Shown here in pieces: positions 1-64,000 of a DNA stretch of 64,000 nucleotides (position 1 is its first letter; every line of letters starts with the position of its first letter). Source of the DNA: Rhizobium sp. Pop5. Lineage in GTDB: Bacteria > Pseudomonadota > Alphaproteobacteria > Rhizobiales > Rhizobiaceae. The notes under the pieces are model-generated. The model was given only the letters and a program-made list of their open reading frames with translations, made no database searches and was not told the origin of the DNA. The position numbers and the translations under genes were made by a program. The DNA is taken from assembly GCF_024721175.1 (NCBI RefSeq), contig NZ_CP099401.1, positions 1-64,000 of the forward strand, given 5' to 3'.

Positions 1-1218
1 ATGCCGACCAAGGCCGCGATTGTTGAGAAAACCAAGAGGGCGGGTCAGGTCTCGATCGACGAGACGATTGCGCAGGACTCGACAATGCTCAGCAGCCAGT
101 TGCAAGTGCTGTTCGAGCGGCTGTTTTCACCTGACGCCCGCAAGTCGCTGCGGCGGTTCAGCAGCACCGAGGCTGCCAAGCTGCTCGGCGTCACCGACAG
201 CTATGTTCGCCACCTCGCCGCCCAGGTGGAAACCATTAATCCTGAGAAGACGGCCACCGGTCGCCGGGTGTTCTCGCTCGAAGAAATCCATGCGATGCGC
301 CAGTACCTCGGACGCACCAAACCGTCCTATCTGCCGATGCGCCGGCCGGGCGATCATCTGCAGGTGATCGCCGTCACCAATTTCAAGGGCGGCTCCGGCA
401 AGACGACGACATCAATCCACCTGGCGCAGTTTCTGGCGCTGCGTGGCTACCGGGTGCTCGCCGTCGACCTCGATCCGCAGGCATCGATGTCGGCCATGCT
501 CGGATATCAGCCCGAATTCGACGTCGGTGAAAACGAGACGCTCTATGGCGCTATCAAATATGACGAGACGCGCCGGGATGTTGCCGACATCGTCCGCCAG
601 ACCTATTTCCCCGGCCTCGATCTCATCCCTGGCAATCTCGAACTGCACGAGTTCGAACATGATACCCCGAAGGCGCTGGCCGACACCAACCGAGACGACA
701 AGGACATGTTCTTCATGCGGGTCGGCAATGCGCTGCACTCGCTGGAACAGAGTTATGATGTCGTTATCATCGATTGCCCCCCTACCCTCGGCTTCCTGAC
801 GCTGTCCGCGCTCTGCGCCGCGACCGCCGTCCTCATCACCGTCCATCCGCAGATGCTCGACGTGGCGTCGATGAACCAGTTCCTGACGATGACCTCCGAC
901 CTTCTGGCCGTGGTCAAGCAGGCGGGCGGCAATCTCGACTATGACTGGATGCGCTATCTGATCACTCGCTACGAGGCCAATGACGGTCCGCAGGCGCAGA
1001 TCGTCGCTTTTCTGCGCAGTCTGTTTGGCGAGCGCGTGTTGACCTCGATGATGGTCAAGTCGACTGCGGTCTCGGATGCCGGTCTGTCAAAGCAGACGAT
1101 CTACGAGGCAGGGCGCGAGACGATGCATCGCCAGACCTATGACCGCGGCGTCAAATCCGTCGACAGCGTCAATGCCGAGGTCGAGCAACTCATCCGCAGT
1201 GCATGGAGCAGGACATGA
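1..1218 (+). CDS. repA: RepA, ParA-family partition ATPase of a repABC replicon
   Basis: Plasmid-partition ATPase that also autorepresses the rep operon together with RepB. The 405 aa protein has the repABC layout: an N-terminal winged/HTH region (about residues 52-80), a deviant Walker A motif KGGSGKTTT (129-137), a DLDPQAS motif (156-162) and a VVIIDCPP Walker B-like stretch near residue 258. Length is normal for rhizobial RepA. Its stop overlaps the repB start by four bases, implying translational coupling. The coding sequence begins at base 1 of the window, so the promoter and any upstream parS site lie outside it; a start further upstream cannot be excluded. Confidence 0.96.
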   Translation: MPTKAAIVEKTKRAGQVSIDETIAQDSTMLSSQLQVLFERLFSPDARKSLRRFSSTEAAKLLGVTDSYVRHLAAQVETINPEKTATGRRVFSLEEIHAMRQYLGRTKPSYLPMRRPGDHLQVIAVTNFKGGSGKTTTSIHLAQFLALRGYRVLAVDLDPQASMSAMLGYQPEFDVGENETLYGAIKYDETRRDVADIVRQTYFPGLDLIPGNLELHEFEHDTPKALADTNRDDKDMFFMRVGNALHSLEQSYDVVIIDCPPTLGFLTLSALCAATAVLITVHPQMLDVASMNQFLTMTSDLLAVVKQAGGNLDYDWMRYLITRYEANDGPQAQIVAFLRSLFGERVLTSMMVKSTAVSDAGLSKQTIYEAGRETMHRQTYDRGVKSVDSVNAEVEQLIRSAWSRT

Positions 1219-2204
1219 GCCCAAAAGGTCGCGATATCCTGAAGAGCATGGTCGGCTCGGTGGAACCGGCACGACCGGAGGCGCCCAGCGCGCCGCCGGC
1301 GCATCGGCCGTCGGGAGCGGTCAAGGCGATGAATCTGTCGCTTGGACGGCTGGGTGAGGAGGCCGCCGCCGCCAAGGCGTTGCGCGAATCCCTCGCCTCC
1401 GGCGATAAAGTGCTGGAGATCGATCCGGCCGCTGTCGAAATGTCCTTTATCCGCGACCGCATTCCGGTCGACCACGATGCTGAATTCGAGAGATTGAAAC
1501 AGTCGATCCAGGAAAGCGGGCAGCAGGTTCCGATCCTGGTGCGGCCGGATCCCGTGAAGGCCGGGCAGTACCAGGCCGCCTATGGCCACAGGCGCCTGCG
1601 CGCAGCCGCGGAGATCGGGGTTCCCGTCAAGGCCGTCGTCCGCAAGCTGACGGATGAGGAGCTGATCCTAGCGCAGGGTCAGGAAAATGGTCCCCGCGTC
1701 GATCTCAGCTTTATCGAACGGGCGCTGTTTGCACGGCGCATGGATGAACACGGCTTCAGCCGCGACATGATTGCCAAGGCGCTTGCAACAGACAAGCCCG
1801 AAACGTCAAGGCTCCTGCAGGTGGCACTGACGATCGATCCGGAGATTATTCTTGCCATCGGGCCGGCTCCCAAGGTCGGGCGTCCGCGCTGGTTGGCCTT
1901 TGCCGAGAAATTCAGGGAGCCCGGTGGACAGAAAAAGGCGCAGGCTGCAATCCGTGCCGGTGGATTCGAAGCGCTGGAGACCAACGGCCGCTTCGACGTT
2001 ATCTGGAAGACGCTGGAGGAGAAGAACGTTTCGGAGCGGACCGAGCAAACGCTTCGGACCCAGGGCGGCGCGGAGCTTGCTTCGGTATCCCGCTCCGGCA
2101 AAACCTTTCGCATCACCGTCAAATCGGCGGCGTTTTCGGAATTCCTGGCTCGGCGGTTGGCAGGCCTCGCCGTCGAGTTCGAAGAGGAAAATGAGGGAAA
2201 ATGA
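1215..2204 (+). CDS. repB: RepB, ParB-family centromere-binding partition protein
   Basis: DNA-binding partner of RepA that binds parS sites and supports segregation and rep autoregulation. The ParB N-terminal domain is visible (ERLKQSIQESGQQVPILVR, then AAYGHRRLRAA, the GxRR arginine box), followed by an HTH region around FSRDMIAKALATDKPETSRLLQ. I chose the ATG at 1215 (MSPKGRDILKSM, 329 aa) because it overlaps the repA stop as ATGA; an in-frame ATG at 1203 would add four residues. It is the second gene of the repABC operon. Confidence 0.95.
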   Translation: MSPKGRDILKSMVGSVEPARPEAPSAPPAHRPSGAVKAMNLSLGRLGEEAAAAKALRESLASGDKVLEIDPAAVEMSFIRDRIPVDHDAEFERLKQSIQESGQQVPILVRPDPVKAGQYQAAYGHRRLRAAAEIGVPVKAVVRKLTDEELILAQGQENGPRVDLSFIERALFARRMDEHGFSRDMIAKALATDKPETSRLLQVALTIDPEIILAIGPAPKVGRPRWLAFAEKFREPGGQKKAQAAIRAGGFEALETNGRFDVIWKTLEEKNVSERTEQTLRTQGGAELASVSRSGKTFRITVKSAAFSEFLARRLAGLAVEFEEENEGK

Positions 2205-2217
2205 GGCAGTTAGACCG

Positions 2218-2233
2218 ATTGTCAGCTGACAAT
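2218..2233. promoter_or_regulatory. parS: parS-like 16-bp palindrome between repB and repC
   Basis: ATTGTCAGCTGACAAT is a perfect 16-bp palindrome 14 bp after the repB stop. Its inner 14 bases fit the repABC centromere pattern GTTNNNNGCNNNNAAC except for A/T at the outermost pair. Sites of this kind are the expected RepB target, and the position between repB and repC is a known one. A second copy of the 14-bp core lies at 12059-12072. Confidence 0.75.
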
Positions 2234-2256
2234 TGGGATAGGAGATAACGCGCAAA

Positions 2257-2311
2257 AGAAAAAAGCCCCCGAACGTCACCGTCACGGAAGCTTTCCTCGT
2301 AGTCTTGAACA
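2257..2311 (-). ncRNA. ctRNA, antisense RNA in the repB-repC intergenic region
   Basis: Small counter-transcribed RNA that represses repC and determines incompatibility. On the minus strand a promoter is readable: -35 TTGACA (2341-2346) and -10 GATTCT (2318-2323) with 17 bp spacing, predicting a start near 2311. A stem AAGCTTCCG/CGGGGGCTT (2285-2293 with 2263-2271, two G-U pairs) followed by a T-rich run forms a Rho-independent terminator, giving an RNA of about 55 nt. The arrangement and size match known repABC ctRNAs. Exact ends are predicted, not measured. Confidence 0.85.
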
Positions 2312-2317
2312 CCTCCG

Positions 2318-2346
2318 AGAATCGCACTTCCGAGAATCGCTGTCAA
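2318..2346 (-). promoter_or_regulatory. Promoter of the repC antisense RNA
   Basis: Minus-strand TTGACA (2341-2346), 17 bp spacer and GATTCT (2318-2323). The -35 is a perfect consensus and the -10 is weak. The box GCGATTCTCGG-like sequence is repeated at both ends of the spacer, a feature of this promoter class. Confidence 0.75.
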
Positions 2347-2403
2347 GAGTTTTTGGCGCCGTTTTGGCGAGCGGATTTCTTTTGCCTCGTTGAGGTGGAA
2401 GAT

Positions 2404-3708
2404 ATGGAAACCGGAAGTATAACGACGCCGTTCGGGCGGCGGTCGATGACGCTTGGCATGCTTGCAAGCCAGGTCGCGGCAGGTGAGATCAGCCCCGATC
2501 AGTCGGTCGACAAATGGAAATTGTTTCGCGCTTTGTGCGAAGCAAAGCCGCTGCTCGGCATCACCGATCGTGCGCTTGCCGTGCTCAATGCACTCTTGAG
2601 CTTTTATCCGAAGAACGAGCTGGCCGAGCAAAACGGCTTGATCGTATTCCCGTCGAATATCCAGCTTTCATTGAGAACGCATGGCATGGCCGAACAGACT
2701 GTCCGGCGGCATCTCGCGGCACTCGTCGAGACGGGCCTGCTGCTGCGCAAGGATAGTCCCAACGGCAAACGTTATGTCCGCAGGGACAGGGCAGGGGAGG
2801 TCGACGAGGCCTTTGGCTTCTCGCTGGCGCCGCTACTAGCCCGTGCCGAGGAGATCGAACGGCTCGCTGCCGAGGTCATGGCCGAGCGACTGCACGTCCA
2901 GCGTCTGCGCGAACGCATCACCCTTTGCCGCCGCGATATCGCAAAGCTGATCGAGGCTGCCGTCGATGAAGAGGTTCAAGGGGATTGGCAGGGCCTATAT
3001 CAGGAATTTCGGGATCTGATCGACGGCTTGCCGCGGTCGCCGACGACGACACAGCTCGAACAGCTGCTGGACGAGTTGACGGCCCTCAGGGCAGATATCC
3101 TCAACCGATTGGAAATTCGGATTAAATCAACAAAACAGCGCGGCAATGCCTATCATTCCGAGCGTCACATACAGAATTCAAACCCCGAATCCACTTCTGA
3201 ACTTGAACCAAGCTTCGAAACGAAGCAGGGCGCAGCGGCGGAGCAAGATAACGGGCGAGGGGCCGTGGCGATGGAAGGGAAGAAGCACGAAGCTGCGAGT
3301 ACGACCAGGCCGGAAGAACGGCAACATGGACGGCCGGGCGGTCGTGATGATGCTGGCGGGCTGAAATCCTTCCCGCTTGGTTTGGTTCTGCAGGCCTGCC
3401 CGGAAATTCTGGCCTACGGGCCGGCTGGCACGATCCGCAACTGGCGCGAGCTGATGACTGCAGCCGTCACGGTTCGATCGATGCTGGGCGTCAGTCCGTC
3501 AGCCTATGAGGAGGCCGCAAATGTGATGGGTGCGGAAAATGCTGCGACCGTGATGGCTTGCATCCTTGAGCGCGGCGGCCACATCAGTTCGGCCGGCGGT
3601 TATCTTCGCGACCTGACGCGGCGAAGCGAAAAGGGAGAATTTGCAATCGGACCGATGCTGATGGCGCTCCTGCGGGCAAATGCGCCGGCCGGCCAAAAGG
3701 TGGGATAG
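2404..3708 (+). CDS. repC: RepC, replication initiator
   Basis: Initiator protein essential for replication of repABC plasmids; it binds the origin lying inside its own gene. The N-terminus METGSITTPFGRRSMTLGMLA is the family hallmark. A winged-helix DNA-binding region follows (IVFPSNIQLSLRTHGMAEQTVRRHLAALVETGLLLRKDSPNGKRY), then a variable middle, and a conserved C-terminal domain (LPLGLVLQACPEI ... ERGGHISSAGGYLRDLTRR). I chose the ATG at 2404 because GAGGTGG sits six bases upstream at 2392-2398; an upstream in-frame ATG at 2305 would run through the antisense RNA region. 434 aa, normal length. Expression is probably limited by the ctRNA. Confidence 0.96.
   Translation: METGSITTPFGRRSMTLGMLASQVAAGEISPDQSVDKWKLFRALCEAKPLLGITDRALAVLNALLSFYPKNELAEQNGLIVFPSNIQLSLRTHGMAEQTVRRHLAALVETGLLLRKDSPNGKRYVRRDRAGEVDEAFGFSLAPLLARAEEIERLAAEVMAERLHVQRLRERITLCRRDIAKLIEAAVDEEVQGDWQGLYQEFRDLIDGLPRSPTTTQLEQLLDELTALRADILNRLEIRIKSTKQRGNAYHSERHIQNSNPESTSELEPSFETKQGAAAEQDNGRGAVAMEGKKHEAASTTRPEERQHGRPGGRDDAGGLKSFPLGLVLQACPEILAYGPAGTIRNWRELMTAAVTVRSMLGVSPSAYEEAANVMGAENAATVMACILERGGHISSAGGYLRDLTRRSEKGEFAIGPMLMALLRANAPAGQKVG
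3105..3215. other. oriV: Candidate origin of replication (AT-rich tract inside repC)
   Basis: In repABC plasmids oriV lies within an AT-rich stretch of the repC coding sequence. Here the only clearly AT-rich part of repC is about 3105-3215 (GGAAATTCGGATTAAATCAAC and onward), between the DNA-binding domain and the conserved C-terminal domain. This assignment rests on known family architecture plus local composition; no iterons are obvious. Confidence 0.5.
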
Positions 3709-3765
3709 GTTTTCGGCTGCTGCCGGCAAATTCTTTCGAAACGGGGAGGGGCGATGTGCGGAATT

Positions 3766-4089
3766 TCAGCGGATGAGCCTTCGCTCCAGGAAAGCCTGCA
3801 TGTCGCGGCGCCCGTCCACCACACAATAGACGATAACGTCGGTGCCCATGATACGATAGATCATACGCCAGGGTTTGTGATGCAGTTCCCGATATTCGGA
3901 GATGCCGATGCCGGCCAGTTCCTTTGGAATGTTTCCGCGGCCGGGGAACTCTTCGAGGTCGGTACAGGCGTTTTCGATTTCCGTCAAAATGCGTTCCGCC
4001 GTCTCCGTTCCGTCACGACCGGCGATGAAGCGATAGAGATCCTCGACGTCGCGCTCCGCGTCTTCTGCGAAAAGAACACGATAAGGCAT
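3766..4089 (-). CDS. ParE/RelE-superfamily toxin
   Basis: 107 aa, likely toxin of a type II TA module. The start MPYRVLFAEDAERDVEDLYRFIA, the central EFPGRGNIPKEL and the C-terminal half YRELHHKPWRMIYRIMGTDVIVYCVVDGRRDMQAFLERRLIR have the RelE/ParE fold pattern (paired helices, then the R-x-I-Y strand and a late R). It follows its antitoxin with a one-base ATG/TGA overlap. Located just behind repC, it may contribute to plasmid maintenance. Whether it targets gyrase (ParE) or mRNA (RelE) cannot be told from the sequence. Confidence 0.85.
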   Translation of the reverse strand: MPYRVLFAEDAERDVEDLYRFIAGRDGTETAERILTEIENACTDLEEFPGRGNIPKELAGIGISEYRELHHKPWRMIYRIMGTDVIVYCVVDGRRDMQAFLERRLIR

Positions 4090-4370
4090 CAGGACTGGCT
4101 GTCGGCCAGACGCTTGCGAATGCGCGAGAAGGATTCCGCAGCAGGGCGCGTTTTGCCTTCCTCGACCTGCCGATTGGTGAGCGCCAGCACCTTCAGGAGC
4201 GCCAGCGTCTCCTGTGTTTCTTCATATTGGCCGACATCCTGAAGGATCGCTTTCGCTTCGCCATGAAGGGTAATGACGACGGGCTGCGGGTTGTCTTTCA
4301 GCGTCCGGATGATTTCGGGCGCATGCGCCTTGAGATAGCTGATCGGCTTGACCTGTTCTGACAGCTTCAT
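4089..4370 (-). CDS. Phd/YefM-family antitoxin
   Basis: 93 aa partner of the toxin directly downstream. The N-terminus MKLSEQVKPISYLKAHAPEIIRTLKDNPQPVVITLHGEAKAILQDVGQYEE is the Phd/YefM DNA-binding domain; the acidic/basic C-terminus would wrap the toxin. It is the first gene of the leftward pair, as is usual for antitoxins. A perfect 10-bp palindrome covers its ribosome-binding region and suggests autoregulation. Confidence 0.88.
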   Translation of the reverse strand: MKLSEQVKPISYLKAHAPEIIRTLKDNPQPVVITLHGEAKAILQDVGQYEETQETLALLKVLALTNRQVEEGKTRPAAESFSRIRKRLADSQS

Positions 4371-4371
4371 G

Positions 4372-4414
4372 GGAGTACTCCATTTCGACCAGAATATAGA
4401 TCATTAAATGGTCG
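4372..4414. promoter_or_regulatory. Inverted repeats upstream of the phd-like antitoxin
   Basis: GGAGTACTCC (4372-4381) is a perfect palindrome starting one base before the antitoxin ATG. A second inverted repeat, CGACCA (4386-4391) with TGGTCG (4409-4414), flanks an AT-rich spacer that contains a minus-strand -10-like TATATT. Both are plausible TA autoregulatory operators; binding is inferred only. Confidence 0.45.
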
Positions 4415-4586
4415 ATTGGAAGAGCGGCCGGCCGTTCCCGACATGCGATTCGGGGCATTCATGCCCGCCTGCCTTTTCCCTCAAGGGCTTCGAAAGGGAA
4501 TGTCATTTCTTATAATAAACTTTGGAACCACCACGCACGATGCTTTGCTTGGTGGGCCCTTGCGATCAGTAAATTATCTACGATTG

Positions 4587-4688
4587 CCCTATCTCAGAAC
4601 CGTTCAAATTGGGCGATCGGTCACGCTGGCGACTATCCGGCGTCAACGGGATAGTGCCTGCGGAATTGGGATAGTTGATGCGCTATCC
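4587..4688. repeat. Cluster of GGGATAG-type short inverted and direct repeats
   Basis: Five copies of a 6-8 bp word (GGGATAGT or its complement) within 102 bp. One pair, ACTATCC 4632-4638 and GGATAGT 4649-4655, forms an inverted repeat, and GGGATAGT is directly repeated 20 bp apart. This looks like a multi-site binding region for a DNA-binding protein; the protein is unknown. Confidence 0.5.
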
Positions 4689-5012
4689 ATGGTATTGATT
4701 GCACTGTAGTTATGGCGTTGTGTTGTCTTGCAATGCGGTCGGCAGAGTCGAATCAATTCGACCGTGCGACGGTTCTGCCTATACGTGCTGATGATTTTCG
4801 GAATCTAAAGTAAATCTAATTAAAATCAAGCTTTATATGGTCGACGTTGAGCAGTTTAAATTTGAATCGGCTGAAGATATACATCAATTGATGGATCGTT
4901 GCGCATTCATTCCACAATCAAGACTTTGTCCGTTCTGGGTAGCCAGCCGGGTCGATGCGGGCCGGCACGAAGGCAGGTTCGAAAATCGGAAGAAAGCCGT
5001 GAGTGAAATTGC

Positions 5013-6050
5013 ATGGTAGCGCAGGGTTCAAGCCTTTTGGAGCACGCGCCTGCGAATGGATCGTACGCCTTTACTCCGAGCCATCAAGGAAATGACTTCG
5101 AGTCGATGGTTCATTCCTATTCGATGAGTTATGGGCGCATCGGAGCGCAGCCATTGACGAATGATCGGACGTTTTCATGGGCCGCCGACGTTCAGCGAAA
5201 AGGCGCGCTGACATTCATCCATGCCTACTACAAGAACCCGTGGCGCATTCGAACATTGGATGAAACTCCACAACATTTGACGATATATATGCCGCGCTCC
5301 GGATCTTTTCGAACGTCTATCGGGACACGAGCGATTGAAGGAAGGGTCGGTCAATTACTCATGGCGAACAACCATGAGCTCGGCGATCGTTTCATGCATG
5401 GCCATCAAAACGCTTCTGACCTTCTTTGTCTCGATTGGAGCGTCGTGATACGCACGGTTACGGCGCTTCTGGAGAAACCGGTCCTGGAGTCGCTTGATCT
5501 TGAACCGGTTCTCGACCTCACAAGCCCATCGGGTCTAATTATCGGCAATCTCGTGGGCACGATCATGCAAGGCATGCGTAACAACGGTCCGCTCCTGTCA
5601 TCACCCCTTGGTCTTTCGATGCTGAGCGAAGCAATTGCGGATCTTATCATCCGGTTCACACAGCATCGTTTTACGCCGTGTTTGGAACAGAAGATATCGG
5701 CGATCGCCCCTTGGCATGTTCGGCGTGCCATCGACTACATGCACGCAAACATCGGAGAACCATTCACGATCGCAATGGTTGCCGACGCCGTCGGCGTCTC
5801 GCTTCGTGCGCTCCAGAACGGTTTTAAGACCTTCAGAGGGACATCGCCCGGCGGTTATCTGCGCGCCATTCGGCTCCAAGCTGCCCATGACCAACTGGCC
5901 GATCCCTTGAATCAAAAATCGGTTCGCGAGATTTGCGCAATTTGGGGCTTTTTTCATCCCGGCAGGTTCTCGATTGCCTACCGCAGTGCGTTCGGCGAGT
6001 GTCCGAAGGATACGCGCACGCGGGCAGCAGGGGCGCTCTCCGCCCATTGA
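5013..6050 (+). CDS. AraC/XylS-family transcriptional regulator
   Basis: 345 aa transcription factor. The C-terminal ~100 residues (VRRAIDYMHANIGEPFTIAMVADAVGVSLRALQNGFKTFRGTSP, then YLRAIRLQAAHDQL and a second helix pair GFFHPGRFSIAYRSAFGECP) form the double-HTH AraC domain. The N-terminal two thirds resemble the AraC-binding-like ligand domain of activators for aromatic or amine catabolism. The start at 5013 is the first in frame; ATG 5106 is an alternative. The flanking genes do not reveal its target, and no divergent partner is present. Confidence 0.85.
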   Translation: MVAQGSSLLEHAPANGSYAFTPSHQGNDFESMVHSYSMSYGRIGAQPLTNDRTFSWAADVQRKGALTFIHAYYKNPWRIRTLDETPQHLTIYMPRSGSFRTSIGTRAIEGRVGQLLMANNHELGDRFMHGHQNASDLLCLDWSVVIRTVTALLEKPVLESLDLEPVLDLTSPSGLIIGNLVGTIMQGMRNNGPLLSSPLGLSMLSEAIADLIIRFTQHRFTPCLEQKISAIAPWHVRRAIDYMHANIGEPFTIAMVADAVGVSLRALQNGFKTFRGTSPGGYLRAIRLQAAHDQLADPLNQKSVREICAIWGFFHPGRFSIAYRSAFGECPKDTRTRAAGALSAH

Positions 6051-6211
6051 AAAGGTCTCGTGCGGTAGAGTCGTTTCGCGTTGCGGTCGAAGCGATTGAC
6101 GACCGCCCATAGGTCGAAGACAGAATGGGCCTGGCAGCTTCCGAAGCTGCTCGGCCCGGCGACCGATGTTTCCCAAAAATTGCAAGACGAGCACAGCTTT
6201 TGCGCGCTCAA
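5978..6211 (-). CDS. Possible small Cys-motif protein, tail-to-tail with araC
   Basis: A 77-residue frame starting with a TTG contains CSSCNFWETSVAGPSSFGSC, a CxxCxFW...FGxC pattern seen in small metal-binding or redox proteins of proteobacteria. Its 3' end overlaps the end of the AraC gene by 73 bp on the opposite strand, and no ribosome-binding site precedes the TTG. The conserved-looking part is only residues 6-27, so this may be a degraded gene that has lost its true start or stop. Function unknown. Confidence 0.3.
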   Translation of the reverse strand: MSAQKLCSSCNFWETSVAGPSSFGSCQAHSVFDLWAVVNRFDRNAKRLYRTRPFQWAESAPAARVRVSFGHSPNALR

Positions 6212-6277
6212 GCCGTGGCGAACATTTTTTTCAACGGCGCGAATAAGGAGAGACGCACATTCCTTTAATCCATCAAT

Positions 6278-6286
6278 TTTATAGAC
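6278..6286. promoter_or_regulatory. TTTATAGAC word upstream of the FMN-reductase fragment
   Basis: TTTATAGAC lies 33 bp before the ATG at 6319. The same 9-mer occurs at 10758-10766 in front of the divergently oriented tauA-like gene. The shared word in front of two sulfonate-related genes may be a regulator site; evidence is limited to two occurrences. Confidence 0.3.
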
Positions 6287-6318
6287 AATATTGAGGATAC
6301 TTAGAAAGAGAAAGAACC

Positions 6319-6420
6319 ATGGCAGCTTTCAAACTCGTCGGCATAGCTGGCAGCTTTAATCGTCCTTCGAAGACACTTGCACTTGTGCAGCACGTCTGCG
6401 AACGCACGAGCCTTCGCTAA
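6319..6420 (+). pseudogene. N-terminal fragment of an MsuE/SsuE-type FMN reductase
   Basis: Only 33 codons (MAAFKLVGIAGSFNRPSKTL, then ALVQHVCERTSLR) before a TAA. The string KLVGIAGSFNRPSKTLALVQ matches the first beta strand and FMN-phosphate loop (GSxxRPSKTxALV) of the NADPH-dependent FMN reductases that feed alkanesulfonate monooxygenases. The remaining ~150 residues are absent; the next gene starts 12 bp later. Because a sulfonate-type ABC importer lies nearby, this is best read as the remnant of a sulfonate-assimilation gene, less likely a leader peptide. Confidence 0.65.
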
Positions 6421-6432
6421 AGGATCGTCGCC

Positions 6433-6630
6433 ATGGCCCGATCTCAGGAAGCGACGATTACGGATGCCGACAGGCCGGGAGCGGGCGAGCAATTGTGGAG
6501 CGTATTCGAATTCGCCCGACGATATCGTCTCGCTAAACGCGAGGAAAACCGCCTGCTGATGCTCTACGGACCGGAGGCATCGCTTCGTGATCTTCTCGCC
6601 AATGCAAGGCGGCATTCGCTGATTTCCTAG
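6433..6630 (+). CDS. Small hypothetical protein, 65 aa
   Basis: MARSQEATITDADRPGAGEQ start, then a helical segment LWSVFEFARRYRLAKREENRLLMLYGPEASLRDLLANARRH. No signal peptide or membrane segment; strongly charged and helical. I do not recognise a family. It opens a run of five closely packed rightward genes (6433-7893), which supports its being real. An AAAGGAT sequence 7 bp upstream could serve as ribosome-binding site. Function unknown. Confidence 0.6.
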   Translation: MARSQEATITDADRPGAGEQLWSVFEFARRYRLAKREENRLLMLYGPEASLRDLLANARRHSLIS

Positions 6631-6661
6631 CGAAAAATATCGGTCCCGACAGGAGGTTCGC

Positions 6662-6829
6662 ATGAAGCTTGATTTTCATATCTGGCTGAAACTCGTGACC
6701 GGTCGCCTCTTCGAGGTGAAGGCGCGGGAGTCCGTGAACGCATCATTGGCGCGGGACGAGGAACGTGACCGCTCCGCACGCGAATACGAACTCCATTATT
6801 GGGGCGCCTTGCCCGGGCTTTGGTATTGA
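6662..6829 (+). CDS. Small hypothetical protein, 55 aa
   Basis: Starts MKLDFHIWLKLVTGRLFEVK and ends HYWGALPGLWY. A very strong ribosome-binding site, AGGAGG at 6651-6656, sits five bases before the ATG, which argues that this short frame is translated. The protein is amphipathic with aromatic ends and a basic/acidic middle (ARDEERDRSAREYE). No family recognised. It lies 31 bp after the 65 aa gene and 12 bp before the 50 aa membrane peptide. Confidence 0.6.
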   Translation: MKLDFHIWLKLVTGRLFEVKARESVNASLARDEERDRSAREYELHYWGALPGLWY

Positions 6830-6841
6830 GGAGATGGCGTG

Positions 6842-6994
6842 ATGGCAATTGTCGTTGAGACCGGACGCGGCCGGCGTGGAGCGAGAAGAGCAACGGGCAG
6901 CTTCATGTCGCAATTCAGGAATGCGGTCGGAATCTGCACGATCGCCGGTTCTTTCACGTTCCTGTTCGCCCTGGTGATCGGGATGATCCGATGA
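6842..6994 (+). CDS. Small single-pass membrane protein, 50 aa
   Basis: Residues 1-27 are basic (RGRRGARR), residues about 29-49 (VGICTIAGSFTFLFALVIGM) form one transmembrane helix. This suggests an N-in membrane peptide. TGAGGAG at 6827-6833 overlaps the upstream stop and is well placed for initiation. The stop overlaps the next start (ATGA at 6991-6994), implying translational coupling with the downstream hydrolase. Too short for ordinary gene callers; function unknown. Confidence 0.6.
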   Translation: MAIVVETGRGRRGARRATGSFMSQFRNAVGICTIAGSFTFLFALVIGMIR

Positions 6995-7572
6995 GCGGTG
7001 TCCTTATCCTCCCCGGCCTTTTCGGCTCGGGCGAAGGGCATTGGCAACAGTACTGGCTGCAGGATCAGCCGGACAGCCGTTGCGTTACCCAGGACGATTG
7101 GGATCATCCGAACCTCGACAGCTGGCTGCCGAGGCTGGAGGACGCGCTTGAAGAAGCCGGCGAGGCCTATCTGGTGGCCCATAGTCTCGGGTGCCTGCTG
7201 GCGGCCCGGCTAGCCGGACGAAGTGCGGCACGTCGCGTGAAGGGGGCATTGCTCGTTGCTCCATGTGATCTGCCGCCCACGGAAATTCTGCATCCCGGGC
7301 AAATCTCGTTCGGCGATATGCCGGCTGCTGCTCTGCCTTTCCCGAGCATCGTCATCGGCAGTATGAATGACGCTTACATGACGGTCGACCGTCTGACGCT
7401 GTTCGGCCGCCTGTGGAATGCCGAGACCAGGAATATCGGCCTTGCCGGGCACATCAATGTCGCCAGCGGCTTCGGCCGCTGGCGCACCGGCTACCGGTTA
7501 TTGGACGCATTGAAGGCGCGTTCGCGCACGCGAAAGCGTCTCGCTCCCCTGCCGTCGGTTTTTGCAGTGTGA
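6991..7572 (+). CDS. RBBP9/YdeN-family small serine hydrolase
   Basis: 193 aa alpha/beta hydrolase of the RBBP9/YdeN type. The catalytic triad is readable: Ser65 in AHSLG, Asp127 in GSMNDAYM and His154 in GHIN. The N-terminus LILPGLFGSGEGHWQQYW is the family signature. The natural substrate of bacterial members is not established. The start overlaps the stop of the 50 aa membrane peptide, and a 102 aa gene follows 12 bp downstream, so it is the only recognisable enzyme in this micro-operon. Confidence 0.85.
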   Translation: MSGVLILPGLFGSGEGHWQQYWLQDQPDSRCVTQDDWDHPNLDSWLPRLEDALEEAGEAYLVAHSLGCLLAARLAGRSAARRVKGALLVAPCDLPPTEILHPGQISFGDMPAAALPFPSIVIGSMNDAYMTVDRLTLFGRLWNAETRNIGLAGHINVASGFGRWRTGYRLLDALKARSRTRKRLAPLPSVFAV

Positions 7573-7584
7573 GATGGAGCTGGA

Positions 7585-7893
7585 ATGTCCGACATTGTCG
7601 CCGACCTCTTGCACCTCAGCGAAGATCCCGATGCCGATCCGAGAAGCAGACGGCGGCAGACGATGGAGCGACTGGTGCAGGCGCTGCTTGCCATGGTCGA
7701 TAGCGGATTCGGTCCGGACGACGTGCAGAACCGCCATTCGATCATCCATTTGACCACGATCATCCGCGACATGACCGGAAGGATCGCCGAGGCAGACGAT
7801 GCGACATTCCAGGCAATCGTCAGGGAGGCGGCGATGCTGATACGCAGCTTGGAACGCCGCCGAGCCGATGCAGCCAGGTTTACCGTGCATTGA
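7585..7893 (+). CDS. Hypothetical helical protein, 102 aa
   Basis: MSDIVADLLHLSEDPDADPRS start; almost entirely alpha-helical by composition, with heptad-like hydrophobic spacing (MERLVQALLAMVDSGF, IIHLTTIIRDMTGRIAEA, FQAIVREAAMLIRSLERRR). GGAG precedes the ATG by five bases. No family recognised. Last gene of the rightward run; a strong hairpin at 7931-7950 lies between it and the convergent tauC-like gene. Confidence 0.65.
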   Translation: MSDIVADLLHLSEDPDADPRSRRRQTMERLVQALLAMVDSGFGPDDVQNRHSIIHLTTIIRDMTGRIAEADDATFQAIVREAAMLIRSLERRRADAARFTVH

Positions 7894-7930
7894 CGCGCGA
7901 CCTCCCGGAGCATGAGCAGGCGGCGATCCT

Positions 7931-7950
7931 GCGGGGCGAAGGCGCCCCGC
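7931..7950. terminator. Convergent hairpin between the micro-operon and tauC
   Basis: GCGGGGCG (7931-7938), AAGG loop, CGCCCCGC (7943-7950): a perfect 8-bp stem immediately beside the tauC-like stop. It lies between two converging genes and has no long T-run, so it is a likely bidirectional transcription end or mRNA 3' stabiliser. Confidence 0.55.
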
Positions 7951-8805
7951 TCAGAGTTTGCCCTTCCACGGCACCAGGAACGCCTCCAGAAAACGAATGA
8001 CGGCCGAGAAGGTGAAGGCGCAGATCGCGATGATGGCGATGCCGACGAAGACGACGTCGGTTGCCAGGAACTGCGAGGCCGACATGATCATGAAGCCGAT
8101 TCCGCGCGTCGAGGCGATCAATTCGGCGGCAACCAGAGTGCCCCAGCCGACGCCGAGCGCAATGCGGATTCCGGTCAGGATTTCGGGCAGGGCGGATGGC
8201 AGGACGATGTCGAGGAAGAGCTGCAGGCGGCTCGCGCCCAGCGAACGTGCGGCATTGACGCGTTCGATCGGGAGCGAGCGAACACCGGCCTGGGCCGAGA
8301 GGCAGATCGGCGCGAACATCGCAAGCACCAGCAGCGTGATCTTCGATGTCTCGCCGATGCCGAGCCAGATGATCATCAGTGGCAGGTAGGAGAGCGGCGG
8401 AAGCGGCCAGTAGAACTCGATCGGCGCGTCGAGCACGCCTTTTGCCCAGCGGTTGAGGCCCATGAGCAAGCCGAGCGGAATGCCGGCGGAGATGGCGATA
8501 AGGGCTGCGACCACGATGCGGAACAGGCTCGCAAAGACATGTTCGGACAGCGACGCCCCGGCATAACCGTCGTGATAGATGACGCCGAACTGCGTCAGCA
8601 CTTCGTCAGGGCGCGGCAGGAAGAGGTGCGGAACGACGCCGAGCGCGGATACGACCCACCACAGGAGCAGGATGGCGAGGGCCGTGGCAATGCTGATCGC
8701 CACCGTGGATTTTTCGCCGGCGCCGAAGCCTGCCATTTTCACCAGCTTGACTTGGCGGTCCGCGGGATCGCCTGTAATCGGCCTGGCCTGGACTATATCG
8801 CTCAT
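7951..8805 (-). CDS. tauC: Taurine/sulfonate-type ABC transporter permease
   Basis: 284 aa inner-membrane permease of the nitrate/sulfonate/taurine group (TauC/SsuC). Several hydrophobic spans are present ([21 protein letters not shown] near the N-terminus), and the EAA-type coupling loop reads [34 protein letters not shown]. The start overlaps the end of the ATPase gene by four bases. Third gene of the leftward tauABC-like operon. No sulfonate dioxygenase (TauD) accompanies it, so the substrate could be another sulfonate or a related small anion. Confidence 0.88.
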
Positions 8806-9590
8806 GCGGCGCTCCTGAAATCTTCGCTGCTGTGGAGAATGGCTCGGATCTCCTCGCGCAGTTCGGCAAATTGCGGTGACGCCTTAATCGATCGGGCATC
8901 GCCTGTTTCGGCAAAACGACGGATGAAATCGAGATCGAAACGCGCAACGACGCGCCCGGGCCGCGGCGACATGACGAGCACCTGCGTGCCCAGGAACAGA
9001 GCCTCTTCGATCGAATGCGTGATGAAGAAAACCTTCTTTGCCGTCTTGTTCCAGACGGACACCAGCAGTTCCTGCATCTGCTCGCGCGTCAGGCTGTCGA
9101 GCGCGCCGAACGGCTCGTCCATCAGCAGGATGTCGGGATTTGTTGCCAGAGCCCGTGCGATGCCGACGCGCTGGCGCATGCCGCCTGATAGCTCGTAGGG
9201 GAAGGCACCGGCGAATTCGGCAAGGCCGACGAGCCCGAGAAGCTCCAGAGCGCGAGTTTGGCGCTCTTTCCGGGCTACGCCGGCGAATTTCAAACCGAGC
9301 GCGACATTGTCGACGACGGATTTCCAGGGCAGGAGCGAGTCCTTCTGAAAGACGACACCGCGATCGGCGCCCGGCCGTTCGACCGCGCGGCCATCGAGCG
9401 TGATCCGGCCATCCGAAAGCGGAAGAAAACCCGCAATCGCGTTGAGAAGGGTTGATTTGCCGCAGCCCGAGGCCCCGAGTGCGACGACGAAACCGCGTTC
9501 GGGAATATCGAAAGACACGCGATCAAGCGCGTGCACGGTCCGCCCGTCGCGGGCTGCGAAGAAAACGCTGGCGTGGTCGACTTTAAGCAT
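8802..9590 (-). CDS. tauB: Taurine/sulfonate-type ABC transporter ATP-binding protein
   Basis: 262 aa cytoplasmic ATPase energising the importer. Walker [12 protein letters not shown] (39-49), Q-loop FQKDSLLPW, signature LSGGMRQ (134-140), Walker [13 protein letters not shown] (154-165) and switch His in [10 protein letters not shown]. The Pro-Trp after the Q-loop (LLPW) is typical of the TauB/SsuB/NrtD group. It lies between the binding-protein gene and the permease gene; a 12-bp perfect hairpin separates it from the former. Confidence 0.9.
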
Positions 9591-9610
9591 ATGGGAACTC
9601 GCACGTTAGG

Positions 9611-9636
9611 CGCCGGCGCGGCAAGCCGCGCCGGCG
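9611..9636 (-). other. Intercistronic hairpin behind the tauA-like gene
   Basis: CGCCGGCGCGGC (9611-9622), AA, GCCGCGCCGGCG (9625-9636): a perfect 12-bp inverted repeat starting 11 bases after the tauA stop on the minus strand, with no T-run after it. Probably an mRNA-stabilising or attenuating element that keeps the binding protein more abundant than the membrane components. Confidence 0.6.
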
Positions 9637-9646
9637 TCGGGGAGGA

Positions 9647-10660
9647 TCAGTTGCTGACGCCGGCGAGCGCATCCGCGGTGACGAAGTTTCCGTAATTGTC
9701 CAGCACGCCGGATACCTTGCCCTGCTCCTTCAGGAAGGATGCTGTGTCCTTGAGGATCTTGCCGGCGCCCGCCTTTTCGCCGCCGCCGAGCCAGGCATCC
9801 GACGCCTGGACTTCGGGGGAAAGCAGCGTCAGGTTCTTCAGTGCCGAGGCCTGCTGCTCGGGCGTTCCGCCGAGAAGCTTGGCGAGCGACTTGGCGTTGT
9901 CGCTGTCGGGACCCCAGGCGGCTTTGTCCGAAGCGAAGGATGCGTAATATTTGGTGATGACCGAGGCGAAGCCCTTGAGGAATTCCGGGTTATCGGCGGC
10001 GAACTTCGAGGTCGCGACCCAGGCCGAGAAGGTCGGCGCACCCTTGTCCGCCACATCCTTCGAGGTCACGAGCACCTTGCCGTTCTTCTTCAGTTCGGTC
10101 AGCGCCGGATCCCAGACGAAGCCGCCGTCGATATCGCCGCGATTATAGCTGGCGACGATCTCGGGCTGCGGAATTGCGAAGACCTGGACGTCCTTCTCGG
10201 TCAGGCCGAGCGATTTGATCAGCGCCAGGAGCTGATAGTGGTCGGTGGAAACAGGCGCGGCGGCAAGCTTCTTGCCTTTGAGGTCATTCAGGCTTTCGAT
10301 GCCGGAACCGTTGCGGACGACGAGAGCCTCGTCGATTCCCGAGATGGAGGCGAGGTAGAAGGCCTTGACCTCCAGCCCGCGCGACACCGCAGCCGCAAAC
10401 GGGCTGGAGCCGACATAGCCGACCTGGACATCGCCCGAGGCAATGGCCGCAAAGATCTCGGCGCCGGAATTGAACCTGCGAAAGTCGATGTCGTATCCCG
10501 TCGACTTGGCGAATTCACCATTCGCGATTGCCACCGAAGACGGCAGGGCGTCGGTCTGATAGCCGACGACAACCTTCTTGTCCGCCGCTTCGGCGACAAC
10601 AGCCGCCGCAAAAGTGCCGACGCCGATTGCGATCGCGGCAACTAATTTTTTGAAATTCAT
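9647..10660 (-). CDS. tauA: Taurine/sulfonate-type ABC periplasmic binding protein
   Basis: 337 aa periplasmic ligand-binding protein. A Sec signal peptide is clear (MNFKKLVAAIAIGVGTFAAA, cleavage probably after AEAA near residue 26). The mature part begins KVVVGYQTDALPSSVAIANG and contains FNSGAEIFAAIASGDVQVGYVGSSPFAAAVSRG and DIDGGFVWDPALTELKKNG, the usual TauA ligand-site pattern. First gene of the leftward operon; promoter region upstream contains TTTATAGAC. Taurine itself is a family-based guess. Confidence 0.88.
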   Translation of the reverse strand: MNFKKLVAAIAIGVGTFAAAVVAEAADKKVVVGYQTDALPSSVAIANGEFAKSTGYDIDFRRFNSGAEIFAAIASGDVQVGYVGSSPFAAAVSRGLEVKAFYLASISGIDEALVVRNGSGIESLNDLKGKKLAAAPVSTDHYQLLALIKSLGLTEKDVQVFAIPQPEIVASYNRGDIDGGFVWDPALTELKKNGKVLVTSKDVADKGAPTFSAWVATSKFAADNPEFLKGFASVITKYYASFASDKAAWGPDSDNAKSLAKLLGGTPEQQASALKNLTLLSPEVQASDAWLGGGEKAGAGKILKDTASFLKEQGKVSGVLDNYGNFVTADALAGVSN

Positions 10661-10757
10661 CTTGAGCCCCTTTGTTCAGGGCCACATCCGGCCCTTGATC
10701 TCACCCGCAAAAGGGTAATGGTTGAGAACGGCCTAGCGGGAGAAATAACAAACTATA

Positions 10758-10766
10758 TTTATAGAC
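10758..10766. promoter_or_regulatory. TTTATAGAC word upstream of tauA
   Basis: Second copy of the 9-mer found at 6278-6286. Read on the tauA strand it sits in GTCTATAAATATAG, which also contains a CTATA-AA-TATAG inverted repeat and a -10-like TATAAAT. Candidate sulfur-starvation regulator site, inference only. Confidence 0.3.
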
Positions 10767-11021
10767 TAAGAAGACATTTGTTTTCGTGATTCCGTCGCTT
10801 GCGCGATCCCAAGGACGAGTGAGCGAAGGTCTTCGAAGTTTCAGTGGCGCGTCGCATCGTCGGATGCCGTTTGCATATTCGGCTCCGGCCCGACGATGAT
10901 CGATCAGGTTTGGGCTCTCCGCGCCCCCGTCCGTAATGGCAGGCTCGACGTGCTTTTTCGCGCTGCGGCCGCCGCGGATTGCCCAGGCATAGGCTGACGA
11001 TCCCGGATTGACGCGGTGCTG

Positions 11022-11069
11022 TTGAATTGCCTGCCGCCGGCAGCTACAGTATCTGGTACGCCATAATAC
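11022..11069 (+). promoter_or_regulatory. Promoter and GntR operator of the gntR gene
   Basis: -35 TTGAAT (11022-11027), 17-bp spacer, -10 TACAGT (11045-11050). TGGTACGCCATAATA follows at 11054-11068, around the predicted transcription start. Its TGGTAnnCCA core is a FadR/FCD-type GntR operator pattern. The position fits negative autoregulation. Confidence 0.6.
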
Positions 11070-11136
11070 GATTTCCGAATTCGACTGCCGCGGCGATGTT
11101 CGTACGCATTAAGCTGGTCCAACAATGAGGTGCAGA

Positions 11137-11832
11137 ATGAGCGGTGCTCTGAAGGAGGCAACAATCAGGGTCGAGCGTCCTGCGAAGACATTGCGGGAAT
11201 TGGCGCTCGACAAAGTCCGCGAAGCCATTGTGAATGGATATTTCCGTCCCGGCGACCGCCTTGTCGAACGCGATCTCTGCGCCCAGCTCGGCGTCAGCCG
11301 GACCGTCGTGCGCGAAGTTCTAAGGCACCTGGAATCGGAAGGCCTCGTTGCCAATCTGCCGAACAAAGGGCCGATCGTCGCCCAGCTCGATATCGAGGAA
11401 GCCAAACAGATTTATGAGATCCGCGGCGCGCTTGAAGGCATGGCCGCCCGGCTGTGCGCGGAACGCGGCAGCCCCGAGATTGTCGATGCGCTGGAAGAAT
11501 CCCTCACCGGAATCCGTAACAGCTACCGCGACAATGATATGGCGGCTGTGCTCGCGAATACGTCTTCCTTCTATCAGACCCTGTTCACGATGGTCGACAG
11601 GCACGTCGCCTGGGGTGTCGTCAACCTTCTCACCGTGCGCATAAACCACTTGCGCTCGATGACGATCAAGACGGAGCGGCGCGGCATCGAAGGGCCGGCG
11701 CAGATGTCGAAGATCGTCGATGCCATCCGTCGCGGCGACGGCGAGGGCGCCTACCGGGCGGCGATGGACCATGTCGCCGCCGCCTGCGCAATCGCCGAAG
11801 CGGTGTTGTCGGCCAAGAAATCCGCCGAGTAA
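11137..11832 (+). CDS. GntR-family regulator with FCD ligand domain
   Basis: 231 aa repressor-type regulator. N-terminal winged HTH (LRELALDKVREAIVNGYFRPGDRLVERDLCAQLGVSRTVVREVLRHLESEGLV), then the all-helical FCD domain with metal/ligand His positions (TMVDRHVAWG, INHLRSM, AMDHVAAA). I chose ATG 11137 because TGAGGTG at 11126-11132 is a good ribosome-binding site; ATG 11125 is an alternative. Three copies of its likely operator flank it (11054, 11965 and 12264), so it probably controls itself and the catabolic cassette starting at 12305. Confidence 0.9.
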   Translation: MSGALKEATIRVERPAKTLRELALDKVREAIVNGYFRPGDRLVERDLCAQLGVSRTVVREVLRHLESEGLVANLPNKGPIVAQLDIEEAKQIYEIRGALEGMAARLCAERGSPEIVDALEESLTGIRNSYRDNDMAAVLANTSSFYQTLFTMVDRHVAWGVVNLLTVRINHLRSMTIKTERRGIEGPAQMSKIVDAIRRGDGEGAYRAAMDHVAAACAIAEAVLSAKKSAE

Positions 11833-11964
11833 GGCCAGACAGCCGCCGCAGCTTCCATTGGAGGCCGGGCGAAGCATTCGTGCCATCGATCACTTATCAT
11901 CATGCCAATCACGAATCCGGAGAGTCGGTACTCCCGGCTTGACACGCAAGTTTGCGCGATGTGA

Positions 11965-11979
11965 TGGTATGCCATAATA
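11965..11979 (+). promoter_or_regulatory. GntR-type operator, orphan copy
   Basis: TGGTATGCCATAATA, 13 of 15 bases common to all three copies in the window. TTGACA lies 20 bp upstream at 11939-11944. No gene follows for 325 bp, so it may serve repressor looping or an unrecognised transcript. Confidence 0.55.
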
Positions 11980-12057
11980 AATAACATATAAGGCGGCATT
12001 ACCGGAATCTTGAGCAGCCTGCTTCTTGCGCGCCTGCGGGCCGGCCTTCGCAAGGTC

Positions 12058-12073
12058 TTTGTCAGCTGACAAC
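12058..12073. promoter_or_regulatory. Second parS-like palindrome
   Basis: TTTGTCAGCTGACAAC: the inner 14 bases TTGTCAGCTGACAA (12059-12072) are a perfect palindrome identical to the core of the site at 2218-2233, and the right half matches the repABC parS pattern fully (AAC end). Likely an additional RepB binding site. Confidence 0.6.
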
Positions 12074-12246
12074 GATGGGCAGAAATGGAGAGACTGTTGC
12101 CGGGCCTAAGCGTGTTTCGTTGGCCAGCTTGGAAATCCTTGGGCATGGAGTGACGGGGCTGCGGTCAATGCGGCGTGCCAGCAGAACTGGTAATGTGTTG
12201 TTTTGGCAGGGTATTTTAAGGATGGCTCGCGGATCCTAGAACCAAC

Positions 12247-12278
12247 TTGACACTACGATACTATGGTATACCATAATA
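12247..12278 (+). promoter_or_regulatory. Promoter and GntR operator of the oxygenase cassette
   Basis: TTGACA (12247-12252) and CATAAT (12272-12277) with 19-bp spacing. The operator TGGTATACCATAATA (12264-12278) overlaps the -10; its core ATGGTATACCAT (12263-12274) is a perfect 12-bp palindrome. Repressor binding here would block transcription of the gene at 12305. Confidence 0.6.
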
Positions 12279-12304
12279 CCTAATAACGGGATTGAGGTAT
12301 TCAG

Positions 12305-12907
12305 ATGGCCATTCAAATTCGCAAGACGGGACTGCAGATCGAAACGACGCTGATCGAGGGCGGCAAAGCTGCGGCCGTGCCGCTGAAACTGTTTTCGGCC
12401 TTCGCCGTCGTGAACAACCCCTGGGCGGGGCGGGGCTTCGTCGAAGACCTCAAGCCGGAAATCCATGAGGCAGCCCCCGTGCTCGGCGAATTGCTGACCA
12501 AGATGATCATCGACGCGGTCGGCTCCGGCGAGGCTGTCGAAGGCTACGGAAAGGCCGCCGTCGTCGGTCTGAACGGCGAGATCGAACACGCATCCGCGCT
12601 GATCCACACGCTGCGCTTCGGCAATTTTTATCGCCAGGCCGTCGGCGCAAAGTCCTATCTCGCCTTCTGCAATACGCGCGGGCCCGCCAACGCGCCCATC
12701 ATGATCCCGCTGATGGACAAGAACGACGAAGGCCGCCGCTCGCACTACCTGACCATCCAGACGTCGATCCCCGACGCGCCGGCTGCCGATGAGATCGTCG
12801 TGGCTCTCGGTGCTTCGGTGGGTGGGCGTCCTCATCATCGCATCGGCGACCGCTATCAGGATCTCAAAGATCTGGGGCAGGATGTTGCCAATCCGGCGGG
12901 CGTTTGA
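12305..12907 (+). CDS. DUF1185 ("amino acid synthesis" family) protein
   Basis: 200 aa protein of the PF06684 family: MAIQIRKTGLQIETTLIEGG, then VVNNPWAGRGFVEDL, GYGKAAVVGLNGEIEHASALIHTLRFGNFYRQAVGAKSYL and HYLTIQTSIPDAPAADEIVVALGASVGGRPHHRIGDRYQDL. These conserved blocks span the whole length, so the gene looks intact. Known structures of the family are trimeric with a chorismate-mutase-like fold; no reaction is established to my knowledge. First gene of the GntR-controlled cassette. An enzymatic role in hydrolysing or rearranging a ring intermediate is my inference from its neighbours. Confidence 0.85.
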   Translation: MAIQIRKTGLQIETTLIEGGKAAAVPLKLFSAFAVVNNPWAGRGFVEDLKPEIHEAAPVLGELLTKMIIDAVGSGEAVEGYGKAAVVGLNGEIEHASALIHTLRFGNFYRQAVGAKSYLAFCNTRGPANAPIMIPLMDKNDEGRRSHYLTIQTSIPDAPAADEIVVALGASVGGRPHHRIGDRYQDLKDLGQDVANPAGV

Positions 12908-12923
12908 AGGGGTGGGCTCTGAC

Positions 12924-13766
12924 ATGCAGGCAGCCGGATCGATCTCAGGCGCCGCTGCAGCGAAGGACGCCGGTGCCCTGTCTCGTGAGAGGACGGCAGG
13001 CGGGACGGCCTATCACGAGGCCGGGAGCGGCGAGCCGCTGGTCCTGATCCATGGCGTCGGCATGCGGCTCGAAGCGTGGGCTCCGCAGATCGCATCGCTG
13101 TCCGGCGGATATCGCGTTATCGCCGTCGACATGCCGGGGCACGGCGAGAGCGCAAAGCTGCCGGTCGGCAGTCGCCTCGAGGAGTTCGTCGCCTGGTTCG
13201 GAGGCTTTCTCGACGAGATGGAGATCAATTCAGTGAATGTCGCCGGGCATTCCATGGGTGCGCTGGTATCCGGAGGGGCGGCCGCGACGTTCGGTCGACG
13301 CATCAAGCGTGTCGCTTACCTCAATGGGGTCTATCGCCGTGACCCGGAAGCAAAGGCCGCCGTACTCGCGCGCGCCGCGGCCATTCCGGTGACGGGCGTG
13401 GATAAGGAAGGTCCGCTGGCGCGCTGGTTCGGCGATGATCCGGAGAGCAATGCTGCTCGTGAGCTGACGCGGAAATGGCTCAACCTCGTCGACCCCCAGG
13501 GCTATGCTGTCGCCTACGCGGCCTTCGCCGGCGGAGACGAGACCTATGCCGATGGCTGGAAAGACGTCCGTGGTCCGGCGCTGTTCTTGACGGGGTCCGA
13601 CGATCCGAATTCGACGCCCTTGATGGCGGAGCAAATGGCAGCGCTTGCGCCGAAGGGCTGGGTCCGCATCGTGCAGGGTCATCGTCATATGGTGAACCTG
13701 ACCGCGCCTGAAATCGTCAATTCGCTGCTCGCTGAGTGGCTGTCGTCCGGGGAGGATGAGCGATGA
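12924..13766 (+). CDS. Alpha/beta hydrolase
   Basis: 280 aa hydrolase with oxyanion motif LIHGVGM (41-47), nucleophile Ser110 in GHSMG, acid Asp226 or Asp227 in TGSDDP and base His255 in GHRHMVNL. The N-terminal ~25 residues are low-complexity, so a slightly later start is possible. I chose ATG 12924, 16 bp after the DUF1185 gene, with a purine-rich GAAGGGG upstream. The cap region is short, as in RutD-like or ester/C-C hydrolases. The stop overlaps the next start by four bases, placing it firmly in the cassette. Confidence 0.85.
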   Translation: MQAAGSISGAAAAKDAGALSRERTAGGTAYHEAGSGEPLVLIHGVGMRLEAWAPQIASLSGGYRVIAVDMPGHGESAKLPVGSRLEEFVAWFGGFLDEMEINSVNVAGHSMGALVSGGAAATFGRRIKRVAYLNGVYRRDPEAKAAVLARAAAIPVTGVDKEGPLARWFGDDPESNAARELTRKWLNLVDPQGYAVAYAAFAGGDETYADGWKDVRGPALFLTGSDDPNSTPLMAEQMAALAPKGWVRIVQGHRHMVNLTAPEIVNSLLAEWLSSGEDER

Positions 13767-14698
13767 CAATCCAGACTGTCGATCCAAGGGCATTGCGCGA
13801 CGCATTCGGCGCTTTTCCCACAGGCGTAACCGTCGTCACCGCTTGCGACGGGGAGGGGAACCCGATCGGGTTCACGGCGAATTCCTTCACTTCCGTCTCC
13901 CTCAACCCGCCGCTGCTCCTCGTTTGTCTCGCCAAGACCTCGCGCAATTTCGCGACCATGACCGGAGCGCGGCATTTCGCGATCAACGTGCTGTCGGAAA
14001 CGCAGAAGGACGTCTCGAACACCTTCGCGCGTCCTGTCGAAGACCGGTTTGCGGCAGTCGAATGGGCCAAGGGATCATCGGGCTGCCCAGTCTTCTCGAG
14101 CGTTGCGGCATGGTTCGAATGCGCCATGGAGCAGGTCATCGAGGCCGGTGACCACGTCATCCTGATGGGACGCATCGAATCCTTCGACAATAGCGGCCGC
14201 AACGGTCTCGGTTATGCCCGTGGCGGCTACTTCACGCCGACGCTGGCAAGCAAGGCGGTTTCCGCCGCAGCCGAAGGCAATATCGAACTTGCGGCCGTCG
14301 TCGAACGCCGCGGAGAAGTTCTGCTCCTCGGCGAGGACGTGCTTTCTCTCCCATGCATTGACGCCCATGACGGCAACCCGACCGAGACGCTGGAAAAATA
14401 CCTGGAGACGCTCACCGGGCTGAAGGTCAGCATTGGCTTTCTCTACTCGGTTTACGAAGGCAAGAGCGACGGCAAGCAGCACATCGTCTACCACGCCGTC
14501 GCCGGCGATGGGGAGCCCGCCAGCGGCCGGTTCCTGAAGCCCGACGCCTTATCGGGCGCGCAATTCAAGACCAGTTCGACCGCAGACATCGTCAACCGTT
14601 TCGCGATGGAAAGCTCGATCGGTAATTTCGGCGTCTATTTCGGTGACGAGACCGGCGGCAAAGTTCATCCCATTCCAGCCAAGGGCGCAAAAGCATGA
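13763..14698 (+). CDS. Flavin reductase with C-terminal Nudix-like domain
   Basis: 311 aa. Residues 1-165 are a flavin-reductase-like domain (FGAFPTGVTVVTACDGEGNPIGFTANSFTSVSLNPPLLLVCLAKTS, then GHVI-type region around DHVILMGRIESF), expected to supply reduced FMN/FAD to the luciferase-like enzyme encoded next. Residues about 175-300 look like a degenerate Nudix domain (GNPTETLEKYLETLTGLKVSIGFLYSVYE) lacking the REUXEE acidic box, so it is probably a ligand-sensing or structural module rather than a hydrolase. Such fusions are much longer than single-domain HpaC/RutF reductases. Coupled by overlaps to both neighbours. Confidence 0.87.
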   Translation: MTIQTVDPRALRDAFGAFPTGVTVVTACDGEGNPIGFTANSFTSVSLNPPLLLVCLAKTSRNFATMTGARHFAINVLSETQKDVSNTFARPVEDRFAAVEWAKGSSGCPVFSSVAAWFECAMEQVIEAGDHVILMGRIESFDNSGRNGLGYARGGYFTPTLASKAVSAAAEGNIELAAVVERRGEVLLLGEDVLSLPCIDAHDGNPTETLEKYLETLTGLKVSIGFLYSVYEGKSDGKQHIVYHAVAGDGEPASGRFLKPDALSGAQFKTSSTADIVNRFAMESSIGNFGVYFGDETGGKVHPIPAKGAKA

Positions 14699-15735
14699 AG
14701 TTCTCCCTCTTCGTCCATATGGAACGGCTCGACGCCAGCCAGAGCCATAAGAGCCTCTACGAGGAATTCGTCGCGCTCTGCGAGATCGCCGACAAGGGCG
14801 GCATGCATGCGATCTGGACGGGTGAGCACCATGGTATGGATTTCACCATCGCACCCAACCCGTTCGTCACCATCGCCGATCTGGCGCGCCGCACATCGCG
14901 GGCGAGGCTCGGCACGGGAACGGTGATTGCTCCCTTCTGGCATCCGATCAAGCTTGCCGGCGAAGCGGCTATGACCGACATCATCTGCGACGGAAGGCTC
15001 GACATCGGGATCGCACGCGGCGCCTATTCCTTCGAATATGAACGCCTGCTCCCGGGACTTGATGCCTGGGGCGCCGGCCAGCGCATGCGCGAGCTCATCC
15101 CGGCGGTCAAGGGCATATGGAAGGGCGACTACGCCCATGACGGCGAGTTCTTCAAGTTCCCCGCGACGACCTCGGCGCCGAAGCCGTTGCAGCAGCCGAA
15201 CCCGCCGATCTGGGTTGCGGCGCGCGATCCGAACTCGCACGAATTCGCCGTCGCCAACGGCTGCAACGTCCAGGTCACGCCGCTCTGGCAGGGTGATGAC
15301 GAGGTTCAGTCGCTGATGGACCGCTTCAAGGATGCCTGCGCCAAGAATCCCGATATCGCGCGGCCGAAGATCATGCTGCTGCGCCACACCTATGTCGGCT
15401 CGTCGGAAGAGGACGTCGCCCGGGCCGCCCATGAGCTCAGCGTTTACTACAACTACTTCTTCGCCTGGTTCAAGAATGAGAAGCCGGTCAACCAGGGCCT
15501 GATCGAGCGGATTCCGGACGAACAGATTAGAGCGAACGCCATGCTGTCGGATCAGGTCATGCGCACCAACAATGTCGTTGGCGACGCCGAGACCGTTATC
15601 GCGAGGCTGAAGGCCTATGAAGCGCTCGGCTATGACGAATATTCCTTCTGGATCGACACCGGCATGAGTTTCGAGCGCAAGAAGGCGTCGCTCGAACGCT
15701 TCATCGCCGAGGTCATGCCGGCTTTTCAGGAGTGA
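14695..15735 (+). CDS. LLM-class flavin-dependent monooxygenase
   Basis: 346 aa bacterial-luciferase-like TIM-barrel oxygenase. N-terminus MKFSLFVHMERLDASQSHKS, TGEHHGMDFTIAPNPFVTIADLA, LGTGTVIAPFWHPIKLAGEAAMTDIICDGRLDIGIARG and IWVAARDPNSHEFAVANGCNV are the standard family blocks. It would use the reduced flavin made by the preceding gene product (ATGA overlap between the genes). It is not RutA or SsuD by its sequence as I read it; the substrate is unknown. The neighbouring hydrolase and aldehyde dehydrogenase suggest oxygenative C-N or C-C cleavage giving an aldehyde. Confidence 0.88.
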   Translation: MKFSLFVHMERLDASQSHKSLYEEFVALCEIADKGGMHAIWTGEHHGMDFTIAPNPFVTIADLARRTSRARLGTGTVIAPFWHPIKLAGEAAMTDIICDGRLDIGIARGAYSFEYERLLPGLDAWGAGQRMRELIPAVKGIWKGDYAHDGEFFKFPATTSAPKPLQQPNPPIWVAARDPNSHEFAVANGCNVQVTPLWQGDDEVQSLMDRFKDACAKNPDIARPKIMLLRHTYVGSSEEDVARAAHELSVYYNYFFAWFKNEKPVNQGLIERIPDEQIRANAMLSDQVMRTNNVVGDAETVIARLKAYEALGYDEYSFWIDTGMSFERKKASLERFIAEVMPAFQE

Positions 15736-15739
15736 GACC

Positions 15740-17203
15740 ATGCGGCGTTTCCAGCATTACATCGACGGCGAATTCTCCGATGGCGAGGCCCGTTATCCCA
15801 GTATCGATCCGGCTACCGGCGCGGTCTGGGCTGATATGCCGGAAGCGCGCGAGGGCGATGTCGACCGGGCGGTGAACGCCGCCGAAAAGGCGCTTTACGA
15901 CGGTCCCTGGGCGAAGATGACGGCCACGCAACGCGGCAAGCTGCTCTATAAGCTCGCCGATCTCGTTGCCGCCAATGCGCAGGTCCTCGCCGAGTTGGAG
16001 ACGCGCGACACCGGCAAGATCATCCGCGAAACATCCGCGCAGATCGCCTATGTCGCTGAATATTATCGCTATTATGCCGGAATATCAGACAAGATCGAAG
16101 GCTCCTACCTGCCGATCGACAAGCCTGACATGGATGTCTGGCTTCGCCGCGAGCCGATCGGCGTCGTCGCCATGGTCGTGCCGTGGAACAGCCAGCTCTT
16201 TTTGTCTGCGGTGAAGATCGGCCCGGCGCTGGCCGCCGGCTGCACCATGGTGGTCAAGGCTTCGGAAGACGGGCCGGCGCCGCTTCTCGAATTTGCGCGT
16301 CTCGTGCATGAGGCAGGCTTTCCCGCCGGCGTCGTCAATATCATCACTGGTTTCGGCGCCTCCTGCGGCGCCGCGCTCGGCCGTCATCCGAAGGTGGCCC
16401 ACGTCGCCTTCACCGGCGGTCCCGAGACCGCGCGGCATATCGTTCGCAACTCGGCCGAAAACCTCGCCTCCACCTCGCTCGAACTTGGCGGCAAGTCGCC
16501 CTTCATCGTCTTTGCCGATGCCGATCTCGAAAGCGCCGCCAATGCCCAGGTCGCCGGCATCTTCGCCGCAACGGGACAGAGCTGCGTTGCCGGATCGCGC
16601 CTGATCGTCGAACGCAGCGTCAAGGACAGGTTCGTCGCTCTGCTGCGGGAGAAGGCTGAGGCGATCCGGATCGGCGCACCGCTCGACATGGCGACCGAAG
16701 TCGGCCCGCTGGCCACCAAGCGCCAGCAGGACAATATCGGCGCCCTCGTCGAAAGGTCGATCGAAAGCGGCGCCCGCCTCGTCACCGGCGGCAGCAAGAT
16801 CGACGGCGAAGGCTTTTACTTCCCGCCGACAATCCTCGACTGCGACGATGTCGCCTCGCCCTCGCTGGTCGAGGAATTCTTCGGGCCGGTCCTGTCGGTC
16901 GTCTCGTTCGAGACCGAGGCCGAGGCGCTGCGACTTGCCAACGATACCCGTTATGGCCTCGCCTCCGGCCTCTTCACCCAGAACCTGACCCGGGCGCACC
17001 GGCTAATGAAGGGCATCCGCGCCGGCATCGTCTGGGTCAATACCTACCGCGCCGTCTCGCCGATCGCGCCGTTTGGCGGGTTCGGCCTGTCCGGTCACGG
17101 CAGGGAAGGCGGCATGGCCGCGGCGCTCGATTACACCCGCACCAAGACGATCTGGCTCCGGACGTCGGACGATCCGATCCCCGATCCTTTCGTGATGAGG
17201 TAG
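15740..17203 (+). CDS. NAD(P)-dependent aldehyde dehydrogenase
   Basis: 487 aa ALDH-superfamily enzyme. Catalytic Glu248 in LELGGKSP and Cys282 in GQSCVAGSR; cofactor-site Asn150 in VVPWNSQL (Ser replaces the usual Phe after Asn) and the VAFTGGPETAR loop (222-232). Begins four bases after the monooxygenase stop. Expected to oxidise the aldehyde released by the cassette to the acid. Closest overall to betaine-/hydroxymuconic-semialdehyde-type ALDHs, but substrate assignment is not possible from the sequence. Confidence 0.9.
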   Translation: MRRFQHYIDGEFSDGEARYPSIDPATGAVWADMPEAREGDVDRAVNAAEKALYDGPWAKMTATQRGKLLYKLADLVAANAQVLAELETRDTGKIIRETSAQIAYVAEYYRYYAGISDKIEGSYLPIDKPDMDVWLRREPIGVVAMVVPWNSQLFLSAVKIGPALAAGCTMVVKASEDGPAPLLEFARLVHEAGFPAGVVNIITGFGASCGAALGRHPKVAHVAFTGGPETARHIVRNSAENLASTSLELGGKSPFIVFADADLESAANAQVAGIFAATGQSCVAGSRLIVERSVKDRFVALLREKAEAIRIGAPLDMATEVGPLATKRQQDNIGALVERSIESGARLVTGGSKIDGEGFYFPPTILDCDDVASPSLVEEFFGPVLSVVSFETEAEALRLANDTRYGLASGLFTQNLTRAHRLMKGIRAGIVWVNTYRAVSPIAPFGGFGLSGHGREGGMAAALDYTRTKTIWLRTSDDPIPDPFVMR

Positions 17204-17207
17204 CGCC

Positions 17208-17531
17208 ATGTTCTACGAAATCCGCACCTATCGGCTGAAGAACGGCACGATCCCGCAATATCTCAAGGTCGTCGAGGAAGAAGGGATCGAGATCCAGAAG
17301 AGCCATCTCGGCACGCTTGTCGGCTACTTCTTCTCGGAGATCGGGACGATCAACGAAATCGTCCACATCTGGGCCTTTGCGAGCCTGGACGACCGGGAGG
17401 CGAGACGCCGGAGGCTTCTGGCCGACCCCCGGTGGCAGGCCTTCCTGCCCAGGATCCGCGACCTGATCGAGGTGGCGGAAAACAAGATTATGAAGCCAGC
17501 AAGCTTTTCTCCCGGGAGCGAGGCGCACTGA
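17208..17531 (+). CDS. NIPSNAP-family protein
   Basis: 107 aa, MFYEIRTYRLKNGTIPQYLKVVEEEGIEIQKSHLGTLVGYFFSEIGTINEIVHIWAFASLDDREARRRRLLADPRWQAFLP. This is the dimeric ferredoxin-like NIPSNAP domain, often found beside oxygenases in bacteria and likely acting as a small accessory enzyme or binding protein. It starts four bases after the ALDH stop and ends the tightly packed part of the cassette; the ABC importer starts 48 bp later. Confidence 0.85.
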   Translation: MFYEIRTYRLKNGTIPQYLKVVEEEGIEIQKSHLGTLVGYFFSEIGTINEIVHIWAFASLDDREARRRRLLADPRWQAFLPRIRDLIEVAENKIMKPASFSPGSEAH

Positions 17532-17579
17532 CGGCATAAGGCATACCCGCAGGACAAATCAGAACAAGGACAAGGGAAC

Positions 17580-18590
17580 ATGAAAACAACATTTGCATTC
17601 GCGGCGGTTGTCGCAGTCGTGGCAGTCTCCGCGCCGGCCAAGGCCGAAAATATGGTCTTCTCAAGCTGGGGCGGGACCACCCAGGATGCACAGAAGGCTG
17701 CTTGGGCAAGCCCGTTCACCGAAAAGACCGGCATCACCGTGGTGCAGGACGGGCCGACGGATTACGGCAAGCTCAAGGCCATGGTCGAGGCCGGCCAGGT
17801 CGCCTGGGATGTCGTAGACGTCGAAGGCGACTATGCCGCCCAGGCCGGCAAGAGCGGCCAGCTCGAAAAGCTCGACTTCTCCGTCATCGACAAATCCAAG
17901 CTCGATCCGCGTTTCGTCACCGACTATTCGGTCGGCAGCTTCTATTATTCCTTTGTCATCGGCTGCAATGCCGATGCCGTCAAAGCCTGCCCGAAGACAT
18001 GGGCCGACCTGTTCGACACGACGAAATTCCCGGGCAAGCGCACATTCTACAAGTGGTCGGCTCCCGGCGTGATCGAAGCGGCGCTGCTTGCCGACGGCGT
18101 GCCGGCCGACAAGCTCTATCCGCTCGATCTCGATCGCGCCTTCAAGAAGCTCGATACGATCAAATCCGACATCATCTGGTGGTCGGGCGGTGCCCAGTCG
18201 CAGCAGCTGCTGGCATCGGCCGAAGCGCCCTTCGGCAGTGTCTGGAACGGTCGCATGACGGCGCTTGCCGCGACCGGCATCAAGGTTGAAACCTCCTGGG
18301 AACAGAACATCACTGCTGCCGATGCGCTCGTCGTGCCGAAGGGCTCGCCGAATGTCGAAGCCGCGATGAAGTTCATTGCGTTGGCGACTTCGGCCGAGCC
18401 GCAGGCTGCCCTTGCAAAAGCCACCGGCTATGCGCCGATCAATATCGACTCGGCCAAGCTGATGGACCCGGAGACGGCCAAGACCCTGCCGGACCAGCAG
18501 ACGGCAAGCCAGGTGAATGCCGACATGAACTATTGGGCACAGAACCGCGATGCCATCGGCGAGAAGTGGTACGCTTGGCAGGCGAAATAA
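17580..18590 (+). CDS. Polyamine-type ABC periplasmic binding protein
   Basis: 336 aa PotD/PotF-like binding protein. Signal peptide MKTTFAFAAVVAVVAVSAPAKA (cleavage after about residue 22). The mature start ENMVFSSWGGTTQDAQKAAWASPFTEKTGITVVQDGPTDYGKLKAMVEAGQVAWDVVDVEGDYA is the family pattern; the later KRTFYKWSAPGVIEAALLADGV is also typical. It follows the oxygenase cassette in the same direction and presumably captures that pathway's substrate, an amine or other cation. A perfect 11-bp hairpin follows the gene. Confidence 0.9.
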   Translation: MKTTFAFAAVVAVVAVSAPAKAENMVFSSWGGTTQDAQKAAWASPFTEKTGITVVQDGPTDYGKLKAMVEAGQVAWDVVDVEGDYAAQAGKSGQLEKLDFSVIDKSKLDPRFVTDYSVGSFYYSFVIGCNADAVKACPKTWADLFDTTKFPGKRTFYKWSAPGVIEAALLADGVPADKLYPLDLDRAFKKLDTIKSDIIWWSGGAQSQQLLASAEAPFGSVWNGRMTALAATGIKVETSWEQNITAADALVVPKGSPNVEAAMKFIALATSAEPQAALAKATGYAPINIDSAKLMDPETAKTLPDQQTASQVNADMNYWAQNRDAIGEKWYAWQAK

Positions 18591-18609
18591 GCTGAAACTT
18601 GAGATGAAC

Positions 18610-18634
18610 GGGCACGGCGAAAATCGCCGTGCCC
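18610..18634 (+). other. Intercistronic hairpin behind the polyamine-type binding protein gene
   Basis: GGGCACGGCGA (18610-18620), AAA, TCGCCGTGCCC (18624-18634): a perfect 11-bp stem 20 bases after the stop, without a T-run. Probably stabilises the upstream mRNA segment or partly attenuates transcription before the permease genes. Confidence 0.6.
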
Positions 18635-18701
18635 CCGCAGCGCCAGTGCCATTCGGTTACACCTCGGCGCCTGCGGAAATTGACGGGTGGGAAGGACTGT
18701 C

Positions 18702-19574
18702 ATGTCGACGTATAGCGATGCCTCCGGCATAATTGCGCCTTTGCCAAAGGCGCGCAGGAAAACAGGTTTTGGCGCGGTCGTTCCGGCTTTCGCCTTCGTC
18801 GGCATCTTCTTCATCGTGCCGGTGGCGATACTCCTGTTGCGAAGCGTGCTGGAACCCGTGCCGGGCCTCGGCAATTATGCGCAGCTGATCGGGTCTTCGA
18901 CCTATCTGAAGATTTTCGCCAACACCTTCATCGTCTCGGGCCTCGTCACGGTGATTTCCCTGCTGATCGGTTTTCCCGTTGCCTGGGCGCTCGCGATCAT
19001 GCCCGGACGGCTGACCTCGGTGATCTTTGCGATCCTGCTCCTGTCGATGTGGACCAACCTGCTGGCTCGCACCTATGCCTGGATGGTGCTGCTGCAACGG
19101 ACGGGGCTCATCAACAAGATGCTGATCGGAATGGGCCTGATCGACAAACCGCTCGCGCTCGTCAACAACCTGACCGGGGTGACGATCGGCATGACCTATA
19201 TCATGCTGCCTTTCATCATCCTGCCGCTCTACGGCGTGATCAAGAAGATCGATCCCTCGATCCTGCAGGCGGCAGCCCTTTGCGGCGCCAACCGGTGGCA
19301 GTGTCTGACGCGTGTTCTCCTGCCGCTGGCAACACCCGGCATGGCGGCCGGCGCGCTGATGGTCTTCGTCATGTCGCTCGGCTATTTCGTCACGCCGTCG
19401 CTTCTCGGCGGTACGGCCAACATGATGCTCGCAGAGCTGATCGCGCAGTTCGTGCAGTCGCTGGTCAATTGGGGAATGGGAGGTGCTGCGGCGCTGGTTC
19501 TCCTGGTGGTGACCCTCTCGCTTTATGCCGTGCAGCTGCGCTTCTTCGGCAACCAGAACCCGGGAGGACGTTGA
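18702..19574 (+). CDS. Polyamine-type ABC transporter permease (PotB/PotH-like)
   Basis: 290 aa membrane protein with about six spans, starting near VVPAFAFVGIFFIVPVAILLL. The EAA coupling loop is in ILQAAALCGANRWQCLTRVLLPLATPGMAAGALMVF. ATG 18702 is preceded by GGAAGGA; an in-frame GTG at 18687 would add five residues. It pairs with the next permease; the two genes are separated by one base. Confidence 0.88.
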   Translation: MSTYSDASGIIAPLPKARRKTGFGAVVPAFAFVGIFFIVPVAILLLRSVLEPVPGLGNYAQLIGSSTYLKIFANTFIVSGLVTVISLLIGFPVAWALAIMPGRLTSVIFAILLLSMWTNLLARTYAWMVLLQRTGLINKMLIGMGLIDKPLALVNNLTGVTIGMTYIMLPFIILPLYGVIKKIDPSILQAAALCGANRWQCLTRVLLPLATPGMAAGALMVFVMSLGYFVTPSLLGGTANMMLAELIAQFVQSLVNWGMGGAAALVLLVVTLSLYAVQLRFFGNQNPGGR

Positions 19575-19575
19575 C

Positions 19576-20376
19576 ATGTTGCTCAATTTCGACCGTCTCG
19601 GCTGGTGGAAATACATCCTTCTGGCGATCACGCTTCTGACCGCAGCCTTCCTGCTGCTGCCGATCCTCTTTATCGCGGCGCTGTCCTTCGGCTCATCGCA
19701 ATGGCTGATCTTTCCGCCGCCGGGCTGGACGTTTCAATGGTATGGCGAGCTCTTCGCCGATCCGCGCTGGCTGGAATCGGCTTTGACGAGCTTCAAGATC
19801 GCGGTGATCGTGACGGTTCTGTCGGTGCTGCTCGGGCTCGTGACGTCATTCGGGCTGGTGCGCGGTTCGTTCATGTTCCGCGATGCGCTGAAAGCGCTGT
19901 TCCTCACCCCGATGATCCTTCCCGTCGTGGTTCTTGCGGTCGCCCTCTATGCCTTCTTCCTCAGGATCGGCCTTGGCGGAACGCTGACGGGCTTTGTCAT
20001 TTCGCACCTGGTGCTGGCGTTGCCCTTCTCGATCCTGTCCATATCGAGCGCGCTGGAGGGCTTCGACAAGTCGATCGAGGATGCGGCGGTGCTCTGCGGC
20101 GCCTCACCCCTGGAAGCAAAGATCAGGGTCACGCTTCCCGCGATCAGCCATGGGCTGTTTTCGGCCGCCATCTTCTCTTTCCTGACATCCTGGGACGAGG
20201 TGGTGGTGGCGATCTTCATGTCCAGCCCGACCCTGCAGACGCTGCCGGTGAAAGTATGGGCGACGCTCCGGCAAGACCTGACGCCCGTCGTCGCTGCGGC
20301 GTCGACCCTTCTCATCCTTTTGACGATCATCCTGATGGCCCTGGTTGCCGTCGTGCGTAAGGTACTGAAACAATGA
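19576..20376 (+). CDS. Polyamine-type ABC transporter permease (PotC/PotI-like)
   Basis: 266 aa second permease. First span ILLAITLLTAAFLLLPILFIAALSF, then FPPPGWTFQWYGELFADPRWLESALTSF, a hallmark of PotC/PotI, and the coupling loop SIEDAAVLCGASPLEAKIRVTLPAIS. I chose ATG 19576 (MLLNFDRLGWW) with GGGAGG upstream; an earlier in-frame start overlaps the previous gene. Ends with a four-base overlap with the ATPase gene. Confidence 0.88.
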   Translation: MLLNFDRLGWWKYILLAITLLTAAFLLLPILFIAALSFGSSQWLIFPPPGWTFQWYGELFADPRWLESALTSFKIAVIVTVLSVLLGLVTSFGLVRGSFMFRDALKALFLTPMILPVVVLAVALYAFFLRIGLGGTLTGFVISHLVLALPFSILSISSALEGFDKSIEDAAVLCGASPLEAKIRVTLPAISHGLFSAAIFSFLTSWDEVVVAIFMSSPTLQTLPVKVWATLRQDLTPVVAAASTLLILLTIILMALVAVVRKVLKQ

Positions 20377-21452
20377 ACGAACCATTCCTTCAGATCCGCG
20401 GCATACGCAAGGAATACGGCCCCGTCGTCGCCGTGCACGATGTCACGCTCGACGTTCGGCGCGGGGAGTTCCTGACCTTTCTCGGACCATCGGGATCCGG
20501 CAAGAGCACGACGCTCTACATCCTGGCCGGGTTTGACAATCCGACGAAAGGCGACATTACGCTGGAGGGCAAGACCCTGCTCGCCACACCGTCGCACAAG
20601 CGCAACATCGGCATGGTGTTCCAGCGCTACACCCTGTTTCCGCATCTGACGGTGGGTGAAAACATCGCCTTTCCGCTGAAGGTGAGGCGCAAGTCCAAGG
20701 CTGAGATCGACGACAAGGTGAAGGAGATGCTGCGCCTCGTCCGGCTCGAAGGCTTCGAGGATCGCAAGCCGGCGCAGATGTCCGGCGGCCAGCAGCAGCG
20801 TGTCGCACTCGCCAGAGCCCTTGCCTATGATCCGCCAGTGCTTCTGATGGACGAGCCGCTGTCGGCGCTCGACAAGAAGCTGCGCGAGGAAATCCAGCAT
20901 GAGATCCGCCGCATCCACCAGCAGACCGAGGTGACGATCCTCTACGTCACGCATGATCAGGAAGAGGCCCTGCGGCTCTCCGACCGCATCGCCGTCTTTT
21001 CCAAGGGTGTCATCGACCAGATCGGGACCGGCCCGGAACTCTACGCCAATCCCAAGACCCGCTTCGTCGCCGAATTCATCGGCGACAGCGACTTCATTTC
21101 CTGCGACCTGCTGTCTTCTGCCGATGGGCAGGCCACCATTTCGTTTGGTGGCGGCACTGTCTTCAACCATATTCCGGTCCATGGAAAAGGAATATCGGGC
21201 AAGCGGGTAGCCCTGATGCTGAGGCCGGAGCGCATTCGGCTGTCGCGCGCCCAGGCGGCGGGAGCGGGCCTTGCCGCCACGGTCAGCGACATCACCTTCC
21301 TCGGCAACAACATCCATGTCTCGACTGAAACGGCGAATGGCGAGGCGCTGGCGGTTCGCCTGCCGTTCGGTCATGAGGCGATCACCGGCCTCAGCCGTGG
21401 CGACAGGGTGCATCTCGAGTTCGATCCCGGTGCCGCTCACGTGTTCTGCTGA
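20373..21452 (+). CDS. Polyamine-type ABC transporter ATP-binding protein (PotA-like)
   Basis: 359 aa ATPase: Walker A GPSGSGKSTT, Q-loop VFQRYTLFPHLTV, signature MSGGQQQRVALARAL, Walker B VLLMDEPLSALD, H-loop VTHDQEEA. A C-terminal TOBE-type regulatory domain follows (MLRPERIRLSRAQAAGAGLAATVSDITFLGNNIHVSTE). Fourth gene of the importer; the semialdehyde dehydrogenase gene starts 10 bp later and is likely cotranscribed. Confidence 0.92.
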   Translation: MNEPFLQIRGIRKEYGPVVAVHDVTLDVRRGEFLTFLGPSGSGKSTTLYILAGFDNPTKGDITLEGKTLLATPSHKRNIGMVFQRYTLFPHLTVGENIAFPLKVRRKSKAEIDDKVKEMLRLVRLEGFEDRKPAQMSGGQQQRVALARALAYDPPVLLMDEPLSALDKKLREEIQHEIRRIHQQTEVTILYVTHDQEEALRLSDRIAVFSKGVIDQIGTGPELYANPKTRFVAEFIGDSDFISCDLLSSADGQATISFGGGTVFNHIPVHGKGISGKRVALMLRPERIRLSRAQAAGAGLAATVSDITFLGNNIHVSTETANGEALAVRLPFGHEAITGLSRGDRVHLEFDPGAAHVFC

Positions 21453-21462
21453 GAGTTGCCTT

Positions 21463-22917
21463 ATGAAGCTCGTTGATCCCTCACTGTTCCGTCAGGCATG
21501 CCCGGTTGCCGATCGCTGGATCGAAGCGGAAGGCCGGCAAGTGACGGTGATCCGCAACCCGGCGACGGGCGAGGCGCTGGGCGCGGTCCCTGATCTCGGC
21601 GCCGCAGAGACGGAGGATGCCGTCAAGGCTGCCGTTGTTGCCCAGAAGCTCTGGGCGAGGAAGACAGCCGGGGAACGGGCGTCCATTCTCAAGGCGTGGC
21701 ATCGCCTGATGATCGAAAACCGCGACGATCTGGCGATGATCCTGACGCTGGAACAGGGAAAACCGCTCGCTGAAGCCAAGGGAGAAATCACTTATGGCGC
21801 AAGCTTCATCGAATGGTTTGCCGAAGAGGCAAGACGCATCAACGGCGAGACCATACCGGGACATCAGCCGGACAAGCGCATCCTCGTCCTGCGTCAGCCC
21901 GCAGGCGTGGTGGCTGCCATCACGCCCTGGAACTTTCCGAATGCGATGATCACGCGCAAGGTCGGTCCGGCACTTGCCGCCGGCTGTGCCGTGGTTCTCA
22001 AACCGGCGCCGCAGACGCCGTTTTCGGCTATCGCGCTTGCCGTTCTCGCCGAGCGAGCCGGCCTGCCGGCTGGCGTGCTCAACATCGTCACCGGTGACGC
22101 GGCGGCAATTGGTGGCGTCCTGACCGCAAGCCGCGACATCAGGGTCCTGACATTCACCGGCTCCACCCGGACGGGCGAACTGCTTTACCGGCAATGCGCG
22201 CCGACGATCAAAAAGCTCGGCCTTGAACTTGGCGGCAACGCACCTTTCATCGTGTTCGACGACGCCGATCTCGACGCTGCCGTCGAAGGCGCTTTGATCG
22301 CCAAGTTCCGCAACAACGGCCAGACCTGCGTCTGCGCCAATCGGCTTTATGTCCAGGACAGTGTCTACGAGGCCTTTGCCGCCAAGCTCGCCGAGGCCGT
22401 TTCGGCGCTGAAGGTCGGCAACGGCCTGGAGCGTGATGTTGTGCTTGGCCCGCTCATCGACGAAAACGCCGTCGCCAAGATCGAAGCCCATATCGGCGAT
22501 GCCGTTACAAAGGGCGCGAGCATCGTTTCGGGAGGCAAACGTCACGCACTCGGCGGCCTGTTCTTCGAACCGACCATTCTGCGCGATGTTTCTGCCGGAA
22601 TGCAGGTCGGCCGCGAGGAAACCTTCGGGCCTCTCGCGCCGCTCTTTCGTTTCCGTGACGAGCAGGATGTGATCGAGCAGGCAAACGACACCGAATTCGG
22701 GCTCGCCTCCTATTTTTACGCGCGTGATCTCTCGCGGGTCTTTCGTGTGGCGGAAGCGCTCGAATACGGGATGGTCGGCGTCAACACCGGTCTCGTCTCC
22801 ACGGCGGAAGCTCCGTTCGGCGGCGTGAAGATGTCGGGTCTCGGCCGCGAAGGATCGAGGCACGGGTTGGACGAATATACCGAACTCAAATATGTATGCC
22901 TCGGCGGCATCGCCTGA
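21463..22917 (+). CDS. Succinate-semialdehyde-type aldehyde dehydrogenase (GabD-like)
   Basis: 484 aa, the usual GabD length. Starts MKLVDPSLFRQACPVADRWI, like GabD. Catalytic Glu255 in LELGGNAPFIVFDDADLD and Cys289 in GQTCVCANR, a two-Cys arrangement typical of SSADH; ITPWNFPNAMITRK holds the catalytic Asn157. It probably oxidises succinate semialdehyde or a homologous omega-semialdehyde to feed the TCA cycle. Placed after the amine-type importer, which suggests the transported compound is degraded through a short semialdehyde. Confidence 0.88.
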   Translation: MKLVDPSLFRQACPVADRWIEAEGRQVTVIRNPATGEALGAVPDLGAAETEDAVKAAVVAQKLWARKTAGERASILKAWHRLMIENRDDLAMILTLEQGKPLAEAKGEITYGASFIEWFAEEARRINGETIPGHQPDKRILVLRQPAGVVAAITPWNFPNAMITRKVGPALAAGCAVVLKPAPQTPFSAIALAVLAERAGLPAGVLNIVTGDAAAIGGVLTASRDIRVLTFTGSTRTGELLYRQCAPTIKKLGLELGGNAPFIVFDDADLDAAVEGALIAKFRNNGQTCVCANRLYVQDSVYEAFAAKLAEAVSALKVGNGLERDVVLGPLIDENAVAKIEAHIGDAVTKGASIVSGGKRHALGGLFFEPTILRDVSAGMQVGREETFGPLAPLFRFRDEQDVIEQANDTEFGLASYFYARDLSRVFRVAEALEYGMVGVNTGLVSTAEAPFGGVKMSGLGREGSRHGLDEYTELKYVCLGGIA

Positions 22918-22998
22918 TCTTGACCGATACGCGCGCCGTGCGGCAAAAAGAACAGGAGTTCGAAAGAGACCGTCGTACTCTCGGTACGAAAGACCGGA

Positions 22999-23799
22999 AT
23001 GCACCTCGTCAGCATCGCCATGTATGCCACATCCCAGCCGCTCGCGGATGCGACGGCAGAACTCTGGTCGTTCCTCCGGCGCACCCTCTCGCAAGCCGGC
23101 CTCGAGGATTTACCCGAGACGCTCGATCAGAGCATTCCCTATGACGAAGCCTGGCTGAGGCCGGATCTTCTGTTCTCGCAGACATGCGGCTATCCCTTTG
23201 CCAGCCGCCTGCGCGGCAAGGTTCGCCTGGTGGCGACGCCGGTCTACGGCCATCCCGGCTGCGACGGCCCGCTGATGCGCAGTTTTATCCTCGTCCGCAA
23301 GGATTCGCCTCTCAATTCGCTGGAGGATTTGCGCGGCACCACCGCTGCGATCAACAGCCCCGACAGCAATTCCGGCAGCAATCTCTTTCGCGCGGCCGTC
23401 GCGCCGCTTGCTCGCAACGGCCGCTTCTTCAGCCGGATCATCGAGACCGGCAGCCATGGTGGCAGCATCGCCGCCGTCATCGAGGGCAGGGCGAACAGCG
23501 CGGCCATCGATTGCATCACCTATGCCAATATCCGTCGCTTCGGTCCCGAAGATGTCGAAGGGCTCCGCATCATCGCCGAAACGCCCAAAGGCCCCGGCCT
23601 GCCATTCATCACTTCCGGTTACGCGCCGGACGAAAGAATCCGCCTTCTGCGCCGCGCACTCGCCGCCGCCATCGAGGAGCCGTCGCTCGCGGCCGCGCGC
23701 GCCACGCTCGGCCTCATCGGTTTCTCAGTGCTTTCCGAAGCCGATTATGAGCCCCTCTTGTCATTGGCGGGTGACGCATTGCCGCAATTGAGGGCTTGA
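22999..23799 (+). CDS. PhnD-like phosphate/phosphonate-type binding protein without signal peptide
   Basis: 266 aa, related to PhnD/SsuA/transferrin-type binding proteins: MHLVSIAMYATSQPLADATAELW, YPFASRLRGKVRLVATPVYG, GPLMRSFILVRKDSPLNSLEDLRGTTAAINSPDSNSGSNLFRAAVAPLARNGRFF and GSHGGSIAAVIEGRANSAAIDCITYANI. No signal peptide or lipobox precedes the fold, so it is probably cytoplasmic and may work as a sensor or as an enzyme-like protein rather than a transport component. Last gene of the rightward run; 81 bp separate it from the dehydrogenase gene. Confidence 0.75.
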   Translation: MHLVSIAMYATSQPLADATAELWSFLRRTLSQAGLEDLPETLDQSIPYDEAWLRPDLLFSQTCGYPFASRLRGKVRLVATPVYGHPGCDGPLMRSFILVRKDSPLNSLEDLRGTTAAINSPDSNSGSNLFRAAVAPLARNGRFFSRIIETGSHGGSIAAVIEGRANSAAIDCITYANIRRFGPEDVEGLRIIAETPKGPGLPFITSGYAPDERIRLLRRALAAAIEEPSLAAARATLGLIGFSVLSEADYEPLLSLAGDALPQLRA

Positions 23800-23804
23800 G
23801 TTTC

Positions 23805-24152
23805 CTAAGCTATCTGGTTTCCCAGCTTGTCGCGGGACAAAATCCGTATCGATCTGGCGCCGCTGCGTCCGACCGGTTCTGAGCGAGCCTGCAGCTCGCA
23901 TTGTCCCGGAGCATTCCGCCAGTAGCCGCGTTTGAGTTTGCTGCGCACCAGCTTCCCGAACGCCTCGGTGGCTTCGGTGCCCGTGTCGAACAGATCGATC
24001 TTCGATTGTCCCTTCGTTCCGATCCGTCCCCAGCAGCGCATGAGCGAACTGCCGCCGAACAAAGTCGGTTCGATCGCCAGCAGATAGAAACGCGCCATGT
24101 TTTGTGCAGGGTCTATACGGAAAAGCAATGTCGGAAGGTTCGCTTGCGTCAT
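23805..24152 (-). CDS. Stand-alone WGR-domain protein
   Basis: 115 aa. Residues about 20-78 (NMARFYLLAIEPTLFGGSSLMRCWGRIGTKGQSKIDLFDTGTEATEAFGKLVRSKLKRGYW) form the WGR domain with its WGRIG core. In eukaryotes the WGR domain is part of PARPs; in bacteria short stand-alone forms occur beside MolR-like or other genes and may bind nucleic acid. The C-terminal 35 residues are basic and unlike the family. Convergent with the PhnD-like gene, five bases apart. Confidence 0.8.
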   Translation of the reverse strand: MTQANLPTLLFRIDPAQNMARFYLLAIEPTLFGGSSLMRCWGRIGTKGQSKIDLFDTGTEATEAFGKLVRSKLKRGYWRNAPGQCELQARSEPVGRSGARSIRILSRDKLGNQIA

Positions 24153-24301
24153 GCCGCAAGAATCCTACGCCGGCACCGACACGTCCAATGAATATGCTGA
24201 ATCGATGGGGTGGCGGCGATTCCATCGTGTGATGTTTCATTGGGCGGAGCACGGACGTTTGGCGCAGTTCCGGCCGGACGTTGCTACGCAGTGACCCGCT
24301 T

Positions 24302-24723
24302 CTATCTATCTTTCCACGGATTGACGATCTGAAGATCGATCCCGGTGAAATCAGAGACATTGCGCGTTGCGAGGGAAGCCCCGCGCGAAATGGCGATGGC
24401 AGCAATCTGGGCATCGAATTGACTGATCGGCCGACCCGCTTTGCGACGATCGGTAGCGATCGTGGCATAGACGTTCGAAGCCTCGCGATCGAACGGCAGG
24501 ACCCGCCCGCCAAAATCCTCGGTGAATATCGGCAAAATTGCCGCCTCCAGATCGCGTCGGCGCCGCCCCTCGGGAAGCAGACGAAGGCCATAAAGATCTC
24601 CGCCTCCGTTACCGCCGTCGTGAAGACGGAAGAAGGATGCTGCATTGCGACCCAGTCGATAACGGCCGCATTCGGAGTGGCCGTCAGCAGCTCTGAAATG
24701 ACATTGGTATCGAGAACGATCAC
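24302..24723 (-). pseudogene. Frameshifted PIN-domain toxin (FitB/VapC-like)
   Basis: The GTG start at 24723 (VIVLDTNVISELLTATPNAA) and the first ~45 residues are a PIN-domain RNase, but at the AAA run 24592-24594 the frame is lost. Adding one T on the coding strand restores EIFYGLRLLPEGRRRRDLEAAILPIF and the downstream part ending FDAQIAAIAISRGASLATRNVSDFTGIDLQIVNPWKDR, giving a normal 140 aa toxin with all conserved acidic positions. As written, the frame runs on into unrelated sequence. Either a true inactivation or a homopolymer sequencing error. It overlaps its antitoxin gene by four bases. Confidence 0.82.
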
Positions 24724-24968
24724 GCGGCGAAGTCCGGAGGCTCACGAATTGGCTCTCGGGGCGGAATGTCGAGTTCGACGCCGCCGACCGAGAGCAGGCG
24801 CGTGCGAATGGCATCTGCGAGATTGCGGGCCATCGGTTCGCTGGCCGCAAGCGCGATGCGCAAAATATCCCGTGCTTCATCCTCCATGGAGCGGCCATGG
24901 GTTGCGGCGCGCATGCGCAGCCGCTGCTTCAACCCCTCGTCCAGATTGCGGATGGTCATGCTGGCCAT
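24720..24968 (-). CDS. FitA/VapB-like ribbon-helix-helix antitoxin
   Basis: 82 aa: MASMTIRNLDEGLKQRLRMR, then AATHGRSMEDEARDILRIAL is the FitA-type Arc/RHH DNA-binding domain; the C-terminus LDIPPREPIREPPDF would bind the toxin. I chose ATG 24968 because GGAG lies six bases upstream; an in-frame ATG at 24980 is possible. With its toxin frameshifted, the antitoxin may persist as an orphan regulator. Confidence 0.85.
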   Translation of the reverse strand: MASMTIRNLDEGLKQRLRMRAATHGRSMEDEARDILRIALAASEPMARNLADAIRTRLLSVGGVELDIPPREPIREPPDFAA

Positions 24969-25047
24969 TTCGTTCTCCATTCAGCAATGATTGCATATTA
25001 ATCATTGATTGCAGATTTTCAAGGCCAGGTCACCGGCGCTGCGCCGT

Positions 25048-26025
25048 TCAAAACCGATGTTCCGCACCCTCGATCGGATTTGCCCAGACCGTCATCCCGG
25101 GCACAAACGGCGTCTCGCCTTCGGTGCGCACGACCATTTCGCCGAGATCTGCGACGTCGAGATAGAGGATCGCGTCGGCGCCGAGGCGCTCCACATGCCG
25201 GATGGTGCCGTGCCACTGTCCCGCGTCTGCGGAAAGGCGGATATGTTCCGGACGGATGCCGTAGGTCGTGCAGTTCAAACGTCGTGCCGTCTCGCCGCCA
25301 TAGAGGTTCATCTTCGGGCTGCCGATGAAGCCGGCGACGAAGGGTGTGGCGGGGTTGCGGTAGAGTTCCATCGGGCTGCCGATCTGCTCGACCGCTCCGC
25401 CGTTCAGCACGACGATCTTGTCCGCCATCGTCATCGCTTCGACCTGATCGTGGGTCACATAGATCATCGTCGATTTCAGACGGGTGTGGAGATCGGAAAT
25501 CTCCAGGCGCATCTGGGCCCGGAGCGATGCGTCCAGATTGGAGAGCGGCTCGTCGAACAGGAAGACCCTGGGATCGCGAACGATTGCCCTGCCGATGGCG
25601 ACGCGCTGCCTCTGGCCGCCGGAGAGCGCTTTCGGCTTTCTCTGCAGGAGGTGGGTGAGCTGCAGCGTTTCGGCGGCGGCAGCCACCTTGGCGGCAATCT
25701 CCGCCTTCGGACGGCGGGCGAGGGAAAGGCCGAAGCCGATGTTTTCCGCAACCGTCATGTGCGGATAGAGCGCATAGCTTTGGAAAACCATGGCGATGCC
25801 GCGTTCGGAAGGTTCGGCGTGGGTCACGTCCTTGCCGCCGATGGTCAGCATGCCTGACGTTGTCTCTTCCAGTCCGGCGATGATGCGCAGCAGCGTCGAT
25901 TTTCCGCATCCCGAGGGGCCGACGAACACCACGAATTCGCCGGAGGCCACCTCCAGATCGATCCCCTTGATGACCTCGAGGGCGCCGAAGCTCTTGCGAA
26001 CCTGTTTGAGTGTGAGTTCGGCCAT
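25048..26025 (-). CDS. CUT1-type sugar ABC transporter ATP-binding protein (UgpC/MalK-like)
   Basis: 325 aa. Walker [11 protein letters not shown]-loop [13 protein letters not shown], signature [16 protein letters not shown], Walker [14 protein letters not shown]-loop [14 protein letters not shown], then a regulatory TOBE-like domain ([37 protein letters not shown]). It is slightly shorter than most MalK proteins (~360 aa). Last gene of the leftward rhamnosidase operon, four bases after the permease gene. Confidence 0.92.
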
Positions 26026-26029
26026 TCTG

Positions 26030-26857
26030 CTACCCTTTGACTGCGCCTGATGTCATGCCCGCGACGATCTGCCGATTGAAGAAGATGAAGACGATCAGCG
26101 GCGGGATCGTCACGAGGAGGATGTTCATGAAGAGGAGGTTGTACTGGCTCGTATACATGCTCTGGAAATTATAGAGCGTCAGCTGCACCGTCACATTCTC
26201 CTTGCCGGGAAGGTAATAGAGCGGGTTGGTAAAATCGTTGAAGATTGCGATCGACTGCACGACGATATTGGTGACGGTCACCGGTTTCAGGAGCGGCAGG
26301 ATTACCCGGAAGAAGATCTGTCGGGGTTTTGCGCCGTCGATCAGCGCCGCTTCGTCGAGATCGCGCGGGATGGTCGAGATGAAGGACCGGTAGAGCAATG
26401 TCGAGAAGGACAGATTGTAGGCGACCTGGATCAGGATCATCCCGGTCATGGTCTTGAAGAGGCCGATCTCCTGCAGCAGGCCGATCGTCGGAACCACGGC
26501 GGGCGGCATCATCAGGCCCATGAAGAGCGCAACGGATGCGACCCTGTTCCAGGCGGTCCTGCGGCGCTGCATCACATAGCCCACCATCGCCGACAGCAGG
26601 ATGAGGATGGTGACGGAGGCAACGGTGATCAGCGTCGAATTGAAGTAGGCGAGCACGAGCTGATAATCGCGCGCCTTGAAGACAGCCACGAGATTGTCCC
26701 AGAACAGCCATTGTCCGGGCAATTCGAAATCAAGGCGGGAGGCTTCGGATTTCGATTTGACCGCCTGGAGAGCGACGAAGACGAAAGGCATCACGAAGAT
26801 AACGGCGGCGACGGCAAGCGATATCGCGCCGGTCACATAGGGGCGTATGCTTCTCAT
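26030..26857 (-). CDS. CUT1 sugar ABC transporter permease (MalG-like)
   Basis: 275 aa integral membrane protein with six predicted spans, the first at [22 protein letters not shown]. The coupling loop is [34 protein letters not shown] chose ATG 26857 ([10 protein letters not shown]), which overlaps the stop of the preceding permease gene as ATGA; earlier in-frame starts would run antiparallel inside that gene's frame. Confidence 0.9.
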
Positions 26858-27732
26858 TCTTCGACCCCGCGCCGATTGAACCATAGGGTAAGTGGCAGGA
26901 TGATTGCGGCAATCAGCGCGAACAGGATGACGTTGCCGGCCGTCGACAGGCCGTAGAAGCCTGCCTGGTACTGTTTGTAGATGACCGAGGCGATCACGTC
27001 GGAAGAGAAACCGGGCCCGCCGCGGGTCATTGCCCAAATCAGGTCGAACGAGCGAAGGCCGCCGATCAGCGACAATGTCACGACCGTGATGGTGGCTGGG
27101 CGCATGAGCGGCAGGGTGACCCGGAAAAATTGCTGAAGGCGTGTCGCTCCGTCGATTCTCGCCGCCTCGTAATAATCGGGACTGATCGCGGCGAGACCGG
27201 CAATGAAGATCAGGGTGGCGAGGCCGACACCCTTCCATAGATCGACCAGAGCCACCGAAAAAAGGGCAAGCGCCGGGTCGGTCAGCCATCCCGGCCCTGG
27301 TATGCCGAGCGCCTCAAGCGTGACATTGATGATGCCCTTGGTCGGATGCATCATCACCGTGAAAGTCATGCCGATGCCGATCGTCGAGACAAGGACGGGG
27401 AAGAAGACCAGCGTGCGCAGGAAGCCGCGGGCGAAGATATTGCCGGTCAGGAGCACCGCCAGCAGCAGCCCGCAGACCGTCTTCAGACCCGAGGTCGTCA
27501 CGGCATAGACCAGCGTGTTGACGAGCCCCTGGATCAGGAAGGGTTCGGAAAAGAACTGACTGAAATTTTCGAGACCGATGAATTCGGCCGTCGACAGGTC
27601 CCATCGTGTCAGGCTGAACCAAAGGGACGATATCGTGGGAACGAGAAACAGCACGCCATATATGACGGCGGCGGGAATGAAAAACCACAGCGGATAGGGC
27701 GATTTGCGCGCGGGGCGGCGTGTCTCGATCAT
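26854..27732 (-). CDS. CUT1 sugar ABC transporter permease (MalF-like)
   Basis: 292 aa permease. First span LWFFIPAAVIYGVLFLVPTISSLWFSLTRWDLST is typical of the MalF/LacF group; coupling loop YYEAARIDGATRLQQFFRVTLPLMRPATITVV. ATG 27732 (MIETRRPARK) has GAAGAGGGAG upstream. Separated from the binding-protein gene by a short gap containing a 10-bp perfect hairpin. Confidence 0.9.
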   Translation of the reverse strand: MIETRRPARKSPYPLWFFIPAAVIYGVLFLVPTISSLWFSLTRWDLSTAEFIGLENFSQFFSEPFLIQGLVNTLVYAVTTSGLKTVCGLLLAVLLTGNIFARGFLRTLVFFPVLVSTIGIGMTFTVMMHPTKGIINVTLEALGIPGPGWLTDPALALFSVALVDLWKGVGLATLIFIAGLAAISPDYYEAARIDGATRLQQFFRVTLPLMRPATITVVTLSLIGGLRSFDLIWAMTRGGPGFSSDVIASVIYKQYQAGFYGLSTAGNVILFALIAAIILPLTLWFNRRGVEE

Positions 27733-27754
27733 AGCTCCCTCTTCGATCGGGTGG

Positions 27755-27779
27755 AGCCTCGCCCTTTGCGGGCGAGGCT
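27755..27779 (-). other. Intercistronic hairpin behind the CUT1 binding protein gene
   Basis: AGCCTCGCCC (27755-27764), five-base loop, GGGCGAGGCT (27770-27779): perfect 10-bp stem 21 bases after the binding-protein stop on the minus strand, no T-run. Same placement as in the three other complete ABC operons of the window. Confidence 0.6.
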
Positions 27780-27799
27780 GACTGGCCCGAAAGACCGCT

Positions 27800-29083
27800 C
27801 TACCAGTTCGGCAGCCCGAGCTGCTTGGCCTGCTTGCGCACATCGTCGTCATAAAGCTTCGCCGCGTCGGCGGGCTGGCGGATGCCGGAGCCGACCTCCA
27901 CGGTGATCTGCTCGAGCGCCGGTCCCTTGACCGGAGAGACGAATTCCAGCGCCGGCGTCGTTTTGTCCTTTGCCTCGAAGTAAGGAAGCATCTCCTTGAT
28001 TGCAGGCGGCACGTCCGCCGGCAGGTCGCAGCCGTCGACCAGGGAAGGCCCTTGGATGGCGTTGGTTTCCACCATCACCTTGCAGCCCTCGACGCTTCCG
28101 GCGAAATCGACGAATTTTTTCGCTTCCTCGGCATGCTGGCTGGTAGCCGGGATATAAAGGCCCGGCGGCATCCAGACCGTCAGCCCGTTCGTCGCTGCAT
28201 CGTCGCTCGGCTGGGCGAAGAAGCCGACATCGCCCAGATTCTCGGGATAATTCTGTTTGAGCGCGCCGACGGCGAAGCTCAGCATCGGATAATGCGCCGC
28301 CTCTCCGGTCGCCACCATTCGCAGGCCGTCGTCATAGCTTGCTGCGCCGAAGTCTTCGTTCATCAGGCCTGCGTCGTGAACGTCCTTCAGCCGTTCGAAG
28401 CCCTTCATGGCCGCTGGTGTTTCGGCATATTTTGCCTTGTTGGCGGTGTAGTCGGCGGCGAAGTTCGGCACGGCGGCGTGCAGATTATAGTAGTCGGCCA
28501 GAACGAAGAGCTGCGAGGTCCATGTGTCGCGATAGGTTTGCGCCACGGCGACCTTTCCCGATGCCTTGACCTTGGCGTTGTTGGCCATGAAGTCCGCCCA
28601 TGTCTTCGGAACGGACAGGCCGAGGTCCTGGTAGATCTTCCTGTTATAGAGAATCCCGCCCGCCATCGCCGTGCCGAACGGAACGCCGTAGAGCTTGCCG
28701 TCGGCGCTGACGACAGCCTTGAAGCTTTCGTCCACCTTCGCTTGCGACGGCAGGCCGCTCAGATCGACAAGCGTCTGCGTGGGCTTCAGCGCCTGCAAGA
28801 GCGAGCCGGAATTGTAGAGGAACACATCGGACATTTCCCCGGTCGCCAGGCGCGTCTTGATGATGTTGTCGCCCTCGCCGCCACCTGGCCGCTGCTCGAT
28901 CTCGATCGTCACGTCGGGTGCCTTGGCCTGGTAGGCGGCGACCAGGGCCTCGGCCGCCGCGACCGTGTCGGGGTTGTTGTCTATCAGGAAAGACAGCGTG
29001 GTTTCCGCCTGCGACGGGCTGGCCGCAGCCAATGCCAGAAGCGCCGACGCGCCCGCAAGAATGCGCTTTATCCGATGTGTCAT
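27800..29083 (-). CDS. CUT1 sugar ABC periplasmic binding protein
   Basis: 427 aa family-1 extracellular solute-binding protein. Signal peptide MTHRIKRILAGASALLALAA plus ASPSQA (cleavage near residue 26). Mature part: TTLSFLIDNNPDTVAAAEALVAAYQAKAPDVTIEIEQRPGGGEGDNIIKTRLATGEMSDVFLYNSGSLLQALKP, the usual MalE-like start. I chose ATG 29083, directly before the signal peptide. Its operon begins with a GH78 rhamnosidase gene, so rhamnose-containing oligosaccharides or rhamnosides are the probable ligands. Confidence 0.9.
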   Translation of the reverse strand: MTHRIKRILAGASALLALAAASPSQAETTLSFLIDNNPDTVAAAEALVAAYQAKAPDVTIEIEQRPGGGEGDNIIKTRLATGEMSDVFLYNSGSLLQALKPTQTLVDLSGLPSQAKVDESFKAVVSADGKLYGVPFGTAMAGGILYNRKIYQDLGLSVPKTWADFMANNAKVKASGKVAVAQTYRDTWTSQLFVLADYYNLHAAVPNFAADYTANKAKYAETPAAMKGFERLKDVHDAGLMNEDFGAASYDDGLRMVATGEAAHYPMLSFAVGALKQNYPENLGDVGFFAQPSDDAATNGLTVWMPPGLYIPATSQHAEEAKKFVDFAGSVEGCKVMVETNAIQGPSLVDGCDLPADVPPAIKEMLPYFEAKDKTTPALEFVSPVKGPALEQITVEVGSGIRQPADAAKLYDDDVRKQAKQLGLPNW

Positions 29084-29120
29084 GACGTTCCTCCTCTGAA
29101 CGGTGTGACCTAGATGCTCT

Positions 29121-31442
29121 TCAATGATCGGGTAGAGAAAAAACCAGCTGGTGCGTGCCCGGCGAGAGAACGGCCTCCCCGGTGACAGGCTTTCCGTCAA
29201 GCGACGGGTTCCGATGCCGCCGTCCGGGCCGGAAACGGCCGACGCAGCCCTCTGGAAGCGTCAGCACATACGTGACCTCGTTGTCGGCGTAGCGCCAGCC
29301 GGCCTCGATGCGTCCCTGGCTGATGTCGTGATAGGCCGAAACAGGCGAAAGCGAGGGGATCGGCGCGGGATCAACGATGACCTCGGCAAACCCCGGCGCA
29401 TCCGGGCTCGGCGAAATGCCGGCGACACATTCGAACAGCCATTGGCAGACCGCGCCATAGGCATAGTGATTGTAGCTGTTCATGTCGGGTTCGTAGATGG
29501 TGCCGTCGGGCGCCATGGAATCCCAGCGCTCCCAGATCGTCGTCGCTCCCTTCGAGACCTGATAGAGCCAGCCCGGCACATCCTCCTGCAGGAAGACCTT
29601 TTCGGCGAGATCGTCCATGCCGAGCTTCGTCAGGGCCGGCAAGAGGGCAGGGGTGCCGATGAAGCCGGTGCCGATCTTGTAGTCGGCATCGATGATCACC
29701 TGCCGGAAATGCCGCCGGGCGGCTTCGTCATGCTCTGCCGGTATCAGGTCCTGGAGGAAAGCCAGGGCATACGATGTCTGGTCGTTATGGGCGAGCCGTC
29801 CCGCCGGGGTGATGAACTCGTTGGCAAAAGCCTGTCTGATTTCGTCGGCGCGCCGTTTCATCTGCTCTTCAAGCGCGTCTTCGCCGAGAACGGCTGCAAT
29901 TTTTGCCAGAAGGTCTGTCGAGATGAAGTGGTAGAGGGTAGCCGCACAATCGTCGGCAATCGTCGGGCGCGGTTTCCTGTTGTCGCCGACCGGCTGCAGC
30001 CAGTCGCCGAAGGTGAAGCCGCGGGCGCCCCAGTGCGACGGCGGACGCACGATCGGGCCATCCGAGATGGACCAGACGAAATCGACCCAGCGCACCATGG
30101 AATCCAGGCATTCCGAAAGAACGGCCCGATCGCCGTAATGGGTGTAGAGCACCCAGGGGATGACGACTATCGCGTCGCCCCAGCCGGTCGAGCCGGCATA
30201 GCCCGGGAAATCGGCGGGATGCAGACGAGTGGGGTCCGGCGAGAAATGCGAGACGGCCCCGTCCTCGCGCTGGTCGGCGATCACGTCGCGCAGGTATTTC
30301 CTGAGAAAGGACTGGCTGTCGCTCAGCCAGCATGCGGTTGCGGCAAACACCTGGGCGTCGCCGGTCCAGCCCAGGCGCTCGTCGCGCTGCGGGCAATCTG
30401 TGGGCACTTCGACGAAATTGGCGCGCTGCGACCAGATGGTATTCTCGACGAGGCGATTGACGAGCGGGTTCCCTGAAGTGAAGCCGCCGGCGGGCTCGGG
30501 CACCGACGAGATCGGGATCGATGCGATTTCAACGATCTTGGCGTTCCCAGTGATGGTCACTCTGGCATAGCGGAAGCCATGGAAGGTGAAATGCGGCGCA
30601 TAGGTCTCGTCGCCGTCTCCCCGCAGCGTGTAGAGCGTGTGCGCTGCGGCCGCACGATAGTTGCGATTGTCGAAATGGCGATCGGGACCGAGGACTTCCG
30701 AATGCTCCACCCGCACTTCGGCGCCGCCCGTGCCGCGGACGATATATCTGACATAGCCGCCGACATTCTGGCCGAAGTCATAGATCGTCCTGCCTTCCTC
30801 GTCGGTCCAGCTGCTGACCGGGGCGAGCGGCTGCAACTCCCGCACCGCCGTGGTCTCATGGGCGACGAGCAGCCCCTTGTCGAACGGCAATCTCTCGGTC
30901 CCATGGGTTTCCGCGAGGCTTTCCCGGCGCGCGTCATAGATCTCGCCGAAATAGATCCCCGACTTCAGAATGGGCAGAAGGCCGCTCCGCCAGCTCGTAT
31001 CGGTGGACAGGATGGTGCCAGCCGTCCCCACCAGATCCGCAATGGCGCCGATCCTATCGCCCCAGCAGTTCGGAATCGCCTTGACACCCCACATGATGGG
31101 CGACCGGTACCATCCGTCGGCGAGCCAGATCTCGATCCGGTTGAGGCCTGATTTGAGCAGGCTCGACACGTCGTATCGCTGATAGGCAATGCGATCGTCA
31201 TAGTTCGTCCAGCCCGGCGTCAAAAGATCGGTGCCGACGCGGACGCCATTGATGAAGCACCGGTAGAGGCCGAGCGCCGAGATGAAGAGTTCGGCCGGAC
31301 GTCCGCCGCCATCGTGATCGAAGGTTTTGGAGACGAAGCTTGCCTGTGTTCCCTGACCGCCGTCCGACAGTGGTGCGATCATATCCCCCGACCAGGCGCG
31401 CGAAACGAGATCGCCGTTGATGGCTGCCGGCTGAAAGTTCAT
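29121..31442 (-). CDS. GH78 alpha-L-rhamnosidase
   Basis: 773 aa intracellular glycosidase (no signal peptide). Residues 40-140 match the N-terminal beta-sandwich region (ELFISALGLYRCFINGVRVGTDLLTPGWTNYDDRIAYQRYDV), 210-240 the concanavalin-like segment (YDFGQNVGGYVRY), and 345-365 the catalytic block DCPQRDERLGWTGDAQ with the general acid Glu355. The (alpha/alpha)6 barrel and a C-terminal sandwich domain follow. Slightly shorter than typical 850-950 aa enzymes because the extreme N-terminal domain is reduced. First gene of the leftward operon with its own importer; releases L-rhamnose from plant rhamnosides or pectin fragments. Confidence 0.92.
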   Translation of the reverse strand: MNFQPAAINGDLVSRAWSGDMIAPLSDGGQGTQASFVSKTFDHDGGGRPAELFISALGLYRCFINGVRVGTDLLTPGWTNYDDRIAYQRYDVSSLLKSGLNRIEIWLADGWYRSPIMWGVKAIPNCWGDRIGAIADLVGTAGTILSTDTSWRSGLLPILKSGIYFGEIYDARRESLAETHGTERLPFDKGLLVAHETTAVRELQPLAPVSSWTDEEGRTIYDFGQNVGGYVRYIVRGTGGAEVRVEHSEVLGPDRHFDNRNYRAAAAHTLYTLRGDGDETYAPHFTFHGFRYARVTITGNAKIVEIASIPISSVPEPAGGFTSGNPLVNRLVENTIWSQRANFVEVPTDCPQRDERLGWTGDAQVFAATACWLSDSQSFLRKYLRDVIADQREDGAVSHFSPDPTRLHPADFPGYAGSTGWGDAIVVIPWVLYTHYGDRAVLSECLDSMVRWVDFVWSISDGPIVRPPSHWGARGFTFGDWLQPVGDNRKPRPTIADDCAATLYHFISTDLLAKIAAVLGEDALEEQMKRRADEIRQAFANEFITPAGRLAHNDQTSYALAFLQDLIPAEHDEAARRHFRQVIIDADYKIGTGFIGTPALLPALTKLGMDDLAEKVFLQEDVPGWLYQVSKGATTIWERWDSMAPDGTIYEPDMNSYNHYAYGAVCQWLFECVAGISPSPDAPGFAEVIVDPAPIPSLSPVSAYHDISQGRIEAGWRYADNEVTYVLTLPEGCVGRFRPGRRHRNPSLDGKPVTGEAVLSPGTHQLVFSLPDH

Positions 31443-31458
31443 CAGGTCCTCCCAGATA

Positions 31459-31490
31459 ATGTAGAACGTTCTCCATATAACGTTCTACAT
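31459..31490. promoter_or_regulatory. Paired LacI-type operator between GH78 and lacI genes
   Basis: ATGTAGAACGTT (31459-31470), 8-bp spacer, AACGTTCTACAT (31479-31490): a perfect 12-bp inverted repeat. Each arm ends in AACGTT, the CG-centred core of LacI operators, so it can also be read as two overlapping operators with centres 14 bp apart. It lies 17 bp upstream of the rhamnosidase ATG. Confidence 0.7.
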
Positions 31491-31583
31491 TTTTTTCGGG
31501 AGCGCAATAGAAATTTCGCCGCCACTCTGCCATGGTGTTTTTGCGGGCGATTGTGACGGCCCGCAGGGCAGCCCAGAGATTTC

Positions 31584-32642
31584 ATGTCGATCGAAGACAA
31601 ACAAAGACTGCAACGAAATGATCGCGTGACGATCCGGACAGTGGCAAAGCACGCAGGCGTTTCGGTCGCCGCGGTTTCCAAGGTAATGCGAAATGCCTAC
31701 GGCGTCAGCGAAGGGCTGCGCGCGAAGGTGACCGGTGCCATCGAAGAGCTCGGCTATCGCCCTTCGCGGGCGGCACGGGGCCTGCGCGGCCGCAGTTTCA
31801 CCATCGGGGTACTGCTGATCGACATCCGCAATCCCTTCCTGCCGGAGGTGATTGCCGGCGTGAACGGCGTGCTGGCGCTTTCGCATTATCAGGCGATGAT
31901 CGGCGTCAGCGATGCGCGGGTGCAGCTGGAGACCTCGTTGATCGAGTCGATGATCGACTACAAGATGGACGGTCTGATCCTCGTCGCGCCGCGCTTGCCC
32001 TCCGAGATTATCGCCAAGTTCGCGTCAGAGATACCGATCGTCGCCGTCGGTTTTCACGATGCCGGCGCCACCGCCTTCGATACCGTCAATGCCGACGACC
32101 AGTGCGGGGCAGAGATCGCGGTGGAGGCGCTGCTTGCCTGCGGCTACCGCGATATCGAAATGCTCAGTCTCGGCGAGCGCGAGGGCCATCAGGTCTCCGT
32201 CGTTCGTCAGCGTGAGATCGGCTTCCGCCGGGCGATGCAGCGCGCCGGGCTCGGGTCGTCTGCGCCAATCAGCAAAATTCCCATCGCCCAGCCAAAGCGG
32301 GAGGAAACGATGCGAAAATTCCTGTCGCGAAAGAACAGGCCGCGTGCAGTATTCTGCTGGAGCGATCTCGACGCGATTACCCTTTTGAGCCTGGCGATGG
32401 AGATGGGGGTGCGCGTGCCCGAAGACCTCGCCGTCATCGGCTACGACAATTCGTCGACCGCAGCGCTCGGTCTCGTCAATCTCGCAAGCATCGATCAGTC
32501 GGGCAGGGAACTCGGCCAGGTCGCCACCCGGACGTTGATTTCCAGGATAGAGGGCCGCACCAGCGCGGAGCATATTTTCCAGATACCGTCGCTGGTCAGC
32601 CGCAGCAGCCTGACCCGTTCCGGCAGCGCCAAAGGCGCTTAG
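31584..32642 (+). CDS. LacI-family transcriptional regulator (rhamnosidase locus)
   Basis: 352 aa. HTH and hinge: VTIRTVAKHAGVSVAAVSKVMRNAYGVSEGLRAKVTGAIEELGYRPSRAARGLRG, followed by a periplasmic-binding-protein-like sensor domain (GVLLIDIRNPFLPEVIAGVNGVL ... FCWSDLDAITLLSLAMEMGVRVPEDLAVIGYDNSSTAALGLVNLASIDQSGRELG). Divergent from the rhamnosidase operon, with the AACGTT operators between them, so it most probably represses that operon until a rhamnose-derived signal is present. It has a ~12-residue N-terminal extension before the HTH. Confidence 0.92.
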   Translation: MSIEDKQRLQRNDRVTIRTVAKHAGVSVAAVSKVMRNAYGVSEGLRAKVTGAIEELGYRPSRAARGLRGRSFTIGVLLIDIRNPFLPEVIAGVNGVLALSHYQAMIGVSDARVQLETSLIESMIDYKMDGLILVAPRLPSEIIAKFASEIPIVAVGFHDAGATAFDTVNADDQCGAEIAVEALLACGYRDIEMLSLGEREGHQVSVVRQREIGFRRAMQRAGLGSSAPISKIPIAQPKREETMRKFLSRKNRPRAVFCWSDLDAITLLSLAMEMGVRVPEDLAVIGYDNSSTAALGLVNLASIDQSGRELGQVATRTLISRIEGRTSAEHIFQIPSLVSRSSLTRSGSAKGA

Positions 32643-32655
32643 CGGGTGGGAAGGA

Positions 32656-32678
32656 CCGGCAGCAGCGCACGCTGCCGG
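32656..32678. terminator. Convergent terminator between lacI and dapA-like genes
   Basis: CCGGCAGC (32656-32663), seven-base loop, GCTGCCGG (32671-32678): perfect 8-bp stem 14 bp after the LacI stop and 11 bp before the convergent gene's stop. Followed rightward by CTTCGTTGT, a weak T-rich tail. Confidence 0.6.
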
Positions 32679-32688
32679 CTTCGTTGTC

Positions 32689-33600
32689 TCAAGCCGCCTT
32701 GCCGATTTTCGACGGGCGCGTCGCGGCGGCCTTTTCGACCATCGCGGTGACTTCGGCGCGACGGGCGCCCGAAAGCGGCAGACGCGGCAGGCGGACGCGT
32801 TCGGAGCCGCGGCCCATGATCTGCTCGGCGAGCTTGATCGACTGGACGAGGTCATGTTCGGCATCGAGATGCAGAAGCGGCATGAACCAGCGATAGATCT
32901 TGCGGGCTTCTTCCCAATCGCCACGTTCGGCGGCCGCGACGAGCTGCACGGATTCCTGCGGGAAGGCGCTGGTGAGGCCGGAGACCCAGCCCTTGGCGCC
33001 AAGCATCAGGCCTTCCAACGCGACGTCGTCGAGGCCGGCGAAGATATCGAAGCGATCGCCGAAGGCGTTGATGAGATCGGTGAAGCGGCGCGGATCCGGC
33101 GCGCTTTCCTTGACCGCCTTGATGTTCGGCACGTCGGCAAGCACCTTCAGCACGTCGGCGCCGATGTTGACGCGGTAGGCCGGCGGGTTGTTGTAGAGCA
33201 TGATCGGCAGCGAGGTCGCTTCCGCGACGGTGCGGAAATGCGCGATCAGTTCCTCCGGCTTCGGTACATAGACCATGGCCGGCAGCAGCATCAGGCCGTC
33301 GGCGCCAAGTTTTTCGGCATCGCGGGCATAGGCGACGGCGCGGCGCGTGTCGAATTCGGACACGCCTGTCACGACGGGAACACGGCCGTTGACCACCTCG
33401 ACGGCGGCTTTCAGAATCGTGCGCTTCTCATCGGGGTCGAGCGAGTTGTTCTCGCCGCACGTGCCCATGACGATCAGCCCGTTGACGCCGTCATTGACGA
33501 GCGCGTCCTGGACGCGCTGCGTCGCGGTGAGATCCACGGAAAGATCTTCGTTAAATTGTGTCGTTACGGCGGGAAATACGCCCTTCCATCCTGTCGTCAT
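32689..33600 (-). CDS. DapA-family (DHDPS/NAL) lyase or deaminase
   Basis: 303 aa class I pyruvate-type aldolase-fold enzyme. Schiff-base Lys164 in IKAVKESAPD, catalytic Tyr136 in LYNNPPAY, and GTCGE (46-50) in place of GTTGE. Divergent from a GntR gene, with an M24 aminopeptidase-type gene behind that. In rhizobia the same trio type occurs in hydroxyproline catabolism, where a DapA-like protein (HypD) deaminates pyrroline-4-hydroxy-2-carboxylate. Alternatives are 2-keto-3-deoxy-sugar-acid aldolase or dehydratase. Start ATG 33600 gives the standard length. Confidence 0.85.
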   Translation of the reverse strand: MTTGWKGVFPAVTTQFNEDLSVDLTATQRVQDALVNDGVNGLIVMGTCGENNSLDPDEKRTILKAAVEVVNGRVPVVTGVSEFDTRRAVAYARDAEKLGADGLMLLPAMVYVPKPEELIAHFRTVAEATSLPIMLYNNPPAYRVNIGADVLKVLADVPNIKAVKESAPDPRRFTDLINAFGDRFDIFAGLDDVALEGLMLGAKGWVSGLTSAFPQESVQLVAAAERGDWEEARKIYRWFMPLLHLDAEHDLVQSIKLAEQIMGRGSERVRLPRLPLSGARRAEVTAMVEKAAATRPSKIGKAA

Positions 33601-33645
33601 CGATCGAACTCCGTTGAAATTGGTTGCGTTATATACAAACTGTCG

Positions 33646-33665
33646 ACAAGATACAACGATCTTGT
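33646..33665. promoter_or_regulatory. Inverted repeat between dapA-like and gntR genes
   Basis: ACAAGAT (33646-33652), six-base spacer, ATCTTGT (33659-33665), in the 118-bp divergent promoter region next to an AT-rich TTATATACAAA. Candidate operator for the adjacent GntR protein. Confidence 0.45.
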
Positions 33666-33718
33666 TGCGGAGGCCGGCCGAAACGCAATACAAGGCTCCA
33701 ATAAAAGAGGATGGGCAG

Positions 33719-34423
33719 ATGGAGAAGGACGCGGAAAATGTGCGGGTGCGCGGCTCGGGCACGCAGAGCGTCTATGTGACGCTGCGTCGGGAAATCCTGT
33801 CGATGGCGCTGGAGCCCGGCAGTCCGCTTGACGAGGTCCGGCTCTCCGAGCGCTTCGGGATGTCGCGGACGCCCATTCGCGAGGCGCTGTTGCGGCTTGT
33901 CGCCGACGGGCTGGTCACGACGCTGCCGAACCGGAATACGATCGTTGCGCCGATCGATTTCGCAAGCCTGCCCACCTATTTCGAAGCGCTGACGCTGATG
34001 TACCGGGTTACGACACGCGGGGCGGCAGCGCGGCGAAATGGTGACATCATGAAGACCGTCCGCCGGCACCAGAAGGACTTCGCCGACGCTGTTGCCGCAC
34101 GCGACGCCTATGCGATGATCGAGGCGAACCGCGAATTTCACGTCGCAATCGCCGAGCTTGCCGGCAATTCCTACTACACCACCTTCTTTGCGAGGCTGCT
34201 CGATGAAGGCCGGCGCATCCTTCGCCTCTATTATTCGACATTCGACGACCGCCTGCCGCGCCAGTATGTCGACGAACATGAGGAAATAATCGCCGCGATC
34301 GAGGCCGGCGACGCTGAGCGCGCCGACCAGCTGGCGATCGCTCACGCCGCGCAGATCGTCCGTCAGATTCAGGATTATATCGCTCGCGACCTCGACCGGC
34401 CGGTAGCGATCAACTTATCCTGA
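33719..34423 (+). CDS. GntR-family regulator with FCD domain
   Basis: 234 aa. Winged HTH SVYVTLRREILSMALEPGSPLDEVRLSERFGMSRTPIREALLRLVADGLVTTLPNRNTIVAPID, then an FCD sensor domain with candidate metal ligands (NREFHVAIAELAGN, DEHEEIIAAIEAGDAERADQLAIAHAAQI). ATG 33719 (MEKDAENV) follows AAAAGAGGA by eight bases. Divergent from the DapA-like gene and 38 bp upstream of an M24 peptidase gene, both likely targets. Confidence 0.9.
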   Translation: MEKDAENVRVRGSGTQSVYVTLRREILSMALEPGSPLDEVRLSERFGMSRTPIREALLRLVADGLVTTLPNRNTIVAPIDFASLPTYFEALTLMYRVTTRGAAARRNGDIMKTVRRHQKDFADAVAARDAYAMIEANREFHVAIAELAGNSYYTTFFARLLDEGRRILRLYYSTFDDRLPRQYVDEHEEIIAAIEAGDAERADQLAIAHAAQIVRQIQDYIARDLDRPVAINLS

Positions 34424-34461
34424 AGCGGCTGAGCCGAGCGCAGGAAGAACAGGAAAACGAT

Positions 34462-35604
34462 ATGTCGTGGCAGCATCCCGTACCCCGCATCACCGACGAC
34501 GAAAAGCAGCTCCGTCTGTCGAGGCTTCGGGAGAGGATCGAAGCTGAAGGATTGGCCGGGATACTTCTTGGGCCGACCGAGAGCCTGCGCTATTTCACCG
34601 GGCTTGTCTGGCATCCGAGCGAAAGGTTCCTCGGTGCGCTCGTGACGCCCACGGCCATCGTCTACATCGTTCCGGGCTTCGAGCGCAGCCGTGTCGAAAC
34701 CCTGCCGCATCTGCCCGGGGAAATCCTGGTCTGGGAAGAGGAAGAGAGCAGTGCTGCCCTCATTTTGCGGCTTGTCGGTCAGGGCGGCGCGCTTGCCCTC
34801 GACGACGGTCTGCCGCTTTTCTTCTATCACGCATTGGCAGCGGTGGCAGGCGCCGAAAGGCTTTCTGACGGCGGGCGGCTGATCCGCGATCTGCGTCGCA
34901 TCAAATCGGATGCGGAGATCGCTCTCATCCAATATGCGATGAACCTGACGCTCGACGTCCATAAACAGGTGCATGCGCTGTTGAAGCCAGGCCTCAGATC
35001 ATCCGAGGTGGTCGATTTCATCGATCGGCAGCATCGCCTCGCCGGCGCTGACGACGGTTCGACGTTCGCAATCGTCTCCTTCGGCGCGGCAACCTCGCTT
35101 CCGCACGGCGCTGACGGCGACCAGATCCTTGCCGAGGGCGAGGTCATTCTCGTCGATACAGGCTGCCGCATCGACGGTTATCATTCCGATATCACCCGGA
35201 CTTACGTGCTGGATGGCGGCAACAGCGCCTTCGAACGCGCCTGGCGGATCGAACGCGAGGCGCAGCAGGCCGTCTTCGACGCAGCCCGGATCGGCGCTCC
35301 CTGCTCGAGCCTCGACGATGCCGCCCGCAAGGTGCTCGCCAAACACTCTCTCGGGCCTGACTATCGCCTGCCGGGACTGCCGCATCGCGCCGGCCATGGC
35401 CTTGGGTTGGAGATTCACGAGGAGCCTTATATCGTGCGTGGCAACGATACACCGCTTGCCGCCGGCATGTGTTTTTCCGACGAGCCGATGATCGTCTTTC
35501 CCGAAAAATTCGGGATCCGGCTGGAAGACCATATCTATATGACCGCCGAAGGTCCGCGCTGGTTCACCCATCCGGCGACGGGACCGAGCGAGCCGTTCTC
35601 CTGA
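34462..35604 (+). CDS. M24-family (Xaa-Pro) peptidase
   Basis: 380 aa, creatinase-type N-terminal domain (LRERIEAEGLAGILLGPTESLRYFTGLVWHPSERFLGALVTPTAI) and C-terminal pita-bread metallopeptidase domain. Metal ligands are all visible: the two Asp in VDTGCRIDGYHSDITRTYV, His in HRAGHGLGLEIHEEP, Glu in FSDEPMIV and Glu in IRLEDHIYM. Cytoplasmic. Probably a proline-specific di/aminopeptidase; with the DapA-like and GntR genes it suggests use of proline- or hydroxyproline-containing peptides. The dipeptidase identity is family-based. Confidence 0.88.
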   Translation: MSWQHPVPRITDDEKQLRLSRLRERIEAEGLAGILLGPTESLRYFTGLVWHPSERFLGALVTPTAIVYIVPGFERSRVETLPHLPGEILVWEEEESSAALILRLVGQGGALALDDGLPLFFYHALAAVAGAERLSDGGRLIRDLRRIKSDAEIALIQYAMNLTLDVHKQVHALLKPGLRSSEVVDFIDRQHRLAGADDGSTFAIVSFGAATSLPHGADGDQILAEGEVILVDTGCRIDGYHSDITRTYVLDGGNSAFERAWRIEREAQQAVFDAARIGAPCSSLDDAARKVLAKHSLGPDYRLPGLPHRAGHGLGLEIHEEPYIVRGNDTPLAAGMCFSDEPMIVFPEKFGIRLEDHIYMTAEGPRWFTHPATGPSEPFS

Positions 35605-35630
35605 GCGGGAGCCATCTCCGCCCGCTCAGG
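35600..35630. terminator. Convergent terminator between peptidase and serine hydrolase genes
   Basis: CCTGAGCGGG (35600-35609), 11-base loop, CCCGCTCAGG (35621-35630): a perfect 10-bp stem that includes the peptidase stop codon. The opposite gene ends at 35643. Confidence 0.6.
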
Positions 35631-35642
35631 CGGCGCGGCTTT

Positions 35643-36743
35643 TCAGGTGGCCGTCAGGCTGGGCAGAAATACCTCGTACAACAGTGCGGCAGGTGCTCTC
35701 CACTGGTCGGGAGAATCGTAATTGCCGGCGGCAATCGCAAGGACGAAGTCGAGGCCCGGGAAAACAAAGAGCCGCTGCCCGCCATTCCCAAGTGCGGCGA
35801 TGAAGCGCTCGCCATAGGTTCCTGTTCTATCCGTGATGGCCTCCTCGCCCAGATACCACAGATAGCCGTAATGCATTCCCGGCCAACCGATATCGACCAT
35901 GGCGGCCGGCTGGAAACTCTGTTCAAGCCAGGATTCGGGAACGACAGCACGACCGTCCGTTCTGCCGCCGTCCAACATCATCTGCCCGATTCGGGCGAGC
36001 GAGCGCGGCGCCATCCGCAGGCCCGACGCGGCTGACGCTTTGCCGTCCTGGCCCCGGATCCATTCAGTGGTGTCGATTCCGAGAGGAGAGAACAGCTTTT
36101 CGCTTGCAAATGCCGGCAAGGATTGACCGGTGCCTCGCTCAATGATCGTGCCAAGCAATGCAACAGCCCCGCCGCTGTAGATCCAACCCCGTCCCGGCTC
36201 CGCAAGGATCGGCCGATCGAGGATGAAGCGATAGCGATCCTGCGCCTGTTCCATGGCGATCTCGCTGTTGGCCGCATCGGTGTAGGGCAGGTTTTCGTTC
36301 CACTCCATAGCAAGGGTCATCGTCAAGGCATGCCGGATGGTCAGGCGCCTGCGCTGTGGATCACCGGCAAGATCGGCATATTCCGGAAACTGCGCGACGA
36401 TCGGCTCGTCAAGCCCCGGCACGCGACCCTCTTCAAGTGCAATGCCATAGAGCAGGCCGACGATGCTTTTCGTGACGGATCGGATATCGTGGAGTGTGTC
36501 CGGCCCGAATCGGACATTCCCGAGCGACTGCCCCCATTTCATATCGTTGCCGTCGTTATACCGCTCGAAGACGATACGGCCGCCGCGAAGGGCGACGACC
36601 CCATGAAGGCCCGCAAGTCTTCCGCCTTTCTCCAAATCGTCAAAACGTTTTACCGGATCGGACTTGAATCCTGTCTCGCCCGAGGCGGCAATCTCTGGGT
36701 CGGTATGCTTTCCCTCAGCGATGGTCGGTGGCGTGCTCACCAT
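35643..36743 (-). CDS. Class-C beta-lactamase-like serine hydrolase
   Basis: 366 aa member of the serine beta-lactamase/esterase (DUF-type AmpC-like) group. SxxK motif SVTK (89-92) and tyrosine motif YSG (189-191, in place of YxN) are present; the C-terminus holds GNGGQRLFVFPGLDFVLAI. No signal peptide, so probably a cytoplasmic esterase or amidase rather than a beta-lactamase. ATG 36743 has AGGAG eight bases upstream; an in-frame ATG at 36797 would add 18 unlikely residues. Target substrate unknown. Confidence 0.85.
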   Translation of the reverse strand: MVSTPPTIAEGKHTDPEIAASGETGFKSDPVKRFDDLEKGGRLAGLHGVVALRGGRIVFERYNDGNDMKWGQSLGNVRFGPDTLHDIRSVTKSIVGLLYGIALEEGRVPGLDEPIVAQFPEYADLAGDPQRRRLTIRHALTMTLAMEWNENLPYTDAANSEIAMEQAQDRYRFILDRPILAEPGRGWIYSGGAVALLGTIIERGTGQSLPAFASEKLFSPLGIDTTEWIRGQDGKASAASGLRMAPRSLARIGQMMLDGGRTDGRAVVPESWLEQSFQPAAMVDIGWPGMHYGYLWYLGEEAITDRTGTYGERFIAALGNGGQRLFVFPGLDFVLAIAAGNYDSPDQWRAPAALLYEVFLPSLTAT

Positions 36744-37055
36744 TATTGTCGCTCCTATATGCCTGTGGGTTCCGCTGCAATTTATTCGGGTAGTCATTGC
36801 TAGCCAATCCTGGCGCGAAATTCCATCGGGCTTTCGCCGAGCTCAAGCGGGAAGGCATTGCTGCACATTCGAGGTCATCAAGCACATTTTACCCACCGGG
36901 CCGGTAGCGCATCCGTCTTCCCGCGATGATATCCGGACCTGAACGACGGCCTTGATCTCGGGGCCGCCGCATGAAGCTTTCGTCTCGGTGGCTCTGATCA
37001 GGCCCTCAAAAGCCTTGGTGATTCATCGCTTTTGTGTCGGGATGGGCGCTGCATC
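36744..37055. other. Intergenic region, no gene assigned
   Basis: 312 bp between two leftward genes. One rightward frame at about 36800-36905 reads NPGAKFHRAFAELKREGIAA and could be a gene remnant, but it has no start signal and I recognise no family. The rest shows nothing I can support. Confidence 0.35.
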
Positions 37056-38393
37056 TCAGTCTTGAATGCCGGCAGCGCTCGCGGTCTTGAGCTTGACCTC
37101 GATGACGGGAACCACGACCTTGGGTCGGCGCACCGGCAGGACGAATGTCAGTTCGTCCTCGGCGACGGGGAACTGCGTGTTCGCCCATAGCGTATTGGCG
37201 GACGGCTGCAGCCAGGTGACCTCGCTGCCGTCATGCAGGAACTGCGCATATTCGATCTTGCCCGCCAGCGCATCGAAATGCAGATGCTTGTAGGGCCAGT
37301 TGAAGATGTGGATGTAGAGGCGGTCGCCATTCTGCGTCAGCCGGCAATCGGGGGGCGCGGTAAAATCGGACTGGGTGCAGCCGACGATGCTGCGCTCGTG
37401 CAGCGCCATCCACTCTTCATAAGCGGCAAGGGCGGCGAGTGCGCGATGGTCGAGAGTACCGCGCGCCGTCGGCCCGACATTCATCAAAAGATTGCCGCCT
37501 ATGGCAACGGTGCCGACCAGCATCTGCACCAGCTGCTCGGTGCTTTTCCAGGTGTCCTCGTCGCGGTGATAGCCCCAGGAGCCGCTCAGCGTCTGGCAGG
37601 CCTCCCAGACGACACGCCGGCCGTCGCGTTTCGGCCAGGCGCGCGGCATATATTGCTCCGGCGTGACGATGTCGGGCTGCAGGCCGGCAAGGTCGAGCCG
37701 GTTGTTGATGATGATATCGGGGGCAAGCTCGCGCACCAGGCGCACGAGTTTCTCGCTTTCCCAGTCCCGATGGCCCTTGCCGACCAGTTCTCCGAGCTTC
37801 CACTGGGGATAGCTGAAATCAAACCACATGATGTCGATCTGCCCGAACTCGGTCAGCAACTCACGCACCTGCTCGCGCATGAAAGCGGCATAGCGGCTGA
37901 TATCGCGGCCTTCGTTGATCCTCATCGCGTCGGGATGGTTGCGCTGCGGGTGGCGCGGATCGACCGTGAAGTCGGGATGATGCCAGTCGATCAGCGAATA
38001 GTAGAAGCCGATCCTCAATCCTTCGGCGCGGAAGGCGTCGACGAAAGGCCGCAGCAGATCCTTTCCGTAAGGCGTGTTGGTCACCTTGAAGTCGGTCGCC
38101 TTGGTGTCCCAGAGGCAGAATCCCTCATGGTGCTTGGTCGTCAGCACCACATATTTCATGCCCGCCGCCTTCGCCCGTCTCGCCCATTCTCTGGGGTCGT
38201 AGAGGTCGGGGTCGAAATGATCGAAATATTTCTGGTAGTCGGCGTCATCAAGTTCTTCGCGGCTCTTCACCCATTCATGGCGCGCCGGCAGGGCGTAAAG
38301 TCCCCAATGCACGAACATGCCGAACCGATCGTGAACGAACCAGGCCTTCTTCTCCTCGGGCAAGGCCAGTGACTGCAGATTGTCGGCATCCAT
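37056..38393 (-). CDS. GH29 alpha-L-fucosidase
   Basis: 445 aa cytoplasmic glycosidase. FGMFVHWGLYALPARHEWV (24-42), TTKHHEGFCLWDTK (85-98), the nucleophile Asp192 in IDIMWFDFSYP and WEACQTLSGSWGYHRDED are the GH29 barrel motifs; a C-terminal beta domain follows from about residue 345. It cleaves alpha-L-fucose from oligosaccharides such as fucosylated xyloglucan fragments. It precedes a LacI gene in the same direction, and the pair is divergent from the Opp-type importer, which would bring the oligosaccharide in. Confidence 0.93.
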   Translation of the reverse strand: MDADNLQSLALPEEKKAWFVHDRFGMFVHWGLYALPARHEWVKSREELDDADYQKYFDHFDPDLYDPREWARRAKAAGMKYVVLTTKHHEGFCLWDTKATDFKVTNTPYGKDLLRPFVDAFRAEGLRIGFYYSLIDWHHPDFTVDPRHPQRNHPDAMRINEGRDISRYAAFMREQVRELLTEFGQIDIMWFDFSYPQWKLGELVGKGHRDWESEKLVRLVRELAPDIIINNRLDLAGLQPDIVTPEQYMPRAWPKRDGRRVVWEACQTLSGSWGYHRDEDTWKSTEQLVQMLVGTVAIGGNLLMNVGPTARGTLDHRALAALAAYEEWMALHERSIVGCTQSDFTAPPDCRLTQNGDRLYIHIFNWPYKHLHFDALAGKIEYAQFLHDGSEVTWLQPSANTLWANTQFPVAEDELTFVLPVRRPKVVVPVIEVKLKTASAAGIQD

Positions 38394-38420
38394 GGGGAAT
38401 TCCTCCTATTGGGATTGGAG

Positions 38421-39428
38421 TCAGGTCGTTTCGCGGACAATGAGTTCGGGGACGATGACGATGCCGTGCTGACGGTTCTTGGTGGCGATGCGGCTGAGCA
38501 GCAGGCGCACGGCTTCCTCTCCCATTTCCCGTTTCTGCACCCGCAACGTGGTCAGCGCCGGCGACAGCAGTTCGGCTGTCGGAATATCATCGAAACCGAT
38601 GAGCGCGATCTCACCGGGGATCGAAATGCCGGCGGCCCGGCAGGCCTTCATGGCGCCGATCGCATTGAGGTCGTTATAGCAGACGAGGGCGTCGATCCCG
38701 GGCGCTTCCGCCAGCAATTGCGCTGCAGCCGTCTGTCCGCCTGCCGCCGTCGGATCGCAATAGACGATGCCCTGCGCCTTCAGCCCATGGGCTGCCAGCG
38801 TTTTGCGGAAACCGACAAGGCGGCTCTTGCCGCCGAAGGAGCTGCGCGGCCCCGCTATGATCGCGATCTTGCGCCGTCCGCGCTCGACCAGATGATCGAT
38901 GGCGCGCGATGCTCCTGTCTCGTAGTCCGTGACGATTGTTCCCGCGATCTCCGTTGGAGCTTCGCGGTTGATCAGCACCACGGCGCGGTGAGGCGCGAGC
39001 GCCTTGTGAAGAGCGGCATCCGGCAGCCGCGCGCTGCAGACGATGATCCCGTCGACCCGATGGCGCAACAGCGCTTCGATGAGTTCTCCCTCGCGCTTGC
39101 TGTTCTCGACGACATTGGACAGAAGCAGGTTGTAGCCGGCAGCACTTGCCGCATCCTCGGCTCCCCTGATGACTTCGGGAAAGAACGGGTTGGTGATGTC
39201 TGGAACGAGAAGGCCGATGGTCTTCGACCGGTCGGACCGCAATCCGCGCGCAAAGGGATTGGGCCGGTAATTGAGTTCGTTCGCCGCCGAGAGAATGCGC
39301 TGGGTTGTTTCCGCACTGGCGCCGCCCTGGTCGTTGAGCACGCGCGACACCGTCATCGGGGATACCCCTGCGGCGCGCGCGACATCGGCGATGGTTATTT
39401 TGGATTCTGGCTCTTTGGCGCGGCTCAA
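38421..39428 (-). CDS. LacI-family transcriptional regulator (fucosidase locus)
   Basis: 335 aa. HTH ITIADVARAAGVSPMTVSRVLNDQGGASAETTQRILSAANELNYRPNPFARGLRSDRSKTIGLLVPDITNPFFPEVIRG, then a sugar-sensing domain ending IGFDDIPTAELLSPALTTLRVQKREMGEEAVRLLL. First gene leftward, fucosidase gene 27 bp behind it. Three TAACGATAAC words lie between it and the divergent importer operon and are the likely binding sites. Confidence 0.93.
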   Translation of the reverse strand: MSRAKEPESKITIADVARAAGVSPMTVSRVLNDQGGASAETTQRILSAANELNYRPNPFARGLRSDRSKTIGLLVPDITNPFFPEVIRGAEDAASAAGYNLLLSNVVENSKREGELIEALLRHRVDGIIVCSARLPDAALHKALAPHRAVVLINREAPTEIAGTIVTDYETGASRAIDHLVERGRRKIAIIAGPRSSFGGKSRLVGFRKTLAAHGLKAQGIVYCDPTAAGGQTAAAQLLAEAPGIDALVCYNDLNAIGAMKACRAAGISIPGEIALIGFDDIPTAELLSPALTTLRVQKREMGEEAVRLLLSRIATKNRQHGIVIVPELIVRETT

Positions 39429-39462
39429 CGGGACTGTCTCTTAAATAGCGGGGAACTTACGA

Positions 39463-39592
39463 TAACGATAACTAACATAATTTCCGGGAAAGCCAAGATA
39501 GGCATGGGCCTGATACAGTGATCAGAATCTCTTTGACAAGATTTGACGGTAACGATAACGTTCCCAGAAGAGGAGAATACGTTAACGATAAC
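39463..39592. promoter_or_regulatory. Three TAACGATAAC operator-like repeats in the lacI-importer gap
   Basis: TAACGATAAC at 39463-39472, 39550-39559 and 39583-39592. The second continues into AACGTT, a LacI-type core. A rightward promoter TTGACA (39533-39538), 17-bp spacer, TAACGT (39556-39561) overlaps the second repeat, so repressor binding would block the importer operon; the first repeat is placed to control the leftward lacI-fucosidase pair. Confidence 0.65.
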
Positions 39593-39617
39593 CTAGGCGG
39601 AATATTGGGAGGAAGGA

Positions 39618-41543
39618 ATGCAGCACGTCAGAATTCTACGGCGGCAGGTCGCTTCGACCGTTGCGGCGGCGATCCTCGTCGGTGCCGGTTGGGCCGGCGC
39701 CGCCTTCGGCTTTGAAGAGTCGCCGGAACTGAAGGCGCTGGTCGATGCCGGCAAGCTGCCGCCGGTCGAAAAGCGCCTGCCCAAGGACCCTCTGGTGCTT
39801 ACGCCGCTGGAATCGGTCGGCATCTATGGCGGCACCTGGCGCACGGCGACCTTCGGCGGCGGCGACAGCGAGATCGAGCGTTCGATCGGCTATACCCGCC
39901 TGGTCCGCTGGAATCCGGAATGGACCGAGGTGATCCCCGACATCGCCAAGAGCGTCGAGGTCAATGACAATGCGACCGAATATACCTTCACCCTGCGTGA
40001 AGGCACACGCTGGTCGGACGGTGAACCCTTTACCGCCGACGATCTGGTGTGGTGGAACGAGAACGTGCTGCGCAACACCAAGATCACGCCTGCCGCACCG
40101 GATTGGCTGACCGCCGGCGGGCAGACCGTCAAGGTCGAAAAGCTCGCCGACGACAAGGTCGTCTTCAAGTTTGCAGCGCCGAACGGCCTGTTCCTGATGA
40201 ACATGGCGACCGTGCGCGGCTCAGACATTCTGGCAGCCGCGCCGGCGCATTACCTCAAGCAGTTCCACAAGGATTTCAATCCCGACGGCATCGACGCCCT
40301 GGTGAAGGCAGCAGGCGCGACCGACTGGGTCCAGCTCTTCAACAACAAGATCGGCTTTCCCGGCCGCTGGCGCGATCTCGGCCGCCCGACGCTCGACGCC
40401 TGGGTGCTGACCGCGCCCTACAACGGCACGACCCAGGTCGTGGCCGAGCGCAATCCGTACTACGCCAAGGTGGATACCGCAGGAAACCAGCTGCCCTATT
40501 TCGATCGCGTCACCATCGACGTGATGCAGGATACCCAGGCAATCATCCTGAAGGCGATCAGCGGTGAAATCGACATGCAGAACCGCTTCATCGAGACGAC
40601 CGATGCCCGCACCGTGATTGTGCAGAACCAGCAGAAGGGCGGCTACGGCCTCTTCATCGCGCGGCCGGCATGGTCGAATGCGCTGCTGATCACGCTCAAC
40701 CAGACCCACAAGAATCCGGCGCTGCGGGCCGTCTTCTCCAACAAGGATTTCCGCATTGGCCTCAGCTACGCCATCAACCGAGAGGAGCTCAACCAGCTGA
40801 TCTATGCCGGGCAGGCCAAGCCCTATCAGGCGGCACCCCGCGAAGGCACCGCGCTCTACGACGAGAAGATGGCGACGCAGTATCTGGAATATAACGTCGA
40901 CCTCGCCAATCGGTATCTCGACAAGGCCGGCACTAGCAAACGTGACGCGGAAGGCTTTCGCCTCGGCCAGGACGGCAAGCGGATCACCTTTGCGATCGAT
41001 GCGCTAACCGGAAGCCCGATCCAGGTTGACGCGCTTGAGATGATCCAGCGCTACTGGCGGGCCGTCGGCATCGACATGCAGCCGCGCCCGGCCGAACGGT
41101 CGCTGATCTTCTCCCGGCTGCAGAACAACGAGAATGACGGTCTGGGGTGGGTCGGCGGCGGCGGCTACGACTTCCTCGGTCTGCTCGATCCCAAATGGTA
41201 CTTCCCGCACGAATATGAATCGAGCTTCGCGACGGCATGGGGTCTCTATTACCAGAACCCCAAGGATCCGAATGCTGAGGAACCGAGCCCGGCCGCCAAG
41301 AAGCAGATGGATCTCTACCGGCAGGTGCAGGAAGCCCCGACGCTGGAAAAGCAGCTCGCCGCCATGAAGGAGCTGCTGGCGATCACCCGCGACGAGTTCT
41401 ACGTCATCGGCACGAACCTGGAGCCGGACCGTGTCGGCATCGTCAAGACCAATATGCACAATGTGCCGAAGGTCATCCCCAGCACGTCGTTTTACATGAC
41501 GCCGGGACCGGCAAAGCCTGAAACCTTCTACTACCAGCAATAA
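39618..41543 (+). CDS. Opp-type ABC periplasmic binding protein for oligosaccharides
   Basis: 641 aa family-5 extracellular solute-binding protein. Signal peptide with basic start (MQHVRILRRQVASTVAAAIL) and cleavage near residue 31. The mature start FEESPELKALVDAGKLPPVEKRLPKDPLVLTPLESVGIYGGTWRTATFGGG marks the subgroup of large OppA-like proteins that bind plant or microbial oligosaccharides in rhizobia and Thermotoga, not peptides. Operon leader of the importer. Ligand inferred from the GH29 and GH39 genes around it. Confidence 0.9.
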   Translation: MQHVRILRRQVASTVAAAILVGAGWAGAAFGFEESPELKALVDAGKLPPVEKRLPKDPLVLTPLESVGIYGGTWRTATFGGGDSEIERSIGYTRLVRWNPEWTEVIPDIAKSVEVNDNATEYTFTLREGTRWSDGEPFTADDLVWWNENVLRNTKITPAAPDWLTAGGQTVKVEKLADDKVVFKFAAPNGLFLMNMATVRGSDILAAAPAHYLKQFHKDFNPDGIDALVKAAGATDWVQLFNNKIGFPGRWRDLGRPTLDAWVLTAPYNGTTQVVAERNPYYAKVDTAGNQLPYFDRVTIDVMQDTQAIILKAISGEIDMQNRFIETTDARTVIVQNQQKGGYGLFIARPAWSNALLITLNQTHKNPALRAVFSNKDFRIGLSYAINREELNQLIYAGQAKPYQAAPREGTALYDEKMATQYLEYNVDLANRYLDKAGTSKRDAEGFRLGQDGKRITFAIDALTGSPIQVDALEMIQRYWRAVGIDMQPRPAERSLIFSRLQNNENDGLGWVGGGGYDFLGLLDPKWYFPHEYESSFATAWGLYYQNPKDPNAEEPSPAAKKQMDLYRQVQEAPTLEKQLAAMKELLAITRDEFYVIGTNLEPDRVGIVKTNMHNVPKVIPSTSFYMTPGPAKPETFYYQQ

Positions 41544-41556
41544 GACACGTGATCGC

Positions 41557-41584
41557 CGGAATGGCGCCCGCCGGCGCCATTCCG
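41557..41584 (+). other. Intercistronic hairpin behind the Opp-type binding protein gene
   Basis: CGGAATGGCGCC (41557-41568), CGCC loop, GGCGCCATTCCG (41573-41584): perfect 12-bp stem 14 bases after the stop, no T-run. Expected to raise the mRNA level of the binding protein over that of the permeases. Confidence 0.65.
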
Positions 41585-41643
41585 CTACCAGCCCCGCCCA
41601 ATCACCAATCCGATCGGCGACCGCCGGTCGAAGGAGCTTGAAC

Positions 41644-42630
41644 ATGGCCGGCTTCATCATCAGACGTCTGCTTTACATGATCCCGATGATGTTCGCGATC
41701 TCGGTCGTCACCTTCATCATCATCCAGCTGCCGCCGGGCGACTTCCTGACCGCGATGACCGCGCGTCTGGCCTCGCAGAACGAAACGATCGATCCAAGCG
41801 TTATCGCCGGCCTGCGCGAGCGCTACGGCCTCGATCAGCCATGGGCGGTTCAATATTGGAAATGGATCAGCGGCATCCTGCTGCGCGGCGATTTCGGCCA
41901 GTCACTCGATTGGAACAAGCCGGTCAGCGAGCTGATCTGGGCGCGCATGGGCCTGACGATGGTGGTCTCGGTCACCACGCTGCTCTTCGTTTGGGCCGTG
42001 GCTTTTCCGATCGGCATCTATTCGGCGGTGCGGCAATATTCGGTGGGAGACTACGTCGCCACCTTCTTCGGTTTTCTCGGCCTCGCCATTCCGAACTTCC
42101 TGCTGGCGCTCGTGCTGATGTTCGTCTCGGCGCAATATTTCGGCCAAAGCGTCGGCGGGCTGTTTTCACCCAACTATATCAATGCCGCCTGGAGCTGGGC
42201 CAAACTCGGCGATCTCATCTCTCACATGTGGATTCCGGTCGTCGTGCTCGGCACCGGCGCCACGGCGGCGTTGATCCGCATCATGCGCGCCAACCTGCTC
42301 GACGAACTCAACAAGCCCTATGTCGACATGGCGCGTGCCCGGGGCCTCAGCGAAATCCGGCTGCTGCTCAAATATCCGGTGCGGGTGGCGCTCAACCCTT
42401 TCGTTTCCACAGTCGGCTGGGTGCTGCCGCACCTCGTCTCGGGCTCGGTGGTGGTCTCGATCGTCCTCAGCCTGCCGATCACGGGGCCGCTGCTGCTCAA
42501 TGCGCTGTTTGCCCAGGACATGTATCTGGCCGGCACCTTCATCTTGTTGATGAGCATGCTGACCCTGATCGGCACGCTGATCTCGGACCTGCTGCTCGCC
42601 TGGCTCGATCCCCGCATCCGCAACGGCTGA
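41644..42630 (+). CDS. Opp-type ABC transporter permease (OppB/DppB-like)
   Basis: 328 aa permease with six spans. MAGFIIRRLLYMIPMMFAIS, LRERYGLDQPWAVQYWKWISGILLRGDFGQSL and the coupling loop DMARARGLSEIRLLLKYPVRVALNPFVSTVGW are DppB-group features. ATG 41644 follows GAAGGAG by six bases. 101 bp after the binding-protein gene, a gap that holds the hairpin. Confidence 0.92.
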   Translation: MAGFIIRRLLYMIPMMFAISVVTFIIIQLPPGDFLTAMTARLASQNETIDPSVIAGLRERYGLDQPWAVQYWKWISGILLRGDFGQSLDWNKPVSELIWARMGLTMVVSVTTLLFVWAVAFPIGIYSAVRQYSVGDYVATFFGFLGLAIPNFLLALVLMFVSAQYFGQSVGGLFSPNYINAAWSWAKLGDLISHMWIPVVVLGTGATAALIRIMRANLLDELNKPYVDMARARGLSEIRLLLKYPVRVALNPFVSTVGWVLPHLVSGSVVVSIVLSLPITGPLLLNALFAQDMYLAGTFILLMSMLTLIGTLISDLLLAWLDPRIRNG

Positions 42631-42641
42631 AGGACAGAAAA

Positions 42642-43775
42642 ATGACCGATCAAGCCCTCGCGCTGTCACCCGAACCCGTACGCCACGCCGACGCCATGGC
42701 CGGGCAGTGGAAGCTCATCTGGTGGCGCTTCTGCCGTCATCGGCTCGCGCTCGCGGCAGGCGTCGTCATCTTCCTGATCTACCTCGTCGCCCTGTTTGCC
42801 GAGGTTCTCGCTCCCGTTTCGTCGCAGACCTACGATTCCCGCTACACCTACGCGCCACCCCAGCAGCTGAGGTTCGCCGGCTATGATGCGGCGGGCGGAT
42901 TTCATCCGCTCTATGTCAACGGTTATTCGATGAAAGTCGATCCGATCGCGCTCAGCCGCACCTACGTGCCCGATCCGGCCGTCGTCATTCCCGTCGGCTT
43001 CTTCGTGAAGGGCGAACCCTATCGACTCTGGGGGCTCATCGATCTGGACCGCCACCTTATCGGCCCGACCGAGACCGGCAAGCCATTCTATCTGTTCGGC
43101 GCCGACCGTCTCGGCCGCGACGTCTTCAGCCGGACGGTGCACGGCACCCGTGTTTCGATGTCGGTAGGCCTGATCGGGGTGGCGATCAGTCTTGTTCTCG
43201 GTATCGTCCTGGGCGGGATCTCCGGCCTCTATGGCGGCTGGGTGGACGATGTGATCCAGCGCTCTATCGAACTCATCAACTCGATCCCGACCATTCCGCT
43301 GTGGATGGGCCTTGCGGCTGCCGTTCCAATCAGCGCCGATCCGATCCTGGTCTATCTCTGGATCACGGTCATCCTGTCGCTGATCGGCTGGACCGACCTC
43401 GCGCGAGTGGTGCGCGGCCGTTTCCTGTCGCTGAAGACCGAGGATTTCGTGATCGCCGCCGGCCTCGACGGCTGTTCGCGAATGCGCATCATCTGGCGGC
43501 ACATGGTTCCCTCCTTCATGAGCCACATCATCGCTTCGGTGACGCTCGCCATCCCGACGATGATCCTCGCTGAAACCGCGCTCTCCTTCCTGGGCATCGG
43601 CCTGCGCCCACCTGTCGTCAGCTGGGGCGTGCTGCTCCAGGAAGCGCAGAACATCCTCGCGGTATCGAGCGCGCCCTGGCTGTTTCTTCCGGGCATCGCG
43701 GTGATCGTCACGGTGCTCGCCCTCAATTTCCTTGGTGATGGATTACGCGATGCTGCAGATCCCTATGAATACTGA
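42642..43775 (+). CDS. Opp-type ABC transporter permease (OppC/DppC-like)
   Basis: 377 aa. After the first span (LALAAGVVIFLIYLVALFAEVLAP) there is a ~100-residue extracytoplasmic insert (SSQTYDSRYTYAPPQQLRFAGYDAAGGFHPLYVNG ... ADRLGRDVFSR), longer than in peptide permeases and typical of the oligosaccharide subgroup. Coupling loop EDFVIAAGLDGCSRMRIIWRHMVPSFM. ATG 42642 lies 12 bp after the preceding stop. Confidence 0.92.
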   Translation: MTDQALALSPEPVRHADAMAGQWKLIWWRFCRHRLALAAGVVIFLIYLVALFAEVLAPVSSQTYDSRYTYAPPQQLRFAGYDAAGGFHPLYVNGYSMKVDPIALSRTYVPDPAVVIPVGFFVKGEPYRLWGLIDLDRHLIGPTETGKPFYLFGADRLGRDVFSRTVHGTRVSMSVGLIGVAISLVLGIVLGGISGLYGGWVDDVIQRSIELINSIPTIPLWMGLAAAVPISADPILVYLWITVILSLIGWTDLARVVRGRFLSLKTEDFVIAAGLDGCSRMRIIWRHMVPSFMSHIIASVTLAIPTMILAETALSFLGIGLRPPVVSWGVLLQEAQNILAVSSAPWLFLPGIAVIVTVLALNFLGDGLRDAADPYEY

Positions 43776-44814
43776 CTCCAACTTCGCTGCAGCTGGCGAG
43801 CGCCGCGCCGATCGCGATCCGCTAATCGAAGTCGATGATCTCAGGACCCATTTCTTCGGCGGTGCGGGCACGATCCGGGCGGTCGACGGCGTCTCCTTTT
43901 CGATCCCGCGCGGCAAGACCGTCTGCGTCGTCGGTGAATCCGGCTCGGGCAAGAGCATTACCGGCCGCTCGATCCTCAATCAGGTTCCGCGCGGCGGGCG
44001 GATCGTCTCGGGTGCGATCCGCTACCGGCCCGATCCGGCGGCGCCGGCCATCGATCTGGCGAGGCTCGACCCGCGCGGCCGCGACATGCGGGCGATCCGT
44101 GGCGCCCAGATCGGCCTGATCAGTCAGGAGCCGATGGCAGCGCTTTCCCCCGTCCATACGATCGGCAACCAGATGGTGGAGGTGATCCGCCTGCATTTGA
44201 AGATGGGAAAGAAGGAGGCGCGCGAACATGCGATCGAGACCTTGGCGCTGGTGGGGATTCCCCGTCCGGCCGAACGCATGGAAAGTTACGCATTCCAGTT
44301 TTCCGGCGGCATGCGTCAGCGCGTCTGCATCGCGCTGGCGCTCGCCTGCCGTCCCAAGCTCCTGATCGCCGACGAGCCGACCACCGCCCTTGATGTCACC
44401 ACCCAGGCCAATATCCTCGATCTGCTCGCCTCGCTGCAGGCCGAATTCGGGCTCTCCGTGCTGTTCGTCACCCATGATCTCGGCGTCGTGGCCGAGATCG
44501 CCGACGAGGTCGTCGTCATGTATGTCGGCCGGGTCGTGGAGGCGGGCGACGTTGATACCATCTTCCACGCACCAGCTCATCCCTACACCAAGGCGCTGCT
44601 GCAATCCGTGCCGCCTATGCACGGCCAGCCGAGCGAACGGCTCGCGGTCATCGAAGGCATGGTGCCCTCGCGTTTTGCCCGGCCAGAGGGCTGCAGCTTT
44701 CATCCGCGATGCAAGCAGGCGAGGGGCGGCCTCTGCGACCGAAGCGATCCCCAATCCGTCGTCATCGGCGAGGGGCATGTCGCCAGCTGTCTGCTTTACG
44801 AGGGAGGACTGTGA
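43750..44814 (+). CDS. Opp-type ABC transporter ATP-binding protein (OppD/DppD-like)
   Basis: 354 aa. Walker [16 protein letters not shown]-loop [16 protein letters not shown], signature [16 protein letters not shown], Walker [14 protein letters not shown]-loop [27 protein letters not shown]. The C-terminal [23 protein letters not shown] is the Cys-rich motif that may hold an Fe-S or metal site in this family. The start is uncertain: ATG 43750 overlaps the permease gene by 26 bases; ATG 43765 and a GTG at 43732 are alternatives. Confidence 0.9.
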
Positions 44815-45872
44815 TGACCGGTTCGGCGACGCCACGCAGCCCGCTGCTCGAACTCGACGATCTCAAGATGCATTTCCCCATCCGCAAGGGCGCGTTCCGG
44901 CAGGTGGTCGGGCATGTCAAGGCGGTCGACGGCGTTTCGCTTCGCGTCGAAGACGGCGAGACGCTCGGAATCGTCGGCGAATCCGGCTGCGGCAAGTCGA
45001 CGCTTGCGCGCACCGTCCTGCGCATCTATCGGCCGACAGGCGGAGAAATCCGCTATCGCGACCGCCGTGGCGGCACCGTGGACCTCGCGGCGCTGTCGGG
45101 CCCCGCCCTCAAGGACATCCACCGCGACCTGCGCATGGTGTTCCAGGACCCGCAATCCTCGCTCAACCCGCGCCTTCCCGTGATCGACATCATCGGCGAG
45201 GTATTGAGCGTCAACGGCATCGTCAAGGGCCGGGAACTCGAGCACCGCGTCGCCGATCTGATGCGGAGCGTCGGTTTGCGCCCCGAATATATGCGCCGCT
45301 ATCCCCATGCTTTCTCGGGTGGCGAACGCCAGCGCATCGGCATCGCCCGGGCGCTGGCGTCCAATCCGCGCCTGGTGATTGCCGACGAAGCCGTCTCGGC
45401 GCTCGATGTCAGTGTGCAGGCGCAAACCATCAACCTGCTGCAGGATCTGCAGGAACAGTTCGGCCTGACCTATCTTTTCGTCGCCCACGACCTCTCGGTC
45501 GTCAGGCACATCTCGGACAATATTGCCGTCATGTATGTCGGCCATGTCGTCGAAAAGGCGCCGACCGAGCAGATCTTTTCGCGCCCGCTCCACCCCTACA
45601 CCGAAGCGCTGCTCTCGGCTGTGCCGATCGCCGATCCGCGGCTGCGCCGTCATGGCCAGCGCATCCGGCTGGCGGGCGAGGTTGCCGATCCCGCCCATCC
45701 GCCGCCCGGTTGCGCATTTCATCCGCGCTGCCGCTACGCCACTGCGCTTTGCAGGCAGGAGGCGCCGGCTCTGCGCACCGTCACTGATGATGGGCACGCC
45801 GTCGCCTGCCATCACGCCGAAGCCTTGAACCTCAATCCCTTTGCCGACCGTACCGTTCCGGAGTTCAACTGA
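44814..45872 (+). CDS. Opp-type ABC transporter ATP-binding protein (OppF/DppF-like)
   Basis: 352 aa second ATPase of the heterodimer. Walker [16 protein letters not shown]-loop [15 protein letters not shown], signature [16 protein letters not shown], Walker [13 protein letters not shown] (Ala replaces Pro in DEPVS), H-loop [25 protein letters not shown], Cys motif [17 protein letters not shown]. Starts at ATG 44814, sharing one base with the preceding stop, and shares one base with the next start; the whole importer is one translationally coupled unit. Confidence 0.92.
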
Positions 45873-46705
45873 TGCCCGATTTCATTCCACGCTCCGAGCA
45901 GCGTCCTATTGTGGATACCTCCTCCAAGACGCTCGATCTCATCTACTTCGATCTCGTCACGCTCGCCTCCAACGAGCAGGACACCCGGCGGCTGCCTGCG
46001 CACGAAAGCCTCTGCGTCGTGCTGTCGGGTCGGGTGGATATCGAAGTGGATGACATCATGTTCGAAGCGGTGGGCCGGCGAGCCGATATCTGGGGAGGCG
46101 ATGCGGACTCGGTTTACGCGCCGGTCGGCGCCAATGTCCGGATATCGGCTCACGGCGGACCGGCCGAGGTCGCCATCGCCGGCGGCCTCTGCGACATGCG
46201 CTACGCCCCCTTTCGGGTGACACCCGATGAGGTCGATGCGGTCAATGTCGGATCGTCCGACACGCACAGCCAGCGACGGATCGTCCACCTGCTCGGCCAA
46301 CGGCAGAATGGACGCTGCGGCAATCTCCTGGTCAGCGAACTCTACGCCGGCGAGGGCTGCTGGTCGGGCTATCCTCCCCATAAGCACGACACCGAAGACG
46401 GCGATGCCGAGACCTTGCATGAGGAACTCTATCACTACCGCTTCCAGCCCGAGACCGGCTTCGGCAGCCAGATTACCTATGACGAGGACGGCCCGGTCAA
46501 GATCCTGATGACCCGCCACGGCGACACCTTCCTGCTCGACCGGGGCTACCACCCGACGGTCACCTCCCCGGGGCATCGCGGCTATATCTTCACCATCCTC
46601 GTCGGCAAGCACCGCCGCGGGCTGATCCAGCGTTTCGATCCCGCCCATCAGCATCTGACAAAGACCATCCCCGGCATCGATGCGATGCGCGACAAGTTCA
46701 AATAA
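45872..46705 (+). CDS. IolB/KduI-family isomerase-like protein
   Basis: 277 aa double-cupin protein of the 5-deoxy-glucuronate isomerase (IolB) / KduI group. The metal site is visible: GYPPHKHDTE with the two His, EELYHYRFQPETGFG with the Glu, and a distal His in DRGYHPTVTSPGHRGYI. Predicted to isomerise a uronate or deoxy-uronate released from the imported oligosaccharide. No other myo-inositol genes are near, so a role in inositol breakdown is unlikely. Coupled to the ATPase gene by a one-base overlap. Confidence 0.85.
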   Translation: MPDFIPRSEQRPIVDTSSKTLDLIYFDLVTLASNEQDTRRLPAHESLCVVLSGRVDIEVDDIMFEAVGRRADIWGGDADSVYAPVGANVRISAHGGPAEVAIAGGLCDMRYAPFRVTPDEVDAVNVGSSDTHSQRRIVHLLGQRQNGRCGNLLVSELYAGEGCWSGYPPHKHDTEDGDAETLHEELYHYRFQPETGFGSQITYDEDGPVKILMTRHGDTFLLDRGYHPTVTSPGHRGYIFTILVGKHRRGLIQRFDPAHQHLTKTIPGIDAMRDKFK

Positions 46706-46754
46706 TCCGGCCTTGGCCTTTGCTGCCGCCTTTCCGTTCAAGGAGAAATGATCC

Positions 46755-48620
46755 ATGCGTGAACGTACGCGAATAAGCGTCGATGCCGGCGAAGCAGTGC
46801 GCCCCTTCAACCGGTTTTGGCGCGGCACCGGCTTTTCACCGGCCGAGCTGTTGCTCGAACCCGAGATGCGCCAGATGCTCGCCTATATCGGCGCTCTGCC
46901 GAACGAGGGCATCCGGTATTTGCGCGTGCACTACCTCTACAATCTGCTGCGCTCGACCGGCGGAGCCGGCTATGACTGGTCTCTGCTCGACCGTGCGCTC
47001 GACGTGATGATCGAACACCGGCTGAAGCCGTTCTTCGAGCTTATGGGCAACCCGTCGGGCCTGTTCACCGATTACGAGGACATGGATCAGGTCAAGCGCT
47101 GGCGCGATCTCGTCACAGCGACGGCGGATCGTTACGGCGCGCGTTACGGCATGGACGAATTGCGCACATGGTATTTCGAAACGACCAACGAGGCCGATTC
47201 CGGCTGGTGGACCTACGGGATCAAGGGCTACACCAACTATTACGACGCCTGCGTCGCCGGGCTCGATGCCGTCGATCCGGGCCTGCCGATGGGCGGGCCG
47301 GGCACCGCCCGTACGCTCTCGCCGATCTTTCGTGCCCTCATGGCCCATTGCGACAACGGCGCGAGCTGCCTGATCGGGAATGGCCCGCCGCGCCTCGATT
47401 ACATTTCGATCCACGAAAAGGGCGTCAACGGCAGCAAGGACGACCTGACGCCGAAAACCAACGCCATCGTCGACCGCACGCTTCTCGTCGTCGACTATCT
47501 CAAGGAACACCATCCGCGCCTTGCGGGCCTGCCCATCGTCAACGACGAATGTGATCCGCAGCTCGGCTGGAGCGATCATCACAGCTGGCACGGCAAGGCC
47601 TATTACGCCGGCATCATCGCCCGCATCATCGAACAGCACGACCGGCGCATCATCGCCCCGAAGGCGGCGGATTTCGCCTTCCTCAGCAATGACAACGCCT
47701 TTATCGGTGGCTGGAGCCAGCGCACGATCTTTGCCTATTTCGGCCCGCGCAATTTCACCAAGGCGCAGTGGGAGCACAAAACCGATCTCGAGACGTTGGT
47801 CACGGATGTCGATCGGGCGCCGCCCTTCGACATCGTCAAGAAGCCCGGCCTCACATCGATGGAAATGCTGGCAACGCTCGGCGATACCGTCTGCAAGGTG
47901 ACGGCCGAACCGCCGCTTACGCCCGACCAGGACGGTCTGGCGATCCTGCCAACGCGGCTGCCGGGTGGCGGCGTTTCCATCAGTCTCATCCACAGCGTCG
48001 ATGCCATCAACCGTTCGGGCCGGACCGCCGTTCGTCTCGAAGTGAGCGGCTTGGTTCCTGGCCGCCACGCGCTTTGCCTGCTGCGCATCGACGAGGAATT
48101 CACCAATCCAATGGAGGTCTGGGAGGCCCAGCGTGACGAACGCAATCCGAGAGGGCCTTTTGAGCCAGTCGGCGCGCCGCCCGAACCTAATGAAGCGCAG
48201 TTTGCCGAGCTGCGCCGCGCGCAGGAACCCGCCTTGTTGCATCCGATCAGCACTGTCGAATGCGACGAGGGACGGATCAGCGTCGATATGGATATACCGT
48301 TGCCGTCGCTGACGCAGGTGCTTGTCGTTCCCGATATCGGCACGGCTCCGGCTGCACCGACCGGCCTCGTCGTCGAACGCTACCTCGGTCTCGGCGGCCG
48401 GGAAGAGCGTATGCTGTTCTGGGCTGCCGGTGATGCCAGTCCTGCCATCTTCTACGATGTTCTGACCAGCACCGACGGTGGAACTTTTGAAAAGGTCAGT
48501 CCCGTCCCACTGCTCTCGACGGCATTCCTGCACATGTCGCCACCACCAGGGGAGCGTTATGCGGTCCGCGCCCGCGACGCATTCGGCCGCCGCAGCGAGC
48601 TTTGCGTCTCGCCCGCATGA
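46755..48620 (+). CDS. GH39-like glycoside hydrolase
   Basis: 621 aa cytoplasmic glycosidase of clan GH-A. Acid/base Glu146 in the TTNEAD motif (143-148) and nucleophile Glu265 in IVNDECDP match the GH39 pattern of beta-xylosidase and alpha-L-iduronidase. N-terminus VRPFNRFWRGTGFSPAELLLEPEMRQMLAYIGALP is the usual GH39 start. A C-terminal fibronectin-like module is suggested by PAAPTGLVVERYLGLGGREERMLFWAAGDASPAIFYDV. Together with the uronate-type isomerase it suggests a uronic-acid- or xylose-containing oligosaccharide. Confidence 0.87.
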   Translation: MRERTRISVDAGEAVRPFNRFWRGTGFSPAELLLEPEMRQMLAYIGALPNEGIRYLRVHYLYNLLRSTGGAGYDWSLLDRALDVMIEHRLKPFFELMGNPSGLFTDYEDMDQVKRWRDLVTATADRYGARYGMDELRTWYFETTNEADSGWWTYGIKGYTNYYDACVAGLDAVDPGLPMGGPGTARTLSPIFRALMAHCDNGASCLIGNGPPRLDYISIHEKGVNGSKDDLTPKTNAIVDRTLLVVDYLKEHHPRLAGLPIVNDECDPQLGWSDHHSWHGKAYYAGIIARIIEQHDRRIIAPKAADFAFLSNDNAFIGGWSQRTIFAYFGPRNFTKAQWEHKTDLETLVTDVDRAPPFDIVKKPGLTSMEMLATLGDTVCKVTAEPPLTPDQDGLAILPTRLPGGGVSISLIHSVDAINRSGRTAVRLEVSGLVPGRHALCLLRIDEEFTNPMEVWEAQRDERNPRGPFEPVGAPPEPNEAQFAELRRAQEPALLHPISTVECDEGRISVDMDIPLPSLTQVLVVPDIGTAPAAPTGLVVERYLGLGGREERMLFWAAGDASPAIFYDVLTSTDGGTFEKVSPVPLLSTAFLHMSPPPGERYAVRARDAFGRRSELCVSPA

Positions 48621-48643
48621 GCAGCCGCTTCCGGATCTGAGCC

Positions 48644-49462
48644 ATGGATATCGCCTATTTTACCAAGACGCTGGAGGGGTTGCCGCTCGAAAGAGCGGCA
48701 GAGATCACCGCCGCTTTGGGCTTCGACTGCGCCGATCTTCTCGTCCGCGAGGGTCACGCCGTCTCCCCTGACAGGCCCGAGGAAATCGTCGAGGCCGCAA
48801 AGCTCTTTGCCGCGGCGGGGGTGCGCACTCCGATGGCGACGATCGATTCCACGCGGCCTGACGACTCGACGTCACGGCTTATCGGCTGCTGCGGCGAGGC
48901 CGGTATCGGGCAGATCAGGCTCGGCTTCTGGCGTTATGATCCGTCGCGGCGCTGGACGGTGCAGGTCGATGAAGCGTGGCGTGATCTCGACGGTTTCGAA
49001 GCGCTCGCCGAACGGTTCGGCATCAAGCTGACCATCCAGCTGCATGGCGGCACCCTGCACAGCTCCGGCGCGCTCGCGAGGCAATTGCTCACCGGCCGCG
49101 ATCCGGGGAGGATCGGCGCCTATCCCGATCCGGCCAATCAGATCGTTCGCGAGGGAGGCGAGGATTGGCGCGTAACCCTCGACCTGCTCGACCCGTGGTT
49201 CTGCTGCATGGGCGTCAAGAACGGCGGCTGGTTTCCCGGCGCTGAACGCGCCGGCGGCCAGCGGGTATGGCATTCGGATTGGTACGGGCTCGACGAGGGC
49301 ATGGTGCCCTGGAACGAAATCATTCCGCATCTGGTCGCCACCAGATTTGCCGGTGTGCTCTCGGTGCATTCCCAATACCGGGTCCCCCGGGAACAGGCGC
49401 TCGACAAGGTCCGCGCCGATCTTGCCTATCTCAGGCGCCTGGTCGCCGCAGCGAAAGAGTAG
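48644..49462 (+). CDS. Xylose-isomerase-like TIM-barrel sugar isomerase/epimerase
   Basis: 272 aa. MDIAYFTKTLEGLPLERAAEITAALGFDCADLLVREGHAVSPDRPEEIVEAAKLFAAAGVRTPMATIDSTRP, then a barrel with KLTIQLHGGTLHSSG, GAYPDPANQIVREGGEDW and LSVHSQYRVPREQALDKV. Likely acts on a sugar or sugar acid; the canonical E-D-H-E metal set is only partly recognisable, so the catalytic type is uncertain. Follows the GH39 gene by 23 bp. Confidence 0.8.
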   Translation: MDIAYFTKTLEGLPLERAAEITAALGFDCADLLVREGHAVSPDRPEEIVEAAKLFAAAGVRTPMATIDSTRPDDSTSRLIGCCGEAGIGQIRLGFWRYDPSRRWTVQVDEAWRDLDGFEALAERFGIKLTIQLHGGTLHSSGALARQLLTGRDPGRIGAYPDPANQIVREGGEDWRVTLDLLDPWFCCMGVKNGGWFPGAERAGGQRVWHSDWYGLDEGMVPWNEIIPHLVATRFAGVLSVHSQYRVPREQALDKVRADLAYLRRLVAAAKE

Positions 49463-49466
49463 AACC

Positions 49467-50483
49467 ATGAACGAACAGGCGTCCGTCATCGCCGTCCTTC
49501 TGACCGAAAAGACCCGCCGCATGATGCTGGACGATGCGGCGATCACGCAGTTGAACGCTCTTGGCGACGTGCGCTGGCCGGCTGCTTCTACGATCGACGC
49601 GGCCGAAGTCGATCAGCTGCTGCAAGGCGCCACCGCCTGCCTCACCGGATGGGGCACGCCTCCCTTCGATCCCGCCGCACGTCAGCGCCATCCGCAACTC
49701 GCCCTCGTCGCTCATTCCGCCGGCAGCGTCCGCACGCTCGTTCCCGCCCGCCTCTTCGACGAGGGGCTTCGCGTCAGCCATGCCGCCTCGAAAATTGCCG
49801 CCTCGGTTGCCGAATTCGTCGTCGCCGAAGCGCTGCTTGCGATGCGCGGCATCCATCGGCTGCATCATCAATTGCGAAACGGCGGTGAATGGCTCGATGT
49901 CCGCGCAGCCGTACCGCAGAGATTGCTTGGCGCGAGAACTGTCGGCATCGTCGGCGCCGGCTATGTCGGCCGGGCGGTCATGCGCCTGCTCGTTCCCTTC
50001 GGCTGCCGCGTTCTCGTCGTTGATCCCTTCCTCGACGAAAGCGAGGCCGCAGCACTCGGCGTCTGCAAGACCGGACTAGACGATATGCTGGTGCAGGCCG
50101 ACGTGGTTTCCCTGCATGCGCCTGTCCTGCCCGAAACGCGTCACATGATCGGCGTCCGCGAACTGGCGCTACTGCGTCCCGGCGCGCTGTTCATCAATAC
50201 GGCACGCCCGCAGCTGGTTGATGAGGTCGCATTGCTCGCCGAGATCGGCTCCGGCCGTATCGAGGCCGCACTCGACGTCTTCGAAGACGAGCCGTTGCCT
50301 CCCGATAGCCCGTTCCGCGACCCTGCGCTCGCCAATGTGACCATTTCACCGCATGCCGCCGGTCACACCGAAGAGGCACATTTCGCTCAGGGCCAGGCTA
50401 TGGTCGACGAAATCGGTCGGCTGCTTCGCCGGGAGCCGCTCCATCACGAAGTGACCCGCGCCATGCTCGAGCGGATGGCATGA
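49467..50483 (+). CDS. D-isomer-specific 2-hydroxyacid dehydrogenase
   Basis: 338 aa NAD(P)-dependent oxidoreductase. Rossmann loop TVGIVGAGYVGRAVMRLL, catalytic Arg in INTARPQLVDEVAL, Glu in ALDVFEDEPLPPDSP and His in ISPHAAGHTEEAHF. ATG 49467 lies four bases after the isomerase stop; the end overlaps the next start by four bases. Predicted to reduce or oxidise a 2-keto/2-hydroxy sugar acid in the pathway. Confidence 0.88.
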   Translation: MNEQASVIAVLLTEKTRRMMLDDAAITQLNALGDVRWPAASTIDAAEVDQLLQGATACLTGWGTPPFDPAARQRHPQLALVAHSAGSVRTLVPARLFDEGLRVSHAASKIAASVAEFVVAEALLAMRGIHRLHHQLRNGGEWLDVRAAVPQRLLGARTVGIVGAGYVGRAVMRLLVPFGCRVLVVDPFLDESEAAALGVCKTGLDDMLVQADVVSLHAPVLPETRHMIGVRELALLRPGALFINTARPQLVDEVALLAEIGSGRIEAALDVFEDEPLPPDSPFRDPALANVTISPHAAGHTEEAHFAQGQAMVDEIGRLLRREPLHHEVTRAMLERMA

Positions 50484-51901
50484 GCATGGATAAAGTCATC
50501 GGAGGTTCCGTGGCGGCGCCAAGTATCAAAATCATCGCGATCGACGCCTTCGAGCGCGATATCACCCTGCGCCTGCCGTTCCGCTTCGGCGCGGCCACCC
50601 TCGAAAAGGCGCCGCAAGCCTTCCTCAGAGTTCGCGTCGAGGATGAGCAGGGGAAAACCGCCATTGGTGGTGCTGCAGAAATGATGGTGCCGAAATGGTT
50701 CGACAAGGATACGGCGCTGACGCCGGCGCAGAATGTCGATCAGTTGCGCGCCTCGATCCGGACCGCGGCGGCCGCGTCGCTCGAAGCATCTCGCCCGACG
50801 ACTTTGTTTGCCGCCGCCCGCGTCAACGAGATGGAAACGGTGCGCCGCCTGCCTGGTAATCCATTGGCGGCCGGTTTTGGCCCTTCGCTCATCGCCCGCG
50901 CGGCGCTCGATGCCTTTTGCCGTCTGGCGGGCATTTCCTTCTTCGACGCGGTTTGCCGCAATCTCATTGGCATCGGCGGCCATATGCTGCCCGGCGACAT
51001 CGATGCGAATGCCGCGTCGGCTGTCCTTGCCAGCCTTCGCCCTGAAAGCTCGATCTCGGCCCGGCATACGATCGGGCTTCTCGACCCGATCACCGAGGGC
51101 GATATTGTCCGGCCCGTCGACGACGGCCTGCCGGAAAACCTCGAGGCGGTAATAGCGCGCTATGGCAATCGCTGGTTCAAGATCAAGCTCTCGGGCGCGA
51201 TCGATGCCGATCTCGACCGCCTGACGCGGATTGCCACCGTGCTGGACCGTCTGCCGGATTACCAAGTGACGGTCGACGGCAATGAACAGTTCGCCGCCGC
51301 TGAACAACTTGGCGCCTTGTTAGCGCAGATCGAGGCCATGCCGCGCCTCGCCAGGCTGCGCGCCGCCATCGCCTTCATCGAACAGCCGTTCTCGCGCGCA
51401 ATCACCATGGAAACGCCACTCGGCGGTCTCGCCGCTCAACTGCCCTTCCTGATCGATGAGAGCGACGATGGCGACGGCGCCTTCGCCCGCGCCCGAGGGC
51501 TCGGCTACACCGGCGTCTCCTCGAAAACCTGCAAGGGCATCTACCGCTCGCTGTTGAAGGCGATCCGCATCAGGACGGCAACCGTGCCGGGACCGTTCCT
51601 CTCCGGCGAGGACCTGACCTGCCAGGCCGGGCTTGCCGTGCAGCAGGATCTGGCGCTGGTGTCCTTGCTCGGCCTTTCCCATGTCGAGCGCAACGGTCAC
51701 CACTATGTGGCAGGCATGCAGGGCGCGCCGGAGGCGGAAAAGACGCGCTTTGCCGAGGCCCATCCTGGGCTCTACGAGCGGGGCCCGGACGGCCCGCGCC
51801 TGTCGATCCGCGACGGCCGGATCGCCATCGGCTCGCTCGGGGCCGTCGGCTATGCGAGCGGCGCCTTGCCCGATTTCGAAGCGATGGAGCCGCTGTCATG
51901 A
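50480..51901 (+). CDS. Enolase-superfamily (mandelate-racemase-like) enzyme
   Basis: 473 aa. N-terminal capping domain (IKIIAIDAFERDITLRLPFRFGAATLEKAPQAFLRVRVEDEQGKTAIGG) and a barrel with KIKLSG (acid/base Lys), VTVDGNEQF, FIEQPFSR and LIDESDDGDG as metal-ligand positions and SSKTCKGIYRSL supplying a second Lys. Likely a sugar-acid dehydratase or epimerase of the MLE/MR type. It is about 80 residues longer than average, with insertions in the capping domain. Confidence 0.85.
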   Translation: MSMDKVIGGSVAAPSIKIIAIDAFERDITLRLPFRFGAATLEKAPQAFLRVRVEDEQGKTAIGGAAEMMVPKWFDKDTALTPAQNVDQLRASIRTAAAASLEASRPTTLFAAARVNEMETVRRLPGNPLAAGFGPSLIARAALDAFCRLAGISFFDAVCRNLIGIGGHMLPGDIDANAASAVLASLRPESSISARHTIGLLDPITEGDIVRPVDDGLPENLEAVIARYGNRWFKIKLSGAIDADLDRLTRIATVLDRLPDYQVTVDGNEQFAAAEQLGALLAQIEAMPRLARLRAAIAFIEQPFSRAITMETPLGGLAAQLPFLIDESDDGDGAFARARGLGYTGVSSKTCKGIYRSLLKAIRIRTATVPGPFLSGEDLTCQAGLAVQQDLALVSLLGLSHVERNGHHYVAGMQGAPEAEKTRFAEAHPGLYERGPDGPRLSIRDGRIAIGSLGAVGYASGALPDFEAMEPLS

Positions 51902-52061
51902 TGTCCAACCGCGGTCGGCATGGGGCGAGAGCGGCAAAGCGAAAAAAGCGCATCGGACACTTCGGTTTCTGCGGCCGCCGGGGCAGACTTGAGGAATTGA
52001 CGGGCGTCTTTATCTTTCCGGCTTCGGACGCTTCGCAGTACGGGAATGGAGGCATGTCGGC

Positions 52062-53804
<1,743 letters not shown>

Positions 53805-53818
53805 GAGGACATGCAGGC

Positions 53819-54538
53819 ATGACCATACTTTCGGAGAGCACGCGCGATAAACTCATGCGGGTCAGCGTTGCCACGATCAGCACGGCGCTGTTCAAGCGTG
53901 GCTTGCGCAACCAGACAATCCAGGATGTGCAGCCGGTCGCTCGCAAGGGCCGCAACATGGTCGGCCCGGCCTATACGCTGCGCTACATTCCGGCGCGCGA
54001 AGATCTGAACAAGCTCGAGGTTTTCCGCAATCCGGAGCACCCTCAGCGCGCCTGCGTCGAAAGCTGCCCGGCTGGCGCCGTGCTTGTCATGGACAGCCGC
54101 AAGAATCCGCGCGCCGCCTCCGCCGGCTCGATCCTGGTGACGCGCCTGATGGTGCGCGGTGTGGCGGGTGTCGTCACCGATGGTGGATTTCGCGACAGCC
54201 CGGAAATTGCCGGGCTGGCGATCCCCGCCTATCACAACCGCCCCTCGGCGCCGACCAATCTGACGCTGCACCAGGCGCTCGACATCAACCTGCCGATCGG
54301 TTGCGGCGATGTGGCGGTATGGCCCGGCGATATCATGGTGGGCGACGACGAGGCTGTGATTGTCATTCCGGCCGAACTCGCCGACGAAATTGCCGACGAG
54401 GCCGTGGAGATGACGGCCTACGAGGATTTCGTCACCGAACGGGTGCTGGCCGGCCAATCGATCATCGGCCTCTATCCGGCGACGCAGCCGCACAGCCTCG
54501 AGGAATTCGCGGCCTGGCGCGCCAGGCACGGCCGCTAA
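53819..54538 (+). CDS. RraA-family aldolase-like protein
   Basis: 239 aa member of the RraA / 4-hydroxy-4-methyl-2-oxoglutarate aldolase family. The catalytic signature GVVTDGGFRDSPEIAGLAIPAY contains the Arg-Asp pair, and GDVAVWPGDIMVGDDEAVIVIPAELADEIADEA is the conserved C-terminal strand-turn. In sugar-acid operons such proteins probably cleave or dehydrate 2-keto-3-deoxy acids rather than regulate RNase E. Begins 15 bp after the dehydratase gene, with AGGAGG upstream. Confidence 0.87.
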   Translation: MTILSESTRDKLMRVSVATISTALFKRGLRNQTIQDVQPVARKGRNMVGPAYTLRYIPAREDLNKLEVFRNPEHPQRACVESCPAGAVLVMDSRKNPRAASAGSILVTRLMVRGVAGVVTDGGFRDSPEIAGLAIPAYHNRPSAPTNLTLHQALDINLPIGCGDVAVWPGDIMVGDDEAVIVIPAELADEIADEAVEMTAYEDFVTERVLAGQSIIGLYPATQPHSLEEFAAWRARHGR

Positions 54539-54564
54539 AACAGGTCCCTTCGGGGCGGTTTGCG

Positions 54565-55401
54565 CTATCGTCCCGATATCTCCAGGATGCGCAGCGCAAG
54601 CTTCAGATGCGGCAAATCCAGCATGCGCCCGTCAAGCTGGATGACGCCGGCGTCCGGCCTGGCGGCGAAGGCGGCGGCGACTTTCTCCGCCCAGGCGATC
54701 TCGGAAGCGTCCGGCGTGAAGGCATGGTTGATCGTTTCGACTTGGCTCGGATGGATGGCCATCATGCCGGAAAAGCCGTCGCGCCGGGCGCGGCCGACAT
54801 AGGCATTGAGACCGTTGAGATCGCGGAAATCCGGATAGACGGTGTCGATGGCAGGAACGGCGGCGGCGTGTGCCCCGAACAGCGTGAGCGAGCGGGCAAG
54901 CTCGTAAGGCGGCGTGTAACGACCATCCGTCCTGCGCGAAGTCGTGGCACCAATCGCGGCGGGCAGATCCTCGGCACCCCATGTCAGGCCGCAGAGGCTC
55001 GCGGCGACCTCCCGGTAGCTGCCGATCTCGAAGATCGCGGATGGCGTTTCGGTCGCGATCGGCAGGATTGGAATTTCAGATGCAAGAGAGCCCGAGAGTT
55101 TCCACACGGAAGCTGCCCCCTCGGCTTTCGGCAGCATGATCGCGAAAGGATGAAGGCCGTTCAGAGCGGCAAGGTCGTCTTCGGATTCGGTCGAGGCGAG
55201 GGGGTTGATGCGGATCAGCAGATGGGTTTCGCCGGTATGGCGGAGGACGAATTCGTGGACGCTCTCCCGGGCGCGAGGCTTGTTTGTGGGCGCGACCGAA
55301 TCTTCCAGATCAAGGATGACGGCATCGGCGCCGGAGGCGAGCGCCTTGTCGAAACGCTCCGGCCGATCGCCGGGCACGAAGAGCAGCGAGCGCAGCCTCA
55401 T
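54565..55401 (-). CDS. HpcH/HpaI/CitE-family CoA-ester lyase
   Basis: 278 aa. [62 protein letters not shown]-type [10 protein letters not shown] and [14 protein letters not shown] are the CitE-like citramalyl/malyl-CoA lyase motifs. Last gene of the leftward leucine operon, overlapping the MaoC gene by four bases. In this position it could cleave a hydroxyacyl-CoA made by the MaoC protein; no HMG-CoA lyase of the usual MvaB type is present in the window. Confidence 0.85.
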
Positions 55402-55850
55402 GACGGTTTGACCTTCAGCATTGCCGTGCGCAGGCACTGGCAGACGATCTCGTCACGCTGGTTCAGCGTGACGTGCCGGAAGGTGACGATGCCGGCATCG
55501 GGGCGGGAATTCGAACGGCGCAGCTCCGTCACCTCGGTTTCCACCCGCAGCGTATCGCCGATGAAGACCGGCTTCGGCATCGTCACCTTGTCGTAGCCGA
55601 GATTGGCGACGAGTGTGCCGAGTGTGGTATCGCCGACCGAAAGGCCGATGGTCAGCGCAAAGGTGAAGGTGCCGTTGACGACGATCCGACCGAATTCGGT
55701 GCTGGCCGCATACTCGGCATCGAGATGCAGCGGCTGCGGATTGTGGGAAAGCGTCGTGAACAGCAGGTTGTCGGTCTCGGTGACCGTGCGGCGGATCTCA
55801 TGGGCGATGCGGTCGCCGACCGTCCACTCGTCGAAATAGCGGCCGGCCAT
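55398..55850 (-). CDS. MaoC-family dehydratase/hydratase
   Basis: 150 aa single hot-dog domain: [66 protein letters not shown]. The Asn-Pro-x-x-[LI]-His motif HNPQPLHLD carries the catalytic pair. It would hydrate an enoyl-CoA, possibly 3-methylglutaconyl-CoA. Shares one base with the biotin-carboxylase gene stop and overlaps the lyase gene by four bases. Confidence 0.88.
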
Positions 55851-57712
55851 TAGTCCTCCTCCTTCATGACGGTGACGACCAGCTGGTTTTCCGAAACCCT
55901 GATGCCGGAGGAAACCTGCAATTTTCCGACGACGCCGTCGAAGGGCGCGCGCAGCGAATGTTCCATCTTCATCGCTTCGACCGTCAGCAGACGGTCCCCC
56001 TTGGCGACGCGATCGCCTTCGGCGACCTCGACCGAAATGACGAGGCCCGGCATGGGCGAAAGGATCGCGCCGTCACCCGCGCCGTGATTTGCTTCGATTT
56101 CGCTCGCAGCGGGCAGGCTAATCGGCCAGGCATTTCCGTCGTCGAAAAGCACCGTCGTTTCAGCTGTTGTGACGGTATTTGCCTCAAGCGTTGCGCGTGA
56201 CTGCCCCCAATAGAGGTGACCGTCGACGCGAACGCGCACGCGGCCGTCGCCTGGCCCGGCGATGCGAAATCCTGAAAGCGTCGACCAGGGATCATTGCCG
56301 GGTTTCTTCGAAAGAACCGTGGCGGCACGGTCGATTGCCGTTTCGTCCGGGGCCTTCGCCACAAGGCCTTCGCCGTGCCGGTCGAGGAATCCGGTATCGA
56401 TCCGGGCGGCGCGGAAATCCGGGTCGGCGGCGATGCGGGCGAGAAGCCCGGCATTGGATCTGACTGGCCAGACCTCGATGCCGGCGCAGGCGGCCGCGAG
56501 TTTCGACAGTGCGGCGTCGCGGTTCGGTCCATGTGCAATGATCTTGGCGATCATCGGATCGTAGAAGGCGGTGATCTCATCGCCCTGTTCGACGCCGCTG
56601 TCGACGCGGACGGTCGTCGGGAGTTTGAGATGTTCGAGCCGGCCGGTCGAGGGCAGATAGCCGGCGGCGGGATTTTCGGCATAGAGCCGGGCTTCGAAGG
56701 CCCAGCCTTTCATGGTGATCTCGTCCTGGCTTTTCGGCAGTGGCTCGCCGCTTGCGACCTTCAGCTGCCAGAGCACCAGATCCTCGCCTGATATGGCTTC
56801 GGTGACGGGATGCTCCACCTGCAGGCGCGTGTTCATCTCCATGAACCAGATGCGGTCGGGATGCAGGCCTTGCGAGGCATCGGCGATGAATTCGATCGTG
56901 CCGGCGCCGACATAGTTGACCGCCCTTGCCGCCTTCACCGCCGCATCGCAGATCGCAGCCCGCGTGGCGGCATCGAGGCCGGGGGCGGGAGCTTCCTCGA
57001 TGACCTTCTGGTGACGGCGCTGCAGCGAGCAGTCGCGTTCGAAGAGATGGACGCAGTTCCCGTGTTGATCGGCGAAAACCTGCACCTCGATATGGCGCGG
57101 ATTGGCGATATAGCGTTCGATCAGGACGCGGTCGTCGCCGAAGGCGGCGGCCGCCTCACGACGGCAGGAGGCGAGAAGCTCGGGTAAATCCTCATGCCGG
57201 TCGACGCGGCGCATGCCCTTGCCGCCACCGCCAGCAACGGCCTTGATGAGGACGGGATAGCCGATGGCATCAGCCTCGGCCAAAAGCTTTGCTTCGCTCT
57301 GGTCCGGCCCGAGATAGCCGGGGGTTACCGGCACACCGGCCGCCTGCATCAATTCCTTTGCCGCGTCTTTGAGCCCCATCGCGCGGATGGCTGCCGGTGG
57401 AGCGCCGACCCAGATGATGCCGGCTTTTTCCACGGCTTCTGCGAATTCGGCATTTTCTGAGAGGAAACCGTAACCGGGATGGACGGCAGCCGCGCCGGTT
57501 TTGCGGGCGGCTTCCAGGATGCGTTCCTGCGAGAGGTAACTTTCACGGGCCGGCGATGGGCCGATCGCGATCGCTTCGTCGGCCTCTCGCACGAAAGGCA
57601 AGCTCTGATCGGCCTCGGAATAGACGGCGATCGTGCGGATGCCGAGCATCTTTGCCGTGCGGATGATGCGGCGGGCGATTTCGCCCCGGTTGGCGATGAG
57701 AAGGCTTTCCAT
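55850..57712 (-). CDS. mccA: Methylcrotonyl-CoA carboxylase alpha subunit (biotin carboxylase + BCCP)
   Basis: 620 aa. Biotin-carboxylase domain ([33 protein letters not shown] nucleotide loop; [16 protein letters not shown]) over about residues 1-445, a linker domain, and a C-terminal biotinyl domain with VEAMKMEHS, biotin on Lys582. Start MM at 57715/57712; I chose the second. With the carboxyltransferase gene directly upstream and isovaleryl-CoA dehydrogenase first, it is the alpha subunit acting on 3-methylcrotonyl-CoA in leucine breakdown; acetyl-/propionyl-/geranyl-CoA carboxylase are less likely. Also called liuD. Confidence 0.92.
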
Positions 57713-57722
57713 CATCGCCGCC

Positions 57723-59333
57723 TCACATCCGGAACAGGCCGAAGCGCGGCCCTTTCGGGATCGGCGCATTCAGGCAGGCGGAAAAGGCAAGGCCCAGCAC
57801 ATCGCGCGTCTGACTGGGATCGATGATGCCGTCGTCCCAGAGGCGGGCGGTGGCGTAATAGGGATTGCCTTCGGCTTCATAGCCCGCGCGGATCGGCGCC
57901 TTGAAGGCCTCCTCTTGATCAACAGGCCAGTCCTCGCCGCGCGCCTCCAGCGCATCGCGGCGGATGGTGGCGAGCACCGAGGCCGCCTGTTCGCCGCCCA
58001 TGACGCTGATGCGGCTGTTCGGCCAGGTGAAGAGGAAACGCGGGCGATAGGCGCGGCCACACATGCCGTAATTGCCGGCGCCGAAGCTGCCGCCGATGAT
58101 GACGGTGACCTTCGGCACCGTCGCGGTGGCGACGGCCGTCACCAGCTTTGCCCCATCCTTGGCGATGCCGCCGGCCTCGTAGCGGCCGCCGACCATGAAG
58201 CCGGAAATATTCTGCAGGAAGAGCAGGGGTACGCGGCGCTGGCAGGCGAGCTCGATGAAATGCGCGCCCTTCAGCGCGCTTTCGGAGAAGAGAACGCCAT
58301 TATTGGCGATGACGGCGACCGGCATGCCCCAGATACGGGCGAACCCGCAGACCAGCGTGGTGCCGTAGAGAGGCTTGAACTCATGCAGTTCGGAGCCGTC
58401 GACGATGCGACCAATGACCTCGCGCACGTCATAGGGCGAGCGCACGTCCTCGGGGATAATGCCGCAGAAATCTTCCGGATCGAGTTTCGGCGGCCGCGGC
58501 GGCTGGATGTCGATATCGGTCGATTTGACGCTGTTGAGGCTGGCGACGATATCGCGCACCAGCAGCAACGCATGTTCGTCATTTTCCGCGACGTGATCGA
58601 CAACGCCGGAGCGGCGGCCATGGGTTTCGGCGCCGCCAAGTTCTTCGGCCGAGATGATTTCGCCGGTCGCGGCTTTGACGAGCGGCGGACCTGCCAGAAA
58701 GATCGTGCCCTGATTGCGCACGATCACCGTTTCATCAGACATGGCGGGCACATAGGCGCCGCCGGCGGTGCAGCTTCCCATGACGCACGCGATCTGCGGA
58801 ATGCCTTCGGCCGACATCTGGGCCTGGTTGTAGAAGATCGCGCCGAAATGGTCGCGGTCGGGAAAGACCTCGGCCTGATGCGGAAGATTGGCGCCGCCGC
58901 TATCGACGAGATAGAGGCAGGGCAGGCGGTTCTGCAGGGCGATCTCCTGCGCCCTGAGATGCTTCTTCACCGTCAGGGGGTAATAGGCGCCGCCCTTTAC
59001 CGTCGCATCATTGGCGACGATCATCACCTCGCGGCCGGAAACCCGGCCTATACCTGATATGATGCCCGCACCCGGCGCCTCGTTGCCGTACATGCCGTTC
59101 GCCGCCAATGTACCGATCTCCAGGAAGGGGCTGCCGGCATCGAGCAAGAGCTGAATGCGGTCGCGCGGCAGGAGTTTGCCCTTGCCGGTGTGGCGTTCGT
59201 GTGCTGCCTGCGAACCGCCTTCGCGGGTCTTCGCCGAGCGCTCGTAGAGCTCATCGACGAGCGCCCTATTCTTGATTGCATTGGCCTTGAAAATCTCGCT
59301 GTCGCGATCGATCGCCGAGGAAATCACCGTCAT
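57723..59333 (-). CDS. mccB: Methylcrotonyl-CoA carboxylase beta subunit (carboxyltransferase)
   Basis: 536 aa, normal for MCC-beta. [87 protein letters not shown], then [40 protein letters not shown] are diagnostic of the methylcrotonyl type. Transfers the carboxyl group from biotin to methylcrotonyl-CoA. It overlaps the dehydrogenase gene by four bases and lies 10 bp before the alpha-subunit gene. Also called liuB. Confidence 0.94.
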
Positions 59334-60475
59334 GATGCGATGAGCTCCCGGCCGATCAGATAGCGACGGATCTCGTTGGTGCCGGCGCCGATATCGTAGA
59401 GCTTGGCGTCGCGCAAAAAACGTTCGACCGGCCATTCCTTGGTATAACCGGCGCCGCCGAGCGCCTGGATCGCCTCTAGCGAAACTTTCACGGCGTTCTC
59501 GCTGGCAAAGAGGATCGCGGCGGCCGCATCGGTGCGCGTCGCCCGGCCGGCATCGCAGGCCCGCGCGACGGAATAAACATAGGCGCGCGCTGAGTTCAGC
59601 GCGACATACATGTCGGCGATCTTGCCCTGCATCAGCTGGAAATCGCCGATCGCTTTGCCGAACTGCTTGCGATCGCGCACATAGGGCAGCACGACATCGA
59701 GGCAGGCCTGCATGATGCCGAGCGGCCCGGCGGCGAGCACGGCGCGTTCGTAATCGAGGCCGGACATCAGGATCTTCACGCCTTCTCCCTCCCGGCCCAT
59801 CAGCGCCTCGGCCGAAACCTCGCAATCCTGAAAGACCAGTTCGGCCGTGTCGCTGCCGCGCATGCCGAGTTTGGAAAGCTTCTTGGAGACGCTGAAGCCT
59901 GGCAGGCCCTTTTCGATGATGAAGGCGGAAATGCCTTTCGGCCCGGCCGCCGGATCGGTCTTGGCATAGACGACGAGCACATCGGCATGCGGCGCATTGG
60001 TGATCCAGAACTTCGTGCCGTTCAGAATATAGCGGTCGCCCTTCTTGTCGGCGCGCAGCCGCATGGAGACGACATCGGAACCGGAGCCGGCCTCGGACAT
60101 GGCAAGCGAGCCGACATGTTCGCCTGATATCAGCTTTGGCAGGTGCCGATGCTTCTGTTCCGGCGAGGCCCAGCGGCGGACCTGATTGACACAGAGATTG
60201 GAATGGGCGCCGTAGCTCAAGCCAATGGAGGCCGAAGCGCGCGAAACCTCCTCCATGGCGACGACATGCTCGAGATAACCGAGACCGGCGCCGCCGAATT
60301 CTTCTTCGACGGTGATACCATGCAAGCCGAGCGCGCCCATCTGAGGCCAGAGCTGGCGTGGAAACGTGTTGCTTTCGTCGATCTCCGCGGCGAGCGGAGC
60401 AATATGACCGGCGGCAAATCGCGCCGTCGTTTCGCGGATCGCATCCGCGGTTTCGCCGAGCGAAAAATCAAACAT
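59330..60475 (-). CDS. ivd: Isovaleryl-CoA dehydrogenase
   Basis: 381 aa acyl-CoA dehydrogenase. The catalytic base is Glu243 in [16 protein letters not shown]; a Glu at this position, instead of the late position used by short- and medium-chain enzymes, is specific to isovaleryl-CoA dehydrogenases. [35 protein letters not shown] and [32 protein letters not shown] are the FAD and C-terminal motifs. First gene of the leftward leucine operon; ATG 60475 ([10 protein letters not shown]) gives the normal length. Also called liuA. Confidence 0.94.
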
Positions 60476-60565
60476 GGCACTCCTCCCGCTGAAATATGTA
60501 GCGCGGGTTGCGGCAGGTTCAAAGTGCCTCCGAATAATGAGTGGAAGAGCTCCGTTCTTGAAAAG

Positions 60566-60610
60566 ATGGGAAACATGGAATATATGGAAGATATGGAAGA
60601 TATGGAATAA
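60566..60610 (+). repeat. Five tandem 9-bp units, also a 14-codon open frame
   Basis: ATGGGAAAC, ATGGAATAT, ATGGAAGAT, ATGGAAGAT, ATGGAATAA in direct tandem. Read rightward from 60566 they encode [14 protein letters not shown] and stop 16 bp before the antitoxin ATG. Either a slipped-strand minisatellite in the 5' region of two divergent units, or a leader peptide for the TA pair. Confidence 0.6.
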
Positions 60611-60626
60611 ATAGGAGCGCTGTTCG

Positions 60627-60887
60627 ATGCGACAGTTCACGACGGCTGATCTCAACAAACAGGTCGGGGACGTCACTGATGCCGCGAGCCGCGAACCGGT
60701 CGTTCTTACCCGCCACAGTAAGCCGCGTTTCGTGCTGATGAGCTATGAGCATTATGAGCGCATGCGCAGTGGTACAGATCCGCGCCGCGCCCATGCCATC
60801 TCGGAGATGCCGGACGAGCATGCCAAACTGTTTGGCGAGGCGATTGAGCGACTGGCGAAGGGTGAAGGCTACGACGATGAGCCATGA
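60627..60887 (+). CDS. Phd/YefM-family antitoxin
   Basis: 86 aa. [46 protein letters not shown] is the Phd/YefM DNA-binding domain; the acidic tail [26 protein letters not shown] should neutralise the toxin. AGGAG lies nine bases upstream. The end overlaps the toxin start, the usual antitoxin-first order. Confidence 0.88.
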
Positions 60888-61296
60888 GTTTCGTTCTGGT
60901 GAGCTGATAACCTATCCCTATCTCTGGGCATGGCAGCATCAACGCGGTGAGACCGAGGGACGAAAACAGCGGCCGGTCTGTGTCGTGATTGCAATCCGCA
61001 GCACCAGTGATGGAAATACGCACCTCGTCCTGCTGGCAATTACCACACAGCCGCCGCAACCGGGGAGGGTTGCCTTAGAAATTCCCGATATCGAGCGTCG
61101 ACGGGCCGGACTTGGAGACCTCAATCAGAGCTGGATCGTCGTAGACGAATACAATCATGATATCGTCGAGCACTCCTGGTATATCGAGCCTCATCAGGAG
61201 GTCCTCGGTCGCTTCAGCAAATCTTTCGTGATGAAGATTGCCGCCATGTTCTCGGAAGCGCGCAGCCAGTCGAGTCGCGTTAAGCGGTTTGACTGA
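60877..61296 (+). CDS. PemK/MazF-like toxin
   Basis: 139 aa. [20 protein letters not shown], then GETEGRKQRPVCVVIAIRSTSDGNTHLVLLAITTQPPQPGRVALEIPDIERRRAGLGDLNQSWIVVDEYNHDIVE resembles the PemK/MazF-type RNase fold (GELITYPY, KQRPVCVV). Starts at ATG 60877, overlapping the antitoxin by 11 bases. Pairing a Phd-type antitoxin with a PemK-like toxin is a shuffled combination but known in principle. Assignment to this superfamily is by motif reading only. Confidence 0.72.
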   Translation: MSHEFRSGELITYPYLWAWQHQRGETEGRKQRPVCVVIAIRSTSDGNTHLVLLAITTQPPQPGRVALEIPDIERRRAGLGDLNQSWIVVDEYNHDIVEHSWYIEPHQEVLGRFSKSFVMKIAAMFSEARSQSSRVKRFD

Positions 61297-61297
61297 T

Positions 61298-62365
61298 TTA
61301 AGTTGAATCCGCTTCCTCCCGCCGGAAATTCTCAGGGCTCTTACCCATCCATTTGCGAAACGCGCGGAAGAAGGCGCTGGGCTCGGAATAGCCGAGCTGC
61401 ACGGCGATCTCGCCGATGGTCTTCGGCGTGCCCAGCAGCAGCTCGACGGCGAGGTCGCGGCGGATGTCGTCCTTGATGGCGGCATAGCTTTGCCCCTCGT
61501 CGTGCAGGCGGTGGCGCAACGTGGACGGCGGCATGCGCATGTCGGCGGCGAGTTCGGCGAAGCTTCGCCAGGTAGCGGGCGTGGCCTGGCTCAAGCGGCG
61601 GCGCACGGCGGCGGCGATGCCGGCATCGTAACGGTAGCGCACCAGAATATTGGCGGGTGCGCCGCGCAGGAACTGTTTGAGCGCCTGTTCGCTGCGTGAA
61701 ATCGGCAAGTCGAGCATGGCGCTGTCGAAACCAAGCCGGCTGATCGGTTGCGAGAAACGCACCGGCGCGCCGAAGAAAAGCCGGTAGTCGGCGCCTTGTT
61801 TGGGTTCGGCGCAGCGGAAATCGACGAGGCGGATCGGAATGCGCCGCCCGACCAGCCAGCAGATGATGCCGTGCAGGATGATCCAGTAGGTGCGGTAGGC
61901 AAAGGCCGAACGGGGGCCGCCGGCATCCCTCAGTTCGATCTCCGCCAGGCCGTCGCGAATGACGAGCCGTCCTCGGGGATCATCGAGAACGACATCGAGG
62001 AAGCGCAGCGCCCGCCGCAGCGCCTGACCGAGCGTTGGCGCATGCAGCACGCAATGACAGAGCAAAGTGAAGCTGCCGCTGCGCATCGGGTGCGCGCCCA
62101 TGCCGAAGAATTCGTCGTCGAGTTCGGCGGCGATCGCCAGCCACAGCGCGCCATAGGTCTCCGCCGAAACCGGACGTTCGACTAGAGATGGCAGTCCGAC
62201 CTGCGCAAGGATCGGTTCCGTCGGTTTGCCGAGCCGCCGCAGGCTGTCGAGCGCCTCCTCGACGAAGCCAGGCGCGATCATGCGTCGCTCGATCTCGGCC
62301 ATATAAATCTCCGCGCTATGGCAAAACTGGCCGAAATAATGGAGCAGTTCTGTCATCGCTTGCAA
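61298..62365 (-). CDS. AraC-family regulator with arabinose-binding-like N-terminal domain
   Basis: 355 aa. The N-terminal ~200 residues (PTEPILAQVGLPSLVERPVSAETYGALWLAIAAELDDEFFGMGAHPMRSGSFTLLCHCVLHAPTLGQALRRALRFLDVV) match the Arabinose_bd-type sensor domain of OruR/GadX-like regulators. The C-terminal HTH ends TIGEIAVQLGYSEPSAFFRAFRKWMGKSPENFR. Start uncertain: ATG 62365, 62356 or 62302. Divergent from the SDR-thiolase pair (72 bp gap), which it likely controls. Confidence 0.9.
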   Translation of the reverse strand: MQAMTELLHYFGQFCHSAEIYMAEIERRMIAPGFVEEALDSLRRLGKPTEPILAQVGLPSLVERPVSAETYGALWLAIAAELDDEFFGMGAHPMRSGSFTLLCHCVLHAPTLGQALRRALRFLDVVLDDPRGRLVIRDGLAEIELRDAGGPRSAFAYRTYWIILHGIICWLVGRRIPIRLVDFRCAEPKQGADYRLFFGAPVRFSQPISRLGFDSAMLDLPISRSEQALKQFLRGAPANILVRYRYDAGIAAAVRRRLSQATPATWRSFAELAADMRMPPSTLRHRLHDEGQSYAAIKDDIRRDLAVELLLGTPKTIGEIAVQLGYSEPSAFFRAFRKWMGKSPENFRREEADST

Positions 62366-62437
62366 TAGGTGAAGCGAATAGAATCGTCCCTGTCGGTCGC
62401 GCCTGGAGGATAGTGCGGCGGCGAGGAGAAAAGATTC

Positions 62438-63205
62438 ATGCTGATCCGTGGAGCAAGTTTCATCGTGACCGGCGGCGGCTCCGGCCTGGGTGCGGCGACG
62501 GCGCGCATGCTCGTGGAAGCCGGCGGGCGTGTGACGATCGCTGATCTCAATGCCGAGGCGGGCGAAGGGCTCGCTCGGGAATTCGGCAGCGATGCCCGGT
62601 TCGTCAAGGCTGACGTGACCGTTGGCGACGACGGAGCTGCGGTGATTGCCGTGGCCATCGAAGCCTTCGGTAGCTTACGGGGATTGGTCAATTGCGCCGG
62701 CGTGGCGCCAGCCGAAAAAGTGATCGGTCGCGACGGACCGCATCGGCTGGAGAGTTTTACGCGTACCATCAGCATCAACCTCGTCGGTACGTTCAATATG
62801 ATCCGGCTTGCCGCCGCCGCGATCCAGAATACGGAGCCGGATGGCGAAGGCGAACGCGGCGTGATCGTCAATACCGCCTCGGCCGCCGCCTTCGACGGCC
62901 AGATCGGCCAGGCCGCCTATGCCGCCTCCAAGGGTGGGGTAGCGGCGATGACCTTGCCGATCGCCCGCGAGCTTGCCCGTCACGGCATCCGCGTCGTATC
63001 GATTGCGCCCGGCATTTTCGAAACGCCGATGATGGCCGGCATGCCGGCCGAGGTTCAGACGGCGCTCGGTCAGAGCGTGCCCTTTCCGCCGCGTTTCGGC
63101 CGGCCGGCAGAATTTGCCGGGCTGGTGCGTCACATCTTTGAGAACAACATGCTGAACGGCGAGGTCATTCGTCTCGACGGCGCATTGCGGATGGGCGCGC
63201 GCTGA
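62438..63205 (+). CDS. SDR-family 3-hydroxyacyl-CoA dehydrogenase-like enzyme
   Basis: 255 aa short-chain dehydrogenase. Cofactor loop [15 protein letters not shown] with Asp in IADLNAEAG (NAD preference), [11 protein letters not shown], catalytic Ser in NTASAAAF and Tyr/Lys in AYAASKGG. The sequence resembles type II 3-hydroxyacyl-CoA dehydrogenase (HSD17B10-like). Followed 21 bp later by a thiolase gene, so the two probably perform the last steps of a beta-oxidation-like route, for example on branched acyl-CoA. Confidence 0.88.
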
Positions 63206-63226
63206 GCTTCGCCCGGAGGAGGAAAG

Positions 63227-64000
63227 ATGGCATTGCAGGACCCCATCGTCATCGTCGGTGCGGCGCGTACGCCGATCGGCAGCTTTCAAGGCGAGCTGAA
63301 GGACGCCACCGCACCCGAACTCGGAGCGACGGCGATCCGCGCAGCACTCGAGCGCAGCCGCGTCGCCGCCGAGGCGATCGAGGAGGTTGTCTTCGGCTGC
63401 GTGTTGCCGGCGGGTCAAGGCCAGGCACCGGCGCGACAGGCGGCGATCCATGCCGGCCTGCCCTTTTCGACCGGGGCCAGCACCGTCAACAAGATGTGCG
63501 GTTCGGGCATGAAGGCGGTCATGATGGCCCATGACCTGATCACCGTCGGCAGCGCTTCGATTGCGATAGCAGGCGGCATGGAAAGCATGACGAATGCGCC
63601 CTATCTCCTTGACAAGGCCCGCGGCGGCTACAGGCTCGGCCATGGGCGTGTCGTGGATCACATGTTCTTCGATGGGCTGGAGGATGCTTATGACAAGGGG
63701 CGCTTGATGGGCAGCTTCGCGGAGGATTGCGCTGAGGCCTATCAGTTCACGCGCGAGGCGCAGGATGCCTACGCCATCGCCTCGCTGACGCGGGCGCAGA
63801 AGGCGATTGCGGAAGGCTGTTTCGACCGCGAGATCGTGCCGGTGACGGCCAAGTCAGGCAAATCAGAGCAGGTGGCGAGCCGTGACGAACAGCCGGGCAA
63901 GGCGAAGCCAGACAAGATCCCGATGCTGAAACCCGCCTTCCGCGAAGGCGGCACGGTAACGGCCGCCAATTCCAGCTCGATCTCCGACGGCGCGGCAGCG
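63227..64000 (+). CDS. Acetyl-CoA acetyltransferase (thiolase), truncated by the window end
   Basis: 258 codons are visible; no stop before the window ends (full thiolases are ~390 aa). MALQDPIVIVGAARTPIGSF, ASTVNKMCGSGMKAVMMAHD with the acyl-accepting Cys91, and GGMESMTNAPYLL are thiolase signatures; the degradative/biosynthetic acetoacetyl-CoA type is most likely. GGAGGAGG precedes the ATG closely. Probably cotranscribed with the SDR gene. Confidence 0.93.
   Translation, partial: MALQDPIVIVGAARTPIGSFQGELKDATAPELGATAIRAALERSRVAAEAIEEVVFGCVLPAGQGQAPARQAAIHAGLPFSTGASTVNKMCGSGMKAVMMAHDLITVGSASIAIAGGMESMTNAPYLLDKARGGYRLGHGRVVDHMFFDGLEDAYDKGRLMGSFAEDCAEAYQFTREAQDAYAIASLTRAQKAIAEGCFDREIVPVTAKSGKSEQVASRDEQPGKAKPDKIPMLKPAFREGGTVTAANSSSISDGAAA

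Follow-up and report, generated by a model that had tools for sequence, protein, structure and literature searches.

The window analysed here was a stretch of 64,000 nucleotides from Rhizobium sp. Pop5. Six open reading frames on its forward strand (12305-17531) formed a compact operon, and all of them scored far over the Pfam cut-off for the families that a preliminary description had named: PF06684/DUF1185, alpha/beta hydrolase, PF01613, PF00296, PF00171, and PF07978. The gaps between them measured 16, -4, -4, 4, and 4 bp, so that four of the five junctions were indeed an overlap or a gap of at most 5 bp. The polyamine-type importer and the GabD-like gene expected downstream were also present, the latter matching the succinate-semialdehyde dehydrogenase (SSADH) model TIGR01780 with 702.4 bits against a cut-off of 646.35. 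The gene of a GntR-family regulator and the operator sites had been left out of the earlier reading and are included in the table below.

Features of the putative trigonelline operon (positions in the window)
Feature	Position	Strand	Remarks
GntR-family regulator	11125..11832	+	Start codon uncertain; 45% identity to the GntR encoded divergently in Acinetobacter L082; also annotated as GntR in R. etli
Second promoter-like site	11939..11976	+	TTGACA box and operator copy GATGGTATGCCATA (11963-11976, 2 mismatches)
Operon promoter-like site	12247..12275	+	TTGACA box (12247) and perfect operator TATGGTATACCATA (12262-12275)
DUF1185 / AA_synth (PF06684) protein	12305..12907	+	Most conserved protein of the cluster
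Alpha/beta hydrolase, TgnD-like candidate	12924..13766	+	Presumed Ser-Asp-His residues invariant
Flavin reductase, TgnA-like	13763..14698	+	PF01613; 43% to Acinetobacter L082
LLM flavin oxygenase, putative TgnB-type ring-opening enzyme	14695..15735	+	PF00296; identity, tree
Aldehyde dehydrogenase, TgnC-like	15740..17203	+	PF00171; 70.5% to the Acinetobacter gene
NIPSNAP protein, accessory	17208..17531	+	PF07978; best solved relative 2AP6, 'hypothetical protein Atu4242'
Solute-binding protein grouped with GABA-binding proteins; proposed receptor for trigonelline (and GABA)	17580..18590	+	
ABC permease	18702..19574	+	Pfam; R. etli order
ABC permease	19576..20376	+	Matched to annotated R. etli gene order
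ABC ATPase	20373..21452	+	Matched to annotated R. etli gene order
Succinate-semialdehyde dehydrogenase, TgnE-like	21463..22917	+	TIGR01780 above cut-off; R. etli record; L082 match

Acinetobacter is said to carry a cluster for trigonelline degradation, TgnA-E, reportedly described by Perchat in 2018. In an Acinetobacter locus (L082), we found a core of DUF1185, hydrolase, flavin reductase, LLM oxygenase, and aldehyde dehydrogenase genes in the same order as in the window, with a divergent GntR gene and an SSADH gene further along. Identity between the two loci was 74% for the DUF1185 protein, 50% for the hydrolase, 43% for the reductase, 71% for the LLM oxygenase (70.6%), 71% for the aldehyde dehydrogenase, 45% for GntR, and 58% for SSADH. 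The three best clusters obtained with the L082 oxygenase as query were 93-94% identical to it and bore the RefSeq name 'flavin-dependent trigonelline monooxygenase oxygenase component', while the database names of most LLM relatives were generic (LLM oxidoreductase or SsuD-like). In the tree, the window oxygenase grouped with the RefSeq-named trigonelline proteins and apart from a sister group, type B, with moderate support (85/62). Judged by way of L082 and these named relatives, the LLM oxygenase was a probable orthologue of TgnB, which in Acinetobacter baylyi is UniProt Q6F9F6 according to a passage of PMC11354265. A dedicated flavin reductase adjoined the oxygenase, and an aldehyde dehydrogenase and a serine hydrolase for the ring-opened product were both present, as far as sequence tells.

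Trigonelline (N-methylnicotinate) was very likely the compound that this operon takes up and breaks down, with the downstream semialdehyde dehydrogenase and importer as predicted parts of the same pathway. The preliminary description had suspected an undescribed pathway with an unknown substrate. Since the cluster matched the trigonelline ring-opening pathway TgnA-E, the pathway was not undescribed, and the Acinetobacter homologue of the whole cluster, a characterised one with a known substrate, pointed to trigonelline. On the other hand, orthology bore out the expected two-component flavin oxygenase opening a cationic N-heterocycle, the degradation via a semialdehyde, and the placing of the importer and the GabD-like enzyme in one pathway. 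For rhizobial copies, the literature consulted contained neither a mutant in a single gene nor an enzyme assay.

The co-occurrence of the genes, proposed earlier as a check, was observed across genomes. Namely, the five genes from DUF1185 to the aldehyde dehydrogenase had the same order and strand in all 79 testable loci (the best 80 of 582 confirmed candidates, minus one contig of 3.4 kb), and therefore this arrangement was not due to chance. Among the same best 80 of 582 candidates, the NIPSNAP gene was found in 67 loci and a GntR match in 76. The reductase had no match within the fetched stretch in four of the 15 clade-A clusters surveyed. The operator was located 5' of the DUF1185 gene, with at most three mismatches, in 86 of 87 clusters versus 17 of 1654 control stretches, and it was common to clusters from Rhizobium to Acinetobacter, the L082 copy having one mismatch. 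When sites with up to two mismatches were counted genome-wide, the window's own genome had three and a backward control pattern also gave three; thus, this count was no evidence by itself, and the evidence lay in the position upstream of the operon.

The AlphaFold model of the DUF1185 protein was poor (mean pLDDT 57.5). Residues S110, D227, and H255 of the hydrolase were invariant in 22 sequences. We rejected its identification as the (N-acetylaminomethylene)succinate hydrolase 3KXP (E 1.3e-11): an enol-lactonase scored better (1.1e-18), and therefore this match gave no substrate. The idea that the NIPSNAP and CMD proteins were mutually exclusive replacements was also dropped, because two type B loci (L101 and L102) held both. 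DUF1330 occurred in none of the 72 loci with NIPSNAP and in 4 of the 23 without it, a difference confounded by phylogeny; that the two do not occur together thus survived as a weaker idea. In 15 of 95 loci, NIPSNAP, DUF1330, and the CMD protein were all missing.

In the mechanism that we propose, GntR would repress transcription from palindromes over two promoters until trigonelline or an early product relieved the repression, and the ABC importer would take up trigonelline. The flavin reductase would deliver reduced flavin to the LLM oxygenase for the opening of the pyridinium ring, a reaction that a paper passage assigns to TgnA/TgnB. By analogy, the aldehyde dehydrogenase would convert the product to (N-methylformamido)methylene succinate, the hydrolase would split this into formate, methylamine, CO2, and succinic semialdehyde, and SSADH would turn the semialdehyde into succinate. 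These last three steps, transferred here by orthology, are reportedly those given for the Tgn pathway by Perchat in 2018, a study that reportedly also includes a conserved hypothetical protein as an aid to the pathway. Methylamine may be assimilated elsewhere in the genome by a GmaS-type enzyme and a set resembling N-methylglutamate synthase: we found MgsABC-like genes and an enzyme that scored 695.9 bits against TIGR03105 (cut-off 469.6) and that we take to be GmaS. Thus, succinic semialdehyde and methylamine both had outlets in this genome, namely the operon SSADH for the former and the TIGR03105 enzyme with the MgsABC-like genes for the latter. The DUF1185 protein would be a constant partner with its step unplaced, and NIPSNAP would be an accessory protein. 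DUF1185, a domain with solved structures, becomes testable within a defined pathway.

Other substrates were weighed against trigonelline. The preliminary description had compared the operon with the Rut pyrimidine pathway, and a Rut-like opening of a pyrimidine or lactam ring would agree with the enzyme classes, which were common to both and in which the likeness of the two systems consisted. The hydrolase did match the RutD model and the reductase the RutF model, but with scores far under the curated cut-offs (52.2 bits versus 238.5 and 96.2 versus 254.75, respectively), which ruled out Rut membership for these two proteins. Moreover, RutA was absent among the best 25 of 27 families for the LLM oxygenase, and the Pfam scan of the operon gave no RutB- or RutC-type protein: the small proteins matched PF06684 and PF07978 only, and DUF1185, once likened to YjgF, was assigned to PF06684 alone, with no YjgF/RutC (YjgF/RidA) family match. 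A Rut-like pathway at this locus was thus extremely improbable. Another candidate was a substrate nearer to trigonelline, for instance a different N-alkylpyridinium carboxylate whose ring would be opened in the same way. The reductase (43%) and the hydrolase (50%) had diverged from their Acinetobacter counterparts, and therefore a related pyridinium acid was conceivable; carriers and accessory genes also differed among clusters (Pot-type ABC, NCS1-type, and BCCT carriers), and the sister clade was built from the same parts. In these type B clusters (L087, L100-L103, and L109), the LLM oxygenase was about 41% identical to that of the window; the reductase, aldehyde dehydrogenase, LLM, hydrolase, and DUF1185 genes were present in 6/6 and NIPSNAP in 2/6, as in the window. 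However, in type B the genes were ordered differently and the regulator was a different one (in L101, of the PucR type), and these clusters had a CMD protein in 5/6 and an importer of the ProXVW or amino-acid type unlike the Pot-type ABC importer of the window. A literature search on homarine as the type B substrate yielded no homarine degradation genes. For the window itself, the 70.6% identity of its oxygenase to a protein closely related to the named trigonelline oxygenases, the operator common to the Acinetobacter cluster, and the dependence of growth on trigonelline on pSymA (a passage of PMC4207669) made a different N-heterocycle improbable.

The importer suggested yet another possibility, namely that GABA was its main inflow and hence that of the operon, with the oxygenase genes as a separate module sharing only SSADH. 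The solute-binding protein (SBP) of the window matched 4EQ7/4EUO, which we take to be Atu4243 of Agrobacterium, with 602 bits over 313 residues. R225 and D248 of its precursor corresponded to 203 and 226 in the 4EQ7 chain numbering, and Arg203 and Asp226 are said to be the GABA contacts reported by Planamente in 2012; of 92 aligned SBPs, 91 retained both residues, and the remaining one had no coverage at those positions. The SBP of locus L163 and the Pf622 portion of 6DGV were almost identical, as were the SBP of L040 and 4EQ7; Pf622 is presumably the binding protein inside the iGABASnFR neuroscience sensors. Thus, Atu4243 (4EQ7/4EUO) and Pf622 (6DGV, 9D57) belonged to the same group as the window SBP. 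Both of these close relatives were published as GABA-binding (for Atu4243, in a passage of PMC12999171), whereas the genome context of the group was trigonelline-type catabolism: all nine SBPs of the group found in 398 sampled genomes, with at most five first-look candidates scored per genome, had a TgnB-type LLM gene no more than 9 kb away. Also against a GABA inflow, we found no gene for a GABA aminotransferase in the operon or its annotated R. etli counterpart. We therefore considered GABA an unlikely main inflow, and trigonelline remained the preferred substrate.

We propose that the SBP group known as bacterial GABA receptors imports trigonelline, GABA being a mimic. The S. meliloti 'putrescine transporter' PotABCD2 was listed as essential in symbiosis by TnSeq (a passage of PMC7268258), and by interpolation SMa0799-0803 (PotABCD2) would be the importer described here. 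Tentatively, it was quite possible that the Atu4243/Pf622 group ('selective bacterial GABA receptors') and PotABCD2 natively import trigonelline, a rigid pyridinium acid that the flexible GABA would mimic, and that type B clusters represent a second, undescribed ring-opening pathway in which the same parts act on another pyridinium-like betaine. Two current functional labels are thereby called into question: Atu4243 and Pf622 as a 'GABA receptor', and PotABCD2 as a 'putrescine transporter'. Should trigonelline prove to be the native ligand, sensors based on Pf622 would call for checking against it, and phenotypes ascribed to GABA or putrescine uptake may be due to trigonelline uptake.

Among known systems, the Acinetobacter Tgn cluster (record L082) was like the window in its LLM oxygenase, flavin reductase, aldehyde dehydrogenase, alpha/beta hydrolase, SSADH, GntR, DUF1185, and operator. 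The two differed in that the rhizobial copy had a Pot-type ABC importer and NIPSNAP, whereas L082 had an NCS1-type permease, DUF1330, and a carboxymuconolactone-decarboxylase-like protein. Another known system was the trigonelline locus of the R. meliloti symbiotic plasmid. In S. meliloti 1021, the orthologous cluster was located at 430599-441262 of pSymA, 12 kb to 40 kb from nifH (453568) and nodA (480957); unlike this arrangement, the genome of the window carried nodA on another contig (C1). According to a passage of PMC4207669, the wild type grew on 10 mM trigonelline as the sole carbon source and a strain without pSymA did not. By their titles, Goldmann 1991 placed trigonelline catabolism on the R. 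meliloti symbiotic plasmid and Boivin 1990 described its genes as induced under symbiotic conditions. In the literature consulted, including passages of a few papers, no text linked the mapped R. meliloti trigonelline mutants or genes to this cluster. The trigonelline catabolism located on the R. meliloti symbiotic plasmid in 1991 would now have a concrete gene set.

The six open reading frames of the core lay where the preliminary description had placed them and, by profile matches, belonged to the families it had named; the gaps between consecutive genes were 16, -4, -4, 4 and 4 bp. That description had proposed an undescribed oxygenative ring-opening pathway for a cationic nitrogen compound. 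Its observation was correct and its guess at the chemistry was good, but the pathway was a known one, that of trigonelline (N-methylnicotinate), as judged by trigonelline-named relatives and by an Acinetobacter locus (L082) with the core gene order of the window. The LLM oxygenases of the window and of this locus were 70.6% identical. When the Acinetobacter protein was used as a query, the three best clusters (93-94%) carried the RefSeq name 'flavin-dependent trigonelline monooxygenase oxygenase component'. Among 120 listed relatives of the window LLM, seven bore this name, from JGI; the label of the other named ones was LLM oxidoreductase, monooxygenase or SsuD-like. A tree was built from 30 LLMs; three distant LLMs of the window's genome sat on very long branches in it, and the tool warned of false joins. 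The window and trigonelline-named proteins formed a group of 21 (support 85/62) and those of sister clusters, here type B, a group of six (86/83). Ring opening by TgnA/TgnB is stated in the literature; a later author correction has a contaminated homarine standard as its subject. The subsequent steps are said, in the work of Perchat in 2018, to lead via a lactone and (N-methylformamido)methylene succinate to methylamine, formate and succinic semialdehyde. The window's own genome encoded a TIGR03105 enzyme (695.9 bits, cut-off 469.6) whose gene adjoined genes with glutamate-synthase, GXGXG and amidotransferase domains, a neighborhood that fits methylamine use by the N-methylglutamate route. We take TIGR03105 to be GmaS.

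Conserved co-occurrence was borne out. Among the best 80 of 582 candidate loci, all from close relatives in other assemblies (LLM identity 78-98%), the DUF1185, hydrolase, reductase, LLM and aldehyde dehydrogenase (ALDH) genes kept their order and strand in every one of the 79 loci counted, from which a 3.4 kb contig (L039) was left out. NIPSNAP was found in 67, the importer's substrate-binding protein (SBP) in 79 and GntR in 76 of these 80 loci. Median identity over the 79 was 90% for DUF1185, 87% for LLM, 87% for ALDH, 71% for hydrolase and 70% for reductase; thus, DUF1185 was kept as tightly as the oxygenase. A DUF1330 gene was located next to GntR in clusters that had no NIPSNAP match (L082, L104, L107, L108, L147-L153), and it accompanied NIPSNAP in none of the 72 loci having the latter.

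A less biased survey covered 398 genomes spread over the phylum, of which 23, including the window's own, had the LLM at E up to 1e-40. DUF1185 was present within the fetched stretch (about 18 kb each, 13.5 kb for L167) in 19 of the other 22; the last three (G060, G288, G312) had it at a start-to-start distance of 15 to 18 kb from the LLM. All 15 clade A survey genomes (LLM identity of 60% or more), the window's among them, possessed DUF1185, hydrolase and ALDH, and 11 possessed the reductase. In Mesorhizobium (L085) a single ORF fused hydrolase and reductase. The LLM gene of an Acidiphilium plasmid was in two pieces that flanked an annotated IS110 transposase gene, so the pathway there looked interrupted. 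A Cache-domain chemoreceptor gene adjoined the LLM in G060 and was a candidate receptor for the pathway substrate.

Type B clusters (L087, L100-L103, L109, L165, L166) were found in six loci on plasmids, L087, L100-L103 and L109, and in the survey genomes G251 and G125. They comprised a different regulator (of PucR type in L101), reductase, ALDH, an LLM about 41% identical to that of the window, hydrolase and DUF1185 (50-55%). Five of the six plasmid loci had a CMD protein and two NIPSNAP; the importers were of ProXVW or amino-acid type. The G321 cluster looked intermediate. This reuse of the parts in another order argued that DUF1185 was part of the chemistry. A type B LLM used as query against the genome of the window returned the window LLM (41%) and three distant LLMs (26-29%), so no type B copy was present.

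Coordinates of features in the window and in related loci
Feature	Location	Coordinates
Operator TATGGTATACCATA, upstream of DUF1185, after TTGACA box at 12247	window	12262-12275
Second TTGACA box with a weaker operator copy after it	window	11939-11976
SBP	window	17580-18590
Glycosidase and sugar-importer names	window	25048-48999
SBP	Agrobacterium, L040	12888-13895
SBP	G312, L163	15128-16129
LLM gene in two pieces with IS110 transposase gene between	Acidiphilium plasmid, L106	11337-13800
Chemoreceptor gene	G060, L161	6501-8447
Two group II intron reverse transcriptase genes	S. meliloti RCAM1115, L099	3484-6884
Cluster	S. meliloti 1021 pSymA	430599-441262
nifH	S. meliloti 1021 pSymA	453568
nodA	S. 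meliloti 1021 pSymA	480957
Cluster	R. johnstonii 3841 pRL10	from 247 kb
nifH	R. johnstonii 3841 pRL10	162 kb
nodA	R. johnstonii 3841 pRL10	187 kb

The operator motif was discovered upstream of 87 clusters, which were not independent since most came from related Rhizobiales. The best match had at most 3 mismatches within 400 nt in 86 of the 87, those of Acinetobacter, Pantoea, Leisingera, Thioclava, Falsirhodobacter and Acidiphilium among them, the sole exception (L068) being a contig end, and 17 of 1654 control stretches from the same loci reached this level. Shuffled versions of the window gave no match within 2 mismatches. The whole genome had three matches at that level, two of them the copies upstream of DUF1185, with no sign of a wider regulon; the count alone was uninformative because a backward-read control pattern also gave three. 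It was likely that GntR bound the operator upstream of DUF1185. In S. meliloti RCAM1115, the two intron reverse transcriptase genes lay between GntR and DUF1185.

The window SBP matched 4EQ7/4EUO, presumably Atu4243 and named 'substrate binding protein (Polyamine)' in the PDB, at 602 bits, and the GABA sensor chains 6DGV/9D57 at about 400 bits. The closest structure to the window NIPSNAP was 2AP6, 'hypothetical protein Atu4242', which fits Atu4242 and Atu4243 being neighbor genes like NIPSNAP and SBP in the operon. A full Agrobacterium cluster (L040) encoded an SBP near-identical to 4EQ7 (669 bits). In G312 an SBP near-identical (658 bits) to the Pf622 portion of 6DGV was located 6.5 kb from an LLM 49% identical to that of the window, with GntR, CMD, reductase, ALDH, hydrolase and DUF1185 genes 4 to 9 kb away (L163, L168). 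Members of the SBP group (58-100% identity, E up to 1e-85) occurred in nine of the 398 survey genomes, from seven genera, with no more than five first-look candidates scored in each genome. All nine genomes carried a TgnB-type LLM 2.5 to 8.4 kb from the SBP, start to start; they were not independent, four being of one family and three of the window's own. The converse failed, the group being absent from 14 LLM-bearing survey genomes. Five of these had one other carrier each (NCS1-type, BCCT, ProX, an amino-acid SBP and a distant Pot-type set at 30%), and none of the queried carriers was found in nine.

This linkage suggested that the group may naturally carry trigonelline, GABA being a mimic. 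Against this reading, an Atu4243 mutant is reportedly affected in GABA transport, and the window SBP retained two residues that reportedly contact GABA. Moreover, GABA binding is published: PMC12999171, which does not contain the word trigonelline, describes Pf622 (in 6DGV and 9D57) and Atu4243 as GABA-binding proteins.

The window made up the leading 64 kb of the 503.5 kb contig C4 in a genome of 6.74 Mb whose full-length nodA match was on contig C1. The entire GntR-to-SSADH unit, with a PhnD-like gene, was present on p42c of R. etli CFN 42, an annotated relative. In the window at 25048-48999, rhamnosidase, arabinofuranosidase, fucosidase and sugar-importer names, given only by similarity to Rhizobium beringeri plasmids, perhaps marked a plant-polysaccharide region. 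On pRL10 and on pSymA the cluster shared a plasmid with nifH and nodA, and only one place was found for it on pSymA of S. meliloti 1021. By interpolation of locus tags, from those of nifH and nodA, its S. meliloti importer would be SMa0799-0803. In PMC7268258, SMa0799-0803 is potABCD2 for putrescine, among transport genes essential for symbiosis.

Within the limits of the searches made, three points were new: the operator, the case at sequence level for the pSym trigonelline locus, and the tie between the GABA-receptor group and clusters of trigonelline type. By their titles, Goldmann 1991 reported genes essential for trigonelline catabolism on the R. meliloti symbiotic plasmid and Boivin 1990 the induction of trigonelline catabolism genes under symbiotic conditions; in PMC4207669, 10 mM trigonelline supported growth of the wild type and not of a strain without pSymA. 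Although we did not find this equation stated in the literature searched, the pSymA cluster was likely the classically mapped trigonelline locus.
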